A stretch of 64,000 bases of DNA from Thermococcus henrietii (lineage in GTDB: Archaea > Methanobacteriota_B > Thermococci > Thermococcales > Thermococcaceae): NCBI RefSeq assembly GCF_900198835.1, contig NZ_LT900021.1, positions 1,240,001 through 1,304,000 of the forward strand, read 5' to 3'. A program made the translations under genes and the position numbers. This document shows, one piece after another, positions 1 to 64,000 of this stretch; position 1 is the first letter of the stretch, and each line of letters begins with the position of its first letter. The notes below the pieces were generated by a model that saw nothing but the letters and a program-made list of their open reading frames with translations, made no database searches and had not been told where the DNA came from.

Positions 1-891
1 ACAAGCGGTTACGCTAAGGTTACCGAAGTTCTCACCCCTCCAAACTACTCCGTGGCCGTCGAGGTGCCCCTTCTAAGCGAGAACGTTACAGGCCTCTCCG
101 TTCTGGACGAGAACGGAAAACCGCTCCTCTTTGAGAAGAACGGGAGCGTTCTAACGGTTTACGTCCTCAACTCAACCACCCGGATAACCGTTACCTACTT
201 CACCGACTCCCTGACTTCAAAGGAGGGAAAGGTCTGGAACCTGACCTACAGCTTCCCGTACCCCGTTACAATCAAGCTCCCGCCCGGTGCCGTTGTTGTT
301 GATTTGAGCGACGTTCCCCTCACGATAACCTCGAACTCGATAACGATGCCCCCGGGCAACCAGAGCGTCTCCTACATTCTCCCGCCCCCGACGACATCAA
401 CGACGTCATCCCCCTCGCCCACTCAAACACCCACCACGACCACCACGTCGAGCACGTCATCAACGTCCCCGAGCACGACCTCAAGCACATCCTCACCAGT
501 AGCAACTCCCTCAACGAGCACCACCCCCAGCGAGCCGAGCACTCCCGCGTCCTCCGGCGGAAGGAACATGCTCCCGATAATCGGCTTCCTGGCGGTCGTG
601 GGCATTCCCGCGGTTGCATACTGGGCGAGGAACAGGAAACACCCGGGAGGTCTTCCAATCTCAAAGGACGAGCTCAAGGAAAAGCTTGAAGCGATGGGTC
701 TTACCGACGAGGAAATCAACGCGCTCCTCTACGTCTACGACCAGGGCGGAAAGGCCAAGCAGGCCGACGTCAGGAAGGCACTCGGGATTCCGAAGACGAC
801 TGCCTGGAGGATGTTCAAGCGCCTCGAGGAGAGGGGCCTCGTGCGTGTCTATAAGAGGGGGAAGGAGAACTGGGTGGAGCTGGTACTTTAA
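1..891 (+). CDS. Membrane-anchored winged-helix protein, 5' end outside window
   Basis: The frame is open from base 1, so the gene starts upstream and only about 296 C-terminal residues are seen. In order they are an extracellular-looking beta-rich part, a Ser/Thr/Pro linker (bases ~380-545, low complexity), one transmembrane helix (LPIIGFLAVVGIPAVAYW) and a cytoplasmic winged helix-turn-helix (ADVRKALGIPKTTAWRMFKRL, then the wing RGLVRVYKRGKENW). The architecture suggests a surface sensor carrying its own DNA-binding domain, of the archaeal HTH-plus-signal-sequence kind. A GTG at 52 is only an internal codon and not a credible start. The ligand and targets cannot be told from the sequence. 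Confidence 0.8.
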   Translation, partial: TSGYAKVTEVLTPPNYSVAVEVPLLSENVTGLSVLDENGKPLLFEKNGSVLTVYVLNSTTRITVTYFTDSLTSKEGKVWNLTYSFPYPVTIKLPPGAVVVDLSDVPLTITSNSITMPPGNQSVSYILPPPTTSTTSSPSPTQTPTTTTTSSTSSTSPSTTSSTSSPVATPSTSTTPSEPSTPASSGGRNMLPIIGFLAVVGIPAVAYWARNRKHPGGLPISKDELKEKLEAMGLTDEEINALLYVYDQGGKAKQADVRKALGIPKTTAWRMFKRLEERGLVRVYKRGKENWVELVL

Positions 892-1049
892 GGTGCCGGC
901 CTCTCTGGAACCTTTCTGCTTTTATGAAAAGTTGTTGGCCGAGTATAATACCCGCACCATAACTTTTGTCGTTGACCTTCAGAAGCACAATAACCGTCTA
1001 AAGAGTGGATTTGAAGAGTGAAGAGCACAAACAAAAGGAGGGAAAAAGT

Positions 1050-3269
1050 TCACCTAATCCTCGCGCCGAGCTTTACCTCCTTGTCGGGCATCAGTAAAGC
1101 CACGTTCTCGCCGTCATCAGCGGCCAGAAGCATTCCCTGGCTCTCGACACCACGGAGCTTCTTGGGCTCGAGGTTCGCTATGATGACGACGGTCTTGTTG
1201 AGGAGCTCTTCCGGCTTGTAGTACTTCTTAAGGCCAGCCACCAGCTGTCTGACCTCGTCTCCGAGGTCGACCTTCACCACGTAGAGCCTGTCGGCGTTCG
1301 GGTGGTCCTTGACCTCGATTATCTTTCCAACGCGGAGGTCGAGCTTCGCGAAGTCGTCAAAGCTGACGTAGTACATCTTTCCACCCTCCTTTTTCTTCAC
1401 CTTCTCCTTCTTCGAGGCCTTCCCGGGCTTTTCGGACTTGACCTCGAGTTCCTCGCCGTAGACGCTCTTAAGGATTGCGAAAGCTTCCTCCCTGTTCTTG
1501 AAGCGCTCAAGGGCGACCTTCACGACATCGTCGCGCTTGTAGTACTTGTCGAGGAGTACCCTCGCGCTCTCCGGGTTTCCGCGCGCTATGTAGTTGAGGA
1601 TGAAGTAGATGATGTCCTCGTCGGTGACCTTCCTGAACATCGGAGTTGCCTTCCTGACACGGTGGCCCGCTGGAATCTCGGTGAACTCCCAGCGCTTGAG
1701 CTCCTCAAGGTTGAGCAGGTGCCATATCTTCTCGCCGGCATCGGGCAGGAACGGCTCAAGGAGGATTCCTAGGGCCTTAACTATCTGGAGCGAGACGTTC
1801 ACGGTGGTTGCAGTCCTCTCGCGGTCGGTCTTTGCCGTCTTCCAGGGCCTCTGGTGGTCGAAGTAGCGGTTGCCGAATATTGCCAGCTCCATGACGCGCC
1901 TGAGCGCGTCCTTGAAGCGGTACTGGCTTATAAGCTCGCCGACCTCCTCGAAGGCCTTCTGGATTTCTTCGAAAGCCTGTTTGTCCAGCTCGTTGAGCTC
2001 GCCCCTCTCCGGCACGATCCCGTCAAAGTAGCGGTTCACGAAGGTGAGCGCACGGTGAACGAAGTTGCCGAGGTTGTTCACCAGCTCCTCGTTTATCTTC
2101 ACCTTGAAGTCGGCGAAGCTGAAGTCGCTGTCGCGAGTTTCGGGCATTATCGCGGTGAGGTAGTAGCGCAGATAGTCGGCTGGGAATGCATCTAAGAACT
2201 CGTGCACCCAGATTGCCCAGTTCCTGCTCGTTGAGAACTTCTTGCCCTCGAGGTTGAGGTACTCGTTGGCGGGGATGTCGTAGGGCAGGTTCCAGTCAGC
2301 CTCGACTTCCTCGTCCTTATACTTGCCGTGGGCCATCAGGAACGCCGGCCAGAATATCGCGTGGAAGGGTATGTTGTCCTTGCCGATGAAGTGTATAACC
2401 TTCGTCTCGCCGTCGAGGTTGAGCCAGAACTTCTTCCACTCCTTCTCCTTTCCGGCGCGCTTGAGGGCCTCGATGGTTATGGAGATGTAGCCTATCGGGG
2501 CCTCGAACCAGACGTAGAGGACTTTCCCTTTAACGTCCTCGTCGTCGAGCGGGACCGGGATTCCCCAGTCGAGGTCGCGCGTTATGGCCCTCTCCTCCAG
2601 CCCCTCGTTAATCCAGCCGAGAACGGTGTTCTTGACGTTTGGTTTCCAGTGCTGGCTTTCGACCCACTTTTTCAGTTTCTCCTCGAAGTCCCCCATCTTG
2701 ATGTAGTAGTGGGCCGAGTCCTTGAACGTTATCGGGTTGCCGCAGATGTTACAGCGCGGGTTGATTAGGATTTCCGGCGTTAAGGGCCTTCCGCAGACCT
2801 CACACTGGTCGCCACGCTGGTTTTCGGCACCGCAGTAGGGGCAGGTTCCGATGACGTAGCGGTCCGGGAGAAACATCTTGTCGTGCTCGCAGTAGGCCTG
2901 CTTGGTGACCTTCTTGACGAGGTGGCCGTTTTCAAGGGCCTTGAGGAAGAACTCCTGGCTTATCCTGTAGTGCACCGGTAGCTCGGTCCTGCCGAAGTAG
3001 TCGAAGCTTATCTTTGCCCGCCCGAAGGTCGTCTTTATGTGCTCGTGGAACTCGTCGACGATTTCCCTCGGGCTTCTGCCTTCCTTGAGCGCGCGGAAGG
3101 TTATCGGAGTTCCGTGCTCGTCGGTTCCGCAGATGAAAAGCACTTCCTCGCCCTTCAGTCTGAGATAGCGAACGAATATATCTGCCGGGAGATACGCTCC
3201 CGCCAGGTGGCCCGCGTGAATCGGCCCGTTCGCGTAAGGGAGTGCCGAGGTTACCATGTAGCGCACCAT
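1050..3269 (-). CDS. metG: Methionyl-tRNA synthetase
   Basis: Charges tRNA-Met with methionine in the cytoplasm. 739 residues, class I synthetase. The HIGH-type motif is HAGH at residues 18-21, the KMSKS-type motif appears as KKFSTSR (~340), and two CxxC zinc knuckles (CPYC...CEVC and CNIC) lie in the connective peptide. The last ~100 residues after a Lys/Glu-rich linker form the EMAP-II/Trbp111-like tRNA-binding domain (LDLRVGKIIEVKDHPNADRL), here fused rather than a separate protein. I chose the ATG at 3269 (MVRYMVTSALPYANG) because GGTGG sits five bases upstream; a start 19 codons further up has no such support. Confidence 0.97.
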   Translation of the reverse strand: MVRYMVTSALPYANGPIHAGHLAGAYLPADIFVRYLRLKGEEVLFICGTDEHGTPITFRALKEGRSPREIVDEFHEHIKTTFGRAKISFDYFGRTELPVHYRISQEFFLKALENGHLVKKVTKQAYCEHDKMFLPDRYVIGTCPYCGAENQRGDQCEVCGRPLTPEILINPRCNICGNPITFKDSAHYYIKMGDFEEKLKKWVESQHWKPNVKNTVLGWINEGLEERAITRDLDWGIPVPLDDEDVKGKVLYVWFEAPIGYISITIEALKRAGKEKEWKKFWLNLDGETKVIHFIGKDNIPFHAIFWPAFLMAHGKYKDEEVEADWNLPYDIPANEYLNLEGKKFSTSRNWAIWVHEFLDAFPADYLRYYLTAIMPETRDSDFSFADFKVKINEELVNNLGNFVHRALTFVNRYFDGIVPERGELNELDKQAFEEIQKAFEEVGELISQYRFKDALRRVMELAIFGNRYFDHQRPWKTAKTDRERTATTVNVSLQIVKALGILLEPFLPDAGEKIWHLLNLEELKRWEFTEIPAGHRVRKATPMFRKVTDEDIIYFILNYIARGNPESARVLLDKYYKRDDVVKVALERFKNREEAFAILKSVYGEELEVKSEKPGKASKKEKVKKKEGGKMYYVSFDDFAKLDLRVGKIIEVKDHPNADRLYVVKVDLGDEVRQLVAGLKKYYKPEELLNKTVVIIANLEPKKLRGVESQGMLLAADDGENVALLMPDKEVKLGARIR

Positions 3270-3298
3270 TTCAACCACCGATGGCCGTTGTTCCCGGC

Positions 3299-3308
3299 GC
3301 TTATAAGA
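3299..3308 (-). promoter_or_regulatory. Probable metG box A
   Basis: Read on the minus strand, TCTTATAAGC lies about 34 bases before the metG ATG, the right place for an archaeal TATA box giving a very short leader. The rest of the gap to about 3660 shows no gene I would support: its small open frames have no ribosome site or recognisable domain. Confidence 0.45.
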
Positions 3309-3660
3309 CCTGCGGGTTTTAAACATTACGATGGGTTATTAAGTTGTTGGAGAAATATGTATGGTTTGATATAAAATCTGCCTGCACTTTCCTCCGGGCC
3401 ACCACGATGAGAAAGGGCCAAGACCCGAAAGGCCCCTTTAAAAGGGAAAACTCGAAAAGAGAGAGCCAGAGGGACGGCTGGAAATCGAATTTTACAAATT
3501 CAAGAATGGGACATAATGTTTCAAATTTTCTATCAAATGTCACGAAATTTTTTCGGAAAGTGCAATAACGCCCGCAGAGCCGTTTTTTCAGGAGGAACCC
3601 CATTGAAATCCGATTATTTACTCGAATAAACGAAGAAGATGGTTTAAACAGAAATTAGAG

Positions 3661-3844
3661 AGATTTCTAGTGCTTGAAAATCGCAAAGGGTCCCTACAAT
3701 GTGGCGTCTAAACCTGTTTCGACTTATGTGGGGGCTCCCCTTAGGTAGCGCGATGTTGCCCCGATGAGAGGATATTTCCAGAAAGGCTTAAATATTGGGA
3801 GGTCCTTCTCCTTCTGTTGGGCGAAAGAATGAATTTCGCGCCCT
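3661..3844 (+). promoter_or_regulatory. CRISPR leader
   Basis: Non-coding stretch directly before the first perfect repeat. A box A-like CTTAAATATT at 3787-3796 would start transcription at about 3820, just ahead of repeat 1, so the array is read left to right. The leader side is also indicated by repeat decay at the other end of the array. The 3270-3660 stretch further left holds no recognisable feature apart from the metG promoter. Confidence 0.75.
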
Positions 3845-5567
3845 GTTGCAATAAGACTCGAGGAGAATTGAAAGTACCAGTTGGCTACACGCTCAACAGG
3901 GGCACCCTTGTTGCAATAAGACTCGAGGAGAATTGAAAGGAGATTCTTAATCCTCCTCCCATACACCGTGGCCTTTTGTTGCAATAAGACTCGAGGAGAA
4001 TTGAAAGCTGAAGTCCTCGGCGGTTATGTAGAAAGCGAGGTAGTGTTGCAATAAGACTCGAGGAGAATTGAAAGATGCCCAAAAGGTCTTTGGCTTCGTC
4101 CACCGCGCTTGTTGCAATAAGACTCGAGGAGAATTGAAAGTCGTCAAGGAGTCTAACAATATCCTCCAGCTTCTCAAGGTTGCAATAAGACTCGAGGAGA
4201 ATTGAAAGCTTATTGCTTGGGCTGAGCGTATTATTGCTGATTAGGGTTGCAATAAGACTCGAGGAGAATTGAAAGCTGAAGAAGGGACGGGAACTTATAG
4301 AGATGATTAGGCGTTGCAATAAGACTCGAGGAGAATTGAAAGTCCGCCGGTTCATTACTCCCCGCCACTCACGGACGGGGTTGCAATAAGACTCGAGGAG
4401 AATTGAAAGGTGGGCATATGCCGGCCACAACGCTGGTCCTGGAGTAATACTTAGGTTGCAATAAGACTCGAGGAGAATTGAAAGAACGCTGTGAGTGAAA
4501 GCGACCCCAACAAGGTGTTCTGTTGCAATAAGACTCGAGGAGAATTGAAAGCACCTCCTCGTCCCCCAAGAGATCCCCCAAGAGAGACGTTGCAATAAGA
4601 CTCGAGGAGAATTGAAAGAAAGCGGGATAACCTCATTAACCACCGCACGCGGGAAGGTTGCAATAAGACTCGAGGAGAATTGAAAGCGCTCTTCGTTATG
4701 CCTTCATCTCCCACCTGACCAAAGTTGCAATAAGACTCGAGGAGAATTGAAAGAGGCCATTGCGCAGGCGCAGCAGACTCATCAGAACGTGTTGCAATAA
4801 GACTCGAGGAGAATTGAAAGGCGGTTACGTGGTTCAGGAAGCCATACCAGTTGGCTGTTGCAATAAGACTCGAGGAGAATTGAAAGCTTTTTTGTGTAGT
4901 TCTGGTTGAGGAAACCGTTTCCTGTGTTGCAATAAGACTCGAGGAGAATTGAAAGGGGTGGGACGTCTACTATTACTCCTCTCGCAATCGAACAAGTTGC
5001 AATAAGACTCGAGGAGAATTGAAAGCTCTGGGTAAGGTAATCTTTTGTTCCCGAGAAGTGTGGGTTGCAATAAGACTCGAGGAGAATTGAAAGCTTTTGG
5101 ACCCTCGCGAGCCTCCTCGAAGGTGCTCCGTTGCAATAAGACTCGAGGAGAATTGAAAGCTTCACACGGGAACCCGTAGTTTACATAGTAGAAGAGAGGT
5201 TGCAATAAGACTCGAGGAGAATTGAAAGAAAGAAAACCGACGACATCACGAAAGCCGTCCGCTTAAAGGTTGCAATAAGACTCGAGGAGAATTGAAAGGA
5301 GAAATCTGAGGTAATGCTAATGACCGCAGTCTTAAGTTGCAATAAGACTCGAGGAGAATTGAAAGAGGTGAGTGCCGTTCTGAGAGTAAAAATTGAAAGT
5401 CAGGTTGCAATAAGACTCGAGGAGAATTGAAAGATCCCTGATACGTGCGGCAAGTTCCCAGCGAAGGCCGGGCTGCAATAAGACTCTAGGAGAATTGAAA
5501 GTCGTCATAGAAGACTTTGACCTTGTAGTAGACGGTAGCTGCAATAAGACTCTAGGAGAATTGAAAG
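3845..5567 (+). CRISPR. CRISPR array, 26 repeats
   Basis: The 30-base repeat begins GTTGCAATAAGACTCGAGG and ends AGAATTGAAAG, the family seen in Thermococcus and Pyrococcus. Repeats start at 3845, 3910, 3978, 4045, 4111, 4179, 4246, 4313, 4380, 4455, 4522, 4589, 4657, 4724, 4791, 4857, 4926, 4996, 5064, 5130, 5199, 5269, 5336, 5404, 5472 and 5538. The first 24 are identical; the last two share two changes (C at repeat position 2, T at position 16). Spacers are 35-40 bases except the ninth-to-tenth interval (45). No cas gene lies in the window, so effector and adaptation proteins must be encoded elsewhere. Several minus-strand open frames across the array are artefacts of the repeat. Confidence 0.99.
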
Positions 5568-5606
5568 GAGGTCGACCCCAAGTAGGTTGGTGGAGGGGTT
5601 TGAAAG

Positions 5607-5641
5607 GTTGCAATGAGACCTTAAAAGAACTTGGTTTGAAA
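5607..5641 (+). repeat. Degenerate terminal CRISPR repeat
   Basis: GTTGCAATGAGACC matches the repeat start with one mismatch near the front, then the copy decays (TTAAAAGAACTTGG, ending TTTGAAA). It follows a 39-base spacer-sized gap after the last good repeat, so it is the leader-distal remnant of the array. Confidence 0.75.
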
Positions 5642-5682
5642 AAACTAAAAGGCTGGGAGCTGTTAGCTGCTCTAGCAAGTGT

Positions 5683-6699
5683 TCACTGGCTGAAGCGCTC
5701 TTCGATGTATTCTCTTATGAGGTTCTTCGTCGCGAGAAGGCCCTTGACGTGCGTTCTCTCCATCCCGTGGCTCGCGTGGACGCCGGGTCCAATGAGTGCA
5801 ACGCGGAAGTCCCAGCCGGCCCTTAAGGCGGCAGAGCCATCCGAGCCGTAGTAGGGAAACACGTCGACAACGTAAGGAATCCCTTTCTTCTCCGCCAGTT
5901 CGATGAGTGTTGTCGTCATCTCGTAGTCGTAGGGCCCACTCGAGTCCTTCGCCGCTATCGAGACCGCCGTTTCCTTTCCATAAACTCCTTCGCCGACGAC
6001 GCCCATGTCGACGACGAGAAGCTCCCTTGTTGTTGGCGGATAGCCAGCGGAACCTCCGTGGCCGACCTCCTCGTAGGGCGAGAAGAAGAACGCCATCGGA
6101 AGCTTTTCGAGCTCGTCCGCCAGCTCGAGGAGAAGGTCAATCATGACCGCAACGCTCGCCTTGTCGTCAAGGAAGTGAGCCTTAACGAAGCCGTTCACGT
6201 ACTCGAACTTGGGGTCAAAGGCTATGAAGTCGCCGGGCCTTATACCGAGCTTCTCAGTATCCCCCTTCTTCTCTACCTCGGCATCAAGGCGGATGTACAT
6301 GTTCTCCTCCTTGCGCTCCTTCTTGCTCGCGTCCTTGTTAACATGGACGCTCGGATTCTTGAGGAGAAGCGTTCCGCGGTAGCGCTTCCCAGAGCGGGTT
6401 ATTATCGTGCAGTACTCTCCCTCGAACGTTGGCAGAAGCAGCCCCCCAACCCGAGTGAAACTCAAGTGTCCATCAGGAAGAATGCCTCTGACCATGGCGC
6501 CGAGTGTGTCCACGTGGCCCGCTATGACAAGCTCCGGCTCCGGGTGATTGTAGGCAAGAAGGGCACCTTTGGTTGTGTAGTGGGTCTTTATTCCGGCTTC
6601 GTCCAGCTTTCTCTCAATGTGTGTGAGGACCTCTTTCGTGTATCCAGTTGGGGATGGAATCTCCAGAATCTCCCTCAGAATCTCGACGACGCGCTCCAT
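5683..6699 (-). CDS. M42-family metalloaminopeptidase
   Basis: 338-residue TET/FrvX-type peptidase that trims peptides in the cytoplasm, typically as a dodecamer. Dinuclear metal ligands are visible as AGHVDTLG (~66), HFLDDKAS, the catalytic PYEEVGHGGS pair of Glu, VVDMGVVGEG, and a terminal GVHASHGMERTH. I chose the ATG at 6699 because GGTGG precedes it by five bases; a GTG four codons earlier overlaps that site. The gene runs towards the CRISPR array and ends 40 bases from the last decayed repeat. Close relatives include deblocking and Lys/Asp-specific forms; specificity cannot be read here. Confidence 0.9.
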   Translation of the reverse strand: MERVVEILREILEIPSPTGYTKEVLTHIERKLDEAGIKTHYTTKGALLAYNHPEPELVIAGHVDTLGAMVRGILPDGHLSFTRVGGLLLPTFEGEYCTIITRSGKRYRGTLLLKNPSVHVNKDASKKERKEENMYIRLDAEVEKKGDTEKLGIRPGDFIAFDPKFEYVNGFVKAHFLDDKASVAVMIDLLLELADELEKLPMAFFFSPYEEVGHGGSAGYPPTTRELLVVDMGVVGEGVYGKETAVSIAAKDSSGPYDYEMTTTLIELAEKKGIPYVVDVFPYYGSDGSAALRAGWDFRVALIGPGVHASHGMERTHVKGLLATKNLIREYIEERFSQ

Positions 6700-6744
6700 C
6701 TGAACCACCATTAAAAGAGAAATCGAAAGGGATAAAAACTTATC

Positions 6745-7242
6745 TCAAAACACCCAGAGCCTTGCTTCCTTGTACTCCCTAAAGGGCAGGGTCTGGAGCT
6801 TGGGCTTTACCTTCTCGAAGGTTTCAGTGGCAACATAGAACCTCACCGAGCCGTTCGGGGCCTTAAGCTCGACTGGAGTTTGTCCGTTGGCCTCGTTGCC
6901 GAGGAAGCCCTTTCCGCGCTTGACCGAGGTCTCTTCAATTCTCGCCACGAAGCTCCTCGCGCTCTCCTTTGCGTACTCATCAGCGCGTCCGACGAAGTCC
7001 TTTGGAAGTTCGAGGGAGGAGAGGTACCTCTCTACTGCCTCCTCGTACTCGGTTCTGGCCCTCGCCGCGGTGTAAATCGAAATGTAGGCTCCCCCGTAAA
7101 TGAGCCCCCTCTTGAGCGCATCGCCCCACGTTCCCTCCCGCATCCTAATATAGTAAACTTTCTCCCCGATGACCGCCCAGACCCCGAACTTGGGCTTTCC
7201 CCTCGCTATCTCCTGAACCGGGACTATCAGCTGGGCTTCCAT
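6745..7242 (-). CDS. Conserved hypothetical protein, operon end
   Basis: 165 residues, soluble, no signal peptide and no domain I recognise. It has mixed alpha/beta character with a long helical centre (residues ~60-110) between two beta-rich ends. Its ATG lies three bases after the stop of the large lipoprotein gene, so it is the last cistron of the 10841-to-6745 operon and may be the cytoplasmic partner of that envelope protein. Function unknown. Confidence 0.75.
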   Translation of the reverse strand: MEAQLIVPVQEIARGKPKFGVWAVIGEKVYYIRMREGTWGDALKRGLIYGGAYISIYTAARARTEYEEAVERYLSSLELPKDFVGRADEYAKESARSFVARIEETSVKRGKGFLGNEANGQTPVELKAPNGSVRFYVATETFEKVKPKLQTLPFREYKEARLWVF

Positions 7243-7245
7243 AGG

Positions 7246-9798
7246 TCACCACCTCACCTCGAAGTTGTAGAACGAACCATCTGTTCCAAGGCCCAGAATC
7301 CGAGTCCACTTTATGTCGGTTCTGTAGTCGAAGGTCAGCCTCACCAGTGGCGCCGGGAGGTACAGGTTCTTCCTGAACGCGAACTCGTAGCCCTGTTTTT
7401 GGTCGTTCCAAACATGTTGATACACCGCTAGCGTCCCGTCGCTGAGCGATAGTGCTATAAACTCATCTTGGTCGTTGGCCCCGTAGAGGCCGACTACGCC
7501 AGGAACCGTTGCATAGGGCCCCTTCCCCACGCTCACCTTGCCGTCCGAGTAGTCCGGCGCGAGGCCGTAGAGCTTGCCGTTCGAGTATGCTAGTAGCTCG
7601 TTGAGGTACCAGTAGTGGTAGGCCCCGATTAGGTCCACGCGGCCATCAATCCGGTAAACGTTTGTGTCGTCCTTGTAGCGTCCGACGGGGTTGGGGAGGA
7701 TATAGGTGCCCTCGTCGGTTAGAACGACGACGAACTGGTCTGCTATGTAGGGGTTGACCTCCTTTATCCTTCCGGGCAGGCTGTAAACCTTCGGCTCGAC
7801 CGTTACGTTCGCTTCACCGTTCCACATCTTGGAGGCAGTGTCCGAATCGTAGATGTAAACCCTCAGCTCGCTCCCCTTCCATGCGAAGACCAGGTAGTTC
7901 GACCAGAAGCTCTGGGCAACTATTCCAGAGGCGTTGAAGTTGTAAACGGCGTCGCTCATGAAAGTGTACCATTCAATCTCGTCTCCGATGTGCCTTTCCA
8001 AACCCATGAGAACGTGGAGCCTCTCCTTCTGGTCCACCATTGCGGCGTAGTCTCCATTTGGAAGAGAGTAGTAGAGCCTCGCCTTCGCGGGGAGCAAGAT
8101 TAAGTCAACGGCACCCGTGTCGTAGGGGTCGATACTGGGTTTATCGGTCGTTCCGTCGAGGAAGTCTGAGTCCCAGGGGACTATACTGAGAACCTTGTCC
8201 CCGTAGACCAGAAAGATGACTGAGTCGTAGCCGTATGGGAAGTAGTACAGTCTGCCCAGCTTTGGTGTTATCTTTATTCCGCGGTAGCTGTGACCTTCCC
8301 TGGTGTAGACGAAACCCTCAACGGTGTAGGCGTTCTCGAGGAAGTATTTTAGACTGCCCTCTGAGTTGTTTGATGTCGATGGGGTAGAAGTTGATTGAGT
8401 TGAAGTTTCCGTTTCGGTTCCTCCGGAGCCGTTCTCTGTTCCAGAGCCCCCGGAGGTTTCAGAGGTTCCAGTTTCGTTTGAGCTCCCCGGCGTTCCGCCG
8501 CCTTGGCCAGTCGTTAGATTGGCGGCGAACTTGTAGTAGTTGCCGTTTTCGTCCCAGAGCACAACCGTTGCGCCAGCGTAGGGGTAGGAGCCTTCAAACC
8601 ACTTCGCCGCCGCAGGGAGCTCGACGTAGCCCATGCGCTCGAGGCTATTGCTTCCAAGACTGACGTCGTAGAAGACCATCTCCTCTCCTTTAACGGCGGT
8701 TACGTCGATGTCGCCCGACCTGACGTACACCTGAACCCTTTCAAAGCCCGTGAGGGGGTAGCTTGCCTTCTCCTTTACCCTTCCTTTGGAGGCCCTCATC
8801 ACGAGGACGGTGCTTCCGTTGTAGAGCGCCACGTAGTCGTAGTTCTCGCCCGTGTCCAACGACATCTGTCCCGCGCCGGCGGCATCAACCGTTTCGGTGA
8901 TACCGAGGCTTCCCGGTCCGTCGGCGATGTTGATGATGTAGAGCTTCCCTCCACTCAGGACGTAGATTCCGTCGTCCCCGATGAGAACGTCTTTTATCCC
9001 GGAATCAAACGTGAACTCCCGTGCCTGGGGCTTGCTCCCATCCCCGCGGGCGAGTTTTAGCGCCTCCTCTGCGGTCATCCCAATGACGTAGGCCTTGTTT
9101 CCACCCCATGCGACGTAGTAGACGTACTCATTGCTTCCGTCTGAGCCGGCAACGACGTTCTCAACTCCCAGCTTCCATGTCTCGTGGACCTTTATCTTCT
9201 TGAAGTACGCTATCTTTGGCTTGTCCTCCGGCCACTTCTGGTACTCGTCGGTGTCGTAGGAGATGAAGTGTAGGGTTCCATCGTCTGACACGACGAGTAT
9301 CGAGCCGGAGGGACCTCCGAGGATGAAGTCCACTCCCTTGACGGGTATCGCGAGGACGATGAATGGGTACGCCTTTAGGGTGCCGTCCTCGTAGGCGTAG
9401 GAAAAGCTCTCATCGGCATACTGATAGACGTAGAGATTTCCGCCGGAGTAGAACATCGGGGCGTAGTCAAAGCGCGTGTTGTACGCGTTGCCGTTGCTCA
9501 CCCACGAGGAACCCTCAACGTAAACCTTTATTCCCACGCCGTTTCCTCTGAACAGCTCGACGTGGCCCAGACTGGCTATTTCCTCAAGACTCGTTACCGT
9601 TCCCGAGGGCCCTGTTGAGGTCTCTGCGGTGCCGCTGGAGGTAGTTTGACTTCCGCCGGTTGCCCCGTGGGTGGCCGATGAGGAGGTTGCAATCGCCGTT
9701 CCGCCTTCACTTGATGTGGGCTTCTCCGTCGTTCCCCCCATACAACCGGCCACCAGTACAACGGCGACCATTGCCAGCACGAGGAGAACCTTTCTCAT
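7246..9798 (-). CDS. Large secreted lipoprotein with repeated beta-sheet halves
   Basis: 850 residues. MRKVLLVLAMVAVVLVAGC is a signal peptide ending in a lipobox (VAGC), followed by a Gly/Ser/Thr linker. Two similar long halves, each rich in YxxxxDG, LYV and YxSDGxL strands, flank a second Ser/Thr/Gly linker at about residues 435-480 (bases ~8360-8490). The repeats look like beta-propeller blades, which is my inference from the periodic aromatic and Asp-Gly turns. I chose the ATG at 9798 because GGAGGTG lies six bases upstream; the earlier GTG overlaps that site. A membrane-tethered binding protein is likely; the ligand is unknown. Confidence 0.8.
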   Translation of the reverse strand: MRKVLLVLAMVAVVLVAGCMGGTTEKPTSSEGGTAIATSSSATHGATGGSQTTSSGTAETSTGPSGTVTSLEEIASLGHVELFRGNGVGIKVYVEGSSWVSNGNAYNTRFDYAPMFYSGGNLYVYQYADESFSYAYEDGTLKAYPFIVLAIPVKGVDFILGGPSGSILVVSDDGTLHFISYDTDEYQKWPEDKPKIAYFKKIKVHETWKLGVENVVAGSDGSNEYVYYVAWGGNKAYVIGMTAEEALKLARGDGSKPQAREFTFDSGIKDVLIGDDGIYVLSGGKLYIINIADGPGSLGITETVDAAGAGQMSLDTGENYDYVALYNGSTVLVMRASKGRVKEKASYPLTGFERVQVYVRSGDIDVTAVKGEEMVFYDVSLGSNSLERMGYVELPAAAKWFEGSYPYAGATVVLWDENGNYYKFAANLTTGQGGGTPGSSNETGTSETSGGSGTENGSGGTETETSTQSTSTPSTSNNSEGSLKYFLENAYTVEGFVYTREGHSYRGIKITPKLGRLYYFPYGYDSVIFLVYGDKVLSIVPWDSDFLDGTTDKPSIDPYDTGAVDLILLPAKARLYYSLPNGDYAAMVDQKERLHVLMGLERHIGDEIEWYTFMSDAVYNFNASGIVAQSFWSNYLVFAWKGSELRVYIYDSDTASKMWNGEANVTVEPKVYSLPGRIKEVNPYIADQFVVVLTDEGTYILPNPVGRYKDDTNVYRIDGRVDLIGAYHYWYLNELLAYSNGKLYGLAPDYSDGKVSVGKGPYATVPGVVGLYGANDQDEFIALSLSDGTLAVYQHVWNDQKQGYEFAFRKNLYLPAPLVRLTFDYRTDIKWTRILGLGTDGSFYNFEVRW

Positions 9799-9831
9799 AC
9801 AACACACCTCCAGAGATACGACAAGGGCCGG

Positions 9832-10281
9832 CTAGCCCACAATCAGGCCCTCCTTCTCAAGCATTTTCTCGTAGTTGGCCTCGGTCATACGAATCTTGAC
9901 CTTGTCCCCCTCCCAGAAAGTTAGCTTCTTTCTTTCGATGGTGTCCTCCCTGCGGTAGTCGAACCATCCCCTATCCTCCTCTTCCTCTTCGTATTCATCG
10001 TAGGGCTCTGTTTCCCGGTAGCACTCCACGAGGATTTTCTTTTTCCTAGACTTCCGGAGTATCCCGACCTCGACCTCTTTGACAGATACGTTCTCGATGA
10101 TGAACCAGTCGGAGGTATTGTATTTCCCGCCGTAGCCGCTCTGGGCTTCAATTTCAATGCCATAGTGTTTGAGCTTCTCCCACTTCTCTGCGAGCTCTTC
10201 TGCTCGTATTTTGAAGGTCTTGTGGCGTATTGACTTGACAAAACTTGAAGCGGCGCTCTTTAGGGAATCCATAAACCCCAT
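9832..10281 (-). CDS. Hypothetical charged protein
   Basis: 149 residues. A basic amphipathic N-terminus (SLKSAASSFVKSIRHK) is followed by a beta-rich middle, an acidic run (DEYEEEEEDRG, ~103) and a helical C-terminus. No signal peptide and no family recognised. It sits five bases after one envelope-type gene and 33 before the lipoprotein gene, so it is part of the same operon. Confidence 0.7.
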   Translation of the reverse strand: MGFMDSLKSAASSFVKSIRHKTFKIRAEELAEKWEKLKHYGIEIEAQSGYGGKYNTSDWFIIENVSVKEVEVGILRKSRKKKILVECYRETEPYDEYEEEEEDRGWFDYRREDTIERKKLTFWEGDKVKIRMTEANYEKMLEKEGLIVG

Positions 10282-10286
10282 TTAAC

Positions 10287-10841
10287 TCACCCCGGCAATT
10301 CCCCAAGCCAGCTTTTCAAACTGAAAAAGCTCAATCTCAAGATTTGGACGCGGTCAGCAAAGCCGCCGCAAAATGCGACGACCTCAACGGTTGCAGAAAA
10401 CATTTCGTTCCATTTGTAAAACCAACGGACGAAACGACAGGACGTCCCCACCTCCAGAAAGTTCATAGCCGGAGGAAACGCCCCCACGAGAAGGCCAAGA
10501 AGGGCGGCTTCGGTTCCCCACCACCGGCTGGCTTGAAGTGTCCGCTGGTACTGAGGTTCATGGTGGCTGTTGGCACCCAGGGGAACCATTGAACCTGTGA
10601 ACGCGGTGGGGTGAACCTCTGGAAGCCTTGGCTTTGATTCCTCGTCAATCCGGGATTTTAAAAGCTCATCGGATGGACGTTCAAGAAACTTAATGAGAAT
10701 GGATTCGGGGTCGGGACTATCCTCGTCGTTTCTTGGAATCACCTCGCGCCCCGGCTCCCTGATGCATCCAGCGTAAACCGCTCCAGCGACGGCCCCGAGA
10801 ACAATCAAAAGGGCGACCGCCACTGCGAGTACCTTCCTCAT
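10287..10841 (-). CDS. Single-span membrane or secreted hypothetical protein
   Basis: 184 residues. The start is a signal anchor (MRKVLAVAVALLIVLGAVAG) with a Cys at AGC that could be a weak lipobox. The rest is low in known motifs and has a second hydrophobic patch (ALLGLLVGAFPPAMNFL). I chose the ATG at 10841 over one 14 codons upstream because GGAGGG precedes it. It leads the four-gene operon that runs to 6745. No function recognised; its composition is unlike ordinary cytoplasmic enzymes. Confidence 0.65.
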   Translation of the reverse strand: MRKVLAVAVALLIVLGAVAGAVYAGCIREPGREVIPRNDEDSPDPESILIKFLERPSDELLKSRIDEESKPRLPEVHPTAFTGSMVPLGANSHHEPQYQRTLQASRWWGTEAALLGLLVGAFPPAMNFLEVGTSCRFVRWFYKWNEMFSATVEVVAFCGGFADRVQILRLSFFSLKSWLGELPG

Positions 10842-10864
10842 GGGGGACCCTCCAAAGAACCGAA

Positions 10865-10932
10865 AGGGTGCCCAAGCATGCATTAACCAAACTTGGCGCT
10901 AGGGATATATTATCCTTTCCTTAGGGCACCCT
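10865..10932. promoter_or_regulatory. Inverted repeat flanking a TATA region
   Basis: AGGGTGCCC at 10865-10873 and GGGCACCCT at 10924-10932 are perfect 9-base inverted arms. Between them GGATATATTATCC (10903-10915), nearly palindromic itself, is placed about 60 bases before the 10841 start and could be its box A. It may be an operator for the lipoprotein operon, or the right arm may belong to the end of the AEC transporter gene. Confidence 0.4.
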
Positions 10933-10937
10933 AATTC

Positions 10938-11816
10938 TCAAATCAGAAAGCGCAGGGCGACGAAGAGCCCGATGACGATGAGCGTGAGCACGAAGGTTAC
11001 GCTTATCGCTTCCTCAGCCTTTAGCCGGTATTGAGCCAGAATCGCGTTGGCCGCTATTGCCGGGGGCATGCTCGCCTCGACGAGAACCGAGTAGAAGACT
11101 TCAGGTCTGGCCCAGCGGAGGGTGAGGAAAACGAAGGCGAAAGGAATCGCAATCCTGAAGGTTCCGACCTCTAGGAGCTTTCTGACGTCGAAGGCCCTCA
11201 GCGTTATCCTCGAGCCGAAGTAGATGAGGAGGAGCGGTATGCTGAGCCAGCCGATTGTTTTTACCGGCTCGATGATTCCGGCGGGGAGCTTTACCCCCGC
11301 GATAACGAGTGCCAAGGCGAGAAGGTTCGCCAGCGTCGGCGGGAACTTGAGGGCCTTCAGAAAGCTCTCCCTGACGCTCGCGCCACCGCTGGAGTAGTGT
11401 GCCGCTATGAAAGTCACAATCGGTATGACTATCATCGAGTTGGTCGTCGAGTAGAGTATCGCCGGCGTTATGTCGCTGAGGAAGAGGCTCGCCATTGGAA
11501 AGCCCAGCGCGGCCGTGTTTGGATAAACCGAGAGCACCATCAGTGCGCCGGCCCAAGGGTCGTCTTTGAGCTTAAAGCGGCCGTAGAGGTAGGATGAAAA
11601 GAGGGTCATGCTGATTACGAGGAAGACGTAGAGGAAGACCGTCTTTATTCTGAGGAGATAGGACAAATCCTTGCTCGCGACGTTGCCAAAGACGAAGAGT
11701 GCAAGGAGGACGTCGTTTATGAGAACTCGAAGGCAATCGAAAGGTTTCTCTGATTTAATCAGCCTTTTGAGAACGTAGCCCAGAGCAATGAGCGCGAGCA
11801 TCTCGGCGATGTTCAT
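10938..11816 (-). CDS. AEC-family permease
   Basis: 292 residues, about ten hydrophobic helices, of the auxin efflux carrier family, which moves organic anions or small metabolites across the membrane. The central NTAALGFPMASLF motif and the paired five-helix halves fit this family. A box A-like TTTTAAACGC about 25 bases before the ATG suggests a leaderless mRNA. No substrate clue in the neighbours. Confidence 0.85.
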   Translation of the reverse strand: MNIAEMLALIALGYVLKRLIKSEKPFDCLRVLINDVLLALFVFGNVASKDLSYLLRIKTVFLYVFLVISMTLFSSYLYGRFKLKDDPWAGALMVLSVYPNTAALGFPMASLFLSDITPAILYSTTNSMIVIPIVTFIAAHYSSGGASVRESFLKALKFPPTLANLLALALVIAGVKLPAGIIEPVKTIGWLSIPLLLIYFGSRITLRAFDVRKLLEVGTFRIAIPFAFVFLTLRWARPEVFYSVLVEASMPPAIAANAILAQYRLKAEEAISVTFVLTLIVIGLFVALRFLI

Positions 11817-11905
11817 GGTGAAAGCTCCGACTTAGCGTTTAAAAGGGTGTCGAAGCCGTAACTTAAAATCCTCCAAGGATTGTGCTGAGCCTGTTTCGAG
11901 ATTTT

Positions 11906-12358
11906 CTACAGGGACTGGAGGTATTCAGCGGGTGTGGTTATTCTGTATTTGGGAATCTCGCCGTTTAGCCTAAGGATGTTTGAGTCCCACGTTAAAAGAG
12001 CATCAAGTCCCATTTCAACGCAGTTGGCCAGTATTATGGCGTCTCCGGGAAGGAGACCATAACTCTCAATGAGTCCCTCCGCCTCCCACAACGTGTGTTC
12101 ACTTATGAGGGAGTAATTGAGAACTTCAAACAGCCTGAGAGCTGGCTTTAGAGCAGGTGATGATTTAACAACAAGCTCCGGCTTCTTTTTGAGTGTGAAC
12201 GGCCTTTCACCGGTCTCATTTCGAATGATTAGGTACAGAACCTCGGAATAAACGATGTCGTTGTAATACGGCTCCGTGAGAGCGAGAAGCTCGGAGATAT
12301 TCCACTCACCGAAAAGATGCTTCAGTATAACGTTAGAATCAAGCATCACACGGTCCAT
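11906..12358 (-). CDS. PIN-domain toxin (VapC type)
   Basis: 150 residues. The acidic residues of the PIN nuclease centre are visible: LDSNV (D8), the Glu in YSEVLYL (~39), GDAIILA (~108) and TWDSNIL (~128). Such proteins cut RNA, commonly tRNA or rRNA, when freed from antitoxin. The ATG overlaps the end of the upstream antitoxin gene by 13 bases, the usual vapBC arrangement. Confidence 0.88.
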   Translation of the reverse strand: MDRVMLDSNVILKHLFGEWNISELLALTEPYYNDIVYSEVLYLIIRNETGERPFTLKKKPELVVKSSPALKPALRLFEVLNYSLISEHTLWEAEGLIESYGLLPGDAIILANCVEMGLDALLTWDSNILRLNGEIPKYRITTPAEYLQSL

Positions 12359-12519
12359 GCCTCATCGGCCTCGGCGATAAGCTCGTCGGTGTTTCTCTTC
12401 GGCTTGAGAGTTCCAAAGGTCTCGTTGGCGACCTTCAGCCTCTTCAGCGCCCGTTCTATAGCGAGCTTTGCGAGCCTTTCATCTACTCCGTCCGGTATTT
12501 TCACAACTATCTCACTCAT
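12346..12519 (-). CDS. VapB-type antitoxin
   Basis: 57 residues. EIVVKIPDGVDERLAKLAIE looks like an N-terminal dimerising DNA-binding strand and helix, and the acidic tail (NTDELIAEADEAWTV) would occupy the toxin active site. I chose the ATG at 12519 because a box A-like GTTTATTATC lies about 25-30 bases upstream, giving a leaderless start; the longer frame to 12618 adds an unrelated-looking segment. Confidence 0.8.
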   Translation of the reverse strand: MSEIVVKIPDGVDERLAKLAIERALKRLKVANETFGTLKPKRNTDELIAEADEAWTV

Positions 12520-12637
12520 ATGTGGGAGTAATCTCCAGACGATAATAAACCTTTCGCGTGGATTCTTGCCAAACGTCCGTTCACGAAACAAAACGAGAAA
12601 CGGAATGGGCAAAACCAAAAAGAAAAGGGGTTGGGGG

Positions 12638-15600
12638 TCACTTCTTCTCCTTCTTCTCGGCCTTGTGGAGTGGCCACCAGGCCTTCTCGCCGAAGAGGCT
12701 CATCATGGCCGGGCCGAGGAAGTACACGGCGAGCGTTGCCGTTATGAGCACTCCAGCGGCCAACGCGAATCCTATCTCCCTCGTTCCCCAAGTCGAGCTG
12801 GTCATCAGCGCCCCGTAGGTCGTCGCCAGCACCGCCGCGAGGCCGATGACGACGAGGTCCATGCTTCCTGCCGCGACTATGAGGGCCTCCTTCGGCGAAC
12901 GGCGCTCGAACTCATCGCGGGCTTTGACGAGGTAGAAGCTGTTGTAGTCTATGCCGACTCCCATGAGCACGATGAAGACCATCAAGGGCAGGAACCACAT
13001 GATTTCCTGGCCGAAGACCTTCTGGAAGAGCCACGTGGATATCGCTATGCTGAGGAGCACTCCGGTGCCGATTGTGGCCATCGTCGAGATGACCGCCGGA
13101 ATTCCCCTGAGCGTCGGTATGAGGGACAGGAACATCAGCACGAGCGCCACTGGGAAGATTCTGTGCCAGAATATGTTGTTTATGAGGTTGCTGAGGTCGA
13201 GGTCCAAAGCGGCTCCACCGCCGACCATGCCCTTGGCTATCTTTCCGCTGGATTCGTAGCCTTTTATGAGGTCCCTAATCCCCTTGACCATCTGATGGGC
13301 TGGCTTCGTCGTTGCCTCGTACTTGCTGACGACCTCTATGAGCACCATGTTTCCAGTTGTCGAGATGTACTTGTCCCCGCCGATGGCCTTGAGCTTGTCA
13401 AGGCTCGCGTTGACCGGCTTTCCGAAGGGCTGGGTCACGGTGTAGACGTACTTGACGCCGTCAATCTTCTCGATGTCCCTGACAATCTGGTTGATTGTCG
13501 CGAGGTCCTTATCGGTAACCGGGTGGTTGAACTTGATGAGGACGTAGGTTGCGCCCATGACGTCGGCTCCAAGCTTGCTCTGGCTCACCTCAAGGAAGTG
13601 GTAGGTCTCGCTGTCCTTCGGGAGGAAGAGCTTGACGTCATGGGTTCCGTTGAAGTTGGCGAAGGCGTAAACGGCCGGCGCGAGCAGGAGCAGGAATATG
13701 AGTATGACCGCCTTGGCGTGTTTGATTGACCACTTGGCGATTCTGCTCTCCTCGTGCACGTTGGTTTCCTGAACGTGCCTGATGTGCCTCGGCCACCAGA
13801 ATATCGGCTTGTCGCCTATGAGGGCCGTTATGGCCGGGATGAAGGTGAGGCTCGCGATGAGAACGACTATAACGGCCACTGGGGCTATGATACCCATCTG
13901 CTTGAATATCGGGAACTCCCAGGCGAGTATGAAGCTCGCGAAGGCTATGATGTCGGTTGAGGCGCTCGCGAGGACGGCATCCTTAGCCCTCTTCAGCGCC
14001 TCGCTCGCGGCCTTGTTGTGGTCGTAGCCCTCAGCGAGGTACTCCTTAAAGCGGTGCAGGTAGTAGGTTGAGTAGTCTATTCCCAGTCCGAGGGCCGTCG
14101 TCACGGTAATCATCTGGGCCCAGCTGCCGACGTTGATGATGTCTCCCTTAGCGAGCAGGTAGAGGATTCCAAGGGCGGTTAGTGTTGCCGTCGCGACACC
14201 GGTGAACGGCAGGAGCGTCGCGAGAAGCGCAAAGCCGAGGATTATGAAGAGCACTATCAGAGCTCCGGCGAAGCTGAACTTCGTGGTCTTGTTGTTGTCC
14301 TCCTTACCGTAGTGTATCATCTCGTAGGTCTGAACAGGCGTTCCGCTGATGTAGGCCTTTGCATCTGGGAAGTACTTCTTCATCTCCTTCAGAAGGACCT
14401 CCTTGGCCTTGAGGGTGTTTTCGTACTGGAACTTGCTCTGCTTCTCCAAGTTGCTCACGTTGGCGAGACTCTTTGGAACCATCGTTATCAGCATTGTCGT
14501 GTTGTCCGGGCTCTTGAGCATGCCGATGTAACTCTTTGCGAGGCTATAAATGGACGGGTAAATCTGCTCCTCTATCGGCTTAACGTCCTCCTTGGTTATC
14601 TTGCTCGGGTCATCCTTGAACTTGAAGGCTATATCAACGAGCTCGTTAGCGTTTACGTTTATCTGAACTCCGAGGTTGATTTCCTTAACGAACTTCTCGA
14701 CGAGCTTCGCGGTCTTCTCCTTTACTATGGCCTCAATGTCGGAGTCGGTCGCGGGGTAATCCTTCGCAACGGCGAGCATTATCTCCTTCAGGGTTTCCTT
14801 GACATCGGCGGGGGCGTTAATCTTGGACAGCTTCTCGTTGACGCCATTCTCGAAGAGTTCGTAAGCTATCGTATAGGCGTCTTTTCCGGCGTAAATCTCG
14901 TCAACAACCTTTCCGAGGTCTATCGGCGCGTTTCCGGCGAGGCTCTCGATAATCTCCTTAACGGCGTCCTTCACACCGACTCCCTTCGCGAGCTCCTCGG
15001 GGTTCTTGAGAACAACGCTAACAATGGTCTCAGCGGTTTTCTCGTTCCTGAGCTTCTCGGCGGTCTTCTGAATTAAGATTTCCTTAGCTATCGGCGCGAC
15101 GTTTCCGTTGGAATCGTAGACCTCGCTTATGACGCTCTCGGGGAGCTCAACTCCCCTCTCCTTAACAAGCTCCGTGAGCAGTGAAACGGTTGCCTTCTTC
15201 AGCAAAGCCGGGTTCTTCGCCAGAACGCCGGTGGCGTTGGCATCGAAGGCAACGACCGTCTTTGCAATCGGTTTGGCCAGAGGCTTCTGTTCTGCTGGAA
15301 GCTTCTCAGCCAGTGCCCCGGCGAGGAGGTTCTCCTCAAGCTCCTTAGTCGGGCCGTAGACGAGGAGCGTCCTCAGGACCTCGTCGGCGTTGGGCATTTT
15401 AAGGAGCGGACTGCCAGCCATAAGGGCCTTCGCGACCTCGATTGTGGCGTTCTCAACGGCCAGAGCGCTTGGGTTTCTTCCGAGGCTTATCGAGACGTTT
15501 ACGATGTAAGCAAGGGTCTTTGCGGGAACCTCGCCAAAGCCTGGGACGCTATAGCTTCCACCTGCCATCTCAATTACTGTCGGCAGGTTCTTTAGGGCGT

Positions 15601-16696
15601 TGCTCGCTATATTCTCAACTGGCTCCACCGCGTTCTCGCCGAGCTGAATCAGGGCGTAGTTGTTTCCAGCCTGCTTATCAAATGCAAGAATCCCCCTGTA
15701 AAACGCAACCGAGTAAGCCTCCGCGAGGCTCTTCTGCATTGGGTCGCTTATCTGGCTCAGAACCATGGCCTTCGTGACGTTGGCAAGGAGCGCGTCGGTT
15801 ATGGCCGCCGTCCCGTAGGCGGAGTAGACCTGATAAGTCGCGTTGTAGACCGCGTAGACGAACTCAACGGGAACACTGAGCTTGGTCGCTATGGCCTGAG
15901 CAGTCATTTCGTTGAGTCCGCTCTGATAGGCTCCCGCCTGAACGAGTGCACCGTAGGTTCCGAGGACGCCAAGGTAGGTCTTCGCGTAGGCGTCGCTCAG
16001 GTTGTAGAGGCCAACGTTGAGGCTCGCTATCGTAGAGTTCAGGTTTTTCAGCTGCTCACTCGCCGTTGTGAGGTTCTGGTGAAGCCCGACGTAGGCAAGG
16101 TCAGTCTGGTTAAGCGCCTTCCTGAGGGCGAGGCTCTGGTTGTAGAGGGTCGTTAAGTTGGCCTCGAGCGCAAGGTACGCCCTCGCCAGGTCCGGAACGG
16201 TATCGTTGAGGACCTTCACTTGGTTGGTGAGGTTCTCCACCTGGAGCACGGTCATTCTGTAGGCGTTGCTTGCGTTGAGGGCGGCGTTGTAGAATATTCC
16301 GGTGAGGTTGGCGGTTGTCTTCGTTAGGTTGAGCGCTATCTCGTAGGACTTATTGTGGAGCAGGTCGATGGCATCGTAGTATGACGTGAAATTGCTCCCA
16401 TAGGGCTTCGCCTCGGTCTTAAATCTTTCGTAGGCTTCCTTTGCCTTCGGACTGCCAACGTTTATATTGGTCACTATTATGTACGTCATATTGTCGTTCT
16501 GTGAGAATCCCGGGAAGTATTTTGTCATATTGTTCTGAACCTCTATGCTCTCCACGTGCTTGGGCATGAACTGACTCATGCTGTAGTTGGTGACGTTGCT
16601 GAGCTTCATCGCCAGCGGTGTCGCGAGCACTATGACAACTATCCACACCGCGACGATGAGCTTTGCGTGCTTCACAACCCACTCGTTCCACGCCAT
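12638..16696 (-). CDS. Giant RND/MmpL-type exporter
   Basis: 1352 residues, RND superfamily (HAE3/MmpL group). One helix starts the protein, followed by a very long extracytoplasmic region (~35-790) rich in Asn and helical coiled segments. Then come membrane bundle 1 with the GLGIDYSTYYLHRF motif, a second extracytoplasmic domain, and bundle 2 with GVGIDYNSFYLVKA. The Asp in both GxGxDY motifs is the proton relay. The N-terminal loop is much longer than usual for the family. I chose the ATG at 16696, preceded by GGTGG. A PadR regulator is transcribed divergently, so export is probably induced by its ligand; lipid or drug export is inference. Confidence 0.88.
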   Translation of the reverse strand: MAWNEWVVKHAKLIVAVWIVVIVLATPLAMKLSNVTNYSMSQFMPKHVESIEVQNNMTKYFPGFSQNDNMTYIIVTNINVGSPKAKEAYERFKTEAKPYGSNFTSYYDAIDLLHNKSYEIALNLTKTTANLTGIFYNAALNASNAYRMTVLQVENLTNQVKVLNDTVPDLARAYLALEANLTTLYNQSLALRKALNQTDLAYVGLHQNLTTASEQLKNLNSTIASLNVGLYNLSDAYAKTYLGVLGTYGALVQAGAYQSGLNEMTAQAIATKLSVPVEFVYAVYNATYQVYSAYGTAAITDALLANVTKAMVLSQISDPMQKSLAEAYSVAFYRGILAFDKQAGNNYALIQLGENAVEPVENIASNALKNLPTVIEMAGGSYSVPGFGEVPAKTLAYIVNVSISLGRNPSALAVENATIEVAKALMAGSPLLKMPNADEVLRTLLVYGPTKELEENLLAGALAEKLPAEQKPLAKPIAKTVVAFDANATGVLAKNPALLKKATVSLLTELVKERGVELPESVISEVYDSNGNVAPIAKEILIQKTAEKLRNEKTAETIVSVVLKNPEELAKGVGVKDAVKEIIESLAGNAPIDLGKVVDEIYAGKDAYTIAYELFENGVNEKLSKINAPADVKETLKEIMLAVAKDYPATDSDIEAIVKEKTAKLVEKFVKEINLGVQINVNANELVDIAFKFKDDPSKITKEDVKPIEEQIYPSIYSLAKSYIGMLKSPDNTTMLITMVPKSLANVSNLEKQSKFQYENTLKAKEVLLKEMKKYFPDAKAYISGTPVQTYEMIHYGKEDNNKTTKFSFAGALIVLFIILGFALLATLLPFTGVATATLTALGILYLLAKGDIINVGSWAQMITVTTALGLGIDYSTYYLHRFKEYLAEGYDHNKAASEALKRAKDAVLASASTDIIAFASFILAWEFPIFKQMGIIAPVAVIVVLIASLTFIPAITALIGDKPIFWWPRHIRHVQETNVHEESRIAKWSIKHAKAVILIFLLLLAPAVYAFANFNGTHDVKLFLPKDSETYHFLEVSQSKLGADVMGATYVLIKFNHPVTDKDLATINQIVRDIEKIDGVKYVYTVTQPFGKPVNASLDKLKAIGGDKYISTTGNMVLIEVVSKYEATTKPAHQMVKGIRDLIKGYESSGKIAKGMVGGGAALDLDLSNLINNIFWHRIFPVALVLMFLSLIPTLRGIPAVISTMATIGTGVLLSIAISTWLFQKVFGQEIMWFLPLMVFIVLMGVGIDYNSFYLVKARDEFERRSPKEALIVAAGSMDLVVIGLAAVLATTYGALMTSSTWGTREIGFALAAGVLITATLAVYFLGPAMMSLFGEKAWWPLHKAEKKEKK

Positions 16697-16735
16697 GATA
16701 ACCACCTATGTTGCCTTTCAACACTTCTTTTTTAA

Positions 16736-16756
16736 ACATGTCTATTTTCGACATGT
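16736..16756. promoter_or_regulatory. Palindromic operator between RND exporter and PadR gene
   Basis: ACATGTC-N7-GACATGT, perfect 7-base arms, lies between the two divergent box A candidates (TTTAAAAAA read leftward at ~16727-16735; TTTATAAAG at ~16772-16780). Extra half-sites CATGTG (16757-) and CACATG (16794-) follow. PadR regulators bind such palindromes, so this is the likely operator for both genes. Confidence 0.6.
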
Positions 16757-16796
16757 CATGTGAGGGAATAGTTTATAAAGGTTTTTGGTCATCCAC

Positions 16797-17288
16797 ATGT
16801 TAGGGGTGGTTACGACGGAGTTTGAGAGGAAAATTATAAAGGGTCTATTCACAGTTCCGCTGAAGAACATAATCCTCGTCATCGTTGGACTGAAGGGGGA
16901 AACCCACGGCTATGAGATACTCAAGGAGCTGGAGAAGTTCACGGTTGGAATCTGGAAGCCGAGCCACAGCAACCTCTACACGCTCCTCAACAAGATGGTG
17001 GAGGAAGGTCTCCTAGAACCGAGGGAGGAGTACCGCGGTAAGGTGAGGCGCGTAAAGTACAGGCTCACGGACAAAGGGTGGGAGTACCTGAGGACGTCGA
17101 ACGACTTAGCTCTGCGCTCCCTCTACACCGCGATAAGCTACCATGAGAGGCTCAAAAAGAAAATTGAAAACATGGGGAGGGAGAGGAAAATTGACAAGGA
17201 AACACTGAAGGAGTACCTCGAGCTTCTAAAACAGATTAGGGACCTTCTCGACGATGAAATAAAGGCTGTTGAGTCGCGGCTCGAGTGA
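16797..17288 (+). CDS. PadR-family transcription regulator
   Basis: 163 residues. The PadR winged helix is clear: ILVIVGLKGETHGYEILKEL, then WKPSHSNLYTLLNKMVEEGL and the wing RRVKYRLTDKGWEYL. It is followed by a C-terminal helical dimerisation arm (~110-163). Box A at ~16772 is about 25 bases before the ATG at 16797, so the mRNA is probably leaderless; an upstream TTG has no support. Divergent to the RND exporter, which it probably represses together with itself. Confidence 0.9.
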   Translation: MLGVVTTEFERKIIKGLFTVPLKNIILVIVGLKGETHGYEILKELEKFTVGIWKPSHSNLYTLLNKMVEEGLLEPREEYRGKVRRVKYRLTDKGWEYLRTSNDLALRSLYTAISYHERLKKKIENMGRERKIDKETLKEYLELLKQIRDLLDDEIKAVESRLE

Positions 17289-17362
17289 GTTTCACAATCC
17301 GAGCCGCCCAGTCCCTTCTTCGACATAACCGATAAACTTTTATATACCTTCATCGCTAGTTG

Positions 17363-17380
17363 AGTACAGAAAATTGTACT
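17363..17380. promoter_or_regulatory. Operator before the ArsR-type gene
   Basis: AGTACA-N6-TGTACT, perfect 6-base arms, with a further half-site CTGTAC near 17389. Box A CTTTTATATACC lies just upstream at about 17336, so the palindrome covers the transcription start. This is a good candidate for autorepression by the ArsR-type protein encoded next. Confidence 0.6.
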
Positions 17381-17405
17381 ACAAAAGTCTGTACCTGGTG
17401 GTAGC

Positions 17406-17816
17406 ATGGACGAGCTAAAGGCTCAGCTTGAGGAACTGCGGAGGAAGCTGGCCCTGCTTGAGGAGAGCGTTGACCCGGTTGACGAGGTCATGCTCTCCAT
17501 AAAGGAGAGGCTTAGGAAGAAGCTGAGCGACGGCCAGCTCCCGGAACTCGACGAGGAGAAGGCAGCAAAAACCCTCAAAGCACTCGCGAACCCAGACAGG
17601 ATTAGAATCCTAAAGATGCTATCCAAGAGGCCGATGGGCTTCAAGGAGATTAAGGAAGCCCTCGGCGTTGAAAGTCCAACCGTTTCGCATCATCTCAAGC
17701 TCCTCCTCAGGACGAGAATGGTCAGGAAGGGAGACAAGTACGAAATCTCGCCCGACGGACGTTTGTTTTTGCGCCTGCTTGAGATTATAACCGCTTTAGA
17801 GGAGGTGGAAGAATGA
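17406..17816 (+). CDS. ArsR-type winged-helix regulator
   Basis: 136 residues. An N-terminal coiled coil (residues 1-50, heptad Leu) precedes the ArsR fold: LANPDRIRILKMLSKRPMGF, recognition helix ESPTVSHHLKLL, wing KGDKYEISPDG. No Cys or His metal site is obvious, so metal sensing is unlikely. GGTGG precedes the ATG. Its TGA overlaps the ATG of the next membrane-protein gene (ATGA), so it heads that operon and probably controls it. Confidence 0.88.
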   Translation: MDELKAQLEELRRKLALLEESVDPVDEVMLSIKERLRKKLSDGQLPELDEEKAAKTLKALANPDRIRILKMLSKRPMGFKEIKEALGVESPTVSHHLKLLLRTRMVRKGDKYEISPDGRLFLRLLEIITALEEVEE

Positions 17817-19102
17817 GCTATCCATTTTATGCTGAGGAGAGCCCGCGCTTCAAGGCCGCGGAGTACCTGAAGAAGGTAACCGCCGTTCTGCTGATAGCTT
17901 GGCTGTTCAAGGGGTATCTCGGTCTCGAAAACTACAACCGCTACATGGTCTACGCGATAATCGCGCTGATATTCACCTTCGAGTTGCTGAGCGTTGGCAA
18001 ATGGGTTGGGGTGACCGTTACGGGAATCGTCTTCGCGCTCGCCAAGGGCTTCCTGTGGACGAGTGTTTTTCTCTACTTCGGCGGGTGGCTTGGAATGCCC
18101 GGCGACCTGCACGACTTAGCTGGAAGGGCCTTCGCTTACGCCGTCGTCCTCTCAATAGCGGGACTGCTCATCGGAAAGGGCGAGGAAAAGCGGTTCACGT
18201 GGAAGGTCGAGAAGAAGGCCTACGAGTTTGAGGGAGCGAACTTCGGAGACGTGGGACTGAAGGGACGCGGGAAGGCCTATCCGGTCAAGTTCGGAAACAA
18301 GAGGGTTGGCTGGGTCATAGACGGTGAGGTGGAGGTCGAGGTGGAGACACCCCTCGGGACCATAAAGAAGGCCCTCTCAAGCCCCGTGGCGGTCTGGGGT
18401 GAGCTGACCGTTGGGAAGAAGACGAAGGCGGATGAGAACTTTGTCGCTGAAGCGAGCAGGCTAATCAACCCGGACCGGCTCTACAGGAAGGTGAAGAAGG
18501 GCTCAGCGGCGGTGGACCTCGGCATCGTCAAGGTATACGAGGGTGAGAACTTCGAGTACGTCAAGGTTCCCTTCGTGGAGGTCATCGAGACACCCCACGG
18601 AGAGGAGGTGAAGATAGGACCCTTCAGAATCCGCGATGGAAACCCGAGGAAATCGCCACGGGATATGCTTACGATAAGGGAGCTCCGCAACGGCTTCCAG
18701 CTCACAAAGGTTGGCGACCGGCTAAAAATCCAGACCGACGAGTTCTCCATTGAAGTCGATGGGGATAGGGTTGTTTACAGGAGCGGAAACGAAACGCTCA
18801 GCCTCGGCGAAGCCGTCTCGCTTCGCTCCGGGGATATCTCAGTCACTGTCGGCAAAGGACGGGCAAAGATACGCATCGAGGACGTTGTAATCTCAGCCAG
18901 GAACGGGATCATCAAGATTAGGGCCGGCGGCAGAACCCACACTATAGAGAACGACGAAGCTTACCGCCTAGTGGTCAGGAAGGCGAAGGAGATAGTGGAC
19001 GAGCAGAGCGCCGGCCTCATCGAGGGGCTCGGCGTTGACAGGACCATGCTCACGCGGCGCGTTAAGGAGCTCCTCGACGAGCTGATGAACTACGTGGGGT
19101 GA
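17813..19102 (+). CDS. Membrane protein with large beta-rich cytoplasmic domain
   Basis: 429 residues, family not recognised. Four or so hydrophobic helices (residues ~20-125) are followed by a long soluble beta-rich domain with short repeated strands (GDRLKIQTDEFSIEVDGD, GNETLSLGEAVSLRSGDISV) resembling stacked sheets, and a helical tail. Translationally coupled to the ArsR-type regulator (4-base overlap) and followed by DUF4097-like genes, which suggests a membrane-associated scaffold module. The link to adhesion or envelope stress is inference. Confidence 0.7.
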   Translation: MSYPFYAEESPRFKAAEYLKKVTAVLLIAWLFKGYLGLENYNRYMVYAIIALIFTFELLSVGKWVGVTVTGIVFALAKGFLWTSVFLYFGGWLGMPGDLHDLAGRAFAYAVVLSIAGLLIGKGEEKRFTWKVEKKAYEFEGANFGDVGLKGRGKAYPVKFGNKRVGWVIDGEVEVEVETPLGTIKKALSSPVAVWGELTVGKKTKADENFVAEASRLINPDRLYRKVKKGSAAVDLGIVKVYEGENFEYVKVPFVEVIETPHGEEVKIGPFRIRDGNPRKSPRDMLTIRELRNGFQLTKVGDRLKIQTDEFSIEVDGDRVVYRSGNETLSLGEAVSLRSGDISVTVGKGRAKIRIEDVVISARNGIIKIRAGGRTHTIENDEAYRLVVRKAKEIVDEQSAGLIEGLGVDRTMLTRRVKELLDELMNYVG

Positions 19103-19106
19103 GGGT

Positions 19107-19187
19107 ATGGAGCCGGAGAAGCATCTCAATGGCGCCGAGGAGGCCCTCTTCGACTTCCAGCCCGGGCCGCTGGAGGGATGGCTGTGA
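19107..19187 (+). CDS. Possible 26-residue small protein
   Basis: ATG at 19107 to TGA at 19187 encodes an acidic peptide starting MEPEKHLNGAEEALF and ending PLEGWL. GGTGAGGGT, overlapping the upstream stop, serves as a ribosome site, and its end overlaps the start of the next gene by 10 bases. It may be a real micro-protein or a coupling device that delivers ribosomes to the next start. Only position and ribosome site support it. Confidence 0.4.
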   Translation: MEPEKHLNGAEEALFDFQPGPLEGWL

Positions 19188-19840
19188 AATTCGAAGACGT
19201 CAGGGAAGTCTGGATGAAGCTCGTCGATGCGGATGTGGATGTACTGCCTTCATCCGACGGAACGGTTTACGTTGAAGCCGCGCCGGAATCGGCGTTTTCC
19301 CTGAAGGAACACTCCGGGAAACTCAGCATCCTTACATCCACCTGGTGGAAGCTCAGAAACCTTCCGAGGAAGGACAAAGAGCGCGTCCGGCTGGTCGTGA
19401 GAGTTCCAGAGGGCGTGGAAATATCGGGGGGCATGAAAAGGGTCTCTCTGCACGCCGAGGGGACGAGCTTCGGCTCCCTTGCTGTCGGAGAGGCCACCGC
19501 GGAGCTCAGGGACTGCACCGTTAGAAAACTCGCCGCTGGCTTCACCCGGCTCAGCGGCTCCCTTTACGTCTGGGAGAAGACGAAGATAGCACTCTCCATG
19601 GGGAGCCTTGAGCTCAAGGTGCTTGAACTGGAGGCACCAATCGACGTCTCGGTAGTTATGGGCTCCCTCAGGCTGTCCCTGCCCGAGGACTGTGACGCTT
19701 TTGTGGATGCTGTCGAAAACATCGACGGGGTTATTCTAAACCCCAGACAGCTCTTCGGGAGCGGTGAACACAGGATTAGGCTCTCGAACATGAGGGGAAC
19801 AATCGTGGTTGGTACCTGGGGTGATGAAAATGATGTTTGA
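19178..19840 (+). CDS. DUF4097-like beta-helix protein
   Basis: 220 residues. The opening KFEDVREVWMKL is shared with the following gene (MFENVREVDLKA), marking the two as paralogues. The body is a run of short strands with VPEGVEISG and SMGSLELKVLELEAPIDV-type repeats, as in the DUF4097 putative adhesin family, though more divergent than the next protein. No signal peptide, so a cytoplasmic or membrane-associated place is likely. It overlaps the next gene. Confidence 0.7.
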   Translation: MAVKFEDVREVWMKLVDADVDVLPSSDGTVYVEAAPESAFSLKEHSGKLSILTSTWWKLRNLPRKDKERVRLVVRVPEGVEISGGMKRVSLHAEGTSFGSLAVGEATAELRDCTVRKLAAGFTRLSGSLYVWEKTKIALSMGSLELKVLELEAPIDVSVVMGSLRLSLPEDCDAFVDAVENIDGVILNPRQLFGSGEHRIRLSNMRGTIVVGTWGDENDV

Positions 19841-20486
19841 AAACGTCCGGGAGGTTGACCTGAAGGCCACGAACGGTCGGGTTGAGATTGAGGGCTGGGA
19901 TAACGACCACGTTGAGGTTCACTACGTCAAGCACGGCGAGGTGGAAGTGATAATCGAGAACGAAAACGGGAAGCTCGTCATAAGGGAGGAGCCGAAGAGA
20001 AGGTTCAAGTTCATGGGCATCGTCAAGGCCAAGGAAGGCTGGGTCGAGATGGAGCTCAAGGTTCCAAAGGGCGTCCCCGTCAGGGCCAAAAACGTCAATG
20101 GAGAGCTCATGGCTGAAGGAGTTCGCTTTACGGAAGTGACCACGGTGAACGGGGAGATAAAACTGAAGAACTGCGAGGCCGAGCTGATAAAGAGCGTGAA
20201 CGGCGAGATAGAGGCCCGCCTTCCCGTTGCCGGCCCTCTGGAAGTTTCCACTGTGAACGGGGACATAACAGTGGCCGTTGAAGAACTTGAGGGGGACGTC
20301 TCGGTGAACTGCGTCAACGGCGACATAACCCTTCAGCTAACGGAGTTCTGCGACGCGAGGGTTGAGGCGAAGAGGGTCAACGGTGACGTGGAGCTGGTCG
20401 GGATTCCCGACGGCGTTATCGGAACAGGGGACTTCCTAATTCGGGTGAAGGCCGTGAACGGAGACGTGAGGGTCGAGCTGGTTTGA
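19830..20486 (+). CDS. DUF4097-family beta-helix protein
   Basis: 218 residues. VNGE/VNGD turns recur about every 16-20 residues (NVNGELMAEG, TVNGEIKLKN, SVNGEIEARL, TVNGDITVAV, CVNGDITLQL, RVNGDVELVG, AVNGDVRVEL), the signature of a parallel beta-helix of DUF4097 type. Of the clustered ATGs I prefer 19830, six bases after GGGGTG. It lacks an export signal. Last gene of the ArsR-led operon; role unknown. Confidence 0.8.
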   Translation: MMFENVREVDLKATNGRVEIEGWDNDHVEVHYVKHGEVEVIIENENGKLVIREEPKRRFKFMGIVKAKEGWVEMELKVPKGVPVRAKNVNGELMAEGVRFTEVTTVNGEIKLKNCEAELIKSVNGEIEARLPVAGPLEVSTVNGDITVAVEELEGDVSVNCVNGDITLQLTEFCDARVEAKRVNGDVELVGIPDGVIGTGDFLIRVKAVNGDVRVELV

Positions 20487-20488
20487 TT

Positions 20489-20524
20489 CTTTAATTGTTT
20501 GATTACTTAATTCATCAATTAAAG
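20489..20524. promoter_or_regulatory. Inverted repeat before the MFS gene
   Basis: CTTTAATTG (20489-20497) and CAATTAAAG (20516-20524) are perfect 9-base inverted arms around an 18-base AT-rich loop. They lie between the DUF4097 stop and the MFS start at 20548. This could be an operator over the MFS promoter or a transcription end for the preceding operon; no T-run makes the operator more likely. Confidence 0.4.
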
Positions 20525-20547
20525 AGTTAAAGAACGCGGTGGTCGGT

Positions 20548-21816
20548 ATGGAAAGCTCCAGAGGCCTCGGCCGGAACTTCTGGCTCTTCGCCATCGGTCG
20601 CTTTATCTCCCAGCTCGGCTGGGCGGTTCAGGACGTCGCTCTGCCCCTCTACGTGCTCGACCAGACCCACAGCGGTTCGATGATGACGCTCTTCATTCTC
20701 GCCGAGATAATTCCCTCAATCATTGTCATGCCCTTCGCCGGCGTCGTCGGCGACCGCTACAACAGAAAGTGGCTCATGGTCGGCTTCGACCTGCTCAGGG
20801 GAGTTCTCCTCTTCGGCGTCATAGCCTTCAACTTCCTTGGCATCTACCAGCTCCTCGCCGTTCAGGTCGTCATGGCAATCCTCGGCTCGTTCTTCTCCGC
20901 GGGAACGGGGGCGATGTTCCCGGATTTGGTGGATAAGGAGCTCCTCGAAAAGGCCAACTCGACGGTTGCCTCGCTCACAATAGTGGCGCGCCTCCTCGGG
21001 CCTGCCCTTGGCGGTTTAATCTATGGAATCGGCGGGATTAAGCTTGCAATCCTGATAAACGCGGCCAGCTTCTTCGGCTCGGGTCTGTTTGAGATTCTCA
21101 TTCGCTACGAGTGGAAGGCGAAGCCGATTGAGGGACTCGGCCAAGTGTTGAGCGACATAAAGGAGGGTGTCCGCTTCATATTCAACCACAGCTACCTTAA
21201 GACCCTGATGACCTTCGCGATATTCATGGGAATCTTCGGGGCGCCCTTCGGAGCAGTGCTTCTTCCCTACGCGATGAGGGAAGTGCTCAAGTTCACGAGC
21301 GTCCAGTTTGGCCTCATGGAGAGCTTCTTCATGGGTGGGGCCCTGCTCGGAAACGTTATCATAGCGGTTAAGTTCGGCAAGAAAGCCGGGCGCTTCCTCT
21401 TCAGGGCGATGTTCGTCAACGGCCTCGTGATGATGGTGTTCGTCTGGTTGATATCGCCCGCCTCTAACCTGGACAGAAACGGGGCCTTCGCCCTCCTGAT
21501 GGCCGTTGCAATCGTCATGGGGGTGGCCGAGGCCTTCATAGACATTCCGATACAGTCGAAGATTCAGCGCGCCGTTCCGAGTGAGGTTCGCGGTAGGGTC
21601 TTCTCAGCCCTGGGAATCCTCACGAGGATTGCCACTCCCCTCGGCCTCGTCCTCGTCGGTCCCCTTCTGAACATCTACCCGGCGTGGCTCGTGGCGTTCG
21701 GGATGTGGTTTGGTATGGCCGTTGTGGTTGTCTACTACTGGGTGAAATACCGGGATGTCCTTCTAAAAGATGTTGGCGGGCCACTTGAGGGAGAAGTGAT
21801 GAATCCGAGGCCGTAA
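20548..21816 (+). CDS. MFS efflux transporter
   Basis: 422 residues, twelve hydrophobic helices. The MFS signature between helices 2 and 3 reads GVVGDRYNRKWLMVGFDLLRG, and the second half repeats it weakly (VPSEVRGRVFSALGILTRIATP). The sequence is nearest to the macrolide/enterobactin exporter type of MFS. ATG at 20548 has GGTGGT just upstream. Substrate unknown. Confidence 0.88.
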   Translation: MESSRGLGRNFWLFAIGRFISQLGWAVQDVALPLYVLDQTHSGSMMTLFILAEIIPSIIVMPFAGVVGDRYNRKWLMVGFDLLRGVLLFGVIAFNFLGIYQLLAVQVVMAILGSFFSAGTGAMFPDLVDKELLEKANSTVASLTIVARLLGPALGGLIYGIGGIKLAILINAASFFGSGLFEILIRYEWKAKPIEGLGQVLSDIKEGVRFIFNHSYLKTLMTFAIFMGIFGAPFGAVLLPYAMREVLKFTSVQFGLMESFFMGGALLGNVIIAVKFGKKAGRFLFRAMFVNGLVMMVFVWLISPASNLDRNGAFALLMAVAIVMGVAEAFIDIPIQSKIQRAVPSEVRGRVFSALGILTRIATPLGLVLVGPLLNIYPAWLVAFGMWFGMAVVVVYYWVKYRDVLLKDVGGPLEGEVMNPRP

Positions 21817-21869
21817 AACTTTTAAATACTTTTTGTAACTTTTGTTGACGAGCTCGTGGGGGTGGTAAA

Positions 21870-22238
21870 ATGAGCGCGGTTGACCTCGTGATGGGTAAAA
21901 TACTCACGGACATGCTGGAAATCGACGGGGTCATAGGAACGATAGTGGTCGACAAGGACGGCCTCGTCATCGAGTCGGCGATGAAGAAGAACCTTGACCG
22001 CGAGGCCATTGCCGGGGTCCTCCACGAGCTCGTTTCTGCCATAAAGCTGATGGGCGACCAGTTCGGGGCAGGAGAGCTCAAGGAGGCCATTCTCGAGTTC
22101 AAGAACGCCAGGATGTTCACCAACCCGATAGGAAGCGACTACTACCTGATAGTCATCGGCGACGCCGACCTCAACCTCGGCAGGATGAAGCTTGAGCTCA
22201 GGAAGGTCCTTCCAAAGCTCGAGGAGATGCTCTACTGA
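21870..22238 (+). CDS. Roadblock/LC7-domain protein
   Basis: 122 residues, covering just the domain: helix (DLVMGKILTDMLEIDGVIG), strand pair TIVVDKDGLVIES, central helix (REAIAGVLHELVSAIK), and strands ending YYLIVIGDADLNLG. Such proteins dimerise and partner small GTPases (as MglB does). No GTPase gene is adjacent. Box A-like CTTTTAAATAC lies at ~21828, and GGGGGTGG precedes the ATG. It overlaps nothing but is followed 10 bases later by a cotranscribed unknown. Confidence 0.85.
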   Translation: MSAVDLVMGKILTDMLEIDGVIGTIVVDKDGLVIESAMKKNLDREAIAGVLHELVSAIKLMGDQFGAGELKEAILEFKNARMFTNPIGSDYYLIVIGDADLNLGRMKLELRKVLPKLEEMLY

Positions 22239-22248
22239 GGTGGTCGCC

Positions 22249-22608
22249 ATGCCCATCCGTCTCCTTTCCTTTTTGTGGAAGGACAAACCAGAAATCTATG
22301 AGATGGTCATCACCCAGGACGGCCTCAGCCTTGAGGGCAACGAGAGGCTCGGGGCGCACATAGAGGACGTTCTGCACTATATCGAGAAGAAGGCTGAAGA
22401 GCTGGGCCTTGAGGGGAACGTAGAGGTCTTCATCCGCAACGGGAAGAAGGTGATAGCGATAAAGCGAATCGGCGGGCTCGGAGTTGCCGTCGTCAGCCCG
22501 AGCCTTGAAGAGGCCGAGAAGGCATTGAAAGACGTGGAAAGCAGGGCAAACGAACTCCTCAGCGACCGCTACAAGGAGGCTATTGAGGAGTACCGGCGCT
22601 CTATCTGA
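22249..22608 (+). CDS. Conserved hypothetical protein next to Roadblock gene
   Basis: 119 residues starting MPIRLLSFLWKDKPEIYEM. Alpha/beta, with strand EVFIRNGKKVIAIKRIGGLGVAVVS followed by a helix, and no transmembrane part. GAGGTGG lies before the ATG. It probably works with the Roadblock protein with which it is cotranscribed. Its 3' end overlaps the convergent adenosyltransferase gene by eight bases. Confidence 0.7.
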   Translation: MPIRLLSFLWKDKPEIYEMVITQDGLSLEGNERLGAHIEDVLHYIEKKAEELGLEGNVEVFIRNGKKVIAIKRIGGLGVAVVSPSLEEAEKALKDVESRANELLSDRYKEAIEEYRRSI

Positions 22609-23116
22609 CCTCCTTCAGCTTCCCCTCGCGCTTCTCTATAACGCGCGCCATCACGAAGAGCAGGTCGCTGAGCCTGTTGAGGTAAACCAGAGCCTTTTCC
22701 CCTATGCCGACCTCAAGGTAGAGCTTCGCGACCTTCCGCTCTGCCCTTCGCGCTATCGCCCTGCAGACGTCGAGCTTCGCACTCGCCACCGTTGAGCCAG
22801 GCAGGACGAAGGCCCTGAGCTGGAGTTCGTCTTCGTACTTCTTAGTGAGCTCCTCAAGCCAGCGAATCTCATTATCCCCGACCTTCGCGTACTTTCCCTT
22901 GCTCGCGAGTTCTGCCATCAGGTCATAGAGCTGAACCTGAACCTTCTCGAGAATTTCAACCATTTCATCAGGCACGTAGTGCTTTGCCTCGCCGATGAAG
23001 CTGTCGAGTTCGTCAATCGTTCCGTTTGCCTCCATTATCATTGAGTTTTTGATGATTCTCTCGCCGGTGAAGAGGCCGGTCAGGCCTTTGTCACCCGTCT
23101 TAGTGGTTATCGGCAT
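22601..23116 (-). CDS. PduO-type cob(I)alamin adenosyltransferase
   Basis: 171 residues, transfers the adenosyl group of ATP to cob(I)alamin. The family start TKTGDKGLTGLFTGERI (ATP loop) and the helix-bundle motifs ELDSFIGEAKH, FVLPGSTVASAKLDVCRAIARRAER and YLNRLSDLLFVMAR are all present. I chose the ATG at 23116, preceded by GGTGAG. It converges on, and overlaps by eight bases, the gene to its left. Confidence 0.93.
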   Translation of the reverse strand: MPITTKTGDKGLTGLFTGERIIKNSMIMEANGTIDELDSFIGEAKHYVPDEMVEILEKVQVQLYDLMAELASKGKYAKVGDNEIRWLEELTKKYEDELQLRAFVLPGSTVASAKLDVCRAIARRAERKVAKLYLEVGIGEKALVYLNRLSDLLFVMARVIEKREGKLKEVR

Positions 23117-23205
23117 GTTACTCACCGGTGTTTTTAACTTTTGGATGTTTATTAGGCTTCCGGAAGGCTTTTTAAGGAGACGGCTGAAGACGAGCGGGTG
23201 ATGCC

Positions 23206-25059
23206 ATGTCGAATAAGGGCCTCTGGTCGCTGGTGATAGTTCTGCTTCTGCTCGGAGGTCTCGTCGTCCATCCCGTCTTTGCCCAGGACACCCAGTACGA
23301 GGTCAAGGTACTTAGACTCTCGCCGAGCGACGATACCTATGTCAAAAACGGCAAATACAGCGAGAACAACTACGGAACTGCCTACAAGCTCTACGTTGGA
23401 AACTACAAGGGAAACGTTGAGAGAATCTACATTAAGTTCGACCTCGGGGAGCTGAAATCAATACTGCCACAGGGGGCAGAAATCGTCAGCGCCACCCTTC
23501 ACATGTACACTTACCACGGCACGAACGAGGAAACGATTCGTGTCGATGCCTATGAGGTTCTGGATGATTCATGGAGCGAGAACTCGCTCACGTGGGAAAA
23601 CCAGCCCGCCCACGGTAGCCTCCTCGACAGCGTGGCGGTTGGACCCCAGGGTGAGGAGTGGTCCGTTTGGAACGTCACCTCCTTCGTGCGCTCCAAGCTC
23701 AGCGGGGACGGAAAGGTCAGCATTGCCCTCATAGCAGAAAACGAAACCGAGATATCGGACTCGGCTGGCTACACCTCAAAGGAGAGTAAGTTCACGAACG
23801 ACCACCCGTACCTGGAGATAGTTTACAGGGTGCCGGTTGAGAAGAAGGAACCGCTTCCAAAGCCCAAACTGGGAACGAGGGGACTTGGGCTCAGTTTGTA
23901 CTACTCCAGGGAATACGCGGTGTATAAGTCAACTTTTGAGGACCTCGTAACGACGGTTTCAACCCTGCTGGGAGAGCTCAAGGCCGCAAACGCAACAATT
24001 CCCGAGAGCCTCATGGAGGAGATTGAAAGTGTGAACCACACGATTGCGGAAATCCAGAAGGAGTACTCCCTCTATGAGAACTTCTCCATTGAGGCGCACT
24101 CCAAAACTCCCCTCCTATACGTCCCTGCGATGATTCACATACGACGCGCCACGGTTCTCTTAAAGTCTACCCTGCCAGAACTCCGCACACTCGCCGCCGA
24201 GCTGAAAGACCTCTACAAAAAGGTTAGCGAAAGCCCCAGCACTCCCGTTTCGAACGAGACCGGCCAGACCTCGACGAATCAGACGACGGAGAACGTGACA
24301 GCGCCTTCTAACGTCACCTCCAATCAAACGACCGTCAGCAACGCGACAGCGACCCACGTGACCCGTGTTCTCATAGACCTCTCGCACGGCCAGCACTACT
24401 TCACCAAATACGGCTTCAAGGGCCTTGTTGAGGACATAAAGAAGCTTGGCTGGAACGTCAGCGTTACCCACTCTCCGCTCACCTACGATGAGCTGAAGAA
24501 GTACGACGTGGTTATACTCGCCAATCCCGGAACGAAGTTGAGCAACGAGGAGATAAGCGCCCTCAGAAAGTACGTTGAGGAAGGAGGGGCCCTTTTCGTG
24601 GCCGGCGACTGGTACAAGTACCTCAACCCGACCCTCAACGAGCTCCTCGAGGGTACTGGCGTTCAGTTTGAGAAGACCGAGCTCATGGACGACGAAAAGA
24701 ACAGTGGAAGGCCCTACTATCCGTTCGTTGGAATCTACAACAGGGATTGCCCTGTAACCAAGTTCATTCCCGAGGACTGGAGGATGTACTACAACGGTGA
24801 CACCCTCAACGTTACCGGCGATGCCGTATGGATAATCCGGGGCTACAAGAGCTCCTACACGGTTGACGCCACCAAGAACACAGTTCACGAGAGGGGAAGC
24901 GAGCCGGTCGTTGCGGCGGCAGTAACCTTCGGAAAAGGTAAGATAGTAGTTTACGGCTCGAGCAAGGCCCTGAGTGATGCATACTATGGCAAGTACATCA
25001 AGAGCAACTGGCCGTTCATCAAGGGCGCTCTCCTCTGGCTCGTCGGGGAGGAGAGCTGA
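23206..25059 (+). CDS. Secreted DNRLRE-domain protein with ThuA/GATase-like domain
   Basis: 617 residues. Signal peptide (LWSLVIVLLLLGGLVVHPVFAQ), then a DNRLRE/CBM96-type beta domain (SPSDDTYVKNGKYSENNYGT through SLTWENQPAHGSLLDS, residues ~35-210). It is followed by a helical region (~230-345), a Thr/Asn/Ser linker with many N-glycosylation sequons, and a C-terminal alpha/beta domain (~385-617). That domain opens VLIDLSHGQHYF and has DVVILANPGTKLSNEEI and GGALFVAGDWYK, as in DUF4350/GATase-like proteins. It is probably a cell-surface, glycan-related protein; no hydrolase residues are certain. ATG preceded by GGGTGATG. Confidence 0.8.
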   Translation: MSNKGLWSLVIVLLLLGGLVVHPVFAQDTQYEVKVLRLSPSDDTYVKNGKYSENNYGTAYKLYVGNYKGNVERIYIKFDLGELKSILPQGAEIVSATLHMYTYHGTNEETIRVDAYEVLDDSWSENSLTWENQPAHGSLLDSVAVGPQGEEWSVWNVTSFVRSKLSGDGKVSIALIAENETEISDSAGYTSKESKFTNDHPYLEIVYRVPVEKKEPLPKPKLGTRGLGLSLYYSREYAVYKSTFEDLVTTVSTLLGELKAANATIPESLMEEIESVNHTIAEIQKEYSLYENFSIEAHSKTPLLYVPAMIHIRRATVLLKSTLPELRTLAAELKDLYKKVSESPSTPVSNETGQTSTNQTTENVTAPSNVTSNQTTVSNATATHVTRVLIDLSHGQHYFTKYGFKGLVEDIKKLGWNVSVTHSPLTYDELKKYDVVILANPGTKLSNEEISALRKYVEEGGALFVAGDWYKYLNPTLNELLEGTGVQFEKTELMDDEKNSGRPYYPFVGIYNRDCPVTKFIPEDWRMYYNGDTLNVTGDAVWIIRGYKSSYTVDATKNTVHERGSEPVVAAAVTFGKGKIVVYGSSKALSDAYYGKYIKSNWPFIKGALLWLVGEES

Positions 25060-25073
25060 TTTCCTTCCTTTTC

Positions 25074-25901
25074 TTAAATTTCCCTCGGCGGGACGAGAAT
25101 TCCAAGTTCGGTTATTATGCCCCTGATGTATTTCCAGGGCGTGATGTCGAAGAGGAAGTTTCTCACGCGGTAGCCCTGCCTCGCGTAGGGCCTCTCGAGG
25201 ATTTCGACCTCGTCGCTCTTGAGTTCTGGGTGGAGCTTGAAGCTCTCGGTTGCGACGTAGAAGGGAACGCCGTTCTCGTGGCACGCCAGGGCGAGGAGGT
25301 AGGTACCGGCTTTGTTCACAACCGCCCCGTCGCGCGTCACGTTGTCCGCTCCCACAAGGGCTATCGTGGCGTTCCTCGCGAAGAGGCCGAGCTGAGAATC
25401 CGTTATGACCTCGAAGCGGATTCCTTCCCGTTCGAGGGCGCTCGCCAGCGCTATTCCCTCGTAGTCCGGGGCGCTCTCGGTGAGGATTACCTTGAAGTTC
25501 ACCCCCTTGGCCTTTGCCGTCCGGAGTATCTCGAAGACCGCCGACGAGAAGGAGTGCGTTATAACCGTGTCGCCGTCCTCTATCAGCTCGCTACCGATGT
25601 TGCCGATTGTCTTCTTTGCCTCGTCAATCAGACGGAGGAACTCTTCCGCCCGGGACTTGACGAGAAGGGGGTTGTCTGTTACCGGAATGAAGCGCGAGAG
25701 GTTGTAGAGCGAAGCCATCGTTGGGTTTATCCTTGGAAGCTCGTGTCTGAGCTCGATGAGGGCCTTCCTCAGCTCGTCGCCCTCAAGAAGGTCTGCCAGA
25801 ATCAGGTAAGCTTCCGCTCCCCGTCTGGCCATCCAGCTCGCACCGCGTATCCTCTCGGCGCGGAGTTCTTCAAGAACGGATTTGACCTCTGGCGGAAGCA
25901 T
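25074..25901 (-). CDS. eIF2B alpha/beta/delta-like protein
   Basis: 275 residues of the IF-2B fold shared by eIF2B regulatory subunits, methylthioribose-phosphate isomerase and ribose-1,5-bisphosphate isomerase. Motifs include GDTVITHSFSSAV, VILTESAPDYEGIALA, LVGADNVTRDGAVVNKAGTY and the C-terminal PFYVATESFK. The DN and NKAGT residues form the sugar-phosphate pocket, but the chain is shorter than the AMP-pathway isomerase. Cotranscribed with the KaiC-like ATPase nine bases upstream. Exact substrate uncertain. Confidence 0.85.
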   Translation of the reverse strand: MLPPEVKSVLEELRAERIRGASWMARRGAEAYLILADLLEGDELRKALIELRHELPRINPTMASLYNLSRFIPVTDNPLLVKSRAEEFLRLIDEAKKTIGNIGSELIEDGDTVITHSFSSAVFEILRTAKAKGVNFKVILTESAPDYEGIALASALEREGIRFEVITDSQLGLFARNATIALVGADNVTRDGAVVNKAGTYLLALACHENGVPFYVATESFKLHPELKSDEVEILERPYARQGYRVRNFLFDITPWKYIRGIITELGILVPPREI

Positions 25902-25910
25902 TTTGGACCC

Positions 25911-26609
25911 TCACGGCACGGTTCTGTCGGGATGAACAACCATGCCGCTCTCCGTTATCTCGTAGGGCCTTATGACGTTGTCGAAGCCGCTTCCGCGGAA
26001 CTTGGTGATTTTGATGGCCCTCATCAGCTTTCCATCGCGCTCGAGGAGCTTCATCTCGATGACACCGCTCACAAGGTACTCCTCGATGTCGGTCCTTTCG
26101 AGCTCTGAGGTTATAAGGACCGTCGCCTTAAGACGCATCATGCTCTTGACGAATGTCAGAAACGCCCTGCGGTAGTCAATCTCGTCTTTTGTGGCGAGCT
26201 TCAACATCGTTATCGGGTCAACTACCACCCTCGAGTAGCGCCTGACCCTGAACTGCTCCTTTATTGATTCGGTGAGCTTGTTGAGGTTCTTGGCGAAGGT
26301 CTCAAAGAAGTCTTCAACCAGAACGTAGTGCTCGGTTGTTGGGGTTGCGTCTATGAGGGTGAAATCCTCGTGGTAGACGTCGAAGCCCATTCTCCCAAAG
26401 TCCTCCCTTATGTTCTCCGCCGGCTCTTCGAGGGTTATGTAGAGCACACTCTCCCCGTTCGCCACTCCTGCCATCGCAAAGTGCATTGCTAAGGTCGTCT
26501 TTCCGGTTCCGGGTGAACCTTTAACGAGGTAGACCCTTCCTGGAATCAGCCCACCGTGAAGCATCACGTCAAGCCCAGGAACGCCCGTTGAAATTCTCCC
26601 CGCAACCAT
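25911..26609 (-). CDS. KaiC/RadA-like single-domain ATPase
   Basis: 232 residues. Walker A is KGSPGTGKTTLAMHF (~30), KaiC-type STGVPGLDVMLHGGLIPG at the start, and Walker B is RVVVDPITML (~140). Only one RecA-like domain is present, as in archaeal circadian-clock-like regulators. A box A-like TTAAAAATTAT about 25 bases upstream and no clear ribosome site suggest a leaderless mRNA. Cotranscribed with the eIF2B-like gene; role unknown. Confidence 0.88.
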   Translation of the reverse strand: MVAGRISTGVPGLDVMLHGGLIPGRVYLVKGSPGTGKTTLAMHFAMAGVANGESVLYITLEEPAENIREDFGRMGFDVYHEDFTLIDATPTTEHYVLVEDFFETFAKNLNKLTESIKEQFRVRRYSRVVVDPITMLKLATKDEIDYRRAFLTFVKSMMRLKATVLITSELERTDIEEYLVSGVIEMKLLERDGKLMRAIKITKFRGSGFDNVIRPYEITESGMVVHPDRTVP

Positions 26610-26739
26610 AGTCTCTCAGCCATAATTTTTAACGGCGTTCCCAATATAAGCTTATCTCTTTCCGTGGAGGCCGAATACCTTTCGGAAGAACTTTGAAAAA
26701 AGGAAGGGGCGAGAAAGGGAGGACTAACCCACGTGGAAA

Positions 26740-28587
26740 TCATGAGAGAGCCTTGAGCACAAAGGCGAGCAAATCCGTTAGTTCTTTCGCCCTCGTCTCG
26801 GGTGAAGCGCCCATGTGTCCGCTCTTGGTCTCAACGCGGAGGTAAACCGGCGCTCCAAGCTCCTTCAGCCTCAAGAAGAATTTGATAGCGTGGGCGGGAT
26901 GCACGCGGTCGTCGTGGAGGCCGGTGTAGATGAGCGTCGGCGGGTATTCTGCCGGCCTGACGTTGTGGTATGGAGAGTACTTCAGCAGGAACTCCCTGTC
27001 CTTCTGGTCATCGGGGTTGCCGTACTCCGGAACCCAGACGCTGCCGATGTAGAGCTTGTGAAAGCGCATCATGTCTATGACGGGGTAGCCTATCAGTGCC
27101 GAGTCCATTACGTCCGGCCTCTGGACGAGGGTTGCCGAGACTAAGAGGCCGCCGTTGCTCCTCCCCCACGCCGCTACCCTATACCCTTCCTTCTTCAGCT
27201 TCTCAAGGACGGCTATGAAGTCGTCGAAGACGTTCTGCTTGTTCTCCCTCATTCCTGCCCTGTGCCACTCCTCACCGTACTCGCTTCCGCCGCGCAGGTT
27301 GGCCATTCCGAAGGTTCCCCCGCGCTTTATGAAGGGAATTGCCTGCGGGAAGAACCTCGGCGTCAGTGAGATGTTGAAGCCCCCGTATCCGAAGACCCAG
27401 GCTTTCTTCTCATCTTTCTCGCCCTTAACGAGGAAGTAGTGAACCCTCGTCCCGTCCTTCGAGACCGCGAAGTCCTCCTCGACCCTGAAGCTCCCCTCGA
27501 TTTCTTGCCCCTCGACGAGCTTGAGCTCTCCGTCGAACTCGTAGAGCCTGTAGGGAACCGTGAAGCTCTCGTAGCGGAGTAAAGCTCTCTTTCCATCGGT
27601 ATCGAGCGGGTAGACGCTCCCAGGGAGGTCAAAGGTTATCTCGTCGAGCTTTTCTCCGTCGAGCGAGTAAACCTCAAGCCTGTGACTTGCGTGCACGAGC
27701 CTGCCCGCAAGGATTTTGTTCCCGACCAGAACGGCCCACTCAAGAGGGAACTCACCCTCAGGGATTACCTCCTCGACTTCTCCGTCCCTGACCGCGATGA
27801 GCTTTCCTAATCCTTTTCCCTCCCTCGTCAGGAGGTAGAGCTTTCCATTGATTACGTCAACCGGCTCGACCGGAACCTCAGCGGAGTAAACCTTCTCCCA
27901 CTTCCCTGGCTCGTCTATAGGACCGACGTAGATTTCCGCACTGTTCCAGCCGAAGGTTACCGTGACCATCGCCCACTTTCCGTCGGTGCTCTTCCTCAGC
28001 GAGATGAAGTAGCCGGAGCCGAGGCCCTCTCCAAAGACGAGTTTTTCTCCGCTCGCATCCTTCCGGAAGAACCTCTCAGCCGGAGCCTTGATTCCGTCAG
28101 GCGTTTCCCCGTGCCTGTAGAAGCGGGCGAAGTAGTAGCCGTCATCGAGGAAGGTGATGTTCCACACCGACGGCCTGAACTCCTCGATTAGCTCGCCGGT
28201 CTCGAGGTCGATGATTCTCGTTATCCCCTCGTCGGCACCGCCTATCGAGAAGCTGTAGGCCAGAAATCTGCCTTTTCTGTCCGCAGTGAAGCCCTGAAGG
28301 AGAACCTCGTCGTTGAGCTCCGTTTCAAGCTCCTTCGAGTCAACTATGACTTCTCCACCGAGCCACCTGATGATTTGCCGGTTCCTCTCGCGGTACATCG
28401 ATATAACGCCTTTCTCCGTCAGCTTCGCAGAAACAAGAGTTGGAATCGAGTAGTACTCCCAGACCTCGGGGAAGAGCTCGTCGCTCAGCTCTCCTACGAA
28501 CTCTCTGAAGCGTCTGTTCTCCTCCTCGACGAGCTTCAGAACGCGCTCGTCCTTCAGGTTCTCGGCCCATATGTAGGGGTCTTCCAT
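26740..28587 (-). CDS. Prolyl oligopeptidase family serine peptidase (S9)
   Basis: 615 residues, near the size of Pyrococcus prolyl endopeptidase. An N-terminal beta-propeller (~50-350) shields a C-terminal alpha/beta hydrolase. The nucleophile is in WGRSNGGLL, the Asp in YTGLHDDRVHP and the His in TKSGHMGAS. It cuts short peptides, usually after proline, in the cytoplasm (no signal peptide). I chose the ATG at 28587 (MEDPYIWAENL) with GGTGAT before it; the longer frame reaches into the ribD control region. Confidence 0.92.
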   Translation of the reverse strand: MEDPYIWAENLKDERVLKLVEEENRRFREFVGELSDELFPEVWEYYSIPTLVSAKLTEKGVISMYRERNRQIIRWLGGEVIVDSKELETELNDEVLLQGFTADRKGRFLAYSFSIGGADEGITRIIDLETGELIEEFRPSVWNITFLDDGYYFARFYRHGETPDGIKAPAERFFRKDASGEKLVFGEGLGSGYFISLRKSTDGKWAMVTVTFGWNSAEIYVGPIDEPGKWEKVYSAEVPVEPVDVINGKLYLLTREGKGLGKLIAVRDGEVEEVIPEGEFPLEWAVLVGNKILAGRLVHASHRLEVYSLDGEKLDEITFDLPGSVYPLDTDGKRALLRYESFTVPYRLYEFDGELKLVEGQEIEGSFRVEEDFAVSKDGTRVHYFLVKGEKDEKKAWVFGYGGFNISLTPRFFPQAIPFIKRGGTFGMANLRGGSEYGEEWHRAGMRENKQNVFDDFIAVLEKLKKEGYRVAAWGRSNGGLLVSATLVQRPDVMDSALIGYPVIDMMRFHKLYIGSVWVPEYGNPDDQKDREFLLKYSPYHNVRPAEYPPTLIYTGLHDDRVHPAHAIKFFLRLKELGAPVYLRVETKSGHMGASPETRAKELTDLLAFVLKALS

Positions 28588-28634
28588 GAAAATCACCGTC
28601 TTAACGTTCGGCCCAGGCCATAAAAATCTTTCGT

Positions 28635-28682
28635 TGTTCCGAGTAAGGAACAAAAAATTTAAAATTTTGGAACAAATGTTCA
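28635..28682. promoter_or_regulatory. ribD control region with two palindromes
   Basis: TGTTCC-N6-GGAACA (28635-28652, part of an even longer TTGTTCC/GGAACAA repeat) lies before an AT-rich box A (TTTAAAATTTT). A second site, GGAACAAATGTTC (28667-28679), lies after it and ends seven bases before the ribD ATG. The same elements recur before ribBA. The archaeal riboflavin regulator RbkR is the obvious candidate binder; that is inference. Confidence 0.6.
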
Positions 28683-28685
28683 ACC

Positions 28686-29768
28686 ATGAGCAGTGAAGAT
28701 AAGAGGTTCATGCGCCTGGCGCTCGAACTGGCGAAGCGCGGTGAGGGCTGGGTCAATCCAAACCCGATGGTAGGAGCGGTTATCGTCAAGGACGGGGAGA
28801 TAATAGGCGTCGGCTGGCACCGGCACTTCGGCGAGAAGCACGCGGAGGTTAACGCCATAGAGGACGCGAAGGGCAAGGGGCACGACGTGAGGGGCGTAAC
28901 TATGTACGTGACGCTCGAGCCCTGCTCCCACTGGGGGAAGCAGCCGCCATGCGCCGACAGGATAATCAGGGAGGGCTTCAAGCGCGTCGTCGTCGCGATG
29001 GTCGATCCCAATCCCCTCGTCTCGGGAAGGGGAATCGAGAGGATGAGAAAGGCTGGAATAGAGGTAGAAGTCGGTCTGCTTGAAGACGAAACCCGGAAGC
29101 TCAACGAGATTTTCATCAAGTACGTGACGAAGAAAATGCCATTCGTCTCAATCAAGCTCGCCATGACGCTGGACGGCTTCATCGCGACGGAGACCGGCTC
29201 CTCCCAGTGGATTACCGGCGAGAGGGCGAGGCTTAAAGTTCAGGAGCTCAGGAGAAGGCACATGGCGATAATGGTCGGCTCTGGAACGGTTTTGGCCGAT
29301 AACCCGAGGCTCAACTGCAGGCTGGAGAACTGCCCCGAGAAGGTCAAGGTAGTCCTCGACCGCTCCGGCAGGGTTGCAGGGGCGATAAAGTCCGGGAGGA
29401 AGTTCCGGCTTTTTGAGGACGGCAGGGTCATCTTCTTCACCGAGAGGCCGGAGCTCTTCGGGGGAATAGCGGAAGCCTACCCTATAACCGAGCCCGGGGA
29501 AATCCTCAGGAAGCTCGGTGAACTCGGCATCGACAGCGTCCTGATTGAGGGTGGAAGGATAGCCTGCCAGTTTTTAAGCTACGCGGACAAGTTCTACCTC
29601 TTCTACGGGCCGAAGCTCTTCGGAAGGGGAATCAAGCCCTTCGAGTGCCTGAACGTTAGGGACGCGAACGAGGCGCCATTGCTGAGGGTTGACTCAATCG
29701 AGAGGCTCGGCGAGAGCTTTCTCGTAACGGCTTACCCAGGTGGTGGAGATGTTCAGCGGAATCGTTGA
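28686..29768 (+). CDS. ribD: Bifunctional riboflavin deaminase/reductase RibD
   Basis: 360 residues; deaminates the pyrimidine intermediate and then reduces its ribose, steps two and three of riboflavin synthesis. The zinc deaminase motif is HAEVNAI with EPCSHWGKQPPC (residues ~57-100). The reductase half starts at PFVSIKLAMTLDGFIA (~155). A bacterial-type enzyme; many archaea use separate unrelated proteins. It overlaps ribE by 20 bases. Expression is probably set by the palindromes just upstream. Confidence 0.95.
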   Translation: MSSEDKRFMRLALELAKRGEGWVNPNPMVGAVIVKDGEIIGVGWHRHFGEKHAEVNAIEDAKGKGHDVRGVTMYVTLEPCSHWGKQPPCADRIIREGFKRVVVAMVDPNPLVSGRGIERMRKAGIEVEVGLLEDETRKLNEIFIKYVTKKMPFVSIKLAMTLDGFIATETGSSQWITGERARLKVQELRRRHMAIMVGSGTVLADNPRLNCRLENCPEKVKVVLDRSGRVAGAIKSGRKFRLFEDGRVIFFTERPELFGGIAEAYPITEPGEILRKLGELGIDSVLIEGGRIACQFLSYADKFYLFYGPKLFGRGIKPFECLNVRDANEAPLLRVDSIERLGESFLVTAYPGGGDVQRNR

Positions 29769-30315
29769 GGGAACTGGAAGGGCCCGCTACTCGGCGGGAA
29801 AGCTTTACGTTGAGCTTCCATTCGAGGTCAAACCGGGCGACAGCGTAGCGGTGAACGGGGCATGCCTGACCGTCGTAGAGTTCGATGGAAAGAGAGCGGT
29901 CTTCGACGTCGGCGAGGAGACCCTGAGGAGGACCAACCTGCGCGAGGCAAAGCTGGTGAACCTCGAGAGGGCCTTGAAGCTTGGGGACAGGCTCGACGGC
30001 CACATAGTTACGGGCCACGTGGACGGGACGGTTCGCTTCATCACCGCGCGGAGGAGCGGAAACACGACCTGGATGGCCTTCGAGATGCCCCGCGAGAGGT
30101 GGGGAGTTGCTGAGAAGGGCTCGATAGCGCTCAACGGCGTTTCTCTAACCGTCGCGAGGGTCGAGGCGAACCGCTTCTGGGTTCAGGTCGTTCCTTATAC
30201 GCTTGAAGTGACGAACCTCGGCTCCCTGAGGCCCGGAGACAGGGTGAACTACGAGATTGACGTTCTGGCGAGGTACGTAAAGCGCATCTTGACGGTTGGT
30301 TTCATATCCGGCTGA
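29749..30315 (+). CDS. ribE: Riboflavin synthase, bacterial alpha type
   Basis: 188 residues made of two lumazine-binding barrels, the classic trimeric synthase that dismutates dimethylribityllumazine to riboflavin. The start FSGIVEGTG, DSVAVNGACLTV and VTGHVDGT in half one, and GSIALNGVSLTV in half two, are diagnostic. I chose the ATG at 29749 after GGTGGTGG rather than the GTG at 29740. The last gene of this half of the riboflavin cluster; the foreign-looking toxin locus begins 90 bases later. Confidence 0.95.
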   Translation: MFSGIVEGTGRARYSAGKLYVELPFEVKPGDSVAVNGACLTVVEFDGKRAVFDVGEETLRRTNLREAKLVNLERALKLGDRLDGHIVTGHVDGTVRFITARRSGNTTWMAFEMPRERWGVAEKGSIALNGVSLTVARVEANRFWVQVVPYTLEVTNLGSLRPGDRVNYEIDVLARYVKRILTVGFISG

Positions 30316-30406
30316 TTTTTTACTTTTTGCTTTTAACTTTGTGTTTACGAAATTCTTTTAAATTTGAATTATTAATCCAAATTGAAACCCTTCGGAGGTG
30401 GTATCT

Positions 30407-31849
30407 TTGGACCGCCGATGGGTTGGAGTTCTGGTGCTCCTTTTAGTGTTAGCCCTCCCAGGTGCCGCCGCATCCTCCTTCCCCTGGTCAGGGTTCCCCG
30501 TCCCGGGAGCGAGCGTCGGAGCGTATCCAATCCGCCTCGACGGCGTTGAGCAGAACGGAAACTTAGCAGTCGTCACGTGGGATGTCCCGCCGAACTGTTT
30601 GAGTGGCTACGGAACCGTCCTCGTAAGCAGGGACGGGAGCAGCGTCAGTGAGCGCGTGAGCCTCGGGCGCTTAAAACCCTGGGGCAAGAAGGTGGCCGTC
30701 TTCTTCAACGTTAGAGAGCCGATTTACGTCAAGCTCCTCATCACCGCGGGAAACGGCGTTTTCATGAGTTCATGGGTAAGGCTTGAGCCCTCTTATGGGC
30801 CATACACCGTCCCGGCGGCTTACGGAACCATCAGCAGGGAAGTGAGACCGCAGTTCATTCCCGCTTTGATTGGGGCGATAGTCATCGTGGGAACCACCGT
30901 GTGGAACCTGTACGATATGTACAAGGCGTGCACTAAGTACGGCGTCGATTCCGTGGAGTGCAGGCTTCAGGGTGCGTTCGTTGTGGTGGGCCTCGCTCTC
31001 TCTGGCGAGGAGGACGGGTTTAAGATTGTCTCGAAGCTCGGCGAGAAGTTCGGAGTGTCCGAGAAAATTTACAGCGTTCTCAAGCGGGTGGGGGTAGTAG
31101 ATGACGAGGACAACGTTCTTAGGAGGTTCTTCGGAATCTTCGATGACGTAGTCAAACACGGCGATGACGCCGCGGAAGCCCTCGACGACCTCGCTGAGGC
31201 AGGCGTTTCAACGGAGGCAATTGAGGAAGCCGTCAATGAGGGCGTTTCACTAAGCGCGCTCAAGGATGTTGTGGAGCACGGCGCCACACCGAAAGAGGTT
31301 GCCGAAGGAATTCAGGAGGCTAAGCGCGTCGTTGCCAAACATGCCCTTGACGAAAGGATTACCAGCAATGGGCTGCTGTACGTAGTAGGGGAAGTCAACG
31401 GTTACGCCGTGGGCGTAATAGGGGACAGCGAAAGCGAAGGCCTCATCCACATACTCCTGAGGCACGTCTGGGGGTACAAGATGACGAGTCCGAGTAACCC
31501 CATTACAACATTCTGGCCTTTGGGTCAGCGGATTGTCGTGAATGGCGAGGTTAAGCAGCTTCCCATGGTCTTTGACAGTGAGGGGGAGCTGATGGAGTTC
31601 CTTAATGACGTGCTGAAGAAGGCGCTTGAGGATTCGGATTACAGAAAACAATTCTTTAAGAATGGAGTACCCAACAAGAACTTTAAAATTCTGGTGGACC
31701 TTAAGAAGCTTGGAATGCATGTTGACGGCATTGACGTGGTTAAGCTGGAGTTCAAGTTCGAGGATGGGGCGTTTGTCTTGAAGACGGCATATCCTAAGGA
31801 GGGTTGGGCGGTTGAGACGTTTATCCCTGGTAACGGGGGCTGGCAGTGA
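30407..31849 (+). CDS. Polymorphic-toxin-like secreted protein with C-terminal nuclease-type tail
   Basis: 480 residues. Start TTG at 30407, six bases after GGAGGTG. Signal peptide (VGVLVLLLVLALPGAAA), beta-rich extracellular-type domain (~25-145), one membrane helix (ALIGAIVIVGTTVWNLY, ~150-167), a helical charged middle (~215-320) and a distinct C-terminal domain (~340-480). The tail has GLIHILLRHVWG and ends in VLKTAYPKEGWAVETF. A conserved His/Arg-His helix plus a late TxYP strand resembles BECR-fold RNase toxins (EndoU/colicin-like); this is inference from motifs. Tail fragments recur downstream beside immunity-like genes. A single membrane helix would put the tail inside the producer, so topology is unclear. 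Confidence 0.6.
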   Translation: MDRRWVGVLVLLLVLALPGAAASSFPWSGFPVPGASVGAYPIRLDGVEQNGNLAVVTWDVPPNCLSGYGTVLVSRDGSSVSERVSLGRLKPWGKKVAVFFNVREPIYVKLLITAGNGVFMSSWVRLEPSYGPYTVPAAYGTISREVRPQFIPALIGAIVIVGTTVWNLYDMYKACTKYGVDSVECRLQGAFVVVGLALSGEEDGFKIVSKLGEKFGVSEKIYSVLKRVGVVDDEDNVLRRFFGIFDDVVKHGDDAAEALDDLAEAGVSTEAIEEAVNEGVSLSALKDVVEHGATPKEVAEGIQEAKRVVAKHALDERITSNGLLYVVGEVNGYAVGVIGDSESEGLIHILLRHVWGYKMTSPSNPITTFWPLGQRIVVNGEVKQLPMVFDSEGELMEFLNDVLKKALEDSDYRKQFFKNGVPNKNFKILVDLKKLGMHVDGIDVVKLEFKFEDGAFVLKTAYPKEGWAVETFIPGNGGWQ

Positions 31850-31859
31850 GGTGGTGAGA

Positions 31860-32486
31860 ATGTGGGTTACGGTGAAGGGAGAACACCTAACAGTGAAGAT
31901 AGACCTTGACAGGTATGACCCCTCCCCAAATCCCTTCCTTTTGATTTTTACTGTCGATGAACATATACTCTTAGGAGCCTGCTGGAAAGGAAAAATAGAC
32001 GGAGATGAGTCAAACGTTTACGGGTTTTTTGAGAGTTTGTTAACTGCCTGCTATTATTTTTTACAGCCAGAACACCCGCACGTTCAGGAAATAACTAAAT
32101 TCGACAAAAAGAATGCGAGGAGGTATGGGTTTGAGTTGAAGGATGAGGTTGTGGTGTATCAAGTGCCTGAGGGGTCGAGTCTTTACTACTTCTGCTCAAA
32201 CGGAAAAACTGCAAGAATTTACTACCACAATGAGCTCCTTGAATTCACGAATTGCCCTGAATTCAAGGGCAGGCACAAGGGTGTTGTCGAGCTTCCCCTT
32301 AAAGAGTTCGTTGAGGACGTTTTGAAAATCAGCCGGGAGTTTTTGGAGAAGTACGCTCCGCTCATCGAAGAAATCCTGCATAAGCATGGAAAATGGTTCG
32401 ATGACTACGACTTCCTCCAAAAGTTCTATCGCGAAGTGGAGGAGCTGTACAAGAAGAAGTTCGGGTCAGAAAATCGTCGAGCCTAA
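31860..32486 (+). CDS. Immunity-like protein 1
   Basis: 208 residues, cytoplasmic, no known family recognised. The start at 31860 (MWVTVKGEHL) follows GAGGTGGTGAG, 10 bases after the toxin stop, so the pair is cotranscribed. The core YYHNELLEFTNCPEFKGRHKG and EFVEDVLKISREFLEK is shared with the proteins at 32804 and 33575. Placement directly after the toxin, size and duplication fit an immunity protein that binds the toxin tail; that role is inferred. Its own stop lies inside the following toxin-tail remnant. Confidence 0.6.
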   Translation: MWVTVKGEHLTVKIDLDRYDPSPNPFLLIFTVDEHILLGACWKGKIDGDESNVYGFFESLLTACYYFLQPEHPHVQEITKFDKKNARRYGFELKDEVVVYQVPEGSSLYYFCSNGKTARIYYHNELLEFTNCPEFKGRHKGVVELPLKEFVEDVLKISREFLEKYAPLIEEILHKHGKWFDDYDFLQKFYREVEELYKKKFGSENRRA

Positions 32487-32793
32487 AACTGGAATGGTCG
32501 TCCAGCTTCCAAAAGTCTTCAGGAACGAGGAGGAGCTGGTGGAGTTCCTTGATGAAGTTGTGAAGAAGGTGCTCAAGGATCCAGATTATGCGAGAAAGTT
32601 CAATGGTGGGGGCAAGGTTACATTGACTGTCAATCTTAAAAAGCTCGGCATAAATGTGGAAGGTATTGACCAAATTGAATTAGTATTCCTGAAGGAGAAG
32701 GGCTCATCTACCATATACTACCTGAAGACAGCATATCCTAAGAAGGGCTGGGCTGTTGAGACGTATATCCCTGGAAGGGGCGGCTGGCAGTGA
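32461..32793 (+). pseudogene. Orphan toxin-tail fragment A
   Basis: In this frame about 110 codons match the end of the full toxin: GQKIVE...VVQLPKVFRNEEELVEFL, LTVNLKKLGINVEGID, and YLKTAYPKKGWAVETYIPG...GGWQ, against GQRIV...QLPMVF..., DLKKLGMHVDGID and LKTAYPKEGWAVETFIPG. The part carrying the HILLRH motif is missing, so it is not an active nuclease on its own. It begins inside the last codons of immunity gene 1, in another frame. An ATG at 32494 could give a 99-residue peptide but has no ribosome site. Confidence 0.75.
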
Positions 32794-32803
32794 GGTGAAG
32801 GGA

Positions 32804-33454
32804 ATGTGGGTCACCATGAAGGGAAGGCACTTGGAGTTGCGGTACGAGATCGGGTACTTCAAGGACGTAGAAGTGTGGAATCCCTTCCACCTTCTAATTT
32901 TTATTGACGGCCACACGCTGGTAGGATACGCATTCAAAAAATACAACTGCAAGATAATGGGAGAGGGAGGAGACCCGTACGGTTTCTTTGAGGACATTCT
33001 ATATTGCCTTAACTTCATGCTCGATGAGAGAGAAGCGCTTGGAGGGGGGAATTATATCGGTGATCTCAGAGAGGAGGCTAGGATGCTTGGGTTTGTTGTT
33101 GGGGATTCGACGAAGCTTTACTGGTCGCATCTTGGGGCGGCTTATTCGAGGACGATTCTTGAGCTTGATGGTGAGCTTTTGAAAGTCCATTATTATAATG
33201 ACTTGCTCAGTTACACTGACTGCCCCGAGTTTGAGGGCAAGCATAAGGGTACTGTCATCATTCCTTTCAGTGAGTTCGTTGAGGATGTGCTAAAAATGGC
33301 CAAGGAGTACATTGAGAAGTGGTTCCCAGTAGATGCTAAAATCAGGTTTGATGTGGATGATGACTTCACTCCAGAGGATTATGAGGACTGGAGAAGTCAT
33401 ATAGGCAAACTCCTCGAGCATGTTGAAAAACTTTATCAGAAAAAGGCGAAATGA
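32804..33454 (+). CDS. Immunity-like protein 2
   Basis: 216 residues starting MWVTMKGRHLEL after GAGGTGAAGGG. It shares the layout of the 31860 and 33575 proteins (NPFHLLIFIDGHTLVG, YGFFEDIL, YYNDLLSYTDCPEFEGKHKG, EFVEDVLKMAKEYIEK) but is the most diverged of the three. It follows toxin-tail fragment A by 10 bases, mirroring the full toxin/immunity junction. The AT-rich, TTT/GTT-rich codon use differs from the flanking rib genes. Confidence 0.6.
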   Translation: MWVTMKGRHLELRYEIGYFKDVEVWNPFHLLIFIDGHTLVGYAFKKYNCKIMGEGGDPYGFFEDILYCLNFMLDEREALGGGNYIGDLREEARMLGFVVGDSTKLYWSHLGAAYSRTILELDGELLKVHYYNDLLSYTDCPEFEGKHKGTVIIPFSEFVEDVLKMAKEYIEKWFPVDAKIRFDVDDDFTPEDYEDWRSHIGKLLEHVEKLYQKKAK

Positions 33455-33571
33455 GACTGGCTTCAATTCAGCTTCAGCTTTGAGGATGGGAAGTTCGTGC
33501 TTAAGACAGCGTATCCGACGAAGGGCTGGGCTGTGTGGGAGTATAACAGGTATCTTGGGTGGGGGGGTTAA
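33455..33571 (+). pseudogene. Orphan toxin-tail fragment B
   Basis: 38 codons immediately after, and in frame with, the stop of immunity-like gene 2. They read DWLQFSFSFEDGKFVLKTAYP then TKGWAVWEYNRYLGWGG, matching the last ~35 residues of the full toxin (KLEFKFEDGAFVLKTAYPKEGWAV). No start codon of its own. It is the remnant of a third toxin tail preceding the third immunity gene. Confidence 0.7.
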
Positions 33572-33574
33572 GAG

Positions 33575-34204
33575 ATGATTGAGTATTTTGATTTGAAGGG
33601 GAGGCACATGTTCGTAAGGGTCTGGACTGAGTACGTACCCTCCCCAGACCCCTTCACTTTAGTTTTTATCATCGACAACACAATACTCCTCGGAACCTGC
33701 TGGAACAACAAACTAGAAGGAGCTGCTGTGGCTGTTCATGGGGTTTTCCAGGAGTTGTTGATGGCCAGCAGTCACATGTTGAGGCCGGATGACCCGGAGG
33801 TTCAGAGGTATTCCCAGTCTGAGAGAAATATTGCCAAGTGGGATAAGTTCCAGCTGGGAGATGAGCCGGTAGTGTTTAGGACGACTCTTAATTCGGAGGG
33901 GGGTGCATTGTACTACTTCTGTGCCACTGAAGACACTGCAAGGATTTACTATTACAATGACCTCCTTAAATTCACGAATTGTCCGGAATACAAGGGCAAG
34001 CACAAGGGTGTTGTCGAGCTTTCCCTTAAAGAGTTCGTTGAAGATGTTTTGAAAATCAGCAGGGAGTATCTGGAAAAGTACGCTTCAGTCATCGAGAAAA
34101 TCAGGCTTGAGCACGGGGAAGAGCCGGACGATTATGACTTCCTCTGGGAACTCTACAGGGAAGTGGAGGAACTGTACAAGAAGAAGTTCGGACTAGATTC
34201 ATGA
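33575..34204 (+). CDS. Immunity-like protein 3
   Basis: 209 residues starting MIEYFDLKGRHMF, three bases after toxin-tail fragment B. It is close to immunity-like protein 1 through most of its length (PSPDPFTLVF, ILLGTCW, YYFCATEDTARIYYYNDLLKF, CPEYKGKHKGVVELSLKEF, DYDFLWELYREVEELYKKKFG). Duplicated immunity genes behind displaced tails are typical of contact-dependent inhibition loci. Its N-terminus differs from that of the other two, as expected if the cassette joined here. Confidence 0.6.
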   Translation: MIEYFDLKGRHMFVRVWTEYVPSPDPFTLVFIIDNTILLGTCWNNKLEGAAVAVHGVFQELLMASSHMLRPDDPEVQRYSQSERNIAKWDKFQLGDEPVVFRTTLNSEGGALYYFCATEDTARIYYYNDLLKFTNCPEYKGKHKGVVELSLKEFVEDVLKISREYLEKYASVIEKIRLEHGEEPDDYDFLWELYREVEELYKKKFGLDS

Positions 34205-34230
34205 CTTTCTCTGCTGGTGGATGGAAGGAT

Positions 34231-34375
34231 GCTGGACAGGGCATTGTCCGGCCCCAGCTACAGCGATGTTGGGCCTTCCGGTCCAACAGTACTGTGATGG
34301 GCATAATAGTCCGTCGGTTTAATGTGTACCTTTTTCTTTTGAAAGCCTCGCCCTAAAGGGTGGGGGAGGTCAGTT
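34231..34375. other. Non-coding stretch with three hairpins
   Basis: GGACA-N6-TGTCC (34234-34249), GTTGGGCC-TTCC-GGTCCAAC (34268-34287, with G-T pairs), and a CCTCGCCCT/AGGGTGGGGGAGG hairpin around 34348-34371. The last resembles the end hairpins of archaeal IS200/IS605 elements, but no transposase or TnpB is present. It could be a remnant of a mobile element at the insertion border, a structured RNA, or the terminator of the toxin-immunity locus. Confidence 0.4.
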
Positions 34376-34427
34376 TGGGGGCTTCCTCGTCCTGGACCTC
34401 GTCGTCCAGCCTGGGTGATTTTTCCAT

Positions 34428-34470
34428 TTTTGGAACAAATCTTTAAAAATGATGTTCTTTTTACGGAACA
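34428..34470. promoter_or_regulatory. ribBA control region
   Basis: A half-site TTTTGGAACAAAT lies just before box A (TTTAAAAAT, 34442-34450), and TGTTCT-N6-GGAACA (34453-34470) sits between box A and the start. This matches the ribD operator TGTTCC-N6-GGAACA. The palindrome overlaps the likely transcription start, so the bound factor would block initiation. Confidence 0.6.
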
Positions 34471-35639
34471 TGATGCCCATGAACCTTGAAGAAATCCGGA
34501 GGGCAATCCTCGACGGAAAACCCGTCGTGCTGGTGGACGATAGAAGGGAGTTCGAGGCCGATTTGGTTTTTCCGGCGGAGCTTGCCTCTGCCGAGGTTGT
34601 GAACTTCATGCTCTCTGCCAAAGGCCTCCTATGCCTCACGATGGACATGGACGAGGCCCTGGGGAAGGGCTTCTTCCGCCTGCCGAGCAAAGAAGGTGAG
34701 ACGAACTTCCTCGTTCCCGTTGACTACAGGGAAACCTTCACGGGCATAACAGCGGAGGAGAGGGCGTTAACAGCCAGAAAGTTCGCCAAGGGGCTGGGGG
34801 TTGAGGCCTTCCACTACCCCGGCCATCTGCACCTCCTCGGCGGGATAGGGCTCAACAGGCGCCGCGGGCACACCGAGAGCTCGCTCGAGCTCATGGAGTT
34901 CCTCGGATTCAGACGCTACGCCCTGATAATCGAGATTCTCGACGAGAATGGCGACTCTCACAACCGCGGGTACGCCCTCAAGTTCGCCGAGGAGCACGGC
35001 CTGCCGGTTATCACGACGGACGACGTCTGGAAGGAGTTCGTGAAGAGGAAGCAGCTGATTAGAGTCTACGCCAACGCAAGACTGCCGACCCGCTATGGAG
35101 AGTTCAGGATAATCGCCTTCGAGAACGAGCTGGACTTCAGGGAGCACGTCGCGATAGTCAAGGAACCATACGGCGACGTCCCGCTCGTCAGGGTGCACTC
35201 GAAGTGCCTCACCGGCGACACGCTCGCCTCCCTCAAGTGCGACTGCGGGAGCCAGCTGGCCAATTCGCTGAGGATGATAGCGCAGGAGGGCGGAATACTG
35301 CTCTACATGGACCAGGAAGGGCGGGGAATCGGCCTGAAGGAGAAGGTTAAGGCCTACGAGCTCCAGGACAGGGGATTGGACACCGTTGAGGCCAACGAAG
35401 CCCTGGGCTTTAAGGCCGACGAGAGGACCTATGAGGCCGCCTTCCAGATGCTTCGCGCGCTGGGCGTTTCAAGGATAAGGCTCATAACGAACAACCCGGC
35501 GAAGGCCAGGGCCCTGGAGGAGTTCGGGGTTGAGGTGGTTGAGGTTATCCCCGCTCTGGGGGAGGTCACCGAGCACAACAGGCCCTATCTTAGGGTCAAG
35601 ACCGAAAAGCTCGGCCACAGGCTTCCTTTTGAGGTTTAG
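34470..35639 (+). CDS. ribBA: Bifunctional DHBP synthase/GTP cyclohydrolase II
   Basis: 389 residues from the ATG at 34470, placed about 25 bases after box A and so probably leaderless; ATGs at 34449 and 34452 lie in the operator. The N-terminal half (to ~200) makes dihydroxybutanone phosphate from ribulose 5-phosphate (DDRREFEADL, GHLHLLGG, RRRGHTESSLEL). The C-terminal half opens GTP, with the zinc ligands in KCLTGDTLASLKCDCGSQL and the DQEGRGIGL loop. These are the first committed enzymes of both branches of riboflavin synthesis. Bacterial-type cyclohydrolase II, not the archaeal ArfA. Confidence 0.95.
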   Translation: MMPMNLEEIRRAILDGKPVVLVDDRREFEADLVFPAELASAEVVNFMLSAKGLLCLTMDMDEALGKGFFRLPSKEGETNFLVPVDYRETFTGITAEERALTARKFAKGLGVEAFHYPGHLHLLGGIGLNRRRGHTESSLELMEFLGFRRYALIIEILDENGDSHNRGYALKFAEEHGLPVITTDDVWKEFVKRKQLIRVYANARLPTRYGEFRIIAFENELDFREHVAIVKEPYGDVPLVRVHSKCLTGDTLASLKCDCGSQLANSLRMIAQEGGILLYMDQEGRGIGLKEKVKAYELQDRGLDTVEANEALGFKADERTYEAAFQMLRALGVSRIRLITNNPAKARALEEFGVEVVEVIPALGEVTEHNRPYLRVKTEKLGHRLPFEV

Positions 35640-35651
35640 GGGGGTGTTGCT

Positions 35652-36125
35652 GTGGAGGTGAGGACGTTTGAGGGGAGTTTCAAGGGGGAGGGTCTCAGGA
35701 TAGGCGTCGTGGTGGCGCGGTTCAACGACCTCCTCACGGAGGAGCTCCTTAAAGGTGCCCTTGACTGCTTCGAGAGGCACGGCGTTGAGAGGGTCGACGT
35801 CGTCAGGGTTCCTGGTTCCTTCGAGATTCCGCTGATGGCCAAGAAAATGGCCGAGAGTGGAAACTACGACGCGGTCTTGGCTTTGGGGGCGGTCGTAAGG
35901 GGCGAAACGATGCACTTTGACCTGGTCGCCGGCGAGGTCGCCAAGGGCGTCGCGAAGGTCTCGCTCGACACGGGCGTTCCGGTCATCTTCGGCGTCATAA
36001 CGGTTGAAGACGAGCTCCAAGGGCTGGACAGGGCCGGAATAAAGGCCAACAAGGGCTTCGAGTACGCGATGGCAACCCTTGAGATGGCAAATCTGGGGCG
36101 CTCGCTGGGCATATTCGGGAAATAA
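35652..36125 (+). CDS. ribH: Lumazine synthase
   Basis: 157 residues; joins the RibD/ribA-derived pyrimidine with dihydroxybutanone phosphate to form dimethylribityllumazine, substrate of RibE. Family motifs: [40 protein letters not shown] (catalytic His) and [13 protein letters not shown] start at 35652 after GGGGGGTG, 12 bases after the ribBA stop, so cotranscribed. Confidence 0.95.
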
Positions 36126-36134
36126 TCCTGTATA

Positions 36135-36162
36135 TTGGACATTTTTTATAACTTTGGACATT
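36135..36162. promoter_or_regulatory. Direct repeats TTGGACATT
   Basis: Two exact copies (36135-36143 and 36154-36162) are spaced 19 bases apart, close to two helical turns, around the TTTTTTATAAC box A candidate (~36142-36152). TGTATA flanks both. They probably bind a regulator of the secreted CBM2-like gene at 36242. Confidence 0.45.
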
Positions 36163-36241
36163 CTTGTATACATGGAAATTCTTATAAGATTGTGCGAAAA
36201 TATGCAGATTGCCGCATGCAAATCCAAGGAGGTGCTTAAGA

Positions 36242-38188
36242 GTGCGCAGGTTTGCATCCGTTTTGTTGATGGTAGTGATGCTTTTGGCCCTCGTGCCGCT
36301 GTTCCATCCATGGGCGGGGGCCGCCCCAAGTGAGCCCATGAGCGTCCAGCACAGGGACTGGGGCACTGGGGGAGAGTTTGACGTCCAGCTCAACCTCGGG
36401 GGCAAGTATGACTGGAGGGTCTACGTGAGGCTTGTGGGCGCCAACGTTTCCGGCCAGTGGAGTGTTGAGAAATCGAGCTGGAGGGGCTGGACCGTTTTCA
36501 CACCCCTAAGCTGGAACCGCGGACCGTACGCGAGCTTTGGGTTCCTGTACTCGGGACACCTGAAGAACGCAACTTTCGTTCTTGTCGTTAACAACGAGGT
36601 CTGGGCTGTGTGGCCGAAGGGTGCACCAGTTCCGCCCTTAAGCCCAGGTAACGGTACGAACCCGTCCCCCTCCCCGGTCACGGGTTCTTGGGTAAACGTC
36701 ACCAACCCCGATAACTCAACATCCCTCTACGTTGCCTACAAGGTCGCGAGCGACAACGGGTCAGTTTTGACGGTTGATATTCGTCTCGCCAACCTCAACA
36801 GGAACTACACGTGGGACGGCTACTGCTTCGACCTCAGGAACATCAGCTTCGAGACGAACGGAAGGGTTCTCTCCGTCGAATACGCGGACGGGGAGAGCCC
36901 GAAGTACCACATCAACGGCAGTCGTGTGACCCTTGATCTCACTTGGAGAAGTGTCTTCCCCCTCAACACCTCTGTCACAGTAGTCGTCAGGATCGCGAAG
37001 TCCGGCTCTGATCCGGTTCCCCACAACTTCAGGATAAACTACCTCCGCGGTCCCGTCGTCTATCCGAACATCGGAAGCCTCCCCGCGAGCTGGAAGCCGG
37101 GCAACTTCACGCTCTCCGATCTTATCGGCAATCCCTCAGAGTACTACAGCCCAAACTTCACGCCTGAGCTCAACGGGGTTATCGTTTACCACCTGCCCAG
37201 CAGGACGCAGATAATTATAGGCCTCGCCAACATAACCTACCCTCTCAACCTCGCCCACGGTGCCAGGATGTGGGTTCCGAACAAGTACTTCGCCATGGGA
37301 CTTGCACTTGCGTACGCTTGGTTCAGGATAAACCCCAACTATCTTATGGCGCTCGCCGCCAAGGAGAACTGGGGAACCGCGGTTACAAAGGACCCCTCCT
37401 TCAAGGGATTCAACGTCACAATCAACGGCCAGACTTACCACTGGCCTGTTCTCATAGACCATCCGGACGGCATATTCCAGATTGAGAGCGAGAACTTCAT
37501 TCAGCTCACCAAGTACTACCCGGACCTGTTCCCGACCAACGCCTCCCACAACGCCTACCTTCAGGTCTCCCTCAACCCAAAGAACCCTGCATGGATACGC
37601 TCACCCATAACCGCCGCCATAAGCCTGACCATGGAGCGCGAGCTCCTTTACGCGGCAGTTGGCGAGAAGTACAACGAGTTCCTGCGTGAGGCTAAAGACC
37701 CGTGGGCCGAGACTGAGATACTTGACTACGGATACAACAGGGGCATGGGCTCTGTCGCCGCTCTCAAGGTATTCTCAAGCAACTGGGAGAAGGCCGTAAA
37801 CGCACCTGTCCTGTGGAAGGCCCTCAACATGGAGGGCTTCGGCGGCCACGTGCCGACCGTCGTCAACATAACTGCAACGATGGACATGGAGACAAAGGAC
37901 GTCTACGACGCCAACATAACGTGGAGCGACATCGTGTACTTCTTCAACATTGTCCGCACCAGCTTCTTCAGGGAGGAGGCAATAAACCAGGAGCAGTGGG
38001 ACGAAATTATGGAGAACGTCCACCGGGCCTACGAACTCCTCTCACAGCACTGGGGCGGCGACCACATCTCCTACCGCTACGACTTCCTCACGATACTCAG
38101 GGTCGCCATGAAGTTCTGGCCCAAGCCCCTCATACCGAGGCCGACGGGCGACGACTGGTACTACCAGGCCAGCAACTACAGCCCGTGA
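36242..38188 (+). CDS. Secreted CBM2-like protein with lysozyme-like domain
   Basis: 648 residues. GTG start at 36242, eight bases after AAGGAGGTG. Signal peptide (FASVLLMVVMLLALVPLF), a CBM2-like sugar-binding module (~30-125: VQHRDWGTGGEFDVQ, then TPLSWNRGPYASFGFLYSG), a Pro/Ser linker, a second beta domain (~150-270) and a C-terminal helical domain (~300-648). That domain reads MALAAKENWGTA, then DHPDGIFQIESENF and DYGYNRGMGSVAAL, the order of catalytic Glu, GxxQ and YNxGxG motifs in lysozyme-like transglycosylases and chitinases. Archaea of this group lack murein, so chitin or another glycan is the likelier target (inference). Confidence 0.7.
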   Translation: MRRFASVLLMVVMLLALVPLFHPWAGAAPSEPMSVQHRDWGTGGEFDVQLNLGGKYDWRVYVRLVGANVSGQWSVEKSSWRGWTVFTPLSWNRGPYASFGFLYSGHLKNATFVLVVNNEVWAVWPKGAPVPPLSPGNGTNPSPSPVTGSWVNVTNPDNSTSLYVAYKVASDNGSVLTVDIRLANLNRNYTWDGYCFDLRNISFETNGRVLSVEYADGESPKYHINGSRVTLDLTWRSVFPLNTSVTVVVRIAKSGSDPVPHNFRINYLRGPVVYPNIGSLPASWKPGNFTLSDLIGNPSEYYSPNFTPELNGVIVYHLPSRTQIIIGLANITYPLNLAHGARMWVPNKYFAMGLALAYAWFRINPNYLMALAAKENWGTAVTKDPSFKGFNVTINGQTYHWPVLIDHPDGIFQIESENFIQLTKYYPDLFPTNASHNAYLQVSLNPKNPAWIRSPITAAISLTMERELLYAAVGEKYNEFLREAKDPWAETEILDYGYNRGMGSVAALKVFSSNWEKAVNAPVLWKALNMEGFGGHVPTVVNITATMDMETKDVYDANITWSDIVYFFNIVRTSFFREEAINQEQWDEIMENVHRAYELLSQHWGGDHISYRYDFLTILRVAMKFWPKPLIPRPTGDDWYYQASNYSP

Positions 38189-38760
38189 ACTTCCCATCCC
38201 CTCTCCCCTTTTACCACCCCTATCGCGAGCACCTTCTTCTCGAAGGGAAGCTCCAGAGCCTTTCTCGCAAGCTCCTCGGCGCCTTCAAAGGCCGGAAACT
38301 CAAGCTCGGTGAAGCCAAGGTTGTACGTTGCCGTGACGAAGGCCTTCCCTTCCCTCAGCTTCAGCTCCCTCACCCAGAACTCCTCTTTTCCGGCGAATCC
38401 GAGCCATCCTCTGCCGTTTCTCCCCACGATGCCCGCTATCCTCGGCGTGCTGTATTCATCTCTCTCGTAGTCGAGGGCATCAAGAACGTGGATTAGGGCC
38501 TTCTTCGGGCTTTCCCACTCGAGGGCCGGGGCTATGAAGTCCGTCTGGAGGCCGTTCGTGACGACGGCGTATTCGCGGAGGAGCCTCACCACCGGATAGC
38601 TCACGTAGGGGTTGTCCGTCTTCGTTAGGTTCTCGATGTAGACGGCGTTTCCCCTTACGATTGCCCTCCTCCTCGGAAAGGAGCGGGAGCAGAGGAGGTA
38701 GAAGGCGAAGGGCTTCCCCCTCATCAGCCCGACCCCGAGGGTTCTGCCAGTGTAGGTCAC
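38176..38760 (-). CDS. purO: Archaeal IMP cyclohydrolase
   Basis: 194 residues; closes formyl-AICAR to IMP, the last step of purine synthesis. PurO family, unrelated to bacterial PurH: start YTGRTLGVGLMRGKPFAFY, SRSFPRRRAIVRGN, IVGRNGRGWLGF. Its start overlaps the purP gene by four bases (ATGA), and its end overlaps the convergent secreted-protein gene by 13 bases. Confidence 0.93.
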   Translation of the reverse strand: MTYTGRTLGVGLMRGKPFAFYLLCSRSFPRRRAIVRGNAVYIENLTKTDNPYVSYPVVRLLREYAVVTNGLQTDFIAPALEWESPKKALIHVLDALDYERDEYSTPRIAGIVGRNGRGWLGFAGKEEFWVRELKLREGKAFVTATYNLGFTELEFPAFEGAEELARKALELPFEKKVLAIGVVKGERGWEVHGL

Positions 38761-39689
38761 GTTACCACCTCCCCGAGCCGGTCTTCATCGATGGCCAGCC
38801 TGATTTCCCGCGCTATCCTCCTCCCGACGCTCATGGGCTCGTCCCAGTAGAGCCTTCCGTACCAGTGGAGGGCGTTCGAACCGCCGTCGATGCGCGAGGC
38901 GAAGCCTATCGCCCTAAATCTACCGTCGTAGGCGAAGTGGAGCGCGAAGGGGCCGATGATTCCGGGCGGTTCGAGCTTCTTCATGGCTTCCACGAATGCC
39001 AGACCGTAGTCGTAGAGCCTCGGAAGGAGTGACTCCCTCAAAGCGACGCTAACGTTTCCCGCTATCGTGTAGGGGAGCGGTTTCACCGGCCAGCGGGCGT
39101 TTCCATCGGCTATAACAACGCGCTCGTCGACGCCGAGGAGTTCGAGCCTTTCCAGAATCGGAGAGTAGAAGAGGTGGACGTAGAGGTAAACGCCCGGGAC
39201 GAACTCCTCTATCCTGTGGGGTTCTTTAAGCTCCCTTAACTTCCCCTCAAGCTCCTCTCCGCGCGCTATGAAGTGCCCGCTCCCTCCCCTCGGCCCCTCA
39301 AGGCGGACGAAGTAGAGCTTCCCCGGTTCAACTTCACTAGGCTCGATGACCCGAACCCTCGGAATTCCCGCCTCCTTGAGAGCTTTATCCTGAAGTTCAA
39401 AGCTGGTTTCCCACTTGAGGAAGCGTCTGTTGCCGAAGAACTTTGTTTTAGCTCTCTCTATTCTCTCAAGGCCGAGGTAGGCCACGAAGGAGCCATGGGG
39501 GATTACTATTCCGTCGTCGTCGAGAATCGCGCCCATGTCTTCAGTGACCACAAGCTCGTCCGCGAGCCTCGTGGAGGCGTAGAAAGCTTTTCTTTCGGGC
39601 TTCACGTAGAGTCTCGTCCTGAACCCCTCGTCTCTGGCCCCGAGGAGAATCTGAAGGGAGGAATGAGACGCTATCGTCGAGATTATCAT
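38757..39689 (-). CDS. purP: PurP-type AICAR formate ligase
   Basis: 310 residues, ATP-grasp-type. PurP makes formyl-AICAR from AICAR, formate and ATP. Features: TIASHSSLQILLGARDEGF at the start (AICAR phosphate loop), PHGSFVAYLG, RLEGPRGGSGHFIA and IIGPFALHF. Thermococcales carry more than one PurP paralogue, so activity should not be assumed for this copy alone. Four-base overlaps with purC and purO. Confidence 0.88.
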   Translation of the reverse strand: MIISTIASHSSLQILLGARDEGFRTRLYVKPERKAFYASTRLADELVVTEDMGAILDDDGIVIPHGSFVAYLGLERIERAKTKFFGNRRFLKWETSFELQDKALKEAGIPRVRVIEPSEVEPGKLYFVRLEGPRGGSGHFIARGEELEGKLRELKEPHRIEEFVPGVYLYVHLFYSPILERLELLGVDERVVIADGNARWPVKPLPYTIAGNVSVALRESLLPRLYDYGLAFVEAMKKLEPPGIIGPFALHFAYDGRFRAIGFASRIDGGSNALHWYGRLYWDEPMSVGRRIAREIRLAIDEDRLGEVVT

Positions 39690-40345
39690 CCAACCACCTC
39701 CGAGAGTTCCTCGCGCGTCAGAATCCTCCCGTTCCTCGCGACGCGCATGGTATCCCCGCTCAGCTCGTCTATGACGATTAGCTCGCCGTCAAGCCTGCCG
39801 AACTCGAGCTTAAAATCAACGAGCTGGAGGCCCTTCGAGGAAAAGAACTCCCGCAGGATTCCCGCGACCTTTCTGGTGGTTTTCTTCATCGCCTCAACCT
39901 CTTCTCTGTTCGAGATTCCGAGGGCAATTACTGCTTCCTCCGCTATGAGGGGGTCGTCGAGCGAGTCGTCCTTCAGGGTGAACTCTACTATCCCAAGCCT
40001 CTGGAACGGCTTCACCCAGCCTTTGTAGCGCCGAAGGAAGCTCCCATAGGCCAGCTCGCGGTAGATGACCTCCAGCGGAATCCTCTCGGCCTTCAGGAAG
40101 CGGACTTTTCTATCGTCAATCCTCTCCACGAAGTGCGTCTTTACGCCGTTCCCCTCAAGCAACCTGAAGAAGAACTCTGTCTGCTTCAAAATGAGGCTTC
40201 CCTTCCCTGCTTTCTCACCGATTACCTCGTTGCCCCCGCTGTCTTCCCTGCCTTCCCTTCCGAGAACGGCGTCCTTGAAGTGGAAGATGAGGTAGGGGCC
40301 GTCCTCGTAAACGTCCTTCGTCTTGCCGGAGTAGACGAGCCTCAA
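39686..40345 (-). CDS. purC: SAICAR synthetase
   Basis: 219 residues; ligates aspartate to CAIR. YSGKTKDVYE (ATP loop), ERIPLEVIYRELAYGSFLRR, DPLIAEEA and VDFKLEFGRLDGELIVIDE are family motifs. It lies four bases after thiC and overlaps purP, so it is the second gene of a thiC-purC-purP-purO operon. Confidence 0.95.
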   Translation of the reverse strand: MRLVYSGKTKDVYEDGPYLIFHFKDAVLGREGREDSGGNEVIGEKAGKGSLILKQTEFFFRLLEGNGVKTHFVERIDDRKVRFLKAERIPLEVIYRELAYGSFLRRYKGWVKPFQRLGIVEFTLKDDSLDDPLIAEEAVIALGISNREEVEAMKKTTRKVAGILREFFSSKGLQLVDFKLEFGRLDGELIVIDELSGDTMRVARNGRILTREELSEVVG

Positions 40346-40349
40346 GCTC

Positions 40350-41630
40350 TCACCCCTTCCTCAGCATGTCGTTGATGAGCTTTATCGCGCATAAATCACC
40401 GCACATCGAGCAGGCCTCGGTTTTTGTCGGCCTCTCCTTCCTTATCTCAATGAACTTCTCCCTGTCCTGGCTCAGTTCGAACTGTCCAGCCCAGTCAAGC
40501 CTTCCGCGCGCGAGGCTCATGAGGTAGTCCTTTTTAAAGTCGGCCTCGAAGCGAGTCAAATTGACCGCGTGGGCGGCTATCTTCGCCGCTATAACTCCCT
40601 CGCGGACGTGCTCAACAGTCGGCAGTCCGAGGTGCTCGGCTGGAGTAACGTAGCACAGGAAGTCCGCGCCGTTCAAAGCCGCTATCGCTCCCCCTATGGC
40701 AGACGTGATGTGGTCGTAGCCAGGGAATATGTCTGTAACGATTGGGCCGAGGACGTAGAAGGGTGCGTTGTCAGTTGCAATCTTCGCGAGCTTTATCTGG
40801 GCCGGAATCTGGTCAATTGGCACGTGGCCCGGCCCTTCGACCATCGTCTGGACCCCGGCTTCCCTCGCGCGCCTTACGAGCCTTCCGAGGGTGTAAAGCT
40901 CGGCAATCTGAAGCTCGTCGCCGGCATCTGGAAGGCCGCCGGGTCTAAGTCCATCGCCGAGGCTCAGAACAACGTCGTACTCCCTGGCGAGTTCAAGCAG
41001 GTAGTCGTAGTCCCTGTAGAACGGGTTCTCCTCGCCCCAGTGGAGTATCCACGCCGCGAGGAAGGTTCCTCCGCGCGAGACCATGCCAACGACTCTTTTC
41101 ACCCGTTTCATCTTCTCGACGACTTCTTTAGTAACTCCGACGTGAATCGTCGTGTAGTCAACGCCGTCCCTGAAGTGCTTCTCAACGGCCTTCCACATGT
41201 CGTCCTCGGTCATCTCGATGATGGCCTTTCCTTTGGCTAACATCTCCTCGGCGACTTGGTAGATTGGAACTGTGCCGATGGGCACGTCAACCGCCTTCAT
41301 TATAGCCTTCCTTATCGAATCGAGGTCACCCCCTGTGGAGAGGTCCATTATCGTGTCGGCGCCGTATTTCACGGCGACCTTAGCCTTCTCTATCTCCGCC
41401 TTAACGTCCACTATGTCGCGCGACGTTCCAATGTTGGCGTTGACCTTAACGCGGACGACGTTGCCCACCGCGACCGGCTTAACCCAGTCGTGGCGGACGT
41501 TCCTGAATATCACAGTGTGCCCCTTTGCCACGCTCCTCCTGAGCTTTTCGGCGCTTATCCCCTCCCGCTCGGCGATAAACTTCATTTCCTCCGTGATTAC
41601 TCTGCGCCTTGCCTCCTCAAGCTGGGTCAT
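40350..41630 (-). CDS. thiC: Phosphomethylpyrimidine synthase ThiC
   Basis: 426 residues; a radical-SAM enzyme that rearranges AIR, a purine intermediate, into HMP phosphate for thiamine. The C-terminal cluster motif CSMCGDLC holds the iron-sulfur cluster. TIMDLSTGGDLDSIR, VSRGGTFLAAW, EGPGHVPIDQI and LGPIVTDIFPGYDH are diagnostic. Start ATG 41630 after GGGTGATT. Cotranscribed with purine genes that make and use AIR-derived products. Confidence 0.97.
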   Translation of the reverse strand: MTQLEEARRRVITEEMKFIAEREGISAEKLRRSVAKGHTVIFRNVRHDWVKPVAVGNVVRVKVNANIGTSRDIVDVKAEIEKAKVAVKYGADTIMDLSTGGDLDSIRKAIMKAVDVPIGTVPIYQVAEEMLAKGKAIIEMTEDDMWKAVEKHFRDGVDYTTIHVGVTKEVVEKMKRVKRVVGMVSRGGTFLAAWILHWGEENPFYRDYDYLLELAREYDVVLSLGDGLRPGGLPDAGDELQIAELYTLGRLVRRAREAGVQTMVEGPGHVPIDQIPAQIKLAKIATDNAPFYVLGPIVTDIFPGYDHITSAIGGAIAALNGADFLCYVTPAEHLGLPTVEHVREGVIAAKIAAHAVNLTRFEADFKKDYLMSLARGRLDWAGQFELSQDREKFIEIRKERPTKTEACSMCGDLCAIKLINDMLRKG

Positions 41631-41641
41631 TCCAATCACCC

Positions 41642-41712
41642 GGTTTTAAAACCTGTTTATAACAAAGTTTTTAAATTTCAAAATTTAGTTTTAGACGAAC
41701 CTTAATAAGGTT
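41642..41712. promoter_or_regulatory. Divergent thiamine promoter with two palindromes
   Basis: GGTTTTAAAACC (41642-41653) on the thiC side and AACCTTAATAAGGTT (41698-41712) on the thi4 side are perfect palindromes built from the same AACC/GGTT arms. AT-rich box A candidates (TTTAAA, TTATAA) lie between. The archaeal thiamine regulator ThiR is a likely binder, by inference. Confidence 0.5.
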
Positions 41713-41725
41713 TTGGGTGGTGATC

Positions 41726-42475
41726 ATGAGGGAGATAGAGATAAGCAGGGCGATAATAGAGGCCTACACCGCCGAGCTTCTCGAAAGCCTGAGCCTCGAC
41801 GTTGCTATTGTAGGAGCTGGCCCCTCGGGGATGGTAGCAGGCTACTACCTTGCCAAGAACGGTGCGAAGGTGGCAATCTTCGAGAAGAAGCTCTCAATCG
41901 GGGGCGGAATCTGGGGCGGTGCGATGGGCTTCAACAAAATCGTCGTTCAGGAGGAGGCGAGAGAAATCCTCGACGAGTTCGGGATAGACTACAGACCATC
42001 CGGAAACGGCCTCTACGTTGCCGACGCCATCGAGACGGCTACGACGATAGCGAGCAGGGCCGTAAAGGCCGGCGTGAGGTTCTTCAACATGGTTGAGGTT
42101 GAGGACTTGGTTCTCAAGGAGAACCGCGTCGCGGGAATCGTAATAAACTGGACGCCGGTGATGATGACGGGCCTCCACGTGGACCCGCTCACGGTCGAGG
42201 CGCGCTTTGTGATTGACGCCACCGGTCACGGAGCGCAGGTTACGGGACACCTCGTCAGGCGCGGTTTCCTCCAGGTTCCGGGGGAGGGGCCGATGTGGGC
42301 CGAGAGGGGGGAAGAGCTAACAGTGAAGAACACGAAGGAAATCTTCCCGGGCCTCTACGTTACGGGAATGGCCGCCAATGCCATCGCTGGAGCGCCGAGG
42401 ATGGGGCCGATATTCGGCGGAATGTTCCTGAGCGGAAGGAAAGCGGCCCTCGAAATCCTTGAGAAGCTGAGGTGA
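41726..42475 (+). CDS. thi4: Thiazole synthase Thi4 (archaeal type)
   Basis: 249 residues; builds the thiamine thiazole phosphate. FAD/NAD fold start [17 protein letters not shown], then [13 protein letters not shown] and [20 protein letters not shown]. Where eukaryotic Thi4 gives up an active-site Cys, the sequence here reads DATGHGAQV with His, as in archaeal enzymes that take sulfur from free sulfide and act catalytically. ATG at 41726 after GGTGG. Confidence 0.95.
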
Positions 42476-42479
42476 TGGG

Positions 42480-43763
42480 ATGGCCGTCCTGATTGTAGCG
42501 GGCCTCGACACTGGTGGAGGAGCCGGTTTAAAGGCCGACATCGAGACGGTCTCCGCTCTGGGCGAGCACCCGCTCCCGGTTCTGACGGCGGTGACCTACC
42601 AGAACCCCTCCGAAATGAGGGGCTACCACACCCTTCCACCCGAGGTTGTAAGGGAGCAGATACGGGCTGTTAAGGACGGCTTCGAAGTTAAAGCGGTTAA
42701 AATCGGGATGCTCGGGAGCGGTGGGGTTGCCCGGGTCGTGAGGGGAGAGACTGAAGGCTTTATCCGGGTTTTCGACCCGGTGATTGCCTCAAGCACCGGA
42801 AAAAAGCTCATTGACGACGTCAAAGTGCTCAAGACCCTCGTCCCGGGCTCGATAGTCACGCCCAACGTCCCGGAGGCCGAAGCGCTCACTGGAGTTAAAA
42901 TCAGCTCGGTTGAGGATATGGGAAAAGCCGCGAAGGCCCTCGTGGAAAAACTTGGCGCCGAGGGCGCGGTCGTAACGGGGGGACACATTGACCTCACCGA
43001 CGTCCTCTACTGGCGCGGGAAGCTCTACGAGTTCCCGGGAGAAAAGGCAGAGGGCTTCACCCACGGAACCGGCTGTGCTTTCTCCTCGGCTCTGGCGACG
43101 TTCCTCGCCAAAGGACTTGAGCTTCCGAAAGCCGTCGAGATGGCGAAGCGCTTCGTTGAAGGGGCAATAAGGTTCTCAAAGGTCAAGGCAAAGGCGGTTA
43201 ATCCACTCTGGGAGCTGGAGAGAAACTCTTACCGCTGGAAAGCTGAGAAAGAGCTTGAAAAAGCGGTTGAAGGGCTGGTGGCCTTTGGAGAGAGGCTCAA
43301 CCCGCACGTCCCGGAGGTGGGAACCAACTTCGCCCTCGCGACGCCCTTTGGAGAAGTCTTCGCCGTCAAGGGCAGAATCGTCCGCTACGGGAAGACCGTA
43401 AAGCCCGTCGGCCCCGTTGAACTCAACGCCAGCGACCACCTGAGGAGGGCCCTCCTCAGGATGCGCGGGTTCTATCCGGAGCTTAAAGCGGTTCTGAACC
43501 TCCGCTACTCGAAGGAACTGATAGAGAAGGCGGAGGAACTCGGCCTCGTCGTTTCGTTCTACGACCGCAGGGAAGAACCCGAGGAAGTTAAGAGGGCAGA
43601 GAGGGGGACGATGGAGTGGGGCATCGAGACGGCAGTAAAGAGGGCCGGAGAAAGGCCCGACGTAATTTACCATCTCGGCGACTGGGGAAAGGAGCCGATG
43701 GTTCTGGTCTTCGGGAGGGACGCGGGGGAGGTCGTGGAGAGAGTGCGGAAGCTCTTGGGCTAA
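42480..43763 (+). CDS. thiDN: ThiD-ThiN fusion: HMP-phosphate kinase/thiamine-phosphate synthase
   Basis: 427 residues. ThiD half (1-245): IVAGLDTGGGAGLKADIETV, VKIGMLGS, NVPEAEALTG, and GTGCAFSSALATFLA (anion hole) phosphorylate HMP phosphate. ThiN half (~255-427): ERLNPHVPEVGTNFALATP and DRREEPEEVK replace the unrelated ThiE and condense thiazole and pyrimidine. Five bases after thi4; with ThiC the three genes cover both thiamine branches and the joining step. Confidence 0.95.
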   Translation: MAVLIVAGLDTGGGAGLKADIETVSALGEHPLPVLTAVTYQNPSEMRGYHTLPPEVVREQIRAVKDGFEVKAVKIGMLGSGGVARVVRGETEGFIRVFDPVIASSTGKKLIDDVKVLKTLVPGSIVTPNVPEAEALTGVKISSVEDMGKAAKALVEKLGAEGAVVTGGHIDLTDVLYWRGKLYEFPGEKAEGFTHGTGCAFSSALATFLAKGLELPKAVEMAKRFVEGAIRFSKVKAKAVNPLWELERNSYRWKAEKELEKAVEGLVAFGERLNPHVPEVGTNFALATPFGEVFAVKGRIVRYGKTVKPVGPVELNASDHLRRALLRMRGFYPELKAVLNLRYSKELIEKAEELGLVVSFYDRREEPEEVKRAERGTMEWGIETAVKRAGERPDVIYHLGDWGKEPMVLVFGRDAGEVVERVRKLLG

Positions 43764-43802
43764 CGTTTTAACTCCCTCTTCCCTATTTATCCCGGTGATT
43801 CC

Positions 43803-45716
43803 ATGCTCATTAGGGGGAAGGTTATCGATAGCGAAATCCCGCGCTTCAAGCACCGCTGGTTCGGAATCCTCGAAGTTGAAGCCGGTGGAGAAAAATACCG
43901 GCTCTACATGACGGGCAACGTCGCCCAGTGGTTTCTGAACGGTGATGAGGTTGAGGTCGAAGTCCTCCATAAGCCAAAGGAGAAGGATGGCGTCAAGGTT
44001 CTCGACTTCGATGACTACAAGCTCTGGAAGTTCTACGAGGGCGATAGAATTCCGGTGTGGCCCCTCTTCGAGAAAACCGTCGAGGCCAAGCGCTACTCGC
44101 CTTTGACCGGGGAGCTCCTCTACACCTACAAAATCAGGGCGAGGGAGGCGAAATACGAGTCCGACTTCGAGGCGATAGCCGAGCTGGAGCAGTACCACTA
44201 CGCGAGCCAGAAGGAGAAGGTGGCCTTATGGCGCTGTGAGAACGGCCACATCTTCGAGGCGAACACGAAGCAGAAGTGCCCAATCTGCGGGGCCGAGAGC
44301 CACATACTCGAGATAAAGGGTTCAACTCCAGCGTCGCGCTTTCTCATCTTTGAGCTCGTCGAGAGGGAAGAATACGAGCCCAGGATTCTCAGCTACGTCC
44401 GCGTTGACCCGCCGATACCGCTCATGCACCGCCGCTTGCCGAACGGCGAAATTGAGAAGAACATCCGCGAGAAGGTCTTTCCCGAGGAGTGGTTCCACCC
44501 GGCATTCTGGCCGGAGCGCATAATGAAGGAGCTCTACGAGGAGCTGAAGAGGAAGTACGGGAAGAGGAGAATAGCCCGCTCCTACCTCTGGGAGCAGGCC
44601 AAGTGGAGGGCCCTGGCCGAGACCAACACCGCTGGAGCAAGGATTGCGCGCGTCGTCGTTCACCCCGACTACCGCTCCGACGGGCTGGGTCAGTTGAGCG
44701 TCAAGTCGGCCCTCGACTGGATAGCCGAGCGCAGGATTCCGGAGATGAGGAAGAGGAAGCAGGTCGTCGAGACCATAGCGCAGATGGCCCGCTACAACCC
44801 GTTCTTCGAGAAGGTCGACTTCAAGTTCCTCTGGGAGACCGCGAGCGGAAGGCCGGTTCTCTTCTACCCGCTGACCGAGGAGGCTAAAGAGTACATCGAG
44901 CGCTTTTTGAAGGAGGACCCCTACGCTCCAAAGGACGGAAGGCTCTGGAAGCCGAGCTACGGAAAGGTTGAGCCCTTGGCCGGGCCGATAGTCTTCAAGA
45001 ACGTCAGCAAGGTCTTCGAGAGCGAGCTCGACATAAAGGGCCTGCCCGAGGAGATTCAGGAACTGCTGAAGGCCTTTGGAGTGAGACACCGCGTTATCCA
45101 GAGGCCCGTTCTGAGGAACCTGAACTTCGAAATCCAGCCGGGCGAGCTTATAGCCGTTGTCGGCGCGAGCGGGGCGGGGAAAACGACACTGCTGAGGCTC
45201 ATCCTTGGAGCGGCCAACGGCTGGTGGGAGGAGCACTTCAGGCCGACGGAGGGTGAGATTGAGGTTCCAGACAACGCCAAGGTCTCGGTCATGATTCCTG
45301 GCGAGTTCGAGCCGACCTTTGGAACCGAGAGCATCTTAGAGCACGTTTACAGGAAGATAGGCGACCTCAACGCCGCCGTGGAGATACTCAACAGGGCGGG
45401 TTTGAGCGATGCCGTCCTCTACAGGGCGAAGTACGGCGAGCTGAGCACGGGCCAGAAAGAGAGGGCGAGGATAGCCTCGCTCTTGGCAGAAAAGCCCAAC
45501 CTGCTCCTGATAGATGAATTCTCGGCCCACCTCGACACGCTGACGGCAATGCGCGTCGCCAAGAAGGTCGCCGAGATAATCCGCGAGGCTGGCATAACCG
45601 CCCTGATAATCACCCACAGGCCCGAAGTGCTGAAGGCCCTTGACCCGGACAGGGTGCTCTTCGTGGGCTACGGGACGGCGAGGCTAAAGAACGCAAAGGA
45701 TGTCGAAAAACGCTGA
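43803..45716 (+). CDS. Zinc-ribbon/GNAT/ABC-ATPase fusion (COG2401 type)
   Basis: 637 residues. An N-terminal beta domain (1-120), a zinc ribbon (CENGHIFEANTKQKCPICG, ~140), an acetyltransferase-like part with VVVHPDYRSDGLGQLSVK (acetyl-CoA loop, ~280), and an ABC ATPase (~390-637: VVGASGAGKTTLLRL, signature LSTGQKERARIASLL, LLIDEFSAHLD, His in ITHRPE). No membrane segment, so not a transporter. COG2401 proteins are described as ABC ATPases fused to a predicted acetyltransferase; function unknown. Terminal 33 bases overlap the convergent CPBP gene. Confidence 0.88.
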   Translation: MLIRGKVIDSEIPRFKHRWFGILEVEAGGEKYRLYMTGNVAQWFLNGDEVEVEVLHKPKEKDGVKVLDFDDYKLWKFYEGDRIPVWPLFEKTVEAKRYSPLTGELLYTYKIRAREAKYESDFEAIAELEQYHYASQKEKVALWRCENGHIFEANTKQKCPICGAESHILEIKGSTPASRFLIFELVEREEYEPRILSYVRVDPPIPLMHRRLPNGEIEKNIREKVFPEEWFHPAFWPERIMKELYEELKRKYGKRRIARSYLWEQAKWRALAETNTAGARIARVVVHPDYRSDGLGQLSVKSALDWIAERRIPEMRKRKQVVETIAQMARYNPFFEKVDFKFLWETASGRPVLFYPLTEEAKEYIERFLKEDPYAPKDGRLWKPSYGKVEPLAGPIVFKNVSKVFESELDIKGLPEEIQELLKAFGVRHRVIQRPVLRNLNFEIQPGELIAVVGASGAGKTTLLRLILGAANGWWEEHFRPTEGEIEVPDNAKVSVMIPGEFEPTFGTESILEHVYRKIGDLNAAVEILNRAGLSDAVLYRAKYGELSTGQKERARIASLLAEKPNLLLIDEFSAHLDTLTAMRVAKKVAEIIREAGITALIITHRPEVLKALDPDRVLFVGYGTARLKNAKDVEKR

Positions 45717-46274
45717 GCCGAGCCAGTGAAGGAGGAAGCTCGGGGCAAAGCTCTCCCCTTCCAAATCCATTTTTGCGAAGATTATTCCTGCCGCCAACGC
45801 GTAGGGCACCTCTATTCCGGGCTTCCCTAAGTGGACGAGGGTGTAGGGGATGTCCTGGAGGACTATCGCCAGCCACTCGTTCTTTCTGGCGAGAGGGAAG
45901 AGAAGGAAGCCCCTATAAAAGGCCTCGTGGGCAAGCATTATCAGCCCCATGCCGAGCTCCCCGAGGAGGAAGCTTCCCGGGCCCGAGTAGGGGAAGACCG
46001 GGTAGTAGTTTCGCATCGAGGGAATAGTGGCACCGTAGAGGCTGAGCGGAATCGAGAGGGCGAGGAACAGGAGGAACAGCTTAATGCCTTTGCGGTTGGG
46101 AAACCTGAGTCCCAGCTCCTCCGGCCTGAAGCCGAGGGCCGTTGAGATTGCCAGAGGAACGATTAGGTATGCAATTAGGACAACGGCAACGTGCTCCCAG
46201 AACGAGGCGGGGATTAACCAGGGGACGAAGCTCAGTGGAAAGAGGAGGGCGTAGAGAAGCGAAGCTTTGCCCAT
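45684..46274 (-). CDS. CPBP-type intramembrane protease
   Basis: 196 residues, about six to seven hydrophobic helices. Motifs HEAFYRGFLLF (metal/catalytic Glu and Arg, with the first of the usual two Glu replaced by His), YTLVHLGKPG and LHWLGSAFFDI match the CAAX/Abi family. Some members process prenylated proteins or bacteriocin-related peptides. Follows the 46278 gene closely on the same strand. Confidence 0.8.
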   Translation of the reverse strand: MGKASLLYALLFPLSFVPWLIPASFWEHVAVVLIAYLIVPLAISTALGFRPEELGLRFPNRKGIKLFLLFLALSIPLSLYGATIPSMRNYYPVFPYSGPGSFLLGELGMGLIMLAHEAFYRGFLLFPLARKNEWLAIVLQDIPYTLVHLGKPGIEVPYALAAGIIFAKMDLEGESFAPSFLLHWLGSAFFDILCVL

Positions 46275-46277
46275 TCC

Positions 46278-47180
46278 TCACACCATGAAGCTTATCTGGA
46301 CCGTGTTGGCGTAGCGCCTGACTTCGATTCCGCGGTTTGTGAAGGCTATTCCTATCTCCAGGGGCCTCTTGGGGTTCGCCCTTCTGATGACGCGGATTCC
46401 GACCTCGTCGCCGATTCTGTCCTTGTTGAGCCTGTTGATGTGGTCGTAGAGCAGTCTGAGGAAGTTCCGGTAATCCTGCATCTCCTCCAAGAACTCCCTC
46501 TGCTCCGGGTTTAGCCTGGGGTAGAGGTAGCGGTGGAAGAACCAGTCGAAGGAGCTGTAGGTCTCGGAGGCGTGGGCGAAGAGGAGCTTGTAAAAGTCTA
46601 TGTTCTTGTTGCCGAAGGCCGAGTCCATGTACTCGATGGCTTTCCCGAGGTAGCTCGCGGCCTCGCTGAGCTTCATCCTTATGAGCCTCACGTCGAGGTC
46701 GTTTCCCCTAAGCAGAAGCTGGATGTAGCGCCCGCCCCCATAGTCCATGTAAATCGTGTTGTAGAATAGCACCAGACTGGAGGGGCGAACCGTCATGTAC
46801 TGAGTGAGCCTTCTTATGACGTCCGAGAGCCGGTTCAATCCCCGTGGGTCCCCGATGAGGAGCGCCTCCATCCCGTAGAGGTTTTCGTGGATAACGACAT
46901 CGTTGTCGAGCCAGAACTCAACCTCCCTTCTCCAGCCCGGCATGTTGTAGCGGTTCAGGATTCTCAAGTCGAGTATCGAAACGGGGACCTCCTTCTGAAC
47001 CCTGCCGAAGCGCTTCTTGAAGATGACGACGGGGTGATAGCCGCTCGCAGGGTTGAGGTACGAGACTGGAATCTCCATAACGCGCCTGAGGGCCAAGAGA
47101 GCGTCCCTAATCTTCGGAACATCGTCCTTTGTGAACCTGCTTCCCAAGTCCTGAAGGAGAACCTCAAAGCGACTCGCCAT
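46278..47180 (-). CDS. Conserved hypothetical protein
   Basis: 300 residues, soluble, no family recognised. N-terminal mixed domain (SYLNPASGYHPVVIFKKRFG, then SILDLRILNRYNMPGW) and a mostly helical C-terminal half with many Tyr/Phe (YSSFDWFFHRYLYPRLNPEQ). ATG at 47180 after GGGGGTG; a longer start has none. It is cotranscribed with the CPBP gene (three-base gap). Confidence 0.7.
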   Translation of the reverse strand: MASRFEVLLQDLGSRFTKDDVPKIRDALLALRRVMEIPVSYLNPASGYHPVVIFKKRFGRVQKEVPVSILDLRILNRYNMPGWRREVEFWLDNDVVIHENLYGMEALLIGDPRGLNRLSDVIRRLTQYMTVRPSSLVLFYNTIYMDYGGGRYIQLLLRGNDLDVRLIRMKLSEAASYLGKAIEYMDSAFGNKNIDFYKLLFAHASETYSSFDWFFHRYLYPRLNPEQREFLEEMQDYRNFLRLLYDHINRLNKDRIGDEVGIRVIRRANPKRPLEIGIAFTNRGIEVRRYANTVQISFMV

Positions 47181-47221
47181 GCGCACCCCCAGAAAAGAAA
47201 TGAGGTTGGGGGTTAAAAACC

Positions 47222-48241
47222 TCACTCCGACTTCTCTTCCTTCTCCTCTGCGGCCTTGGTCTTCTTCTTGCTGGTGGTCTTCTTGGTGGTCGTTCTCCTG
47301 GTCTTCCTGCCCTTGGTGCTCTTCCTGGTTCTCTTCTTGGGCTTCTCCTCCTTCCCCTCGGCCTTCTCCGCTTCCTCCTTCGGCTCCTCTGTCTCCTTGG
47401 TTTTCTCCTCGGCAGGCTTCTCCTCCTGGACGGTTTCGGTGGTCTCCTCGGTGGCTTCGGCAGTCTCAGTGGGCTCGGCTTCTTCAACCTTTTCCTCAAC
47501 GACCTCTTCCTCTGCTTCAGCCTCCTCGGGTGGCTTGAGGAGCTCCTCGATGTTGGGCTTGAAGGTTATCTCCTCGTAGCCAAGGAACTTGAGGTCGCTC
47601 TCGAGGAGCATCTCGCCGATGGCCAGCGTTCCCCTGTCGACCTCGTCGAGGACCGGGGTGAAGTCAACGACGACGTCCTTCTCGCCGACCTCGATGACGA
47701 CCTTGTTGGCGTCAACCCTCGGGAGGCGGAGTTCAATCATGGCCTTGACCTTCTCTATCGGGTCCTCGACCTTCTCGACTATCTCAACCTCATAGATAAG
47801 GTGCTTGCCGGCGTAGGGGTGGTTGAAATCGACCCTGACACGGCCCCCGCTGACGGTGAGAACCCTTCCCTTGAGCTTCCTTCCGCCCTCGGTCTCAATC
47901 TCGACCGGCATTCCGGGGAACGGGATTATACCCTGCCTCCTGAACTGGCCGAGGGTGAAGGTCTTGATGAGCTTTCTGTCGCGCTTTCCAAAGCCCTTCT
48001 CGGGCGGAATCTCTATCTCATACTTCTTACCGACCTCAAGGCCCTCAAGGGCTTCGTCGAGACCCTGAAGGACGTGGCCTGCCCCAACCGCTATCGGAAC
48101 GGGGCCGTAAACGCCGTTTTCCTTGTAAATACCAGCCTGCTTGGCTATCTCCTCATCGGTAGTGTCGAAAATCTCGCCGGTTTCCTTAATCCTTCCGGTG
48201 TAGCGGAGCCTTATGACGTCTCCCTTCTCAACCTTGACCAT
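47222..48241 (-). CDS. Long FKBP-type prolyl isomerase with charged tail
   Basis: 339 residues. FKBP domain with inserted IF flap (LRYTGRIKETGEIFDTTDEE, LQGLDEALEGLEVGKKYEI, PFPGMPVEIETEGGRKLKG, VRVDFNHPYAGKHLIYEVEI; residues 1-155), the archaeal long-type C-terminal domain (~160-235), and then ~100 residues made almost wholly of Glu/Thr followed by Lys/Arg/Thr (EEEVVEEKVEEAEPTETA; KKRTRKSTKGRKTRRTTTKK). Folding helper in the cytoplasm; the bipartite acidic-basic tail is unlike the usual archaeal enzyme and looks fitted to bind nucleic acid or ribosomes (inference). Confidence 0.93.
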   Translation of the reverse strand: MVKVEKGDVIRLRYTGRIKETGEIFDTTDEEIAKQAGIYKENGVYGPVPIAVGAGHVLQGLDEALEGLEVGKKYEIEIPPEKGFGKRDRKLIKTFTLGQFRRQGIIPFPGMPVEIETEGGRKLKGRVLTVSGGRVRVDFNHPYAGKHLIYEVEIVEKVEDPIEKVKAMIELRLPRVDANKVVIEVGEKDVVVDFTPVLDEVDRGTLAIGEMLLESDLKFLGYEEITFKPNIEELLKPPEEAEAEEEVVEEKVEEAEPTETAEATEETTETVQEEKPAEEKTKETEEPKEEAEKAEGKEEKPKKRTRKSTKGRKTRRTTTKKTTSKKKTKAAEEKEEKSE

Positions 48242-48352
48242 CTTTACAACCCCCTTTTTCAGGCTCTAACCGGAGTTGTGGAGTTGGTTTTTAAGCTTTC
48301 CCGCAACGATAAGCTAATAAAAAGGCCCTCCCAAAAGGCCCCGGTGGTGGGA

Positions 48353-49783
48353 ATGGCGATTAGGATATACAACACCCTCACGAGGCAGAAGGAGGAGTTC
48401 AAGCCCCTTCGCGAAGGCGAGGTTAGAATGTACGTCTGCGGTCCGACGGTTTACGATTACCCCCATCTCGGCCACGCGAGGACTTACATTGCCTTCGACG
48501 TCGTCAGGCGCTACCTTGAGCACAGGGGTTACACGGTTCTCATGGTGATGAACTTCACGGACATAGACGATAAAATCATCAAGCGCGCCAACGAGACCGG
48601 AGAAGACCCAAAGGAGCTCGCGGAGCGCTTTTTGAGGATTTTCCTCGAGGACATGAAAGCTTTAAAGGTCAAGCCGGCCGACGTCTACCCGCGCGTCACC
48701 GAGCACATGGACGAGATAATCAACTTCGTGAAGAAGCTGGAGGAGAAGGGCTATGCCTACGAGGGCTCTGACGGCGTTTACTTCGAGGTCAGGAAGTTCA
48801 AGGACTACGGAAAGCTGAGCAAGATAAAGCTCGAGGACCTCGTGAAGGGCGCTCGCGTCGAGCCCGGTGAAGGCAAGAGGAACCCCGAGGACTTTGCCCT
48901 CTGGAAGAAGGCAAAGCCCGGCGAGCCCAAGTGGGAGAGCCCCTGGGGTGAGGGAAGGCCCGGCTGGCACATCGAGTGCTCCACGATGAGCAGTAAGTAC
49001 CTCGGCGAGAGCTTCGACATCCACGGCGGAGGAAACGACCTCATCTTCCCGCACCACGAGAACGAGATAGCCCAGAGCGAGGCCTGCTTCGGCCACGAGT
49101 GGGTTCACTACTGGATGCACACCGGCTTCCTGATGGTGAACGGCGAGAAGATGAGCAAGAGCCTCGGTAACTTCGTAACCGTTAGAGAACTCCTCAAGCG
49201 CTACGACCCGGAGGTTATAAGGCTCTTCGTCCTCCAGAGGCACTACCGCTCGCCCCTCGACTACAGCGAAGAAGGTATAGAGCACGCCAAGAACAACCTT
49301 GAGAGGCTCTACAACACTCTCGAAAACATCCGCGTGGCGATGGAGAGGGCTGAAATATCCTTCCGCTGGGACGAGCCCGAGTTCAGGGCCTACGAGGCCA
49401 TAAGGGACGCCAGGAAGAAGTTCTACGAGGCCATGGACGACGACTTCAACACGGCCGAGGCCTTGAAGGCGGTCTTCGAGGTCAGCAACGCGGTCAACCG
49501 CTACCTCACCGAGGTGGAAAAGCCGAAGGAGAGCATCCTCAGGAAGGCGTGGGAGTTCTTCAAGGACGTCGGCGAGGTCTTCGGCCTGTTCGAGGACTAC
49601 TTCAAGGAGCAGAAGGCCGGAAACGAGGAGGAACTCATAAACCTGCTCGTTGAGGTAAGGAGCCAGCTCAGGAAGGAGAGGAAGTTCGATTTGGCCGACA
49701 AAATCAGGGACGAGCTGAGGAAGCTCGGAATCCAGCTGGAGGACACACCGCAGGGAACGGTCTGGAAGAGGATTAAGGTTTGA
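48353..49783 (+). CDS. cysS: Cysteinyl-tRNA synthetase
   Basis: 476 residues. [17 protein letters not shown] (zinc Cys and HIGH-type motif), [30 protein letters not shown] (zinc ligands) and [10 protein letters not shown] (KMSKS). ATG at 48353 after GGTGGTGG; the long open frame upstream runs antisense to the FKBP gene and is not part of it. Divergent to the FKBP gene. Confidence 0.97.
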
Positions 49784-49812
49784 GCGTTCTTTTTTAAAAA
49801 TTTAAAGGGACG

Positions 49813-52626
49813 TCACCAGGGATACCTGATGACGTTACCCGGTCTAACCTTCTCATCTATGAACTGCTGGAGGGGAACCCCCGTCCAGCCGCTCACTCCC
49901 TCTCCCGTGAACTTCGCTATCTTCATGCCCGGCGCAAGGCTCTCAAGGTGCTCAAGGAGCTTTAAGAGCCCGTCGAATGTGAAGGTCGTCCTTATCATGC
50001 CGTCGTTGTACGGTGGCCAGTCCACGAGCATCGCCCAGCCGTTCTCTGTGATAATCTTCTCAAGAAGAATATTCGGGTCAGCCTCAAACTCGTTGAACTT
50101 GTTGTCCCACTTTAAGTTGTTAATCGTGCCGTACTCTTTTCCCATAAACACCGGGACGTTTGCGTGGCCACCTATCATGTTTGTATACTGCATACCTGCG
50201 ATGTAGTATTCAAGGCCCGGCACGTCAGCCAAGCGGAGTATTCCAGCCGCCATGGTGGACATCATTATGCAGTTTCCACCGTGGCTCAAGAAGCCGTCGT
50301 CTATCGTCATGAAGAACAGCTCGGAGTGGAACCACAGGTCGAGTCCAGCTATGTGCAGGTTCACTCCCTTAATGACGTACCACTGCCTGTCCCCGAAGAC
50401 GATGCTCATCATGGTGTCAAGGCTTTGATTTTCCAGTTTCCTCATGAGCCCGGCAACCATTGCAGTTCCAGGGGAGAGTTCGTTGCTTATCATTGCAACG
50501 TATGCGTTCTTGCAGTACATCACGTTTGGACCATGGGAGCTTTTATAATTCTCCCAGCGCTCGTATTCTTTTGGATAGAGCCTTTCCATGATTTCCGGAT
50601 AATAGGGCCAGACAGTTGCGTGGAGCCTCGCGGCAAAGTACAGGGCCCACAGCTCATCAGTTTCGTTGTTGAACTCCGTGTTTTCCTTCAGGACCTTTAT
50701 AAGGCTCCGCTCCTCCTCCGTTAGGTTGGGGAGGTCGTCTTTGGTTGCGTACATCCTCACAACCTCGGCGAGCCCAGGGTCCTTCGAGGTGTCGTTCCTT
50801 CCCATGAGAGGGTACCAGACGTAGCGGTCGTTGAACACCAGCACGACGTTCTTGGGCTTATCGTTCACAACCTTTCCGTCGTAGCGAACGAGCTTGACGG
50901 TTCCACCCGATTCGTAGGCGACGAAGGCGCTTCCATTCCCGGTCACGACGAGGTACGGGTTCACTCCCTCGGACTTGTACTTGAAGTAGAGGAACTCTGC
51001 CATCGAAAGCGGCGGCGCCCTCCAGCCGGCGGCCTTCAGCGCCGAGCCGAGGAAGTAGAGGCGGAGGTCGATGAAGGGGAGGAACGCGGAGGTGTTGTAA
51101 TAAATCTCGCGGTATCCGATTGGCTTGAACTGGTTTATACTGAACCGTCCCCATGAGAACTTGTCAGCGTAGCCTTCGTTTATTTTCTCCTGTATCTCCT
51201 TGTAGAGCCTCTCTTCTTCATAAAAGTTGTCCGTCCTCACCATGTAGTAGTCCCACATGCCCGGATGTGTAGTGAGGAGTTCGTTGAAGAGCTCGTCCGC
51301 CTGGAGGTATATCTCCGGGTGGTCCACTGCGAGGGTTCTCGATTCGTATATCGCGTACTTGTACTGGGGCAGTTCCCCGGCTTTCTCGGCTATATCCATC
51401 CACGCGTTGAAGTGCATGGTGCGAACGAGTTCCTTCCACGACTTTGTTAAGCGAAGTTTTTCAAAGGATTGCTTTGTGAAGTAGTCCATTGACAGAACAA
51501 CGTTGTCCTTCCAGACCTTTGTTTCCTTCGATTTCTTTACGTTTATATCAAAGTATCCGCTTTGCGACGGACCGTACCTGAGCGTTATAGCCTTCTCAAA
51601 GAAAACCTGCAGTTTAAACCTTCCCTGTGAGTTTACGATACCACTCCCCGCCTTGCCCACCCTGCAGTAAGCCACCTGAACACGATAGCCGACGGCAGGG
51701 TTTACGAAATCCAAGGTCAGTACGCCGGAAATCGTTCTGGGCTTGAGGTTTTTCACCTGAAGGGCCCTAGCTTCAAAATGACTCCCATCGCTTGCGTTGA
51801 ACTCGAAATCAACAAGACCTGCTTCCTTTGAGAAGTAGGCAACTCCCCTTCCCCGGAGGTAGTCCCACCTGATGGACGTGCTGTCGATGTTCACCCGTAC
51901 GCACTCTTTGCAGTGAACGCCGTTGACGGTTACGTTGCCAAGCAGAGTTGCTGTGTACCATGCGGACTGCCAGCTCCAGGATGAGCCGTTTTCGGTCGAG
52001 AGGGGTAGATAAATCAGGAACCAGTAAGAGGCAGGAAGTGCTGAAGGACATCCAGCTCTGATGTAAATTGCATTCCTAATAACTCCGCTGAGTGCAGAAT
52101 CCATGAAATAGCCTGTACCGTTTATACCCGTGAACGTCAGCAGGAACTCGCCCGAGGACGCGTATTGAGAAACGACCTCAACCGTGTAGTTTAGGCCCCT
52201 TTTCTCGTCCGTCATGCGGTAGAGGATGTAATGCCCGGGGTTCGTCGGGAAGTATTCCACAAAGTTTATCATGCCTTCATTCAACTGCTGTGATTCACTT
52301 GGAGTGCTTGTGGCGTTCGAAGTCTGAGACTGGTTCTCGGAGACATTGGAGGACGATGCGGGTGGAGTGGAGGTCGTTGTTGTCTCGTTTTCCGCTATCT
52401 GTGGGGTGGTCGTGGTTTGGGTCTGCGAATTCTCCAGATTCTTCGTTGCGGTTGTAGTGGAGGGAGAAGGGTTTGAGGTTGACGAAACCTGAGACGTACT
52501 CGACGAAAACGTGTGTGGAGTTGTGGACGTCGTTTCCGTGGCTACCTGACTCTGACTGAGGCACATGGAAACGAAGGTCATGGCAACCACAACTATCAGA
52601 ATTGCGGCGAGGGTCTTTTTCCCCAT
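49813..52626 (-). CDS. Lipoprotein with transglutaminase-like domain
   Basis: 937 residues. MGKKTLAAILIVVVAMTF then a VSMC lipobox, a Ser/Thr/Pro-rich surface linker (~30-120), a beta-rich region, a long helical middle and a C-terminal transglutaminase-like core: HGGNCIMMSTMAAGILRLA (Cys nucleophile region), MIGGHANVPVF (His) and an acidic residue further on. Enzymatic cross-linking, cysteine protease activity or simple binding are all possible. Surface-anchored; ATG at 52626. Confidence 0.78.
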   Translation of the reverse strand: MGKKTLAAILIVVVAMTFVSMCLSQSQVATETTSTTPHTFSSSTSQVSSTSNPSPSTTTATKNLENSQTQTTTTPQIAENETTTTSTPPASSSNVSENQSQTSNATSTPSESQQLNEGMINFVEYFPTNPGHYILYRMTDEKRGLNYTVEVVSQYASSGEFLLTFTGINGTGYFMDSALSGVIRNAIYIRAGCPSALPASYWFLIYLPLSTENGSSWSWQSAWYTATLLGNVTVNGVHCKECVRVNIDSTSIRWDYLRGRGVAYFSKEAGLVDFEFNASDGSHFEARALQVKNLKPRTISGVLTLDFVNPAVGYRVQVAYCRVGKAGSGIVNSQGRFKLQVFFEKAITLRYGPSQSGYFDINVKKSKETKVWKDNVVLSMDYFTKQSFEKLRLTKSWKELVRTMHFNAWMDIAEKAGELPQYKYAIYESRTLAVDHPEIYLQADELFNELLTTHPGMWDYYMVRTDNFYEEERLYKEIQEKINEGYADKFSWGRFSINQFKPIGYREIYYNTSAFLPFIDLRLYFLGSALKAAGWRAPPLSMAEFLYFKYKSEGVNPYLVVTGNGSAFVAYESGGTVKLVRYDGKVVNDKPKNVVLVFNDRYVWYPLMGRNDTSKDPGLAEVVRMYATKDDLPNLTEEERSLIKVLKENTEFNNETDELWALYFAARLHATVWPYYPEIMERLYPKEYERWENYKSSHGPNVMYCKNAYVAMISNELSPGTAMVAGLMRKLENQSLDTMMSIVFGDRQWYVIKGVNLHIAGLDLWFHSELFFMTIDDGFLSHGGNCIMMSTMAAGILRLADVPGLEYYIAGMQYTNMIGGHANVPVFMGKEYGTINNLKWDNKFNEFEADPNILLEKIITENGWAMLVDWPPYNDGMIRTTFTFDGLLKLLEHLESLAPGMKIAKFTGEGVSGWTGVPLQQFIDEKVRPGNVIRYPW

Positions 52627-52697
52627 TGTTACCACCCGTTGATAGTCCTTCACTGTAGGGTACGGATGAATAAAAATATTGCTGAGTATCCAATAGG

Positions 52698-53267
52698 TCA
52701 CACTGACGTCATGTTTAGGTTAATAGAATCAACGAGGCCGAGAACGATTCCTGCCACTATCAGGACGGCGGTTGCGGTTTTCAGGGGTAACCTAAGAGCA
52801 ACGGCCGGCAGGAGGACCCGAACGAGAAACCCGAGCGGGGACGTGAAGTCAACCCACCACAGGGGAGGCTTTTTTAGGCTGGAGAGTGCGTCTTCAACGC
52901 TACCCTCAAAAACGTCAGTGTTGATGACCCCGGCGAGGACCCCCATCCTCGTTTCGACTTCGCTTGGGTAGCTCCCAACGTAAACGAACCTTGGCAGTCC
53001 CCTGGAAGGAACTTTGCCTCCTCTAAGAACCTCCGCAAACCTTTCGTCGTCAGTGAACACGCTCGCCCTCCCGACTTTTACCTCAAAGGGGGCGCTTCTG
53101 ATGAACGGCAGAATCCTAACCTCCCGGTAGACTCGGTACAAAACGACTCCAAGCCCCATGAAGAGCGCCATCACGAGCGCAAACGTTGGGGAAAGTGGTT
53201 CAAAGACCCAGAGAAGGAGGAGCATGAATCCAACGTTGAGGCCGATGAACTCTGGAACCGCCTCCAT
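52698..53267 (-). CDS. Membrane hypothetical protein
   Basis: 189 residues. Two N-terminal helices (FIGLNVGFMLLLLWVFEPL, TFALVMALFMGLGVVLYRV), a soluble domain (~55-150) and a C-terminal pair of hydrophobic helices. ATG at 53267 after GGTGG. No family recognised; upstream of the lipoprotein gene on the same strand with a 71-base gap. Confidence 0.7.
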   Translation of the reverse strand: MEAVPEFIGLNVGFMLLLLWVFEPLSPTFALVMALFMGLGVVLYRVYREVRILPFIRSAPFEVKVGRASVFTDDERFAEVLRGGKVPSRGLPRFVYVGSYPSEVETRMGVLAGVINTDVFEGSVEDALSSLKKPPLWWVDFTSPLGFLVRVLLPAVALRLPLKTATAVLIVAGIVLGLVDSINLNMTSV

Positions 53268-53397
53268 TTCAACCACCTATTGAACCGCCCGGGGAAGTGA
53301 TTAAAAAACACTCACGTACGTATTTAAGTGTTTCTCCCCGTTGCTGGGAGTTTTCTATCGGCAATTACTGTTGACATCAAGGGGAAGAAAGAAAGGC

Positions 53398-54384
53398 TCA
53401 TTCAATCTTCGCACCGCAGACCGGGCAGAACTTCGCCCCCTCGGGAACTATGTGGCCGTTGGGACAGCGCTTGATTTCATGCCCGCAGTAGGGGCAGAAG
53501 CGCGCTCCGGGGGGGATAGGTTTGCCACAGTAGGGGCATATCTCCTGTTGCGCTGGCTGGGCAGGGGCTGCTTGCTGTGGTTGCTGGGGAGCTGGTGGAG
53601 CGGCGTAGGGCTGGGCCGGGGCCTGCTGGACGGGCTGCTGGAAGAGCTGGGGAACGAGCACCATTCCCGTCCCGACACTCGCGCCGGGGCTCTTGCCGAG
53701 CTCTGCCGCGACCTGCTTCACCGTGTCCATCTGCATAACCGCTTGAGCGTTGCCCGTCTGCATTATCCAGAACAGCCTCTGGCGCCACTCATCGGTGGTG
53801 TTAACGCCTTCAATCTTGACATCGACCAGCTCGAGGCCGAGCCTCCTGAAGTCCTCCATGAGCTTTATCTTAACCTGAGTGCTGACCATGTCGAGGTTCT
53901 GGAAGAGGTCGACTATCGAGTAAGCGCTGAGATGCTTCATCATGCCCTCGTTGAAGTAGGCGCGAATGAACTTGGTAACGTCGCTGGCATCATACAAGCT
54001 CTGGCCACCAACGACTTCCGTGATGAAGAGAACCGGGTCCGCGACCTTGAACCAGTAGACGCCGTAGTACTTGACCGGTGCCAATTCTCTCGTCTGCGTT
54101 TCGCCACCGTAGCGCCCCTGGAACTGCTTCATGCTGACGAAGATTATCGTTGCTTTGAAGGGGCTGTTGCTCCCGCCGACGAGCTTGTAGAGGAGTGGCA
54201 AATTCTGCGTCGTCAGCGTGTGCCTTCCGGGCCCGAGAACGTCGTAGATTTTGCCGTCGCGCATGAAAACTGCCACTTCGTACTCGTGGACTATCAGCTG
54301 GGCGCCCCACTTTATGACCTCGTTTGGATACCTCCAGATTATCTCATCTTCCCCCGGGTTGACCCATTCAATTACCTCAACCAT
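53398..54384 (-). CDS. SPFH-like protein with C-terminal zinc ribbons
   Basis: 328 residues. The SPFH/YdjI-like core (EWVNPGEDEIIWRYPNEVIKW, DGKIYDVLGPGRHTLTTQN, YGVYWFKVADPVLFITEVVG, then DVKIEGVNTTDEWRQR; ~1-215), a Gln/Pro/Ala-rich linker, and three Cys-pair ribbons (CPYCGKPIPPGARFCPYCG, CPNGH...CPVCG). This combination matches virion-core/YdjI-type proteins that assemble membrane-associated scaffolds. ATG 54384 is two bases after the upstream stop (TGAAATG). Confidence 0.85.
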   Translation of the reverse strand: MVEVIEWVNPGEDEIIWRYPNEVIKWGAQLIVHEYEVAVFMRDGKIYDVLGPGRHTLTTQNLPLLYKLVGGSNSPFKATIIFVSMKQFQGRYGGETQTRELAPVKYYGVYWFKVADPVLFITEVVGGQSLYDASDVTKFIRAYFNEGMMKHLSAYSIVDLFQNLDMVSTQVKIKLMEDFRRLGLELVDVKIEGVNTTDEWRQRLFWIMQTGNAQAVMQMDTVKQVAAELGKSPGASVGTGMVLVPQLFQQPVQQAPAQPYAAPPAPQQPQQAAPAQPAQQEICPYCGKPIPPGARFCPYCGHEIKRCPNGHIVPEGAKFCPVCGAKIE

Positions 54385-54385
54385 T

Positions 54386-54880
54386 TCACTCACCCGCCGC
54401 GAAGCTCATTCTCTGACCGAGGACCTCCTCAAAGTTCACGAGCTTGTCATCGAGGTTGAGAACCGCCATGCCAAGGGCCTGAGGGTTCGCCACCTGGGCG
54501 TTTAACGCTTTGGCCTCGTTGAGTATCTCCTCAGCGAGCTCAATCATCTTGGCGTCGTACTCGATGAGCCTTTCAAGTTCCTTCTCCTTAAACTTGACCC
54601 GGTCGAAGTAACCGCGGTAGCCGGCCTCGGCGTGCTTTACCCTGCTCTCAAGCATCATGAGCTTCTTCCTCAGGTTTTCAATGCCCATCAGCTGTTGGCA
54701 GTTCACCATGGCGCATCTCTGCAGGGCCCTCTCAAGTTCCCTCTTTGCCTGTCCCAGAAGGTCGGCCACCTTTCCCCTAATCAGCCTGTCGTCTTCCCTG
54801 AGGAGTTCTTTCTTCTTGTAGCCGTGGAATCCGGGCACGATAAGTTCAAGCTTCTCCACAATCGAGGTTTCCTTCCCCAT
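54386..54880 (-). CDS. Coiled-coil hypothetical protein of the SPFH operon
   Basis: 164 residues, almost wholly helical with heptads (ELERALQRC, LRKKLMMLESRVKHAEAGY, KEKELERLIEYDAKMIELAEEI). Recalls phage-shock-protein A-like or ESCRT-like coiled coils but no confident family. Its stop is coupled to the SPFH gene (TGAAATG). Confidence 0.7.
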   Translation of the reverse strand: MGKETSIVEKLELIVPGFHGYKKKELLREDDRLIRGKVADLLGQAKRELERALQRCAMVNCQQLMGIENLRKKLMMLESRVKHAEAGYRGYFDRVKFKEKELERLIEYDAKMIELAEEILNEAKALNAQVANPQALGMAVLNLDDKLVNFEEVLGQRMSFAAGE

Positions 54881-54889
54881 CTTATCACC

Positions 54890-55786
54890 TCAAATCGGCT
54901 GGAAGTAGAGGTTTCCGGAGCGACCCTTTATTACACCGCTCACGATTCTCTTCTTCACGGCGCCTTTAGAGCCTATCCCCCACGCGCCGACCGCCCCGGG
55001 GATTAGGCCACCCAGCAGGCCGAAGGGCGTTCCGAAGATTGCCGACGCTATGAACCCGAGAACCGCCCCGGCCCCGATTACTCCCATAGCCATCGCACTG
55101 GCTTTCTTTCTGGCACCGCTTTCAAGGGGGTATTCTGCCGAGATAACCCTTCCATCGGTTCCGTCAACGTAGCCCCAGTATTCCTTTCCAGCATACTCAT
55201 AGCGGAGCTCCCAGAGCGGGTAGTGAACGAGACCGAGGTATCTTACTTCAAGTTCGAGCTCGTCCTCGCTGACGCTCTTGTCTTCCTGCCTCGCCTCTCC
55301 AATTAGGGCGTTTATCAGCGCAACCCTCGCGAGCTCTTCGGCCTTCTCCTTCGGAACCTCCGGCTCGTAGTAGTGGCCCTTCTTGACAACGTCCTCACTG
55401 AAGAAGACCTTGCCCCTAATCGGGAACGGGTAGCCCTCAAGGAGGGTCTTGAAGGGCGAGCCCGCTGGAATTCCCATGAACTGAACCTCCTCAACGGTCG
55501 GCCAGAGCCTGCTCCTTCCGTGCAGGTAGAAGAAGTAAACAGGAACCCAGTGAAGTTCTTTCTTGGTTATCTTCGCCCCGGTTATATCAGCCGGAGCGCC
55601 GTATTGCCTTGAGAGGAACTTCAGCAGAACACCGCCGGCGTCCTTCTTCATCGGCGGGAAGAAGAAGTGCTCACCGGTTTCCTTCGTGTGAACGTGGAAG
55701 GTCGTCCCGCAGTAGGGGCAGGTGGCGACCTCAACCGTGTCGGGAACCTTAAAGGTCGCGGAGCACGTGGGACAGGTAACCTCCAT
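54890..55786 (-). CDS. Zinc-ribbon membrane protein B of the SPFH operon
   Basis: 298 residues. N-terminal zinc ribbon CPTCSATFK...CPYCGTTF, a soluble middle (~60-220) and two Gly/Ala-rich hydrophobic stretches (AMGVIGAGAVLGFIASAIFG, GLLGGLIPGAVGAWGIG) near the end. ATG 55786 directly after the TGA of the previous gene (TGAAATG). Similar in plan to the next upstream protein; the pair looks like a duplication. Confidence 0.78.
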   Translation of the reverse strand: MEVTCPTCSATFKVPDTVEVATCPYCGTTFHVHTKETGEHFFFPPMKKDAGGVLLKFLSRQYGAPADITGAKITKKELHWVPVYFFYLHGRSRLWPTVEEVQFMGIPAGSPFKTLLEGYPFPIRGKVFFSEDVVKKGHYYEPEVPKEKAEELARVALINALIGEARQEDKSVSEDELELEVRYLGLVHYPLWELRYEYAGKEYWGYVDGTDGRVISAEYPLESGARKKASAMAMGVIGAGAVLGFIASAIFGTPFGLLGGLIPGAVGAWGIGSKGAVKKRIVSGVIKGRSGNLYFQPI

Positions 55787-55787
55787 T

Positions 55788-56774
55788 TCAACCACCCCTC
55801 TCAACGCGCTGGCCTTCGAGGACCTTGAAGCCGAAGTACCCGCTCAGAACCGAGCCGAGCCCTATCGCTATCCCCGTCAGCGCGTAGGCACTCGCCGCGG
55901 CACCGTAGGCCCCACCGATAGCCCCTATCAGGATTCCAAGGGCAACGCCACCCATGTACTCCGCCCGCCTGAGGGTTGACATGGGCTCCGTCGAGGCGAC
56001 CCTCTTCCCGTCCCAGCCCGCGAAAACCGAGTGGTATATCGAGTTCTCGAACTTGTAATAAACCGTCCACATCGGCAGAAGAACGAGGCGCACCTTGCTC
56101 GGTTCCTCGGCCTTCACGTCAAAGCGGTCTATCCTGTCGGCCTTGGCGGAGTAGCGGTTTCTAATGACGTCTATTGCATCCTCACGCATCATGAGCTTTG
56201 CCTGCTCCTCATCCATCTCCGTGTTGAGTATCTCCAGCTTGAGCTTCTCCCACTGCCCCTCGTCGAGGTCGAGCAGGCGCTTTTCTTCCGGCTTCGTCTT
56301 GGAGTAGTGCTTTATGATGTCGTCAACGCCGAAGCTTGCCACCTGCCTCCTGGCGGGACCTATCAGGTGGAGGGTCTCGCTCACGACGTCGTGGTAGTGC
56401 CTCTCAACGGTGTGGCACCGCGTTTCCGTGTTTCCCTCGCTGTCGGTGTAGGTTTCACACTCCTCCTCGCGGACTGTGTAATCCACATCACCGCTCACAT
56501 AAACGTCCCCGACCCAGTACGGTGCGTAGTGGCCCTCAACGCCGACAACCTGAATCGAGTCCTTAATCTGCTTGAGGTCGAAGTCCTTCTCGACCATTCT
56601 CCAGAACGCTTCCGCGATTTGGTTCTTGTTGAGCGAAGGAACCAGGAACATGTCCTCCGTCCTGAGGTTCCCGGTCAGGTGGTTAGGGAAACCACAGTAC
56701 GGACAGACGGCAACAATCGTTTCCGGGGTCACCTCAAGGGGTGCCCCGCATCGTTCACACTTGAAGGCCTCCAT
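55788..56774 (-). CDS. Zinc-ribbon membrane protein A of the SPFH operon
   Basis: 328 residues. CERCGAPLEV...CPYCGFPN ribbon, a long soluble part with a Cys/His-rich insert (EEECETYTDSEGNTETRCH), and two Gly/Ala-rich membrane hairpins (YMGGVALGILIGAIGGAYGA, ALTGIAIGLGSVLSGYFG). First gene of the operon. Opens opposite the 56973 operon; GAAC-type repeats lie between. Confidence 0.78.
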   Translation of the reverse strand: MEAFKCERCGAPLEVTPETIVAVCPYCGFPNHLTGNLRTEDMFLVPSLNKNQIAEAFWRMVEKDFDLKQIKDSIQVVGVEGHYAPYWVGDVYVSGDVDYTVREEECETYTDSEGNTETRCHTVERHYHDVVSETLHLIGPARRQVASFGVDDIIKHYSKTKPEEKRLLDLDEGQWEKLKLEILNTEMDEEQAKLMMREDAIDVIRNRYSAKADRIDRFDVKAEEPSKVRLVLLPMWTVYYKFENSIYHSVFAGWDGKRVASTEPMSTLRRAEYMGGVALGILIGAIGGAYGAAASAYALTGIAIGLGSVLSGYFGFKVLEGQRVERGG

Positions 56775-56829
56775 GGGCATCACTCATCTTAGTTATGTTG
56801 AAACTCCTTTTAAGGATGTCTTGAGGGGC

Positions 56830-56928
56830 TTCGAACCTCACTCAAACATCTGGTTTGAACTTCAAAATTCGAACTTTTTTCCAAGTTTGGGCAAATCTAG
56901 AAACCAGAAGGTTTAAGAAGCGAACTTC
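56830..56928. repeat. Four GAAC elements between divergent operons
   Basis: TTCGAACCT (56830-56838), TTTGAACTT (56854-56862), TTCGAACTT (56868-56876) and GCGAACTTC (56920-56928) share a core GAAC followed by C/T then T. TTTAAGAAG box A for the right-hand operon overlaps the last element. Reads as a cluster of factor-binding sites for the divergent SPFH and 56973 operons. Confidence 0.4.
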
Positions 56929-56972
56929 TTGATATTGTTCATGAATCTACAGGTGCGTTTAGGTGATGGACA

Positions 56973-57287
56973 ATGATGGTAACGGGAACCAAATCATCTG
57001 GAAGGGGCACATTCTTATGGAGAATCAATCCCTTTGAGGTTATAGCTTCAACCTGGAAGGACGTCGTCGAGGGCTCCAAGGTCGCGGTTCCCCACGCCGT
57101 TGGCACCATGAAGACGAGCCACGGTTCAGTGGTGGAACTCGAACTCAGCGTGGTTCTCTACCCCTCGGAGAAGAGGCTCGTCGTGAAGAACGGTGACGAG
57201 GTGTACTTCCTGTTTCCGGTGAGCCCAGCCGAGGGCCCCGAAGGACTCTACGTCAAGCTGATAGAGGCGCTGGGGATGGTAGCATGA
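56973..57287 (+). CDS. Small conserved hypothetical protein
   Basis: 104 residues starting MMVTGTKSSGRGTFL; beta-rich (VELELSVVLYPSEKRLVVKNGDEVYFLFPV) with a helix at the end. No family recognised. Its stop overlaps the 57284 gene by four bases (ATGA), so the three genes 56973, 57284 and 58080 form an operon. Confidence 0.7.
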   Translation: MMVTGTKSSGRGTFLWRINPFEVIASTWKDVVEGSKVAVPHAVGTMKTSHGSVVELELSVVLYPSEKRLVVKNGDEVYFLFPVSPAEGPEGLYVKLIEALGMVA

Positions 57288-58078
57288 AGCGCAAGGAAGC
57301 CAGCGTTGAGATAAAGTCCGGCATGGACTCCGTTGAGGCCATACTCCACGACCCGGTGCAGTTCATAACAAACTGGCCCTACGTGGTCAAGGTAAGGGGC
57401 AGAAACCCGGTCGTGGCCGAGATAATGCTACCCCGCTTCGTCTTCAAGTTCAGGGACACCTACGAGTTCGAGTTCCACGAGGACTACAACAGCCACATCT
57501 ACGAGGGAAGGGGAAAGAGGGGCAACCTGACGGTCGTGATAACCCTCAAGGAATGGCGGAAGTACGTTTCTGCCAATGTGGAGCTCTCCTACTCCGGTAG
57601 GGGTGAGTTCTTCCTCGGGAAAACCCTGGAGATACTCGTCGAGGGGATAGCCAGGAACCTCAAGGAGCTGGCGGAGGCGTCCAAGCCAATCGAAGTTGGC
57701 AAGAAGACCGAAAAGGCCATACTCGAAGTGGACTTCTCCGACCCCATGAGCGTCGCCAACTTCCTGGCAAAGGCCAAGATGGTTCACAGTGGTCTACACG
57801 TCATCCCGGAGGGAGGCTTCTTCAACGTTCTCAACGAGATTCTTGAAAAAGCGGGCAGTGAGGTTCTCTACCTCTCGGGAATAACGTCCGATGGAACCAG
57901 CGGTTTCAAGGTGCTCGTCAGGGGCAGTCAGGTTCTGGCTGTGGAACTCAGGAACGGAAGTGACGTTAAGACCATCAAGGTCGAGGGAGAGGACGGTGTT
58001 AGGGAAGCCGTTGAGCTCCTTTCAAAGGTTTCCGGGGCCTACATGGTGAACGCATGGGTTCCGGCTGGAGGTGTTTGA
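57284..58078 (+). CDS. SRPBCC-like conserved protein
   Basis: 264 residues. Start SVEIKSGMDSVEAILHDPVQFITNWPYV looks like the strand-helix of a START/SRPBCC (DUF3211-like) fold that binds hydrophobic ligands; the second half (~150-264) is a separate alpha/beta domain. Coupled to genes on both sides. Function unknown. Confidence 0.6.
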   Translation: MKRKEASVEIKSGMDSVEAILHDPVQFITNWPYVVKVRGRNPVVAEIMLPRFVFKFRDTYEFEFHEDYNSHIYEGRGKRGNLTVVITLKEWRKYVSANVELSYSGRGEFFLGKTLEILVEGIARNLKELAEASKPIEVGKKTEKAILEVDFSDPMSVANFLAKAKMVHSGLHVIPEGGFFNVLNEILEKAGSEVLYLSGITSDGTSGFKVLVRGSQVLAVELRNGSDVKTIKVEGEDGVREAVELLSKVSGAYMVNAWVPAGGV

Positions 58079-58079
58079 G

Positions 58080-58853
58080 ATGATTAGGAACATGAACAGC
58101 TACCCGCTCTACGACGACGGTAGCCATAAGGTTTACTGGCTTGGAATTGAGGAAAGCGAGGACGAGAAGGGGATACTGACCAACCAGTACCTCGTCATTG
58201 ACGGAAACGAGGGCGCGCTTATAGAGCCCGGCGGGTTCTTCGTGTTCTCCCGCGTTCTCAAGAACGTCTCCTCCCTGATTCCCCCAACGCAGATTAAGTA
58301 CCTCATGTACTCGCACCAGGACCCCGACGTAGTTGCGGGCTTGAACCTCTGGTTCGAGTACGCACCGCTGGCGAAGGTTGTCATCTCGGAGCTGTGGGTG
58401 CGCTTCATTCCGCACCTGGCCGTAATGAGCGCGGGCAGAACTGTCGGAATCCCGGATAAGGGAGCAGAGTTCAAACTTGGAAACTCGACCATAAGGGCAG
58501 TTCCGGCCCACTACCTCCACAGTCCCGGTAACTTCGCCTTCTACGACGAGAAGAGCGGAATCCTGTTCAGCTCGGACATTGGAGCCGCCGCATTCTCGAA
58601 GGACGAGTGGTACCTCTTCGTTGAGGACTTCGACGAGCACACTAAGCACATGGAGGGATTCCACAGGAGGTATATGAGCTCAACGAAGGCCCTTAAGGCA
58701 TGGGTCCGCTCGGTAAGGAAGCTGAAGCCCAAGATGATAGCGCCACAGCACGGGGCAATATTCAGGGACGATGACGTTGGCAGGTTCCTTGACTGGCTCG
58801 ATTCGCTTGAGGTTGGAATCGACGCCTTCGAAGAGGAGTTCTACGGGGACTGA
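58080..58853 (+). CDS. ODP-type metallo-beta-lactamase-fold protein
   Basis: 257 residues, like the diiron domain of A-type flavoproteins (FprA) without the flavodoxin half. Metal-site motifs: YSHQDPDVVAG (HxxDxD-like, with Gln in place of the usual first acidic residue), PAHYLHSPGN, LFSSDIGA and APQHGAIF. Role in oxygen or nitric oxide detoxification, or sensing, is possible; no partner is adjacent. ATG 58080 after GGAGGTG. Confidence 0.83.
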   Translation: MIRNMNSYPLYDDGSHKVYWLGIEESEDEKGILTNQYLVIDGNEGALIEPGGFFVFSRVLKNVSSLIPPTQIKYLMYSHQDPDVVAGLNLWFEYAPLAKVVISELWVRFIPHLAVMSAGRTVGIPDKGAEFKLGNSTIRAVPAHYLHSPGNFAFYDEKSGILFSSDIGAAAFSKDEWYLFVEDFDEHTKHMEGFHRRYMSSTKALKAWVRSVRKLKPKMIAPQHGAIFRDDDVGRFLDWLDSLEVGIDAFEEEFYGD

Positions 58854-59506
58854 GTCCCCAGCTTTTTTACGAGCTCAAGCAACTCCCACAGGTTTTCGAC
58901 GTAGTAGTCGGCCCCCTCAACCCGGCCGAAGCGGGTGACGTTGACGACCCTGGCGCCTGCACGATGACCGGCCAGAACGTCGTGAACGCTGTCCCCGACG
59001 ACGAGGACCTCTTCAGGCTTCAGTCCGAGCGCTCCAAGGGCCTTGTTTATGAGGTACGGGCTGGGCTTGACGCCGTCGATGTTGGAGTAGTCCTTACCGA
59101 TAACGACGTCGAAGAACTCCCTGAGGTTGAAGAGGTCGAGAACGAACTCGGTGTTCTCCTGCGAGGCGTTGCTGACCGCGGCCATCTTGAGGCCGAGCTT
59201 TCTCAGCTCCCCGAGCGCATCAACGTCCGGAAACGCCTTTATCTTCCCCTCCCTGGCCATTGCCTTTCGGTACTTGTTGTTCGCTCTGTCTATGACCTTC
59301 CACATCTCGACCGGCTCTATTCCGAGCCTCCTCACGTAGCTCCTTGGGAGTTCGCCGCTAACGGTCTTCCTGTAGATTTCGTAATCGATTTCTATCCCCG
59401 CCTTCTCGAGCGCCGGTTTAACCCACTCCTCGAACCACTTCCTGTGGTCGTAGCCCTCGTAGTAGACAAGGGTCTCGTCAACGTCGAAGATTAAACCGCG
59501 GAGCAT
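58841..59506 (-). CDS. HAD-superfamily phosphatase
   Basis: 221 residues. FDVDETLVYYEG (nucleophile Asp), AVSNASQENTEFVLDLF (motif II), and KPSPYLINKAL...VLVVGDSVHDVLAGHRAGA (motifs III and IV), with an alpha-helical cap typical of phosphoglycolate-phosphatase-like enzymes. Substrate not determined. Start ATG 59506 after GGGGGTTGAG. Confidence 0.9.
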   Translation of the reverse strand: MLRGLIFDVDETLVYYEGYDHRKWFEEWVKPALEKAGIEIDYEIYRKTVSGELPRSYVRRLGIEPVEMWKVIDRANNKYRKAMAREGKIKAFPDVDALGELRKLGLKMAAVSNASQENTEFVLDLFNLREFFDVVIGKDYSNIDGVKPSPYLINKALGALGLKPEEVLVVGDSVHDVLAGHRAGARVVNVTRFGRVEGADYYVENLWELLELVKKLGTQSP

Positions 59507-59546
59507 CTCAACCCCCATGGGGAGTTAGAAGAGGGGTTTTAAATGT

Positions 59547-59978
59547 CTAATCCTCGAGCCTCTTAAGGAGGGCGAACTCCCTCGGGTCCCAGGCGAGTTC
59601 GTCGGTGACGAGGTAAACCCTGCCTCCCAGGAGAATCGCGTAGTCGCGGACGTCGTTGAGGAACTTCACAACTGCAGTAAAACCGTTGTGGAGCGCGAGG
59701 TACTCCGGACACGCTATGACGACCGCTTTATCCGGGTCGCTCTTGAGACTTGCCACGATGCCCTCGAGAATCCTGTGGAGTTCCCTCGGGCCAAAGAAGC
59801 CCCTCGCGGCGCTCACCGTCACGAGCTCCCACCCCGGAGGGACCCTCGCACCGGCCCTGCCGATGACGACCGCCTTCTCCTCTGGAACCTCTTTGAGGGA
59901 GTGGACTATTCTGAAATGCCCCATCCCAGGCTTGTCCACAAGGGCCCCCGCGAGGAGGGGAGTGAACGCCTTCAGCAT
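59547..59978 (-). CDS. DUF835-family protein
   Basis: 143 residues. VVIGRAGARVPPGW, TRDAA-like EGIVASLKSDPDKAVVIACPEYLALHNGFTAVVKFLNDVRDYAILLGG, and a final VTDELAWDPREFALLKR match the DUF835 domain found in archaeal signalling proteins; here it stands alone. Role unknown. Confidence 0.78.
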   Translation of the reverse strand: MLKAFTPLLAGALVDKPGMGHFRIVHSLKEVPEEKAVVIGRAGARVPPGWELVTVSAARGFFGPRELHRILEGIVASLKSDPDKAVVIACPEYLALHNGFTAVVKFLNDVRDYAILLGGRVYLVTDELAWDPREFALLKRLED

Positions 59979-60143
59979 CTTCCCACCGTCCAGTTTTGGG
60001 AGTTGGAGTTTATATCCCTTTTTTGTAAGTGGCTATGTAGGTGCATCCTCGGTCAAGGCCGATTTCATCACCCTTCAGCTGGTTAATCCATCGTCATCGG
60101 AGCTAATGAATAAAAGACACAAAATTTAAAAACTTGTTGGAAC

Positions 60144-60872
60144 TCAGAAGAGTTCCTCGAGCTTGACGTCAATCTTGTCCGGGTTGAATGGAAGCACGTG
60201 CCTCGTGGTTTTCGGTGAGAATACTTCCCCGCGCTTGACAAGCTCCATAACGTCCTCCTTGGTCGGGGCCTTCCTGATGAAGACGTAGTCAATCTCACCC
60301 TTGGCCATGTCCTCCCTCGCATCCTCTTTGAGGCCGTAGTAGATGAGCTCTATCCTGCCCTCCTGGTTCATCTCGTCGAGGACCCTGCTGACTACCTTCT
60401 GCTCGTCGAGGCCTCCGGGGATTGCAAAGCTCTTCTCCCCGACTATGGCGAAGGCAACCTCGCCGCGCTCGGCCTTCTCCTCTGCCTCGGGGTCCTCAAC
60501 GACCTCAAGGCCCTCCTTCCTGAGTCTCTCGATGACCTCGTTGAGGTCGCCCTTGAAGGCAGGATACCAGGTGTAGACCTTGACGTCGTCGCTGAAGTAG
60601 TCGAGTATGACTGAGGGAGCCCTCTTCGCGCCGAGCTTCTGAAGGCCGGCCCAGCGGTGGTGGCCGTCGACGATGAGATACTCATCCGTCCCCGGAATCT
60701 TCGCGAGGAGCATCGGCTTCCAGAATATGCCTGAGCCGGTGACGCTCTCGATGAAGTCCTCGAGCTCCTTCTGAACGAGCTGCTCGTGGGGCTTCATTTT
60801 GTCAAGTTCAATAAAAACGTAGTCAACCTTAACGGTCGGAATGTCGTACTTCGGAACCTTTTCAACTCCCAT
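60144..60872 (-). CDS. serK: Free serine kinase SerK-like (ParB/Srx fold)
   Basis: 242 residues, the size of the ADP-dependent free serine kinase described in Thermococcus kodakarensis. It makes O-phosphoserine for cysteine synthesis. The ParB/sulfiredoxin motif LIVDGHHRWAGLQKLG and VDYVFIELDKMKPHEQL are visible. I chose the ATG at 60872, with GGGGG upstream. Cytoplasmic. Confidence 0.85.
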   Translation of the reverse strand: MGVEKVPKYDIPTVKVDYVFIELDKMKPHEQLVQKELEDFIESVTGSGIFWKPMLLAKIPGTDEYLIVDGHHRWAGLQKLGAKRAPSVILDYFSDDVKVYTWYPAFKGDLNEVIERLRKEGLEVVEDPEAEEKAERGEVAFAIVGEKSFAIPGGLDEQKVVSRVLDEMNQEGRIELIYYGLKEDAREDMAKGEIDYVFIRKAPTKEDVMELVKRGEVFSPKTTRHVLPFNPDKIDVKLEELF

Positions 60873-61035
60873 GGCAAACCCCCCGTGACTATGCAGATGG
60901 AAATCGAACCGCTCAATAAAAAGCCTTTCCGTTGAAAATTCCAACACTTTTATGGAGAATCATTGAGGTTTCTGAGTGTCTCTCGAAAATTCTCCCGCAA
61001 AAAAAGTTAAAACCTCGAAGGGTTATCCAACTCAG

Positions 61036-62181
61036 ATGAGGAACGTTGCCGAACTGCCCCTTCACGGCGGCCACGTTCCCGCGTGGCTCGCTCAGAGGAT
61101 GCGGAAGCTGACGAGATTAGTTCTAATACTCGCCGTTGACGAGTACGGGACGAAAGGCCTCCTTGAGAGGCTCTCCGACCCGGTCTGGTTCCAGGCCTTC
61201 AACAACCTCATCGGCATGGACTGGGACTCCTCTGGCTCGACGACGGTAACGGTGGGCATGATAAAGGAGGTCCTCTCGCGGGAGGAGCTCGGCGTTAAGG
61301 TCGCCGGAGGAAAGGGAAAGGCAAGCAGGAGAACGCCGGAGGAGTTGAAAACCATAGCGGAGCGCTACGAACTCGACCCTGAACCGTACGTCAGAACATC
61401 CCGGCTCGTCGCGAAGGTTGACACCGTTGCCTTCCAGACAGGCTACCAGCTCTACCACCACGCCTTCTTTCTCGATGAAGAGGGCAACTGGGCGGTGGTA
61501 CAGCAGGGAATGAACGAGAAAGCCAAACTCGCGAGGCGCTACCACTGGTTTGACGCCGAAACCTTCACCCTCAACCCCCATAAGGCGATAGCGGGAATCC
61601 GTGGGGAGCTCGCCCTCAACACTGTCTCGGGTGACTCCAAGGAGTTTCAGAAGACGCTCCTCGACCTCGTGAGCGAGGGGCCGGAGAAGGTGGCGCGCGA
61701 GGTTGAGACGATAAAGGCCATCGCGAAGGGTTACCGCCCGCTGGTGTACTACCGCCCAAGGGACGTCGATGAGAGAGCAATTCTGAAGCGCTACGAGAGC
61801 CTTGGGAAGCTGGAGCTCAACAGAAGGGCCCTTGAATTCGCGAGGGAGCTGGGCGTCGGGAACTACGAGGAACTCCTTCTCCTCAAGGGGCTCGGGCCGA
61901 GCACGCTGAGGGCACTTTCGCTCGTGGTCGAGCTGGTCTACGAGACGCCCCCGAGCTGGAAGGACAGGGTGACGCACCCACCGGACCCCTTCAAGTTCAC
62001 CTACGCCGTTGGCGGAAAGGACCGCGTTCCGTTCCCGGTCGAGAAGGGGACCTACGACGACCTAATATCTTTCCTTGAGAAGCTCGTCGAGAGAAACCGC
62101 GAGGAGAGGGCACTCGTTAGAAACGTCGTGAAGATTACCAGAAACTGGAAGTTTCCGGAGGACGAGAAGCGGCCAACGTAA
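61036..62181 (+). CDS. DUF763-family protein
   Basis: 381 residues. Opening RNVAELPLHGGHVPAWLAQRM and the HAFFLDEEGNWAVVQQGMN and LKGLGPSTLRALSLVVELVYE motifs are those of DUF763 (COG1415), a family with a helix-hairpin-helix near the C-terminus suggesting DNA contact. ATG at 61036; box A-like AAGTTAAAACC about 25-30 bases upstream suggests a leaderless mRNA. No function known. Confidence 0.85.
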   Translation: MRNVAELPLHGGHVPAWLAQRMRKLTRLVLILAVDEYGTKGLLERLSDPVWFQAFNNLIGMDWDSSGSTTVTVGMIKEVLSREELGVKVAGGKGKASRRTPEELKTIAERYELDPEPYVRTSRLVAKVDTVAFQTGYQLYHHAFFLDEEGNWAVVQQGMNEKAKLARRYHWFDAETFTLNPHKAIAGIRGELALNTVSGDSKEFQKTLLDLVSEGPEKVAREVETIKAIAKGYRPLVYYRPRDVDERAILKRYESLGKLELNRRALEFARELGVGNYEELLLLKGLGPSTLRALSLVVELVYETPPSWKDRVTHPPDPFKFTYAVGGKDRVPFPVEKGTYDDLISFLEKLVERNREERALVRNVVKITRNWKFPEDEKRPT

Positions 62182-62253
62182 CGCGACTGTGGTGGGTTTA
62201 TAAGGACCCGACCGCATCCGTCCGTTGACAATCTTAGCAGGGGGAGCTGGGTC

Positions 62254-63381
62254 ATGGCTTCGAAGTACGTTAAGGCCCTCTGGGTGTTTGTGGTCGTTTA
62301 CATCGCGTTCTTCTCTGCTTACTCCGTATTCAGGCTCTACGCCTTTGAGCACTTCTACGCACCTGGATACGTTCTCTGCGATACGCACACGTTTTACAGT
62401 GACTTGATAAACACACTCCATGGGAACGGCTTCTTCTACAGTCCCTACGAAGGAACTTCCCACTTCGCGGTTCACAACTCGCCCATTCTCTTCCTCCTCC
62501 TTCCAATCGTCGCGCTGTTTCCTCACATCGAGACGATACTAGTGGTGCAGTCTATTTTCATAGGGCTCGGTGCGGTTGGCCTCTTCTATTTTGCTAGAGC
62601 GGTGCTAAAAAACGAAAAATCGGCGCTACTCCTTGCCTCGATGTACCTTATAAACCCCTTCATTCACGGGATAAACAAGGCAGATTTTCACGCCTGTGCT
62701 CTGGCGATTCCCTTTGCCTTTCTGACCGCGTACTTCTACGAAACCGGGAGAACCAAGCCCATGCTCGTGTCGGCGGCCCTCGTGCTCTCCGCAAGGGAGG
62801 ACGCCGGCCTCTTCCTCATCGCCCTCATGTGGATGGGGGTTATGCGGAAGGATTCCCCAATGGGTTCACTGAAACCGCGTACCTGGTTGAGGAACCGGCT
62901 TGAACTGACGATGGTTCTCCTTGCCGTTCTTTGGATGACCGTCAGCTTAGTTCTGATATTCTGGTTCAACGGGTGGGTCCCTCCGAGATGGATGGCCCGC
63001 TATCACGGAACCCCCAACTTCCTGAGGGAGAGGGGATGGTCCTTTGTGGCGTTGGTTCTTCTCTCCATGGGGTTCCTGCCCCTCCTCCAGCCCCGTTTCC
63101 TCCTCCCATCCGCGCCCCTGTGGGCAGAGCTCCTCCTTGGGGCTTCCTGGGCCATGGTTAGCTACGACTTCTACTATACCTACATGCTCGTGCCGTTTCT
63201 CTTCATCGTCTCAGTCTACGCTGTCTCCGAGAACCCACGGATGCTGAGAAAGGGATTCTTAATAGCGCTCGTTTCATCCATTCTGTTCTCGCCCGTCTAC
63301 GGGGTCACCAGGATTGGGCCCTACGACAGCGTTTACTTTTGGGCGAGATTTCTCGGCAGGATGCTGCATGGGACGGGCTAA
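62254..63381 (+). CDS. DUF2079 membrane protein
   Basis: 375 residues, at least nine hydrophobic helices. DTHTFYSDLINTLHGNGFFYSP, HFAVHNSPILFLLLPI and YDFYYTYMLVPFLF follow the DUF2079 pattern, relatives of GT-C glycosyltransferases (lipid-linked sugar substrates). The chain is shorter than many members. Substrate unknown. Confidence 0.83.
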   Translation: MASKYVKALWVFVVVYIAFFSAYSVFRLYAFEHFYAPGYVLCDTHTFYSDLINTLHGNGFFYSPYEGTSHFAVHNSPILFLLLPIVALFPHIETILVVQSIFIGLGAVGLFYFARAVLKNEKSALLLASMYLINPFIHGINKADFHACALAIPFAFLTAYFYETGRTKPMLVSAALVLSAREDAGLFLIALMWMGVMRKDSPMGSLKPRTWLRNRLELTMVLLAVLWMTVSLVLIFWFNGWVPPRWMARYHGTPNFLRERGWSFVALVLLSMGFLPLLQPRFLLPSAPLWAELLLGASWAMVSYDFYYTYMLVPFLFIVSVYAVSENPRMLRKGFLIALVSSILFSPVYGVTRIGPYDSVYFWARFLGRMLHGTG

Positions 63382-63489
63382 AAACGCAAACATCCCATGC
63401 CCTCCGCGGGACAGCCATACTTTGCGAGGATTGCATACCTTGAGAATGGCGTGAATTCTTAGAGCCGCTATGTTGCTATCATACTAATA

Positions 63490-63531
63490 CTTCTACGGTA
63501 GAAGATTTTATAAAGGCTGACCTCTACCGTA
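63490..63531. promoter_or_regulatory. Inverted repeats framing a TATA box
   Basis: CTTCTACGGTAGAAG (63490-63504) is palindromic by itself. TACGGTAGA (63494-63502) is repeated inverted as TCTACCGTA (63523-63531). Box A TTTATAAAG (63507-63515) lies between the arms, so a bound protein would cover the promoter. Likely autoregulation of the small operon that follows. Confidence 0.65.
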
Positions 63532-63545
63532 TACTGGTGGGGCCG

Positions 63546-63746
63546 ATGCTCAAGGTTCAGGTTCGCAAGCAAATCAAGAGGCAGAAGAAGAAGGGCAAAA
63601 TCTACAACGTCGAGCAGAGGCTTATTTACATCCCCTCAAAAGCAGAGCTTCCAGAGGAAGTTTACATCCTCACTCCAGAGGAACTCAAAGAGCTCGCCGA
63701 GCTCATTCCAAAGGAGAAGAGGCCGAGCTGGCTGGTGATGGTATGA
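63546..63746 (+). CDS. Small basic antitoxin-like protein
   Basis: 66 residues from the ATG at 63546, after GGTGGGG. N-terminus basic (QVRKQIKRQKKKGKIY), then a strand-loop (LIYIPSKAELPEEVYILTPEEL) and a short helix. It overlaps the next gene by four bases (ATGA). Size, basic head and tightly controlled promoter fit a DNA-binding partner of the downstream protein; not a family I recognise. Confidence 0.6.
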   Translation: MLKVQVRKQIKRQKKKGKIYNVEQRLIYIPSKAELPEEVYILTPEELKELAELIPKEKRPSWLVMV

Positions 63747-64000
63747 AGCGCTTTAAGAACCTGATTGTTATAATCGACAGAAGCACCGAGCACGAAAGCA
63801 GAAGAGGCTTTACAGTGCTCGCATTGGTTGGAGTTTGGGACTCTGAAGTGGGCCCTCTCAAACGGATAGTATTCAGAGACCTTAACCTCAAGCACGCCAA
63901 GAAATACGGAAGCGTGAAGAAAGCCAAGATGGACATGCTGAAAGCTGCCCTTAAGGGCGAGCGCTCTGACCTTACCGACCATATATATTTCATTCCGCGA
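63743..64000 (+). CDS. Unknown protein, truncated by window edge
   Basis: 86 N-terminal residues visible, continuing past base 64000. Start MKRFKNLIVIIDRSTEHESRRG, with a short strand carrying an Asp (IIDRS) then a Gly-rich turn and strand (FTVLALVGVWDSEVG) and a Lys-rich helix (LKHAKKYGSVKKAKMDMLKAAL). The strand-Asp-loop start recalls DUF3800/RNase H-like proteins; that is weak. It is cotranscribed with the small upstream gene. Confidence 0.5.
   Translation, partial: MKRFKNLIVIIDRSTEHESRRGFTVLALVGVWDSEVGPLKRIVFRDLNLKHAKKYGSVKKAKMDMLKAALKGERSDLTDHIYFIPR

Follow-up and report, generated by a model that had tools for sequence, protein, structure and literature searches.

The window analysed here, a 64,000-nucleotide stretch of the Thermococcus henrietii genome, encodes a protein that the initial annotation described as a secreted archaeal protein joining a CBM2-like module to a lysozyme-like domain. 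Since an archaeon would be expected to have no murein, the locus raises the question of which glycan such a protein would act on, with chitin, the wall of a competitor and the archaeon's own surface glycans having been named as candidate targets.

Gene structure and domain organization

The reading frame of the gene, here termed chiD, was found to be real and is preceded by a ribosome-binding site, GGAGGTG, at 36228–36234, upstream of its GTG start codon (Table 1). The predicted product has a hydrophobic N-terminal signal sequence, in agreement with the earlier description of the protein as secreted. The signal peptide is followed by a single CBM2 module, the N-terminal arrangement of a ChiD-type protein. 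In a phmmer search, this module matched the chitin-binding domains 5dhe, 5dhd and 2cwr with E-values of 1e-21 to 1e-22, and comparison of the folded model with the same three structures using Foldseek gave target-normalised TM-scores of 0.84–0.87 for the CBM2 part, the only part for which the whole-model Foldseek result was trusted. The module falls below the Pfam threshold in the window protein. Sequence and folded model both confirm the CBM2-like assignment made initially. The proposed two-part layout was incomplete, as a second beta-domain lies between the CBM2 module and the catalytic part, within the chain that has been crystallised for ChiD. A beta-jelly domain of ChiD has been described (PMC12022489).

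At its 3′ end, chiD overlaps a convergent IMP cyclohydrolase gene. In Pyrococcus chitonophagus, too, chiD overlaps a convergent gene at its 3′ end by exactly 13 nt (L030, 7936–7948), although the gene is a different one, and in both species the overlapped neighbour takes its final Gly-Leu-stop from the chiD tail.

Table 1. Features of the chiD locus, with positions given in window coordinates
Feature	Position	Strand	Basis
Possible archaeal TATA-like element, CTTATAAG, upstream of chiD	36181..36188	+	Inferred, read from the sequence
chiD, predicted secreted chitinase, 648 aa (GTG start codon to stop codon)	36242..38188	+	ORF, PDB 5xsv match, identity to P. chitonophagus ChiD
Signal peptide, approximately residues 1–28	36242..36325	+	Hydrophobic N-terminus up to AAPSEP, by eye
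CBM2-type chitin-binding domain, residues 31–124	36332..36613	+	phmmer, Foldseek
Beta-rich (jelly-roll type) domain, approximately residues 165–273	36734..37060	+	Within the 5xsv chain; strands in the AlphaFold model
Alpha-helical lysozyme-like catalytic domain, approximately residues 285–648	37094..38185	+	5xsv alignment, ortholog identity
E375 of KENWG, presumed catalytic acid	37364..37366	+	Ortholog invariance; role by GH23 analogy
GIFQ motif (GxxQ), residues 410–413	37469..37480	+	Sequence, ortholog alignment
YNRG motif, residues 498–501	37733..37744	+	Sequence, ortholog alignment
Overlap (13 nt) between chiD and the convergent IMP cyclohydrolase gene (38176–38760, − strand) at their 3′ ends	38176..38188		

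Identification as an ortholog of P. chitonophagus ChiD

A sequence search of solved structures matched residues 165–648 to PDB entries 5xsv, 5xsw and 5xsx ('Chitinase') with an E-value of 4e-246, and homology to 5xsv covered the beta-domain and catalytic domain at full length. Entry 5xsv is described as an archaeal chitinase and, on a match of titles, is taken to be ChiD of Thermococcus (now Pyrococcus) chitonophagus. An 807 aa protein of the P. chitonophagus genome (G065) contains the crystallised chain, with 485/485 residues identical. The window protein was 62.6 % identical to this ChiD over residues 33–648 and 73 % identical over the last 357 residues. Both proteins have a signal peptide, CBM2-type module, beta-domain and catalytic domain in identical order, with all motifs kept. 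They differ in that the P. chitonophagus protein carries two CBM2 modules rather than one, in genomic place, and in that the window CBM2 is closer to the ChiA CBM2 of its own genome.

Passages of two articles (PMC12713403, PMC10535946) cite Horiuchi 2016 and Nishitani 2018 for ChiD of Thermococcus (Pyrococcus) chitonophagus, and the papers cited for 5xsv in passages of these and two further articles (PMC12022489, PMC9736159) concern the same enzyme. Tc-ChiD has been reported to be an active, thermostable chitinase (PMC8615776, PMC9736159). As the ortholog has already been purified and crystallised from P. chitonophagus, the window protein is, on the basis of its sequence, essentially a known kind of enzyme, the ortholog of ChiD from another species. 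The combination of domains and its substrate, initially considered an open question, had therefore already been characterised.

Pfam scans found no Glyco_hydro_18 domain in the window protein, placing it outside GH18, and no GH18 domain in P. chitonophagus ChiD. Two reviews place Tc-ChiD among the GH18 chitinases (PMC8615776, PMC9855744), a placement that does not fit ChiD because the P. chitonophagus protein is without a GH18 domain in the Pfam scan. The GH18 ChiA enzymes of the Thermococcales (T. kodakarensis ChiA type) carry related CBM2 chitin-binding modules and likely share the substrate, but have GH18 catalytic domains where ChiD has none. The window protein contributes a further sequence to this rare type of archaeal chitinase outside GH18. 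A match to a retron OLD nuclease (E 0.1–0.16) was judged to be due to chance. The 2016 report by Horiuchi is said to mention a Clostridium homolog of the ChiD catalytic domain.

Lysozyme-like motifs and relationship to GH23

The lytic transglycosylase-type motifs recognised in the initial annotation, AAKENWG (E375), DGIFQIES (409–416) and YNRGMGS (498–504), were all present in the order described. In all four full-length orthologs, the corresponding KENWG, GxFQ and YNRG motifs were invariant or varied at conservative positions only. E375 itself was invariant in 4/4 and aligned with E534 of P. chitonophagus ChiD, while overall identity of the catalytic domain between orthologs was 71–73 %.

The strict motif order E[NS]..G.[MF]Q..[AG]YN.G was present in both goose lysozyme and the window protein. 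It was recovered in 0/20,000 shuffles of the catalytic domain and in 0/67 of the remaining open frames of 200 aa or longer across the window, counts that are supportive rather than proof because the pattern was chosen after the sequence had been seen. Profile scans of the window protein matched no GH23, GH19 or other Pfam or NCBIfam family, and hhalign against goose-type lysozymes, with both profiles very shallow, gave no match (probability 0.1 %). ChiD thus resembles goose-type lysozyme and GH23 enzymes in its E...GxxQ...YNxG order, but differs from them in the lack of homology detectable with Pfam, NCBIfam or hhalign, a larger domain, wider motif spacing and the attached chitin-binding module. 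AlphaFold prediction using five ortholog sequences gave pLDDT values of 40 (catalytic part) and 49 (whole protein); given these values and the small number of sequences, the fold of the catalytic domain is not claimed from the model, and the predicted lysozyme-like fold rests instead on the published structure of the ortholog. A passage in PMC10535946, citing the ChiD structure paper, attributes chitinase action to some GH23-type enzymes, and the families listed as containing chitinases are GH18, GH19, GH23 and GH48.

The similarity in motif order to goose-type lysozyme and lytic transglycosylases would also be expected of a secreted antibacterial or predatory enzyme whose lysozyme-like domain cuts bacterial peptidoglycan. 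This is very improbable given that the closest solved relative is a chitinase, that the attached module is of a chitin-binding type, and that GH18 chitinases, PIG-L and GH35 proteins are encoded in the genome. The locus raises no new question on archaea attacking murein.

Predicted function and chitin pathway

It is almost certain that chiD encodes an exported hyperthermophilic endo-chitinase, a prediction made from sequence; hydrolysis of chitin at high temperature is known for the ortholog only. Chitin is very probably the target of the window ChiD as well. The same genome encodes a GH18 chitinase of 1599 aa that carries two CBM2 modules and one CBM5/12 module, located beside a 590 aa GH18 protein. 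Close to a PIG-L deacetylase gene lie genes for an oligopeptide-type ABC transporter and a GH1 protein, and a GH35 protein gene is located approximately 9 kb from the PIG-L gene. By analogy with the known T. kodakarensis pathway, the PIG-L and GH35 proteins are candidates for Dac and GlmA respectively. GH18 is also carried by 4/4 of the other chiD genomes.

The proposed mechanism would begin with export directed by the signal peptide and anchoring of ChiD to insoluble chitin by the CBM2 module. The beta-domain and helical lysozyme-like domain would together form the substrate cleft, as known from the ortholog crystal structure, which GxFQ and YNRG may shape as in GH23 enzymes. Based on the GH23-type motifs, E375 would act as the single acidic residue protonating the glycosidic oxygen, after which water would cleave the beta-1,4-GlcNAc links. 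The resulting chito-oligosaccharides would presumably be taken up, deacetylated by a PIG-L/Dac-type enzyme and cleaved by a GH35/GlmA-type glucosaminidase, the usual Thermococcales route, with ChiD acting beside the GH18 chitinases that the genome encodes at other loci.

Of the three targets first put forward, orthology to ChiD supports chitin, and no pointer to the other two, or to murein, was found. Neither a competitor wall nor the archaeon's own glycans are needed as a target because the genome has GH18 chitinases and the Dac-like PIG-L and GlmA-like GH35 proteins. Remodelling or shedding of the archaeon's own surface or exopolysaccharide, which secretion and the many N-glycosylation-like NxT/S sites in the sequence might suggest, is more improbable still, given the orthology to a chitinase. 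In addition, only 5/115 genomes from the phylum have the gene, and its loci are scattered, a pattern unlike that of a housekeeping gene for a surface enzyme.

Distribution and genomic context of chiD

The ChiD region was identified in 5/94 genomes of the family and 5/115 of the phylum, representing two genera, and chiD was located at four unrelated loci among these five genomes. In the window, chiD lies between ribH and the convergent IMP cyclohydrolase gene. Its neighbours are argF and dphB in P. chitonophagus, and it lies beside cysS in both G041 and G039. In G056 it has a CRISPR type III-like gene set on one side and tRNA-Pro on the other (L032, 7211–10114), likely an island site. Gene names beyond the window were taken from translations.

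Four congeners (L043, L045, L046, L050) have ribH next to the IMP cyclohydrolase gene, the ends of the two lying a few tens of bases apart, which fits gain of chiD by insertion. Both neighbours show altered C-terminal tails at the junctions (36090–36245 and 38140–38260), their final codons apparently having been replaced by the insertion. No flanking repeats were found at the junctions, and no ChiD relatives were found in phages, plasmids or viral contigs. One scan of genome contigs for ChiD gave matches in two Thermococcaceae only. Overall, the distribution is sporadic and the gene was apparently gained laterally.

Relationships among CBM2 modules

The number of CBM2 modules differs among the full-length ChiD proteins, with one in the window protein and two in each of the other three (P. 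chitonophagus, G041 and G056). For 22 CBM2 modules a tree was built on 95 columns per row, with some long branches. The window CBM2 grouped with ChiA modules from its own genome and from two others (support 97/98). It was nearest to the ChiA CBM2 of its own genome, at 63 % identity, compared with 44–49 % identity to the second modules of the other ChiD proteins. In G041, the second ChiD module paired with that of a GH18 chitinase from the same genome (99/96), and the G056 ChiD modules were placed near the GH18 modules of their own genome in a poorly resolved part of the tree.

This pattern is suggestive of repeated within-genome exchange of CBM2 modules between ChiD and GH18 chitinases, and is graded as suggestive only because the rows are short and some branches long. 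The sporadic, apparently laterally gained distribution and this seeming exchange with the main chitinase of the host are the only points here that are mildly new. The chances are about even that ChiD is a mobile Thermococcaceae chitinase cassette, gained repeatedly at unrelated sites beside convergent gene ends, with its CBM2 modules time and again replaced by copies of those in each host's own GH18 chitinase.

The CBM2 modules of ChiD proteins resemble those of GH18 chitinases in the same genome (window 36332–36613; L029; L018; L022).
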